A stretch of DNA of 64,000 nucleotides from Cristatella mucedo (lineage: Eukaryota; Bryozoa; Phylactolaemata; Cristatellidae): the NCBI GenBank assembly GCA_009760855.2, contig WPIO01000007.1, positions 10,379,001-10,443,000 on the forward strand, read 5' to 3'. Position 1 is the stretch's first letter; every line of letters begins with the position of its first letter. A program made the translations under genes and the position numbers. The notes under the pieces were generated by a model that worked only from the letters and a program-made list of their open reading frames with translations, was not told where the DNA came from and did not search any database. Below are positions 1-64,000 of the stretch, piece after piece.

Positions 1-957
1 GGATTAATGTGAATCGAAAATGATCATCCGAGGAACCTCTGAAGTATGGAGTACCTCAGGGCTTTGTGCTTGGTCCTCGGTTCTTTTCACGGTTTATACT
101 CTCTGGCAAACCGAGTGTGATTCAGAAATTTGAAGACCCAACGCTCAAAAGCGGCTTTGCCAGCGTATCTCCTGTTGAATATGCATAAAATTTAGGTGTC
201 CTGTTCCAAAGTGACCTTTCATTAGACGACCACACTAGCTCCGTAGTCAAGTCTACCTGCTTTCAGCTACATAACATTGCTAAAATGTGCGCTTGCTTAG
301 GCCGGGATACTCCATCTAAATTAATCCGTGCATTTCTTACTTGTTATTCGTTACATCCCATCCCCGTCTCGACTTCTGTAACACTGCTTGCTGGCCTACT
401 GGCCAATGCAAACAGGCGTTTACGGTTGGTGCAAAACTCTGCAGCTAGGCTTGTCACATCACACCGCACCACTTCTAGCCAACCTGCACTGGCTCCCAAT
501 CAAGCAACGCATCGACTTCAAGGCTCTGTCACTCATTGCTAGGTCCCTTCATTCTTTGGCTCCAATCTACCTACAAGATCTACCCCCCCAACCAGATGCT
601 TCCCACTTTCTCTTTGTTGCGTGAGACGAAGTCTGTTGGCTACCGAATGCGTACCGAAAGCCGCTTAGGCTGTGAGTTCGCTATACAAAACTCTCCTGCG
701 TAACGCCCACATTGTCTTTATGACTTTGTGGAATTACAGACGGAGATACATTACATTGCTGTGCATGCTGCCACTAACCACATTTTTGTGCTGACCTTGA
801 ACAAGTAAATTCTAATCATGTTATGCTCGTTGTCATTGAGCATGCTACCACTAACCATTCGATCATGCTTCTTTTGCAGCAAATGCAAAGTGCCTAGAAA
901 CAGATTTATTTGTCTGCGGCACTATAAAAAAACGTATTGTTATTATTATTATTATGG
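1..957 (+). mobile_element. LINE-A (CR1/L2-like) 3' fragment, mosaic with LINE-B tail
   Basis: Starts in reverse-transcriptase sequence (GVPQGFVLGPRFF), jumps over the YADD region and continues with NLGVLFQSDLSLDDH and the C-terminal LHWLP-type domain. At about 600-770 it carries the LINE-B 3' signature (CTACCGAATGCGTACCGAAA, CGGAGATACATTACATT). It then resumes LINE-A 3' UTR and ends in GTAAAG-like hairpin sequence plus (ATT)n at 930-957. Frameshifted and non-functional. Truncated by the window edge. Confidence 0.8.
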
Positions 958-1514
958 CTAGGCATTGGGCGGTCCTTAGCAAAGCTAATCTTGGATGGCG
1001 TATATTCCTTTAGTGAAGTATGTGTGCTTGGCAGCTGTCTTGGCATAAAAAAATAAACATTGCTTTGCTCAGCCTAACAATTAAAGTCTACGGTCTTCTG
1101 CGAGTCTATTCACGGCTGAGTCGTAAGAGTCGAAGACGCCTACTGAATTTTAGCTTGGCGGTACGATGCTTGCACTTTTTGCCTCAGGTCGGGATTCAAG
1201 TCCTGTAGCTAGAAATCTTTTTTCCAGCTATAGGCAGGGTGAAAGCCTCTAAGACTCTTTGCCTCGATAGAAATTTGACTCTTGAATCAGCGATTTTTGA
1301 TTTCACCAATGGGTCTTAACCCAGTCGCTGATGTGCTTGATCTTCACGGCCAGTAAAGCGGATTTGATGCAGTTGTCAATCTTGTATTGCTAATTGCAAG
1401 CGGTGTGAAAGTTGCTAGGACTCTTCCGCTCCTATTTGCACAAGGCCATTAAATCGACTGATTTTTACTTTACATTTAGAGGCTGTACACGTGTGCACGT
1501 TAATAAAAAAAAAT

Positions 1515-1670
1515 ATTTCATTTGCCATGCGTCCCAAGAGAACTTAATCTCTATCCAGACACTTCACATATGCAGCAGGGCTCGAGCCCATGACATCGGT
1601 CATAAAATTCATTCGTCTTGACCGTTGGTCGTTGAAGGCGAGCAACGTTACCACCGGGCCAAACCAGTGC
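1515..1670 (-). mobile_element. SINE-A (tRNA-derived)
   Basis: On the minus strand, a tRNA-like head ending in GGGCTCGAGCCC (box B region), then the 3' hairpin. The outer stem here reads GTGTC/GACGC, keeping pairing despite substitutions. Confidence 0.82.
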
Positions 1671-2149
1671 AATACTAGGTACCAAAACAGTAAGTATCGC
1701 ACTTTTTGAGGGTGATACAATATGTTTAATTGCGCATGTAATCTCATGGGCCTGTCCAGTGCCTTAGCTTTACTAAATGTTCGGCTGGAGTAGCGGATGA
1801 TATCCAAGCGCGGTAAAGCTGACCCTATGGGTATCCCACAGTGCAATGGCTTTGCTCAGCTACCCAAGCACCAGATAGGATGGCAAATCTGCGAGTCATT
1901 AAACCAAATAAGCGTGCTTACTTCGAGTAGCAAACTAAACGTTGGCCTCGTTGTCTCACTTAATACTCTCTAAACGAAGGTAATATTATTTTTAAAATAC
2001 TTATACACTGCCCTAGGAGAAAATAATCTCCTTTTAAACTGATACTAGAAGGGAAGCACTTTCAAAATGCAGAACGCCTTCTGCCGAGGACCGAGTGCAA
2101 AAAAATTATTTCGCCTCGAGCTGGGAACTGATTGCTGCTATCAAGCACA

Positions 2150-2610
2150 ATTTCAGCACGCATTAGCACATGACAAAAATTCACATGAATGGAGTAAATA
2201 TGGGAGGAGAAGTGAGCGTCTAGCTTCCTTTTAAATGTAGTCCAGTAGGGAGACGTCGAGACATCAATCGGATAAGGCTCGGTCTTGGAGAGATTTACTG
2301 GTTGGTTTGAAGGCACAGCTAAAAGAATTGAGTCGCACGAGTGGCAGCCTGAGTAGTACTGCAGATAGATGCCCTAGAGTAGAAGAAGGAAGCGATCTAA
2401 AAGCGGACGACGGGACCCTTGAAGCCGATAAGCTGCTCGATGGGTAGCCAATGTAGGGAAGGCAAGTGGAGGAATGTGGCAGTTTCTACGTTATTGTCAG
2501 TAAAGCCTTGCGGCTGAATTTTGCACCAACTGCTAGCGCCTAACTGCATAGGCCCAAGCCATGAATTACAAAAGTGGAGATGTGATGTCGCATTTGTGTA
2601 AGTCAAACAC
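2150..2610 (-). mobile_element. LINE-A 3' ORF fragment
   Basis: Reverse-strand sequence matches the 41.0-41.6 kb copy: TTCCTTTTAAATGTAGTCCA near 2225 and the LHWLPIEQLIGFKG block near 2450. Diverged and interrupted. Confidence 0.75.
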
Positions 2611-2679
2611 TATCTGAACGCACGCGTTTTGCTCCAAGGGATCGTATGCACTTGGATGACTCCGACTGCAGCAAGCAGT

Positions 2680-2960
2680 GACCGCAAACCGCTGCGGAGC
2701 GTCGGGCATCGACCTGGGCGGCCCCCTATTCGTACGCCCCGCCCCTCTTGAACGTTTCGGACATTGTTACGCCCTGATTCCGCTCGAAGAGTAACCACTG
2801 AGTTCGTGTCGAATAAAAACTGTGGTATTATTTTGAGCTTTAATTTTCAGTAATTGCGAGTCTAGCTCCGCATAAATTAAAATCGTGCGGGTCTTTTCGC
2901 CCAAAATAAAATTTTTACAGGTGTGCCCTCTAGATACAAATCCTTGCACCGCCACTGACC
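2680..2960. repeat. Unclassified repeat R1, copy 1
   Basis: Shares with 4025-4285 the ordered blocks CGACCTGG, CCGCCCC, GAGTTCGTGTCGAAT, TAATTGC-A-TCTAGC-CCGC, TTTTCGC, and a CACCGCCACTG-like end. Same orientation in both copies. Possibly a non-autonomous DNA transposon. Confidence 0.65.
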
Positions 2961-3274
2961 ACTAATGTTTGGCTCCAGTCCGTGATTTTGTATGTGCTGG
3001 CTGTCATTCTTTATGTTTCTTAAAGACTAAATTTAGCCTAAAAAATTTGAATCTCGCTGACCACTTCTGTCCACTAAATTAAGCATTTACAGCAATCCAT
3101 ACGTATATACGGTCTACATATTTAGGAATATACGAAGACATGCACTTACAAATATATCAAAAGCGCGGATGCACATGCTCGACACATACATACCAACACA
3201 CAAAACAATAACAAACGTGCATAAATATACATCACTTATACCTGTGCTATAAATGTATACTGGATAAACTTGTA

Positions 3275-3307
3275 TATATATATACATATATATATATAAG
3301 TAACTTG

Positions 3308-3345
<38 letters not shown>

Positions 3346-3364
3346 CGTGTGCGTGTGTGTGTGT
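3275..3364 (+). repeat. Compound (TA)n(TG)n microsatellite
   Basis: TATATA blocks broken by AAGTAACTTG, then a (TG)n run with CG variants. Open frames here encode only repetitive Thr/His/Tyr/Ile and are not genes. Confidence 0.95.
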
Positions 3365-4024
3365 GCATTGTAACATTTCACTTGGCATTAGATCGGTCTG
3401 AAAATCGTAAAACTGCAATGCAATCTCCAGGCTGAAAAAATGTCACTTGTAAAGTCATAAATGGTCTTATGTATGTGTAATAAAAATGTACGAACAGAAA
3501 TTTAGAATATTTCATTTTGTTTGCTATAGAACTATGAAAAAAGAAATTGTCAAAATTGACATTGTAATCTCTACTGCATAAAAGAAACTGACATATTTAG
3601 CAAACCCTGAGTAAAACATACTTCTTTCGGTAGCCGGAGAACGATATTGGCTTCAAAACTAGCCAGGGTAAAGCATCATAGACTGCTTGTTTTCCTCACA
3701 ATTGTGCACTTGCGAATGACAATCGGCGATTTAAAATATCGCGCCTTTCTCAATAGTGTCAGAACATGATTTTTCACATTTCATTTTAATAGCAACATGG
3801 TAACCTTTTTCTGTTTTTACCTAGATGGAGGTAGGAAAGTTAGATATAATACTCTGCGTTTTTATTCCACGTTTGATTTCCAGAGTTCCCTTCAGTTTTG
3901 CAAAAATCCGCCAGAAATCGCCATTGACGGGTGAAGAAAGATTTATAGCAGCTAGTGTATACGTTTAGACGTGTATACCATCAATGACGGGGGTGTGTGG
4001 GGGGTGTGGGCGGTAGGCATTTCC

Positions 4025-4285
4025 CCCCACAGCGGGGCAGCGACCTGGACCGCCCCTAATTCCTTCTCCACTCCCCCGACCGTCATCAACGACAAAAGTA
4101 TGCCTCAATTTCACTTGATGAACAATCACCGAGTTCGTGTCGAATTATTTTTTGCTATGCTATAGTCTTTCACTAATTGCAAATCTAGCCCCGCCTACAT
4201 GAAAATGCTTCGTGGTTTTTCGCTACATAATACTTTAGCAGGTTATGCCCCCTATATTGAAATCGTGGCTCTACCACTATATACC
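4025..4285. repeat. Unclassified repeat R1, copy 2
   Basis: Colinear with copy 1 over about 260 bp with substantial divergence, and directly followed by CA/TA microsatellite. Confidence 0.65.
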
Positions 4286-4371
4286 AGTAAGTACCAGTTC
4301 ATGCACGCGCTTATGTGTGTATTTGTATGCGAGTGTACAGAGTATATAAGTGCACAAATAAACACACACAC

Positions 4372-4372
<1 letters not shown>

Positions 4373-4429
<57 letters not shown>
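4373..4429 (+). repeat. (TA)n tract
   Basis: About 27 TA units after a short CACACACG stretch. Next to the second copy of the unclassified repeat family. Confidence 0.97.
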
Positions 4430-4589
4430 TGCACTATAAGTAATGTCACTTTTCGGTGCACATATAGCAACCAGCAGAGGTGATCTTACGTGACGAGAAA
4501 AAGACGTGGAAGTAGCAGATTAAGTCGCCTTGCAACGAACTGAGGTCGGTCGGCACATATCGTCGATATCTTCTTGTACAAGAAATATG

Positions 4590-4915
4590 TAAGTGAGTTT
4601 ACCTAGTCTAGGATCTGCAGACCTGTTCTGTCACCAGCAGTTCTAAAAATGGACAGCTGATTGGTCGCCCTCGGAAGATCCGAGAGCAGGAGAGGCTTAA
4701 GTTGGTGCAGCAGTCCAGCTAGGGATGAGAGAGCCAGGCCGAGAAGGATCCAGTAGGTCATAGATAGAGTTTCACTTTGTACTTGCCGATCAACAGGGAG
4801 CCCAGCACAGTTCCTCGAGCAAAGGAGACGGAACCTCTTGGATTTAAGGACCAGCCTGAAGGCTGCTTTCAGCTGCAGCTGTAGAGGCTTGGTGGCTGGT
4901 TTCAAGCAGTCCTGC
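4590..4915 (-). mobile_element. LINE-B 3' ORF fragment
   Basis: Encodes decayed versions of AFRLVLKSKRF and SLAGLLHQLKP, parallel to ARLVFKSQRF and AELLHQFQPV in the 10.8-kb and 32.8-kb copies. Old and frameshifted. Confidence 0.72.
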
Positions 4916-7615
4916 CAATACTGAGCTATATACCCACCTTCGAATAATCCCGTCTTGGCATGTGTTCGTCTGCAGGCTTTTCTGTTTCTATCTCTCTGTC
5001 TGTCTGTCTCTGTCTCCTCTCCTCCTTCTTCTCAGTCTATCAGCCTTGGCTCTCTCGGTGTCATGTTTGCTTGCCACTAGTGCAGACTCTCAGCCAATCA
5101 ATTTGCCAGTCTCTTGCCAAGGAGAAAAACTGCCGAGCGGCAAGTAAGGACTTGCAGATTAAAAAATTATGAGGATTTGTCGGTCACGACTGAATGAAAC
5201 TGAGCCCATTGCACGGGCTTTGAAGCACACGTGAAAACGTTGCAACAGCCGTAACTTTATGTCGAGGGAAGGAGCCAGCATGCCTAGGGCCGAAGGAACA
5301 TACTCATGAAGCTTAGAAGAATCTGATTTCTGTTCGCACGAGCCCTGTAAGTAGCGGGACACGAAACTGCTAGAACGAACCGAGGTACAGCTCGGCCTGC
5401 CGCGTCGGGCCCCGGGTTTCTGGCTGCTCTGTAGTTGAATAGTGAATTCTGGTAATGAAAAACAGCCCACTAATTGGCCGTTGTGCATGTCAGCAGGAGC
5501 ACTGTCGCGATATGTTTAGTCCACAGCTCAGTATATTTCAAGCTGCCGATTATTCATTTGCATCGCACAATCATCGGTCAGTTGGTCATGTTGGGCCAGA
5601 TCTGTGACGACAGTGACATTGCACATCGATCACTACTTCTTAGGAAGACTGTGCTACTTTAGCCACCAACCGACAACAAATGGTACAAAGGCTGAATGCT
5701 GAGTGCTGCTGACCTGCAAGCCTTCGCCATCACGGTTTGCATTTCGAGCCTCTTTGCTGAGCCAGGCGCGACCGAAGAAAAGAGGAAGTTCACCACTGAC
5801 GAGTAGCACTTGCTCAGTGAGAGGGGCTGGGCTGCGGTACCGGCTGCAGCACAGCGGCGTACAGGAGGACAACTGCTGCAGCACAACGTCCGGCACAAGG
5901 AAGAGAATCCAGGATTCTGAAGATGCGGCAGCTTAAGACGAGGGAGGCTCTTGATCGGGTTGATCCATCCATTCCTCGGGGAGGGAGTGTATCATAGTGG
6001 GATGGGAGGGGGAAAGGCGACTGGGTGGATGCTATAGCCACGCCGATCGTTCTGTAAGTCAATGAAAAGTATACATCCCAGCAAGACGTTCGAGAGTACC
6101 CACACATCTGAACTAGGCTGAACGTTGCAGCACCTGTTTGCAAGAATGACTATGCCCCTAAAAGTTGCAGCACCTCCTTGCAAGAATGATAATGCCCTTT
6201 GCATTCCACTTGATTTTCAAGACCCGAAGGTCGTCCAGGTACATTGCAATAACATAGGCATGACTAATTAATGTCTCTATTTAATGGCTGGCAGCCTGCC
6301 TCTGTGTTGGCGAAACTAGTACACGTTCTAAGCTCTCAGGGTATGGGCAAGCAGCAGGTTACAGGACCACAAGTGCCACTTGCTGCTTGTTACATTAGTT
6401 AGTGGACCAAGTACTGATATTTTAATTTCAGTTGGATGAATGGCAACACTGCGCATCTTGTACCAGAGCAGTTGGTGCTACGAGCCAGGGTGCTAGCCAG
6501 TGTAACAGATCCTCTAAATCTAACGCTGAACCAGTCTATTAGCGGTAGCCCTACCCCTTAATAGCAGCCTAAAACTAGATGCAGCTGAGAGCTAATTTGA
6601 CGACCCTGCATGAATGCATTTGATGGGTGTCCCGGTAAGGTGTACTAAACACAAATGAATTCCCAGCAGCTGCAGATGGAAGCTTGCCAACGTTGACATA
6701 TTGGTTACCTGGCCTGATTCCGACGGCCTTATCTCGGTTACTACCCAAAGCGGTAACTCCAAGGGAGAGGCAGTGAGTTTCAGCAACTCGGTACGTAGCC
6801 TTCACTGTATATTCATCGGGGAGGGAGGCTGTAGCTGTGGCCGTGCACAGCAGCCTAGGACGGCAAGCGCTGGGTTCTGGCGGTTTTGCTGCTGCTCACG
6901 AGCTGGCTACTCATCCGGACAGTGAGGCAGTGACGTCCAAATCCCAGCTCTGGCCTTGCAACGCAAAGGAGTCACACCCACGTGATATTATTAAGGCTCC
7001 TCCTACCCTCGGCTGGTTGTCTGCTCTAGCGAAGCAGGCATACTCGCTGGCTAGCTTGCAGTAGGCTGCAGCTGCAACGTGCTGCATTAATTATCACGCA
7101 GCCGGTCAAAGCTTATCGGGCACCTCAAAAGGTGTGCCTACGGTCGAGCGATCTCAGTGAGGCCGAGCGAAGCCATGCCAAGACTGCCAAGCAGGGCTGA
7201 GCCGGTCGGCCGCTGGTGCTCAGGCTGGTTGGTGTTCAGGCTGGTGCCAAGGCGATACTCGGCCGAAGCTTGGCCTTCTCGAGCTGCTGCTCAGCAGATC
7301 AGCACTCAGCAGGCCACGAAGCACTGGTTGCAGCTAAATGACAGTACTGCTATGGCGCCACGAGCCAGCCGCATGATTAGCCTCGCAGCAAACGTCTTAG
7401 CTACGGCCGACAAATTGGCATGCTCGCTCGAGTCCGTCATTTGACTCTCGGCTCCTGCTGCCCTAGCATTGCCTGCATGCTGCCATGCTGAACAATGGTA
7501 ATGCCTAGTTCATCAGCATCTGAAGTGAGACCTGCGCTTTGGCATGCACTCACCACGCTTCTGGTCGAGTGAATATCCAACGTTGGAAGAGCTCAGCATT
7601 GGGCTTGTGAGGGCA
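4916..7615. other. No recognisable gene
   Basis: CT-rich low-complexity DNA at 4980-5040, a 40-bp tandem duplication at 6124, and GCTGC/GCTGG-rich sequence at 6830-7470. Short open frames on both strands show no known domain and no splice-site support. Confidence 0.6.
6124..6202 (+). repeat. Tandem duplication, 40-bp unit, two copies
   Basis: GTTGCAGCACC...TTGCAAGAATGA...ATGCCC occurs at 6124 and again at 6164, with a few differences. Confidence 0.9.
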
Positions 7616-7617
7616 TG

Positions 7618-7676
7618 CACACACTCACAATGCATACACACATGCACGCACACACGCACACACGCACAGACATGCA
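7618..7676 (+). repeat. Degenerate (CA)n tract
   Basis: CACACA, CATGCA and CGCACA units, clearly decayed, followed by CT-rich DNA to about 7765. Confidence 0.85.
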
Positions 7677-7765
7677 TACTAATATTCAAACCCTCTATCT
7701 CTCACTTACTCTCCCTTTCTCTGACTCTCCCTATTTCTGTCTGTGTCTCAGTCCACTCTCAGCGA

Positions 7766-8070
7766 CTCTTAATAATAATAGTAAGAGCACACTTGATAAA
7801 GCGCCCTCAGCGAACTCAATCTCTTTCTAGGCGCTTAACATTTGTTCCAATGGAAGCACGATCGAATGATTAGTGGTAGCACGCTCAATAAACAACAAGA
7901 ATAATATAGTTAGGAGTGACATGCACAGGGTCAGCCTGCAAATATGGTTAGTGGCAGCATGCACAGTGTGAGCACGGATTAGCACATAAAGGACGAATCA
8001 CAGGAGTCCACTAAATGCTGTGATAAATAGGTACGTTCCCGTTGCCATCTCTATCCACATCTCTCTCGAA
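7766..8070 (-). mobile_element. LINE-A 3' end
   Basis: Reverse complement of the LINE-A 3' UTR: hairpin sequence near 7796-7835, then the GACATGCACAGGGTCAGC and GGACGAATCACAGG stretches shared with 41.0 kb. Confidence 0.82.
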
Positions 8071-8449
8071 AGCATGCTTGAGTGCTCGCCTATTCAAACT
8101 TGCAGCCACGAGAGACTAGCATCCAGTTCGCTGTGGTCACCGATCGGTGGTAGCTCCTACACGCCCACAGCTTGCGATAGCAAAAGCCTGATATGATTAC
8201 CGCTGAGAGCTATCAATAGGGTCGTGTTTGCACCATGTCGAGTGAGAGAACAGGGATACCTGAGTGAGAGGTAGATGCCCTTATTGATGGTGTCATCTGG
8301 TGTCAATCAAGCAGCCCACCGCAGCCGGACCTGTTCTGATTACACCAGCTGCAAGCGTCCTCCCTCAGGGCAGCCGCTCGCTGGCTCCTTGCTTTAGTTC
8401 TTGCAGCCGAGGTTTAATCACAGCATGGCAGCCTGTCACTGACTACGCA

Positions 8450-9960
8450 TGCGAGCCTCCGAGACTCTCTAATCCGTGCGACCAAGCGAAGTCGCAGCAC
8501 GTAACGTCGTAGGCATCGAGAGTCTCGTCTACTATTGAGCGTCTCGGGGCACTATCCTTGAAGACGGTTTGAGGTTGAAACGTTACGATGGAGTATATAT
8601 TGCGCCCGCCCGAATCGAAGTCCTCTGGCTCGATGCCGAAGAAGAGGCAACACCTAGAACTGTCCGCGCCCAGCTGCCGGGGCTGCACCACCGTGCACTC
8701 AGCGAACGCAGCCGGCCAGCTGAGTATGTAGCAAAGTTCGACCCACGAAAGCTCGATGGCACAGAGCAGAGCCCCGACGGCGCTAGATAGCAGCAGACCG
8801 ATAGCCTGGCCAATAACCCGAGGCGTCAGCAAGCGGCCCGAACCGGCCGAGCGAATAAGGTGCACGGATGGCAGACGCAGACCATACCTCGCATGCTGCG
8901 AGCCTACCCGCCCCAACCAAAGGCCAGGAGGCGCTGCCCGAGCGGCCGGATGCGAGGCTCCACTGCCCAGGCTACGTAGCGACGCGGACGCGAGGCCATC
9001 CCGCCCATCGGCAGTGCCCAGGCCGAGGGAGGGGGAGGGGGAAGCTGCCAGACTTAATCGACTGGGGCGGCGAGCGCACCGCGAGCGCTTCACGTCCCGA
9101 GCCGGGCCGACGCCGCAGTCGCCGCGACCCGAAGCAGGTGGCGCTGCGAGCTCGCTAGCAGCCGCCAGCCGTTCCGGCGCCGCTTACCGAGCCGCAGCCT
9201 GCAGCTGACGATCGAGTTCCAGGTGCGGCGGCGGCGCCTTGCCGGCCGTTGCCCTCGCAGGCGTCGCCGAAAGAGGTCGCGCGGTACTAAGACCGGCTCG
9301 CGCTCTCCCTTTACGCACGACTCTAGACGCCGACCGGAACGTCGTCGACGCCGCCGTCGACGCCGCGGCCTTGGCGCCTAAGCCCGCTGAAGCGGCAGTC
9401 GCCCGGCAGCGTTTTCGGGCCGCGTACGTCGGCCGCGAGTCGCTAAGGTAAGAAGTGTTTGCGATCGCCAGCGGCTGGCTTGTTTGCTTACCGCCTTTAC
9501 CTTTTGTGAGCGAAGTACACCCGGTCCCTCTTAACGAGGCTTCGCGCGTAAACGCCGCGTCGACGTGAGCGAAAGCGCTTGAAAAGCGCTCGATATCCCA
9601 AGACGCTGCTCGCCTCGAGCGGACGCTGAGCGCCTGCGCCGTAGAATATCGTCTGCGAGCAGCGGCAGCCAGCAGCCGCGCGGCGGGCGAACCGCACGTC
9701 GGGAATCTTCGCGCGAGGCAAGGACGGCGGCGGGCGCGGTCTAGGTTCGCTCCCGGCTCTCCCGAAGCAGGGCGCCCGCGCTCGCGCTGGAGATCGCTCC
9801 GGCAGTCCGCCGCCTAGCGAGTGGTGACTCATCGGCTCACCGCCGCCGCCGCCGCTGCTTTCGAATCCGCCGCGCCGTTCAATCTCGCCACCGCGATTGC
9901 AGGCACCCCCGCAGTAGCCGCACGGCATGACGCCTCGTTGTCGTCGCTGCCCTGCGCCTT
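8450..9960. other. GC-rich segment with possible plus-strand untranslated exon
   Basis: CpG-rich DNA without a recognisable protein. On the plus strand, CTAAG|GTAAGAAG at about 9449-9450 is a strong splice donor, so part of 9190-9449 could be a 5' untranslated exon. On the minus strand a 216-codon open frame (8443-9093) lacks any ATG. Two pieces recur elsewhere in the window (9060-9160 near 14.15-14.26 kb, and 9195-9285 at 11.39-11.48 kb). Confidence 0.35.
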
Positions 9961-10041
9961 TGGCCGCCAGTCCTTCCTAGCATCTTCATTTCCTCTCCTT
10001 CGTCACCTTCTTTTCTTAGTGCTTCTCGAACGTCTACGCTG

Positions 10042-10135
10042 ACTACATGCTTCCTTTGCAGCAACTGTAAAGTGCCTAGAAAGAGATTGAGTTCTCTGAG
10101 GGCGCTATAATAAATGCTTTATTATTATTATTACC
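10042..10135 (+). mobile_element. LINE-A 3' tip, severely 5'-truncated
   Basis: Only the last ~90 bp: TTTGCAGCAACTGTAAAGTG, hairpin, then TTATTATTATTATT. A typical dead-on-arrival insertion. Confidence 0.85.
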
Positions 10136-10489
10136 ATTCCTATTGCTATTATCATTATTACTGCCGCCGCCGCCGCCGCCGCTGCCGCCCATAAGGCGCC
10201 ACCCACGCCGCTCGCACCTCTCGCCAAAGGCGACCGGTTTTTACGGAGCGCGAGGCAATGTAATGTAATGTATCTCCGTCTGTAACTCCACAAAGTCATA
10301 AAGACCATGTGGGTGTTACGCGGGAGAGTTTTGTATAGCGCACTCACAGCCTAAGCGGCTTTCGGTACGCATTCGGTAGCCAACAGACTTGGTCTCACGC
10401 AACAAAGAGAAAGTGGAAAGCATAGCAGAGTCAGGAGAGTGAGGTGGTGAGTAGCATGGAAGTAGCAGCTCAAGACCGCTGAAAAGGAT

Positions 10490-10695
10490 GAGCCGTAGCC
10501 ACTAACCACATTTGCATGCTGACCCTGTGCATGTCACCCCTAACCATGTTATTCATTTTGTTTGTTTTTCAAGCATGATTTTACTTACCATTCAATTGCA
10601 TGTCGCTTTGCAGCAAATGTAAAGCGCCTAGAAAGAGATTAAGTTCTCTGAGGGCGCTTTATCAAGTGCATTATTATTATTATTATTATTATTGT
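10490..10695 (+). mobile_element. LINE-A 3' end nested in LINE-B
   Basis: Plus-strand LINE-A 3' UTR with hairpin (10621-10660) and (ATT)n tail. It splits LINE-B sequence that is contiguous at 32690-32730 (GATGAGCC...TCGGCAGTAGG). The flanks repeat GTAG, a likely short target duplication. Confidence 0.88.
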
Positions 10696-11380
10696 AGTCG
10701 GCAGTAGGAGAGTAGTTGCCGTTGCGTAAGAATTGTGGAAGCGAGTTTCACAGTCTAGGACCTGCAGAGCTAAAGCTTATATCGCCAACGGTCTTTAAGC
10801 GGAGGAATGGGACAGCTAAATTATTGTCCACACAGGACCTGAGGGCGCGAACAGGCTGAAACTGATGCAGCAGTTCAGCTAGGTACGAAGAAGCCAAGCC
10901 GTGGCGGGCCTTGTGGGTCAGCGTAAGAACTTTGCTTTTTTTTCGTTTGCTCAACCGGCATCCATCCTAGCTCTTTCAGCAAAGGAGACACGCGCTCAAA
11001 CCGCTGGGACTTGAAGACCAGCCTTGCAGCCATATTCATAGTCCGCTGTAGCGGCATAATAGCTTTCTATGGTAGCCCAGCCAAAAGAGAATTAATTACA
11101 GTAATCAACCCGAGACAGAATTAAGGAGCTAGTTAAATTTTTTACAAGCCGCTATGGGAGACAGCTCCTAATCTTGGATAGTGATCGGGCGTGATAGCTA
11201 GCTGTAGAAGCAGACTTCTGAATGAAGCTTTTGAAATTGAGGCAGCTGTCGAAAACGACACCTAAATTTCGAGCACGTGGTTATGGTCGCACAATAGCGT
11301 CACCGATTAGAAGAGCAGAGCCTTTTAATCCAGCCACACGCTTAGGGTGTCCAGTGAGCAGCAGTTCGGTTTTATCATTT

Positions 11381-11480
11381 TTAACGAGCCGCCGCCTGCG
11401 CTGACGATCGAGTTCCAGGTGCGGTGGCAGCGCCTTTCCGGCCGTTGCCCTCGCAGGCGTCACCGAAAGAGGTCGCGCGT
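11381..11480. mobile_element. 100-bp GC-rich insertion with 7-bp target duplication in LINE-B
   Basis: ATCATTT occurs at 11374-11380 and 11481-11487. Removing the insert and one copy restores the LINE reading FLKLNDKTELLL. The insert matches 9195-9285 with only a few differences. Confidence 0.8.
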
Positions 11481-13021
11481 ATCATTTAATTTCAGGAAGT
11501 TTTCCGACATCCAGGATTGAATATCGGCAAGGCAAGCATTCAGTTTCACAGTTGCTGCAGCAGATTCCGACGGTTTGAATGACAAATACAACTGAGTATC
11601 GTCAGCATAGAAATGATATCCTAGTCCATGGGCCTTAACACTTTTCCCAGAGGTTGTGTATAAATGGAGAACAGCAAGGGACCGAGTACAGACCCTTGAG
11701 GGACTCTACAGGTGACCCTTCCCGTGTGTGAGACCTGACCCCCACACGACACGGATTGAACACGATCAGACAAGTATGACTTAAACCACACCAGTGCTTC
11801 GTCTGCCAGACCGATCGCTGTTCTCAATCGTTCAAGCAGAACTTCGTGATCAATGGTGTCGAAGGCAGCAGACAGATCTAGCAGAGCTAGGGCAGTGACA
11901 TTCCCGCCGTCGTTGCCACGTAGAATGTCATTGTTAACGCGGAGGAGAGCAGTTTCAGTGGAGTGCTGCCTCTTGAACCCTGATTGAAATGTTTCTGACA
12001 TTCCATTATTTTCAATATGTTCAACCAGCTGCTTAGCAACAATTTTTTCAAGAATCTTGATAAGAACGGTAGAAGGGAAACTGGGTGATAGTTTGCTAGG
12101 ACCTCTGTATCTGATCCAGGCTTTTTAAGAATGGGTCTAACGATTACCGATTTGAAGGACTTGGGGACGACCCCTTTTCCCAAAGAAGCATTAAAAATCT
12201 TGGTTATGGCAGGGCTAAGTTGGTCTGCCAGTGAAGACCACAGAGATGAAGGTATAGGGTCTTCAGGAGACGAGGCACACGTGCAAACGAGCGGGCGGCC
12301 TGACCAGGAGGTCTGAGGAATCTGGTGCCGTCGCGGCTGAATAAAAGCTGGTCCGTCGGTTTTGCAAGGTTCAGCTTCGGTCCGCATTTGGCCGCCTCTG
12401 CTCGCCTGCCGGAATCCGGCCCGTTGGACCCCTCCGCATTTCGCTTGCGAAAGTCACCGCACAGATTTAGGTTAGAGCGGAGCATTTTCGAGGAACATGT
12501 CTGGACGCATTTCGGAAATGAGTTTTCTTAAAGGCTGATGCAGCGTCCCTGCTTGTCGATTCGCTTGCGTTTGTCGAGGGGGCACAATTGTCCGAAGGAG
12601 GGAATGGTCGAGGGTGCGGGCGCACAACCTCGACCAGCGCTGTCGCGAGCAATTCGACGAGGCGTTAGCTCAAACCAAAAGGCAATGACCAATGGGGGTC
12701 GCGTTCAGCGCCGGACCCCGGGCCTGCCCATCTGGGCGCCCAGCTGTGCGCCGGGAATGTGCCGACTCCTGTCTCGCGTCCCGCGTCTCGACCTTACGCG
12801 AGCGCCGAGCGGCGGGCGATTGCAGCCGCCGGCGCGAGGCGCTCTCGCGGCACCGCGCGCCTCCAGCCCGCCGGACGGGCGACGAGGGGGTGGGACGTCG
12901 CCGCAACCGCCGCGCAGGTCCCATCAGACCGCGCCGGCTGGCCTCCGCGGTAGGTGAGACTGCGCGCGAGTTTGCGGTCGCTTTCAGCTCGCAATTCGGA
13001 TGCGGCTGGGCAACCGCTTGT

Positions 13022-13165
<144 letters not shown>

Positions 13166-13965
13166 ACCTCCGCAGGCGCTTTGACGGTGGGCGTTCCTCG
13201 GCGAATTGAAATCGGGGGTGACTGAGAATGCAATCTTGCCCGCGCTAATTGGAATGCGTGCTCCGGCTACGAGGTCCGCGCTGCTGCCATTATGAGCCTT
13301 CGCTCCGTCGCGACAGTCTCGCGCGATGGCCGCAGCCATCGGTTAGTCTGGGGTGGGAATTCTAGGTTCGGGGTGAGGCGGCGGCCGCGGGGGGGGCGTG
13401 CTCGGAAGAACGGGGCCAGACAGGGACCTGCCGTGCGGCAGCAGGTCCGTCTTCGTCGCGGCCCTCGCTGGCTCTCGGTCCGACCGTTTCGAATGCGAAT
13501 ACTCGCACTTGGCGCGCACTTGGCGCGCGTAGCCCGGGCGCAGCGGCGCGAATACTCTCTCGCGTTCAGCGAGCAGTCGCCGACCTCGGCTGTCCGACCG
13601 CCACTTGATTGAATCGGCCGCCGTAAAAATTCGCGGTTTGAGCGACAAGGCACTTGACCCGTTTCAAAACATGCGGCAAACCTCGTATTTGCTTTGCAGC
13701 TGCGCCGCGAAAAGAGTATTTGCCTTCAAGTCATTAGGCATTGTGCGACCGAGAGCACCCGATGACACCCTCTTTTCACTGCTTTTTTGGGGACACTATG
13801 TGTCTAATGCGTCGCCGCCGACGCTGCTCGTTCCCGCGGAGCTCTTTGCGGCTTCGCTCGAGGCTAGGAAAATCGCTCGCGAGTCTAGCGCCTTCGCCAC
13901 TAGGGGCCCCTCGCGTCGGACGTTCGCCGCCGCCAGTGCGACACGGGTGCTACATTGGGGATAGG

Positions 13966-14073
<108 letters not shown>

Positions 14074-14783
14074 TGCTCGCGCATGCGGGAAAGAAAGAGG
14101 AAGATCGGGTGAGGTGCTCGCGCGAACCCGACTGGCCGCTGACTGCTAGCGAGCTCGCAGCGCCCCCTGCTTCGGATCGCGCGGTAGCGGCGACAGAGGA
14201 CTACCGCCTGTGGACGCGAAGCGCTCGCAGTGCGCTCGCCACCCCGGTTGAGCGGCTTTCCCTGCCTGCGAGCTTGAGTGCGCACGAATTGCGATGGGAC
14301 AAACCGATAATTCCGCATCGCCGTTCGTGGCATCAGCTCGTCCCCGCACTGCGAATGCGTACGCGAACGCGCCCGTTGCGGGCCACCGCTTAGACGCCGC
14401 GCGCCTTTTTGAACGCCAGCCATGCGCACTTGAGAGCGCCGGCGAATGCGCCGGTATCAACGGCCTTTTCGCATTGGCGATTGTGTTTGTTTACCGCTGC
14501 GAACTATCGGCGCGTCTAATTGGCGGCAGACGCGGATAGCTGGCGAAAAAGAAGATCGCCCGCCGGCCCGTCGGCGGCTCGGGCCAGACGAGACGGAGCT
14601 CGGCGGCGGCGGCGGCGGCGGTCAAGCGGACGGCAGCTGCATATCGCGGCCTCGAGTCGGCGGCGTCAGTCGGACTGCAGCAGCGGCGGCAGCGGTGGCA
14701 GCACGGGGCCGCAGAAGCTCTGCGTCGAGACCGGGCCACTGGCGCCCGCGCTGACCGCCGGCTCGCAGGCGCCGCCGCTGCCC

Positions 14784-15047
14784 ATGCATTCAGACAGCGG
14801 CGGCAGCGGCGGAATAGCTAGGATCGAGCTTCCGGCGCTGCACGTCATCGGGCCCGACGAAGCGGCAGACGACGAGTCGCGCGACTGCACCGCTGACGAG
14901 TGCGACGGGGGCGACGAAGTCGTCGCCCTGCCGGAGCGCTACCAGCGCTCCAAGCCCGCCGAGCCAGACCGCGGCGCAGGGCTCCACTCCATTGCGGCCA
15001 GGGTGGAGGACGCCGAGATCGCGCTGTCGTGGATACGCAACGAGCTG
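14784..15047 (+). CDS. LURAP1/FAM89-like exon 1
   Basis: 88 codons. Acidic N-terminus with IELPALHVIGPDEAADDES, then the helix start SIAARVEDAEIALSWIRNEL. Set in very CpG-rich DNA typical of a promoter-proximal exon. The frame remains open beyond the donor, so reading through the intron would give a different, Arg-rich tail; I favour splicing because only that completes the family helix. Confidence 0.62.
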
Positions 15048-17711
15048 GTAGGGCGCCGCGCCGCAAGCGGGCGCGGCGCGGGCTGCGGGCAGCCGGAGCT
15101 CGAGCCCGCTGCGCTGCGCCGCTCTGCGACTTTCCCCGCGGAGCAGCCGGGCTTTCGGACTTGCGCGCATGCGGTCGCGCTGTCGCGCACAAGTCCGGAG
15201 CGCGGGCGCGCCCTCATCCCCAAAGGGCCGGAGGCGGGACGGGGACGGGGCGGGGCGGCGGAGGCCGACGGGTGTTCTCCGGACCTCACCGCACGACCGC
15301 CCGGACCCCTGCTCTCGCAGGCAGCAGTGTTACCGTGCGTTCGCCGTCATCCGAAGCGCGACATGGCTTTTCTCTTCACTTGCGGGACCATTCAGTTGCC
15401 GCTCGTCGTGGCGGTGTCGCTCCGCGCTCGAACTACGGGTAAAGTCGCCAGACGTAGCAGCTCCTGCCATCTTGCCACCCTCTGTGAAAGAAAATGTTAA
15501 GCAATCGGCGAAAGGCTGCGGCGGGAGAGTCTTGGCCGATAGCGGCGACTCAAGGTCTGGCAGGGCTGACGTTTCCTTTTCTTAAAGGCTGCGAATGTCC
15601 GACTGTGAAACGCCTTCTCGGTTGGACAGAGAAAGCTGTAAAATACAGCCTACAGAAATGCGGGAGATTCGCAAGCAAAAGCTAAGCGAAAACGTGCAAT
15701 AGCAAAGTCAAAACAAAGGGAGAGAGTCTCTTATCCGAGGCTAGCGGTGTCATTTTTCTACGCTGCACAGAGCACCGCTATCGCTTAGCCACCGAAAACG
15801 CCCGGAGGTTTGGAAGTTGCAAGGGGAAAACGAGAGGTTTAGTGCAAGACGCTCGGCGAGCAATCTTAACTTTGCGCGTGCGCTTGCAATGTCATTTTTG
15901 ATTTCTAAAAGCTCGTTTTATTTATTTTGATTTTTTTAATCTTCTCTATTAGTCCCAGTTCGAAGATTTGTTATCGCTACTGTTGATGAATTGGCGCACG
16001 GGCATGTCTAAGGCGCAATCCTAGCGCGAAACTCGGTAACACGACCGCACTCCGAACTCTCTACAGTAATACAGTTAGATGAAGGCTAGTTGCTAGCTCA
16101 TCGCGTCCGTCCGCCACCTTGCGATGTGAATGGCAAGTGCAGCCGCAGGGTCGAGAGCCTAAGGCAACGCACCAGCGCGTAGCCTCAGTAGAGGCGCTGG
16201 TGGTGCGGGCGGCGCGCCGATCAAAAGCGCGCCGATAAAAGGGCGGCGCGCCGATCTAAACGCAAGCCAAGCAGCTGCTACTGACCGCTCAGTTTCAGAC
16301 ATGCCCGCAGCGACACCCAAGACTTTGTGGTAAACCGGTGGACAGCGAGTCGCGTACTTCTGCTGCTGCTTCGCCGCAGTCGCTGGCCGCGGGCGCGCGT
16401 TGATGCCACCGGGCAGTTTAGCGAACCATTTTTCCAACAAGGTAGTCGGAGGTCAGTTCTCGAGGAAAGCCACCGTGAGCTGCGAATTCGCGAAGCTTAA
16501 TTGTCGAAACAGTCGGTGGGAATTCGGAAAGCGACGAACTCCTACGTTCGCCATAGGCCAGCGATTGAACGCGACTACGACGTGAGAGAAAATTTCTGGC
16601 CAATAGGCAGCGATTTAGTAGGAGCGTAGCGGACCAGGCGTCATTGCCCAGCCGCGTGCCGACGCGCGGCCGCACGAGTCCGCGCCCCGCCGCCGCTGCG
16701 AGCTCTCGTGAGGTTTAGCCCGCTGCGCCGAGACCTGCACTGGCGGTTTCGGGAGGTCGAGCGCTCGCACGGCCGCAGTCTGACCTCGCGCGGTTTCGGG
16801 CGCTCTATGGCGGCGTGCTCGCGCGCCGTCTAGCGGCGGTCGCACCGTGCGCCCGCTTCTCGCGTACGTTACTTCGGAGCGCTTGGCGCGCTCGACTAGT
16901 CACGAGTCGCCGTCGACGCAGCAAGGAGCGCCAAGCCGATCGCGGTCGGCGTGGCCGAAATATTCGGATTCGGCACCTCTGACGGCTGCAAACGCCTGCG
17001 AGCGGCGCCAACCTCGAGATGGGCATTGTTCTTCCTTCATATCCTTCCCGCGGGCAATGTCACGCGCGCGCGACATCGCCCCGCAATCCGGTCGTCGAAC
17101 GAGCTTCGGCGCGCGCGCCGCGTCTGCTCAAACTCAACCTTGCCGCCGGCGATCGGTCCGAATCGCCCACGATGGCCGCCGCGGAGCGCGTCGTGGCCGG
17201 ATCGTCGCCATTCTCAATCGCTGCTCCGAACACGTTCGCGCGCGGCGCGCCCGGAGCAGCGGCCGCGGCCAACCTAACCGCTCACTTCGCTTTGTTGCAG
17301 AGGTTGATGAAAACGCAGGACGCCGCCCTGGTCAACCGATTTCAAGACATACAGAAGGCGATTCAGCTGGCGCGGAGCAGCCCCAGCCCGTACAGCTCCA
17401 CGTCCAGCGTCAACGACTGTCAATCAACGGGCGGCTGTAGTGGCTGTGGCGTCGACGTCGCCTACTTGAGGGACTGCTGCGAGATTGAGTTCCGCCCGCG
17501 CACCTCGTCGCTGCTGGTTCCTCGCAGAAACTGCGACTCGGGCTTCGGCGACAGCGGCGGCGGAGGTGCCGCGGACTTCCGGTTGCGCACGAACTCGATG
17601 CTGTCGCCTACGAGCCCCTGCCGCCTGCCGAAAGCGCTGGAGGCGGTGGCACTGCACACGAGCTCGGCGGACGATCTCAGGTGCTCGGCGCCGTGCGCCA
17701 CCCGCCACTGA
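14784..17711 (+). CDS. LURAP1/FAM89-like leucine-rich adaptor protein, two exons (14784-15047, 17301-17711)
   Basis: Exon 1 ends GAGCTG|GTAGGG and exon 2 begins TTTGTTGCAG|AGG, both phase 0, giving 224 residues. Residues of about 70-118 form a coiled coil crossing the intron: WIRNELRLMKTQDAALVNRF then QDIQKAIQLARSS. This aligns without gaps to the LURAP1L helix (LRQEMVNLRATDVRLMRQL...INESIESIK), keeping Arg, Glu, Asp, Leu and Ile positions. As in the family, it is followed by a Ser-rich stretch. Known: LURAP1 and FAM89B link MRCK kinase to myosin-18A or LIMK1 in actin control. The N-terminus is acidic; the tail holds two FRxRTxS motifs (residues ~152-158 and ~181-187). ATG at 14784 is the first in frame. 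Family length is about 190-240 residues. Paralogue assignment within the family is uncertain. Confidence 0.66.
16211..16255 (+). repeat. Three GGCGCGCCGAT motifs spaced about 17 bp
   Basis: (G)GCGCGCCGAT occurs at 16211, 16227 and 16245, each followed by an A-rich spacer (CAAAA, AAAAG, CTAAA), in the intron of the LURAP1-like gene. Confidence 0.8.
17301..17711 (+). CDS. LURAP1/FAM89-like exon 2
   Basis: 136 codons plus TGA. Starts with the second half of the coiled coil, then SSPSPYSSTSSVNDC, a Cys/Gly stretch, and two related motifs (EFRPRTSSLLVP and DFRLRTNSMLSP). The open frame extends upstream of the acceptor to an ATG at 17172, allowing an alternative first exon. Confidence 0.68.
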   Translation, partial: RLMKTQDAALVNRFQDIQKAIQLARSSPSPYSSTSSVNDCQSTGGCSGCGVDVAYLRDCCEIEFRPRTSSLLVPRRNCDSGFGDSGGGGAADFRLRTNSMLSPTSPCRLPKALEAVALHTSSADDLRCSAPCATRH

Positions 17712-17940
17712 CCTCTATAGCGCCACTCGCGCCCGCCGCGATTCTGAGCGCCGTGGGCGCTCAAGTCAGCCAGCCGCAGCCCTCGCGCAGCCGCGAACAG
17801 CGGGCTTCGTTTTCTCTTTTGTTTTTAAATAGATGAGTGGGCGTTAGGTGCTGCGCTAGCGCCCGCGAGACACTCGTGGCAATCCCGCGCCGTCGACTTC
17901 GCGCTGCGTCTGCGGCGAGTCGAGCGCCCTGCCGGTTTCA

Positions 17941-17946
17941 AATAAA
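17941..17946 (+). terminator. AATAAA polyadenylation signal of the LURAP1/FAM89-like gene
   Basis: Canonical AATAAA 230 bp after the stop codon and the nearest one downstream, in otherwise GC-rich DNA where it is unlikely by chance. A plausible 3' end for the transcript. Confidence 0.5.
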
Positions 17947-17949
17947 CGT

Positions 17950-20320
17950 TCAGCTTAGCCAGTTTGAAATGCGTGCGTGCGCGAGTCTGCAGCGGCTCGC
18001 TCGCCACATGTCAGCCGGCGGCGGCGGCGGCTCGCCGCGGCCTCAGCACTGCGACGGTGGGTTATCTCTCCCACTCGCCTTGAGAGTTGTTGCCCTCCCT
18101 CACACACCCCCCCCCGGTGCGGATCGCAGCCTGCCGCTTCATTCTACATCTCGGAGCGACCGCGCACGGACGTCGCCTTGGGCGAAAAGTTAGGCGCTTC
18201 CCACATGCGGTTTCGCCGATTGCTGCCGCGACTTTCGGGACGCCGCAGCCGCTACGTGGTGGAGTCGAGTGAAAGGATGGCGATCGCTAACGCACAGTCG
18301 GGAAGTCTTGCTCGCCACCTGCTTTGCGGGCGACACCCGAAGCGCTCGGGCAAGTCGTTGCGCGGCCGCAGGCACGCGTCGCCGGGTTCCCGCTCGCCCA
18401 AGCGCGCGACGGCGGACGCGACTGCCGATGCAGACGGCGCACGCTTCGCGGCGGCGTCCGCATTAAGCCCCGGACGGTCGCGGCGCTGCAAGGAGCGGGC
18501 GACGGTACGTCGAAGCGTGGAGCCCCGGCGCGCTGCGATGAGCGCGCCAGGGCTCTCTCGGAACGTGACGCTGCAGGCGGCGGGGGCAGAAGCAGCGCGC
18601 CAGTCTGGCGGAGCAAAGAATGCCGCCGGTCCGAACTACTTCGGCCCAGTCGCCCGCGAGGGACCTGGCCGGGGCAGCGGGCTTGCAGCGCTGGCGGCGG
18701 GAAGGGAGTAAGGAACGGTTATGCAGTCGGTAAATTTCCGCACACGGCGACGCTCTTCTCGCGTGCGACCGCAGCGACGAGGAGCCCGCTTTATTGCTAC
18801 CCGCTCGCAGCCGACGGCAGGGTCCAGGTCGAGGCTGACTGCTAGCGCCTGAGCGAGGGGCCGCGAGACCTGGCGTCGTTCGAGAAGAGCGATTACGCTC
18901 TATGCGAGCGGCCGGTCGAAGCGAGTAAAATTCGCCGGAGATTCGGTAGCAGTCGAAGAGCGGTAGGAGTGGAGCAACTCTGATGAATGCTAACACGCTT
19001 CTGACCGGGCCCGGCCCGCTCCGGGGCTTCCCACGGCACGAGGGGCCCGCTGAAATGGCGGCGTGCTAGGTCGGCTAGGATGCGAGCGCCGAGATAATTG
19101 TTATTTGCGGTTCCTGAATTATGACGGCTAAGAGCAAGTTATGCGATTTCTGTGGTTAGGCGGCTTAAAAGCCGACGTCGAGTAATATTCGGTCAGTTGA
19201 GCTCAATGTGGCTTGGTGCTTATGCTTTGGGTATGGAGTGGCCCTTTAATCGCTGCTTGCGGGCGAGCCGCTGGATTATGGCTTTTGTTTGATTTTGTTT
19301 AATGTCTGTTTACCACCTCGCCCTTTGATGTATATTTATTACTGCGTTCTTTGATAAGGATAGTGTGAATGAGGGCTGAGGCAATTGGCTAGAGCGCTCA
19401 GGCCCGAGTGGGGGTGCATTCGAAATACACCTTCGGTTTCGAGGCAATCACAGGATTTGCGGATTTGTGCCAGAGCATTCCGTTTTGCGTTATTCGTCGT
19501 AGTGTCATTCGCACCGGGCCTGTAATCGTCGAACATTCAAGGCTGTGGGCAAGGCTCGGGAGCTGCACTCTAGACTTTGAGTACAAGCAGTTTCGAAGGC
19601 ACTCTGGGCGCCGTGCGAGAGTCGCTGCAAGCCACGGCTCGTTCTGGAAGCCTGTAATCCTCCGCTGCCGTCGAATAGACTTCGAGAGGCTATGGATATT
19701 AGCTTATTATGTTGACGTTCGTAGGGTCTTCGTGACTGCCCTGTTCCGCTACTGTCGACATACCTGCCTTGCAATTGTGCTGCATCAACAAATCGCTGGC
19801 CGTGCTTCAAAGGCTCATGATTTTACCGGCGTACGTCGCGCGACGGCTTGGACTAGCTCCGTTACGAGCTGTTTGTTGGCGGCCTAGTTCTGCTCGGACG
19901 TGGGAGCCGCTGCTATGTTGCGTTTGGAAAACCGCTTAGCCTGAATGCGAGTTTGATCGTAAGCAGACGAGGACTTCGGAGGCTGAACGATTGGTCTCGT
20001 AGGCTAGTGCTGAGAGCGCGCCGGGTGCCAAGAGAAATAGCTATAGGCTGCACAGAAAAGCAACCTTGATGAGAGCTCTCTGGGCAGACCGTGAAAACAG
20101 GCTAGTCTGTTGCCCATGCAGTGACGGGGCGGCGCTAAGCAAAAGGGCGTGTGCTTACTGCAGGAAGAGAAGCCCGCTAAGGAAAGAAAGTTCGCGCTAA
20201 AGAGTCCGCCAAGGAAGGGAAATCCCGAGCTGAGGGAAGTCCACCAAGGGTTGAAAGTCAGCCAAGAAATGTAAGGCTTTCACCAAGGAAAGGAAGTCCG
20301 TAAAAACAAGGAAGGGCACC
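17950..20320. other. GC-rich to mixed DNA, no recognisable gene
   Basis: Downstream of the LURAP1-like polyadenylation signal. Long overlapping open frames to about 18.9 kb reflect high GC. At 20160-20310 there is a degenerate array of AAGGAA-GAAGTC-CGCCAAGG units of 20-25 bp. Confidence 0.55.
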
Positions 20321-20323
20321 AGA

Positions 20324-20461
20324 GCTGGTTTGGTCTAGCGGTTAAGGTGCTCGCCCCGACCAAGGTCTGACTGAGGTCGTGGGCTCGAGCCCCGAGGCAT
20401 ATGTGAAGCGCCTGAATAGAGATTAAGTTCTCTTGGGCGCTATATAAATGAATTATATTTA
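20324..20461 (+). mobile_element. SINE-A (tRNA-derived), clearest copy
   Basis: TTTGGTCTAGCGGTTAAGG is a good tRNA A box and GTGGGCTCGAGCCCC a modified B box. The 3' part GCGCCTGAATAGAGATTAAG followed by TTCTCTTGGGCGC is the same hairpin as the end of LINE-A. Tail TATATAAATGAATTATA. Pol III transcription and LINE-driven retroposition are inferred. Confidence 0.87.
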
Positions 20462-20464
20462 AGG

Positions 20465-23400
20465 AAAACAAGAGCGCGCCAAGCTCAGTTAGCTCAGGCA
20501 AGTATCGATCGCTTCTTCATTCGCGAAGGCAGTGGAAGGGTTTTCCCTAGCGTAAGCTCAAGAATATTAACTAGTTTTGTGCTCGAAAATGAATTTGTTA
20601 AATAGACCTAAACATTCTGAAGGCTGGAATCTGACGTTATCGCGTACTCTTCGGGTACCCTATCTTGGCGAGGATTCGGCCTCGCCGTGGAATGCCGTTA
20701 GAGCCGCCAGTAGCCGGAGTAGGCCTGCCGACCCTAAGTTTAGTTTCAGCAGTGCCCTTTAGCTGGAGATATGTTTAGATGGACGCTGAGCCACCCGGCC
20801 AGCCAGCTGCAAGCCTGGCGTGAAATATTTATCGCTCTAGCGCCTCTGCTGTTGGAAATGGCGCGCCGTCGCGCCACTTCCGGCAGAGCGATCCGTCGGC
20901 GTCGAAGAGCTGCTCGTGCAGTGCCGGAGGGATTTATGCAAGCGACGACGGGCGCCGATGCTCGCGGGCGCGCGGTCGAACTGCTGGCCGTAGAATGGCT
21001 GCGCCTGCCGCTTCGCCCGCTCGCCCCGCTCGCTGAGCGCGCGCTCTCGAGCAGGGCAGCAGAGCAGGCGGGCGCAGGCCGCCGAGTCTTCAGGCTTTCA
21101 GGAGCGATAAGGCAACCGATCAGAAATTGCCGGGTAGGCGGCGGCACGCCAGGCACGCGGGACGGCGTCGCCGTTTTACTCGCGATGCCATTTGCTTTTT
21201 GTCTGCGAACCAGGGCCACCGGTAGGTAGGGTGGCAGCCACTCAGCACATCGGCGCTCCTCTCGGCACGCTCCTGGGGGCCGCTGATGCTGCCGCCGCGC
21301 AGGTAGCTGGCCGCGCCTCCAGAGCGCAGGCAGGCGGCGCGCGGGCGATCGAGTGGCCGAGTGGCCCCGATTTCGAAAAAGAGTTTGCTCTTTCGCAGTC
21401 TTCCGCTAGACAAAAGGTTTGCGGGCCTAAAAGGGCACGCAAAAGTGTACACAAACGACGCTCAAGCGGCTGTCAGCGCCCGCATTCCGAGGAGCGAGCC
21501 CTCTGGCTCCTCCGAGAGGGCCAGCCGAGTGGGGCAGAAGTCGATCCTCGATGGCCGTCGCCGAGCGGATGTCCCGGAGGCGGATAGCCGCTGCTGCTGC
21601 CGCCGCCGCTGCTGCTGCCGCCGCTGCTGCTGCTGGTATACCCTCGGCTGCCGGCGGAGCGGTTCAAAAGATTCCGAGACCAGGGTCCTGTCCCTGCGAT
21701 GTCTGCTGGCGATGCTTCTCACAGAGGACCGATCGTGTACTCGAAAGCGTAGAGGGGCGTTCGCGAGCGCCTGCTGCATGCATCTCGAAATTTGATATCC
21801 TCTGCGTCTTCCGAGGGCGTGCCTGGAATCTTTACTCGAAGGCGATCCGAGCAGCCGATCCTGGCGTCGTGCCGCTGCGGCCGTTGACTGGTGGTCGGTA
21901 ACGTCAAATACTGACTATAAGCCAGGAGTACTAGCGGAAAGCCTCGACTCTCATCAGCATTGTGCTGAAGGCCATTGCAAAACCCACAGCAGTGCAGTCA
22001 GTTTTCGAGGAACGGCAAGCTCTAAATCTCGATTGGAGCTTACTAGCAAGATCTGACGAGGTAATTTAATAGTAGTTGTGCTAGTAGTTGTGCTACCACT
22101 CGTTCAAGTCTCTTGGATAACAATGGTTGAAAGAAGGCTGGAAGGAAGTCACTTACAATTCTCATGCTCTAAGATGGAGTTTTTAAGAGTCTACCTGGCA
22201 ATTACTGTTTTCAGAGGAGCTTGGCTGGTAACTGAAGGCATATTTTCAATGTTATTTGTGGTGGGCAGCACCAGGTCTTTTCACCTCATAAGTAAAACAG
22301 TTGGGGAATGAACCTATAGTGCTAGCGGTCTTCTTTGCTGGGCAGACAAATCTGGTGACGAGTTTACAGTTTCGTGCATGCAGTAAGCAGAGTGGATCAA
22401 AATATCAACTTGAATAAAGAGACGGCCACTGTCCAGGTGTAAGGCTGTTGACAAACAAGTCATCAATCCTATGTTGCCGTATCCAGCAGAGCTTAAAAAG
22501 TTCTGGATTAGGTTCTAAGGTTCTGGTTTCTTACTGCTACGTGTTGCCTTCATTTTGTCAACGACTCTTCAACAAAATTCTTGCAGTGCAACTTGCGACC
22601 TATTAGACTATTAGGAGCGGACAGGATGAGAGACAATCGTCAGCCGAATTTAAGCGCCTCTTTTCTGATGAAATCGTTTTATCACGGTGATTGAAAAATT
22701 TCACCGGCACAAATTATACAGGAAATAAAATTACCCTGATTAAATTGTCACCAGCCTCTGACAATACAATCGACTCCGCGTATAAGAATATCTTTTATAG
22801 GAATACTCCTCAATAAGAATAGCAGTTCCGCGTCCCAGATTTACTCTAGCTATAGTCTCACTCCGCATATAGGAATACTCCGCCTATAAGAATGGCCACT
22901 TGCCGGCCCGAGCGTAAACTTTTAAGCGGAGTCGACGGTATCGGTCTGCAGATAATTCAGAGGGTGACCACAGCCGCCGGTATACGCGACGAGGCTCCGG
23001 CATTGTCCAATCAGGTCAAATCTGCATTGTCACGTGACGGACACGTATCCGCTCGATTGCTTGTGCAGTTCCGCGAGAGCCTTTTCATGTTCACTGGATG
23101 CTATCAATCAACGCAGCACCTGCCAAGCATGTAATTAAGACTCACATTGTTGGCTGTCCGTTAAACTTTGACGGTGCCCAACGTGACCTATGTCAAGCTC
23201 TAATGGTCGTCTGCGTCCGTTGACTAAACTGAACTCGTGATACCGCAGTCTAGTAGCTCGTAGATATCACTATAACTTCGTAGACTAAGCAGTGATAACG
23301 ACCAAATGGAATATCTTATGGGAAGCATCAAACGTGAAGACGACAACGGGAACTTTCAAATAATTGGAAGTATAGAATTCCTACTAAAGAATCGCCTTGT

Positions 23401-24325
23401 GGTCGTAATTTTGGTGCTCCTGTTTCTGTCTGTCGACAGCCTGACTTACGGAAGCATACTTTGTGGACTGCTACAACGGCAAGTCATCGTCGCGCTTGCC
23501 TACTTGCCCCCTTACAGACTCAGCACATAAATTATCTACTTGCAACCTAGCGGTGAGGTGTAGCACTTCCCAACTCTGACCGTAGGTGCATGCAATTCTT
23601 AATTTTCCACTGAGAGTGAGGTGAAAGCCGCCACGGCTCTTCTGCTGACAGATAAACGAGGCTGCTGAATCAGCAGATATTAACTTTTCTTTACTGAATC
23701 ACTAAGGATCTTGCTAGCTCACCAGTTCTCTCGAGGCTCGGCTACTGTAACTATGTTTTGGCAAAACTGCCATCATAGCTGCAAGTCGCATGCTATAGCT
23801 GCGAGCTTGTTAGTGCGAAGTCTGTCGCAGAGCAAGTCTCAGAGCAGTAGCGTAGTTCTTACGGTAAGGAGGAGAACGGAAAAGGATAGATAAACTCACG
23901 TCCGTTGAACGGAAACTCAAATATTGCTACGCTACTTCAAGTGTTGCACAAGTACTGTAGGTATTTAAACAAATATTGGCCTAAAAATTTCGGGAGAGGT
24001 GAGCTTAAGCCTCTGAAGCATAGGTAAATTGTAAATCAATCTTTTTAGTTAAATGGTCTGTGTAATATCAAGGGCACTATGAGCTCTTTCGTATCGCTTG
24101 TCAATAACTAAAATGAAATAACCAAGTGAACCAAATATAGGGTTCTGAAATAAAACGGTTGACTTTGATCTTGGTGTAACCTAGAGGACCCCCTAATAAT
24201 GTTCTTAGCTACGCATAAGCACTCCGTGGGTATGGACAAGAAAAAAGGCGGGACTGCTCTGACCGTTGTACCAGGTTAGAGGGGGAGCTGGTCCAATCCA
24301 TCCCGCATTATGCTTTAAATAAATA
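20465..24325. other. No recognisable gene
   Basis: A second GC-rich patch at 20680-21900 includes a CTG/CCG-rich stretch (21590-21645). The rest is AT-rich and holds the CTCCGC-TATAAGAATA cluster. No domain was recognised in any frame. Confidence 0.55.
22771..22900 (+). repeat. Cluster of CTCCGC-TATAAGAATA subrepeats
   Basis: GACTCCGCGTATAAGAATA at 22772 recurs in imperfect form at about 22806, 22860 and 22878. Such subterminal repeats are typical of pogo/Tigger-type DNA transposon ends, but I did not find a matching inverted end. Confidence 0.5.
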
Positions 24326-24334
24326 AATAAATAT

Positions 24335-24492
24335 CCTAGCTGATTAGACAGCCTCTTTTTGTATAGCGACAGAAGAGCCATTACGGCTGTCATCACCGCT
24401 TAAACAGAATCGCCCACAGCAGGAATTGAACCCACGACCTCGGGACCAAGGTCGTGAAATCAACCACCTTACCTGGTGTGCCATCATGGCTT
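24335..24492 (-). mobile_element. SINE-B (tRNA-derived)
   Basis: Read on the minus strand: AGCCATGATGGCACACCAGG head with A box, GGGTTCAATTCCTGC B box, then CTCTTCTGTCGCTATAC and the GGCTGTCTAATCAGCTAGG end. A distinct family from SINE-A; it lacks the LINE-A hairpin. Flanked by AAATAAATAAATA. Confidence 0.85.
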
Positions 24493-24528
24493 TAGTTTCT
24501 AAGCATAAGGGAATCGCATGTGGCCTAA

Positions 24529-24687
<159 letters not shown>

Positions 24688-25149
24688 TGACCGAGCAACA
24701 CACAGGCATAGGATAAGTACGGTTGATCGAGCTCTGTCGGCAGTTGTGTAGGCCCCAATAGTGCAATGTGCACACAGCACGATTGCACATTGCACATTGC
24801 ACATGTGTAGCACTTTGCTGGCCTTGGCTGAATCTTAGCCCGAACAAGAGCTGTTCGGAGGTGGGCTAGAACTCCTTTGTCCTGGAGCAGTGAGTCAGAG
24901 AGGAGCGTCAGTGCGGTTAGAGAGCAAGAGCTTAAGAGCAAGCCAGGAAGCTCTGAGACCAGCGGTGGCGATTCGGCCTTTAGAATTCGTCCGATACCGC
25001 GGGAGCTGCTGATTGATATTGGCTGGCCTGTCAACCTCCGCCATCACTGTCCAGAAAGAATCGTCTGGAACCTATTCGCCATTCAAGCTGGACAGAGGGG
25101 ACATTCCAGTGGCCAAGTGCCGGTATTAATTCCTTACCGTAATGGACCC

Positions 25150-25926
25150 TGGTGGCGGGCCCAATACCACTAAGCTCTTGCCCCATTGTCTCAGCTAAGT
25201 ATTTAAGAGTCGAGCGACGCTCACTCTGGGTCTTTTGTCTTTAGTCTCTTCTGGTCTTCTGTCCGGCTCTGCACTTCGACGCCGTCGGACTCGTTTCTCT
25301 GAAAGCGAGGGAGGAGGGCGGGCTGTCCGCCGACGATGGACGGAACAGGACAAGATAGCGCTATGAGGATTCGGTGGACTCCACCGAATACGGTGGTATC
25401 GCGCCCGAGCTGGCATTCTGTGTTTCTTTTGTGTTTTGTGTGTGCGCGCTAGCACGTGGTCTCGGCATAGGGATTTGCCGGTGCGAGCTAGGCGTAGTTG
25501 GCGTGTGTGGAGTCCTAGTTCTCCGGTTAGGGTTTAGGCTCCCGTTTGAGCTCTGTCTATTTGGGTCGTTCCCCAGTATATATGTAAGTAGTGTAAGTGT
25601 GGAGACCTGCGTCCTCCGCAAGACTGCTTGAGGTGGCGAGTGTGGAGTATTCCTGCCGCACAGGTGGAAACGGAGTCCTAGTTCTCCGGTTAGGGTTTAG
25701 GCTCTGGTTCGCACCCAGTGTGGAGAAGTATTCCCTCCGCAAGAGTGTTGGTGCTGTTGAGAACGTGCGAGGATTGTGGAGATAAAACTGAGCTAGACGC
25801 GCAGCGACTTTGTGCGCTTGCGAATAAAGTTCGGTAAAATCCCCAATTTGTGTGTCTCGCTTTCCAATTCACGCCGCGGACTCACGACCCCCTTTAGTAA
25901 CGGTAAGCACGTCGGCGCCAGAAACG
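25150..25926 (+). mobile_element. Possible LTR with primer-binding-like sequence
   Basis: In order: TATTTAAG (25200-25207), a start-like GCTCACTCTGGGTC, repeated internal blocks, AATAAA (25823-25828), then TCGGCGCCAGAAACG (25912-25926), which resembles an LTR-retroelement primer binding site. No gag/pol and no second LTR were found, so this could equally be a promoter or untranslated region. Confidence 0.3.
25510..25755 (+). repeat. Direct repeats within the possible LTR
   Basis: A 32-bp identical block (TCCTAGTTCTCCGGTTAGGG and flanks) occurs at 25510 and 25673. A second block, GTGTGGAG...CCTCCGCAAGA, occurs at about 25595 and 25721, with a shorter version at 25640. Confidence 0.85.
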
Positions 25927-25929
25927 CTC

Positions 25930-28900
25930 GTTTCGTGGCGGCCAGCCTATTGCGCGTAGGCGCGCACCGAACGGCAGTAGGCGCTAGATTACGCCGCTAG
26001 GTAAGCGGCAGGTCAAGCCTACCATGCCGAGCCTTCGGCGTCACACATGCACATTGCAGGATGCTAACTCTCGCATCAGCCATTATTGGCAAGTGATGCT
26101 ACTATGAAGCTCGATGCAATATTGCTGGCGGTATAGCGGGGTATCCAGGCAAGCCTGTGAAAGGGAATCAGCTTATATTAACTCCTAGCTGAGACGTGAG
26201 AAGAAATAAAACAACCGAAAGTTTAGCAGACCAACAGTTTATCGTTCGGGTATGTGGTACAATAATTTAAATACGCGGACTCTGTACACCAAAACTCACT
26301 GCATTTAACTCCAGATATTTCTCCTGGAGAGTAACCTCCAGAACCATAGCCAAAAGAGCACAAGTATTGCTATTCTCCTGCAAGCTTCTCAAGCTGTACG
26401 CTATGCTAAGACGGTTCAAGCTAAAGCAACCTACTTAAGTAAGAAAGGTCTAGGCTGCCACGGTGCCTAGGTAATTGGGGAGGCCCTGCAGAAAACAGCT
26501 AATACCTGGACTATTGTTATCAAAGTCTTTAATTCAGGTTTTCAGCCACAGCTTGGGGGTTTGTACGCCACAGCTTAGACGATGGTGAACAAAAGTATTC
26601 TCTTGTACTGACGGTATTGATTATTTGTGCTATTGTTAATGCATTAAGTATCAACCCATTCATTTTGAATGCAAGTATGTATCAGCCTATTTATTTTGAA
26701 TGTAAATGATTCCGTCCGTTCGTGAATCCGGCCGGAAGTCCATAAACACGTCACTGACGTCACGCTTTGCCCCATATGATTGAAAATGTAAGACAATTCG
26801 AGACGATTCTATTCTTTTTTCATTTCAATGTTCAATCTTCATCCAGAGAATCACTTGCTTGATTTTCTACAGTTTAGTGCACTTCAGTGGTCTACCGTAG
26901 CCTAAACTCCATATTTCTGGGGTACTGGCACCCACAGCCAGCCATGCCCGTTGGGAGAGTACTACCAACAGTATAGCTTCAAGCACTTACTTGGCATCGA
27001 ATGTAAACGTGGGGTTAGCGCTCTAGGGCAATTCTCTAACAAGTTTTATACATTCGTTGGCAACTCTATGGTTGTGCTCGAGAGCACAGCTGGATTTTTA
27101 AATTGCCTCACCGTCCAAAAATAAAGAATTGCCATGCCAGCGAGTTCCAATGGCAGCACACGCATGGAGTACAAGTTGACTTGCGGCTCCTTATTTGGGG
27201 AGTCGTTTGCATGCTAGGGCTTGGTCTCTATGAATTGCTATTTGTTTTCATGACATCATTTCGTTTCATTGCTGTGTTCATTGCCAGCCTTAGCATTAAT
27301 TTGCACACTTTACATTTTCAATTTTCAATCTTCAAGCTTGTACTAAAACTCAGCTGAAGCCAAAGGTCACTTCGTACGAGTTTAGTTGACATTTTTCTGC
27401 ATTGCAGTCTCGATAGGACAGCTAGTCTGATTATGACATTGCTATTCAGTGCAACGTTTTGGTATTTCTTTAATAACGACAGCACTTATCTGGTGCTTCA
27501 TTAATTACCGCGATCGATATACAAACGACAGTATATTGGGCCGATCGTTACAGCAGAAGTACTAATTGAATAGGATGCTCGATTAGCTGTCAGAGGAATG
27601 CGCTTCGCGCGAGCCTCAGGCGAACTCAAGACAAAAGCCCAGTTTGAAGAGTAAAGCACAGCCAAGTCGCAGGGGAATCAATTGCCGGTAAGCAAAGCGA
27701 ACTACTGCGGTTACAGAATCGAACTTGCTGGCCGTGGCTGGTGCATGAACTCGAGACTGCTTGCCAGAATGGTGGAGTGTAAAATCTCGAAAACAATTAC
27801 ATCTCAAGATCTGTCGGTGGTGCAGGTACATACTCTATTCGGATCATGGCGACAACAAAATAGCTGAAAATTAGTGTAATTATAGAGTATAATTACTACA
27901 GAGAATATACCTTGTTCATTAGATGCAGCAAATATGTGCTCCTTCTTTCGACCGCGTGCATCGAGCGACTCTTTCTTTTGTAAACACGTGCTTAGACATC
28001 TTTTATTAGGTTAGCAATATTTTTACATTTAGCAGGTGTAATAGTACTTACTGAATTGTATAAGAAGTCTCTTCTGTCTACGTTGATGCTCGCACGTCCC
28101 ACCCCGTGTTGCATCGTTAGCTCGATAAGAACCGGCGGCTAATGTCTATGACATTATCCTGGTGGAATCCATGTAATGGAAATATAATTTGCTGGAATTA
28201 CCGAGTCATGTCACTAATGAGCAAGAACGATAAATACAAATAAATTATTTGTTTTGCGCCCTACGAGAACTTAGGCCTCTATTAAGGCGCTTCACGTATA
28301 CCGTTAGGCTCGATCCCAAGACCTCGGTCATGTCACATTTACCTTGATCTTTGTTCGAGGGGAGCACCTTGACTCTTGGGCCAAACCGGCGCGGCAGACT
28401 ATGCCTCCGTTAGATGCGATCTACCGGCCACTTCTGGCTGTCCAACCTTATTACAGAAGTTCGTAGTTCCCCACCAAAATACTCTTACTTGACAGGCCGT
28501 TATTGATTGCTTTAAAACTCAGGTCGATGACCCCAGTCAAACCGGCTCATTTCTCGACTATGTTTATCTTATGCTTGGTCCAACACGTTTGTCTTACTGC
28601 TCATGTTGGTGGCCATATTCCGAATTATGTGATCTGATCATATGCCGGCCCAATAACCTAATATGCCAGATTTCTACCTCGGATCGTTGCTTTAGCTCGT
28701 TTAGAATACCAGCTCCTTGGCATGACCATAGGAGCATAGAGTTTACCCAAACGCTACTTGAAAATAAGTAATTACCGAGAAATTTTTTGTAAATCGATGC
28801 AATAGAGGTCTTCTTGGCCTAGCGATTTGACTGCCGACAGCTTAGATACCCTCATTGAAAAACAACTAAACTTATGAGTGCTCTCGACGAGCCAACTTTC

Positions 28901-31180
28901 CAGTCTATCCGTTTAGGCAGCCCTGTAGATACGTTTCTATTCACCAAAAAATGAAAAAAACATGCTTAATGTTAAGCGCAGGCTTGAACCCCCCATTAAG
29001 AAGTCTGGGTCTAACGCCAATCGTGCTAAATTTAAAGATGGCATCCGTGTCTACAACTGACAACTTAGAAAAGCCAGACCAGGACCTTTTTTTTTGGATA
29101 GCAAACTTAGTCAGACCCTATACAAATAGATAACACAATGAATGCTTTGCGTGAAAATTCAGTTTTTAACTCACTGGATATTAACTATACGGCCGATAAG
29201 TTTTCCACCTTGCTCGAGAAATAATTGCACATGCATTCGCGCCTCCATAAAACCACTTCCGACTAATGTACACGTTGTCACAGCCTGTAACAATTATCTT
29301 AATAACTTATTTTCTGCGGTTTCTATACACATGAAGTGATTACTACAATAAAGTCATGTAAAAAGAGCTCGTCACATGAAGACCCTATACTACATCTTCT
29401 TCATTCTTACTTAGCGGAAAAACAGATTAAATATAAATTAAGGTTTCTTATTTTTTCTCCAGGATGAAGGGGGTTCTCGTGAGCCTCAAATCGACCGTCA
29501 TTCAACTAGTTATTATAAAACCTGGACTGGATTCTGAAACAATCGCTCAGTTTCCCTTCTTCCTTTGGTCCAACATTCTCGAAAGGATTGTCACTAAGTA
29601 GCTTGTTGAGCAAACAGGCAAGAATGTGTTGGGTGAGAAACAACTAGGTCTGTACAATCTGTCTCAGAGGACGACACTCCATTGAAACTCCCTCCTCGTT
29701 CAACCTACGGCTTTGGAACCTGCGACGATGATGGTACCGTCACTACCATGGGGCCCAGCGTTTGACACTTTTGATCCCGGTAGCCTACTTGATCGACTAA
29801 GCACAATGGTCGCTGTGGGGCTGAGGCTCAGGTGTAGATTAAATCGTACTTGTCCGGTCATGCTAGCAAGGTGTCGAGCGTGTCACGTCTCATCTAACAG
29901 GCCGATTAGACATTGAGTTCCATTAGGGTTCCTTCTCGATCTCATTCTTTCACGCTTTGATTTTTCGTAAATATTATCCTTCTCGAATCTAAATGCATTA
30001 CAAAGACCGGTTTGAATTAGTACTCTGGCGAATGCATATCTACTGAGCCATAGGAATGTGAGGTGTTGAGTTCTGCAGTGGTGGTCGAGAGCTCGTACCT
30101 GTTTAATAACGTTTACCTAGCTTAGGAATGGCTTTTTGTTGAATAATGGTGCTCTAGCTGAACTCATCACAGCGATTGCATACTGCTAGTCACAGGAATT
30201 CGTTTCCTGCATTTTTTTTTTATTGAATGCAACCTCTACCAGATTCATCTGATCACATTCACACCGGCTCCTGGCCAGACTGAAATGCATCCGCAAGCCT
30301 AACCCTTCGAATTAAGCACGAAAAGACACGTTGAATATTAATTTTTTTGCAAAATATAACAGACTTACATGACAGACGACACTCAAAACCGCGAACCATT
30401 TCAAATATACTTTCGCAACAGCAGAGCTAAAGGCAAAAGGGTAAGTGGCCAACATAAGAAAACCGAACAACACAAGGGCATAACAGCTGGTCCCAAAAAC
30501 AGGTCGGGGCGAGTTAAGAAGTACATCACCCAAGAGCAACACCGTATACGTATTGACAACAAATTTAAGGTAACTGATGCAATTAAATAACTAGCTTGCA
30601 AAGCTGCGGATGTATATGGCAAATGTGTATGGCGAGCGAGATTAGGATATCCGCATTCAGGCACATTCACCGGCTGATAACAGATAAAAGAGATGGCTCT
30701 ATACTGCAGATGGACAGCTAGACCATAGACAGTATAAGAGAGAGACCCAGCACGTCAAGATCATTGAAAGCAGAAACATATTTCAGCAGTATTTGGCAGA
30801 CATGAAAGTTGGTTTTAGCCACCCTCCCATTGTTAAATCCTGCTTAAATTAACGTACCAAGCAGCCGGGAAGCACTAAAATGTCTTCCAAGGCATCAACC
30901 ATTCATCTAGAAGCATTGGACATCCAGAACAATAGCCATCAACGCCTGCCTGCCAGTGCCTTGACATTCATTACCTACAGTGCGGCTTTCAACAAGCCCA
31001 AAATGGCATGCACAAGCACAGCTAACTGCATTTGCACCATAGCTCCACGTGGATCACACAGATTCTGGAAACAGAGCGTCGTTGAGGTTTAACACTAGCT
31101 CATGTGCTAAAGAGATCCATAAAAGACCACTAGGCAAGGCATAGAAGTAGCACAATACATGATTTGTCGTAAAGGCAAGG
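25930..31180. other. AT-rich DNA downstream of ICA1, no recognisable gene
   Basis: Contains one SINE-A (28240-28392) and presumably the ICA1 3' untranslated region next to 31183. Short open frames at 30369-30590 and 30880-31092 on the plus strand resemble nothing I can name; the second has a faint reverse-transcriptase look (FITYSAAF). Confidence 0.5.
28240..28392 (-). mobile_element. SINE-A
   Basis: Reverse-strand copy: hairpin region AGAACTTAGGCCTCTATT, box B region CTCGATCCCAAGACCTCGG and the head GGGCCAAACC. Diverged. Confidence 0.78.
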
Positions 31181-31182
31181 CC

Positions 31183-63703
<32,521 letters not shown>

Positions 63704-64000
63704 CTGCAAACAAGAAATGATAAATGTGTGCACATGCAGCTAACAAGGTTCAATTCACACAGGAGGGTGGGGAAATGCATGTCGACGAGGCTACATGGAC
63801 AAAGTGTTTTCAATCTACAACCTCGCATGCACCGGTTGAGGCATAAAAGCATTGTAGGGACTGAAGAGGCACGGCACTGAGGACTATTTATGCAAAACCT
63901 TAGCAATAACATCGACGAGTAATACTTAACAAAATGTGATTGAACCAAGGCACTCATGTGAACTGATATCTGTGCAGAATCATTGCAAATTTGCATGCTT

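Follow-up and report, generated by a model that had tools for sequence, protein, structure and literature searches.

The locus studied here raises the question of whether a SINE that ends like a LINE is also moved by it. The window, which is the whole stretch of 64,000 nucleotides that we analysed (contig C665, positions 10379001-10443000, of a genome that spans 572 megabases in 688 contigs), contains a young SINE at 20322-20461 together with several 3' ends of a LINE, LINE-A, and an earlier note on this DNA had claimed that both fold alike at the 3' end and form a LINE/SINE partnership.

SINE and LINE copies and their common 3' tail

The copies and tails recognised in the window are the following, with the means of recognition in brackets.

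20322-20461, plus strand: young SINE copy, tRNA-like head joined straight to a LINE-type tail (direct reading and 40-copy alignment)
20395-20456, plus strand: LINE-type 3' tail of this SINE, hairpin at 20408-20440 (reading, RNA fold, covariance model)
1513-1575, minus strand: old SINE tail, outer stem GTGTC/GACGC (reading, covariance model)
28240-28303, minus strand: old SINE tail (covariance model)
40179-40241, minus strand: old SINE tail (covariance model)
43532-43594, minus strand: old SINE tail (covariance model)
58044-58106, minus strand: decayed SINE tail (covariance model)
60501-60563, minus strand: old SINE tail, outer stem GCACA/TGTGC (covariance model, search with the copy at 60488-60640)
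10611-10674, plus strand: LINE-A 3' tail with hairpin, then (ATT)n (reading, covariance model)
40893-40956, minus strand: LINE-A 3' tail with hairpin (reading, covariance model)
41112-41633, minus strand: LINE-A open frame, C-terminal part; the tail at 40893-40956 lies ~155 bases further downstream
62445-62508, plus strand: LINE-A 3' tail with hairpin, loop TTGAGT (reading, covariance model)
877-940, plus strand: older LINE 3' tail, GTGCC/GGCAC (reading, covariance model)
7784-7847, minus strand: LINE 3' tail (reading, covariance model)
10059-10122, plus strand: older LINE 3' tail, GTGCC/GGCGC (reading, covariance model)
34885-34945, minus strand: old decayed LINE 3' tail (covariance model)
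37236-37297, plus strand: old decayed LINE 3' tail (covariance model)
59700-59762, minus strand: older LINE 3' tail (covariance model)
11621-12124, minus strand: LINE reverse transcriptase fragment (RVT_1, E 1.7e-18)

The window also contains, at 51708-52094 on the minus strand, an exon that encodes an Arfaptin-like domain (PF06456, E 6.2e-17) and suggests a host gene of the ICA1/ICA69 type; a search for this exon in viral contigs gave 7 pattern matches, with 0 confirmed. Long simple repeats are found at 39082-39550 (CA)n, 13022-13160 (GCC)n and 13966-14078 (CT)n. Among the other contigs of the genome, C688 (21,008 bases) is mitochondrial: read with the invertebrate code (chosen by eye), in which AGA and AGG are serine, its COX1 is a single uninterrupted frame of 517 codons. 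This contig has 44% GC over locus L103 and contains repeated blocks, with pieces of the nad3 end among them, gene names being assigned by eye from translations.

In the focal SINE the outer stem of the hairpin is formed by GCGCC (20408-20412) and GGCGC (20436-20440), the inner stem by AGAGA (20418-20422) and TCTCT (20429-20433), and the loop is TTAAGT (20423-20428). Direct reading found identical stems in the LINE ends at 10611-10674 (plus), 40893-40956 (minus) and 62445-62508 (plus), which bears out the earlier claim that the SINE and LINE-A fold alike. The loop, described as TTAAGT in all the named copies, is so in most of them, the copy at 62455 having TTGAGT, and the outer stem of the copy at 1515, GTGTC/GACGC, still pairs as described, in what is a single dead copy. 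The copies listed earlier are all present, but the window holds more, as a covariance model built from 12 window tails found 16 at E < 0.001, of which 12 were its own input. Run over 220 kb, most of it targeted sequence, this model gave 135 matches with E no higher than 1, and at locus L041 it recognised the targeted LINE copy's own tail; another 94 kb yielded 50 matches with E no higher than 0.01. Scaling from one window, such tails may number of the order of 100,000 in the genome. The 5' internal bulge differs between the elements, being CTGAATA or CTGGATA in SINEs and CTAGAAA in LINEs, and the 3' side of the hairpin is one base shorter in the SINE at 20322-20461, and for this reason that copy is absent from the 7 window matches (5 LINE-type, 2 SINE-type) to a consensus hairpin pattern with up to 3 mismatches. 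The same pattern had 0 matches in 100 shuffles and 0 in the viral contigs. Predicted RNA folds had z scores, against shuffles, of -4.8 for the SINE tail, -6.2 for the LINE tail and -3.2 for the 1515 copy, and of -4.75 (SINE) and -5.46 (LINE) for the older consensus tails.

The earlier note had made its claim depend on the SINE tail extending to the LINE 3' terminus. The likeness spans the last ~61 bases and ends at a common terminus, beyond which LINEs carry ATT repeats and SINEs mostly TATTT or TA. The older SINE and older LINE consensus tails (the latter made from 33 tails, for some of which the class is uncertain) are identical at 52 of 61 positions without gaps, with a score of 43 against a shuffle maximum of 9. 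The young SINE and young LINE-A consensus tails are identical at 52 of 63 with 4 gaps, so that the two elements are slightly more alike in their older layers.

Both elements are present in many copies. The genome search with the young SINE scored 40 of 316 first-look candidates, at 96-100% identity and with the 20322-20461 copy among them; their alignment places the 5' start at about 20322, with a consensus that opens with TGCCGAGCTGG, and gives a layout of a head of ~80 bases, the tail and mostly short TATTT- or TA-like repeats, in flanking DNA that varies from copy to copy. Their mean divergence from the consensus, 3.8%, is skewed to the young end because the 40 were chosen as best matches. 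Using as query the copy at 60488-60640 (S60488), 40 of 3032 candidates were scored, which were its own site and 39 diverged copies at 79-86% identity; this older SINE is a longer form with a mean divergence of 16.0% (30 fetched loci, query site included). Head and tail abut directly in both forms, and when the copies are aligned (40 young, 30 old) no central domain is seen between them, as judged from this layout and not by comparison with the V-SINE, CORE-SINE or DeuSINE domain sequences.

The head may be of tRNA origin, as had been claimed, since it contains what we take, by eye, to be a box A-like TGGTCTAGCGG and a box B-like GGCTCGAGCCC. This part of the claim is qualified by ARAGORN, which found no tRNA within the window, and by Rfam, which had no match across the SINE at E up to 10. 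The folds of the head have z scores of -2.2 and -1.6 and a shape that is not a cloverleaf, and in the old SINE consensus the head ends pair as GCCGC/GCGGC.

LINE-A is abundant in the genome: when its C-terminal frame (41112-41633) was the query, 150 of 140,925 candidates were scored and all 150 had at least 89% identity. The hairpin tail was present in 30 of 30 fetched LINE loci, followed in nearly all by ATT repeats. In one LINE copy (L071, contig C38) a frame of 1057 residues is open and encodes endonuclease (PF03372) and reverse transcriptase (PF00078, RVT_1) domains, and its protein matches by sequence the LINE-1 ORF2 and R2 chains in PDB. From the look of its reverse transcriptase motifs, LINE-A is putatively L2-like. 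At L071 4860-5501, a TATCAAGTGCAATAT stretch is duplicated at the 3' end of this open copy, as reverse-transcription slippage could leave it, and upstream of the copy (L071 1-1700) there is a short repeat whose ends may resemble those of a SPIN-like hAT element.

Some SINEs and LINEs are found next to or within each other. A SINE lies inside the ATT tail of LINE-A at L040 and another beside a LINE-A tail at L067, and at L127 (C442:8036150-8036750) a LINE copy of about the last 65 bases, essentially the hairpin, is nested in the hairpin of an old SINE. A SINE-to-LINE template switch considered at C442 (L109) was rejected, as the SINE tail resumes past the LINE piece in L127 (score 51 of 78, 0 of 500 shuffles).

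Covariation in the hairpin stems

The earlier note had set compensatory change in the stems as a test, and on this point its claim is unproved, with no excess in SINEs selected by the head and with untargeted LINE tails above shuffles. Of 20 SINEs fetched with the head only, 5 had gaps or lacked the tail and were set aside, as was one for its nested LINE piece (L109); in the 14 used, a small sample, 57 of 70 cells were paired against a shuffled mean of 58.3, and 1903 of 2000 shuffles were as high. Keeping L109 (n = 15) gave 61 of 75 paired against 62.5, with 1938 of 2000 as high. In the untargeted tails, where relatedness among copies is uncontrolled, paired cells were 263 of 312 for LINEs (253.1 in shuffles, 1 of 2000 as high), 82 of 90 for SINEs (77.9, 28 of 2000) and 52 of 72 for unclassed tails (48.0, 73 of 2000). 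In the 12 window tails, also with relatedness uncontrolled, 4 of 6 outer pairs were changed on both sides (3 of 500 shuffles).

Because both GCGC arms hold a CpG, false compensation is possible in this hairpin: a 5' CG to CA decay together with a 3' CG to TG decay, or the reverse, restores pairing by accident. We consider it fairly probable that the compensatory changes seen in single copies reflect this decay on a palindromic GCGC/GCGC stem and not structural selection, which would be compatible with the partnership. In agreement with this, the CpG pairs 2-3 taken alone are not above shuffles in untargeted SINEs (888 of 2000 as high) and only weakly so in LINEs (63 of 2000), and the head-selected SINEs are without compensation. 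However, the whole outer stem is above shuffles in LINE tails and in the 12 window tails, and among 29 old SINEs selected with the whole S60488 element (query dropped) the stem CpG is intact in 5 on the 3' side and 9 on the 5' side, whereas at six other CpG sites the numbers of intact copies are 23, 21, 21, 20, 15 and 13.

In the same 29 copies, pair 3 is A-U in 13, G-U in 8, G-C in 4 and unpaired in 4. We rejected this A-U stem subfamily as proof of compensation, as the head-only set does not show it (A-U in 1 of 14 copies), and its presence among copies selected by the whole element is probably in part a selection effect; the private variants of S60488 are common to ~10% on average, and at most 34%, of the 29. 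There is a trap here of wider interest, in that GCGC-armed hairpins can imitate compensatory evolution under CpG decay, and queries that contain the stem can amplify the effect.

Proposed mobilisation of the SINE

The claimed partnership holds for the tail homology up to the terminus and for the abundant LINE with endonuclease, reverse transcriptase and the same hairpin, but compensatory change is unproved. We regard it as highly probable that the SINE is a non-autonomous retroposon moved by an L2-like LINE through the shared 3' hairpin, in a partnership of the stringent type. This is the best reading of the anatomy of both elements taken together with the published experiments on zebrafish L2 LINEs. 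According to it, the ~61 terminal bases of an L2-like LINE would have been fused directly to a tRNA-like RNA polymerase III promoter region, so that the SINE RNA would terminate in the hairpin required by the LINE protein on the RNA of the LINE itself; the LINE endonuclease/reverse transcriptase could then bind the SINE RNA, nick DNA and copy it by target-primed reverse transcription, acting in trans.

The differences in internal bulge and 3' repeats speak against LINE-A as the exact partner, and the SINE might be moved by another L2 family that bears a CTGRATA bulge and a TATACAAATGAATTAT end, LINE-A being a sister of the true partner. The bulge and the post-stem sequence are consistently unlike between SINE and LINE-A, and the older SINE tail is nearer to the older LINE consensus (85.2%) than to LINE-A (80.6%). 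Nevertheless, we find this family rather unlikely, as its bulge was seen in none of 52 LINE-type tails (0 of 19 young-type and 0 of 33 older), a count from which tails sorted as SINE by upstream sequence were left out, and the inner stem and loop, which are the part read by zebrafish L2 proteins, are unchanged between SINE and LINE-A. These 52 were what remained of 81 LINE or unclassed rows after taking away 17 targeted ones and 12 without ATT-like ends, and the LINE-type bulge CTAGA was present in 16 of the 19 and 16 of the 33. Since the SINE bulge was in none of them, the exact tail donor may have been LINE-A itself or a sister L2. We can tentatively suggest, while doubting it somewhat, that the tail came from an older L2 lineage and that the SINE retained its bulge and 3' repeats as the LINE lineage changed, with the LINE-A protein still mobilising the SINE through the shared inner stem and loop; if true, the pair would be long-lived and would have just the loop and upper stem in common.

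It could also be argued that the tail goes back to a single capture from an L2 and has since become a passive relic, the SINE being spread by other machinery or by DNA-level duplication. The head-selected copies without compensation would suit this, and so would the target-site duplications, which are short or absent: the longest flank-to-flank match in 40 SINE copies has a mean of 4.1 bases against 3.5 with swapped 3' flanks (7 of 400 shuffles as high), and it reaches at least 5 bases in 24 of the 40. However, the differing flanks of these 40 copies, the 3' terminus that is fixed while the short repeats after it vary, and the hairpin formed by young and old SINE sequences alike make such a relic very improbable.

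What we describe is a real SINE/LINE tail pair of a familiar kind, probably the L2 type. Its meaning is that of the well-known parasitism of a LINE by a SINE, here in one more genome; it adds an abundant pair from an invertebrate in which both partners have old and young layers, and this pair can be used to ask what the protein must see in an L2 tail.

Comparison with known L2 systems

In the zebrafish study (PMC4176376), the L2 LINEs ZfL2-1 and ZfL2-2 require their cognate 3' stem-loop, whose loop is read specifically while the stems can be swapped, and the protein binds it by a basic region that separates its endonuclease domain from its reverse transcriptase domain. The pair described in this work appears to fit this scheme, with the same inner stem, mostly the same loop and a looser outer stem. 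ZfL2-1 and ZfL2-2 also share with the present LINE a protein with both enzymatic domains, a 3' stem-loop built of an upper and a lower stem, and short tail repeats, but recognition was assayed there and is deduced from anatomy here (PMC4176376). Four hairpin and head letter strings had no match in the literature searched, which says little, as consensus sequences usually sit in repeat libraries.

A published table lists pairs of tRNA-SINEs and L2 LINEs in fish, frog, sea urchin and sea anemone (PMC3747384). UnaSINE1 and UnaSINE2 with UnaL2 (eel), HAmo SINE with HAmoL2 (carp) and the V-SINE SINE2-1_XT with L2-4_XT (frog) resemble the present pair in that a tRNA-derived SINE has a 3' end matching an L2-type LINE, whose machinery it would recruit by this means. 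They differ in that the Una SINEs are CORE-SINEs and the frog element is a V-SINE, whereas the SINE described here has no room for a central domain, a comparison made by description and not by hairpin letters (PMC3747384). Furthermore, SINE2-8_SP with L2-1_SP/CR1-3_SP in sea urchin and Nve-Nin-DC-SINE-1 with L2-22_NV in sea anemone, likewise compared by description, are also invertebrate tRNA-SINE/L2 pairs, in different genomes, so that pairs of this kind beyond vertebrates were already on record (PMC3747384).
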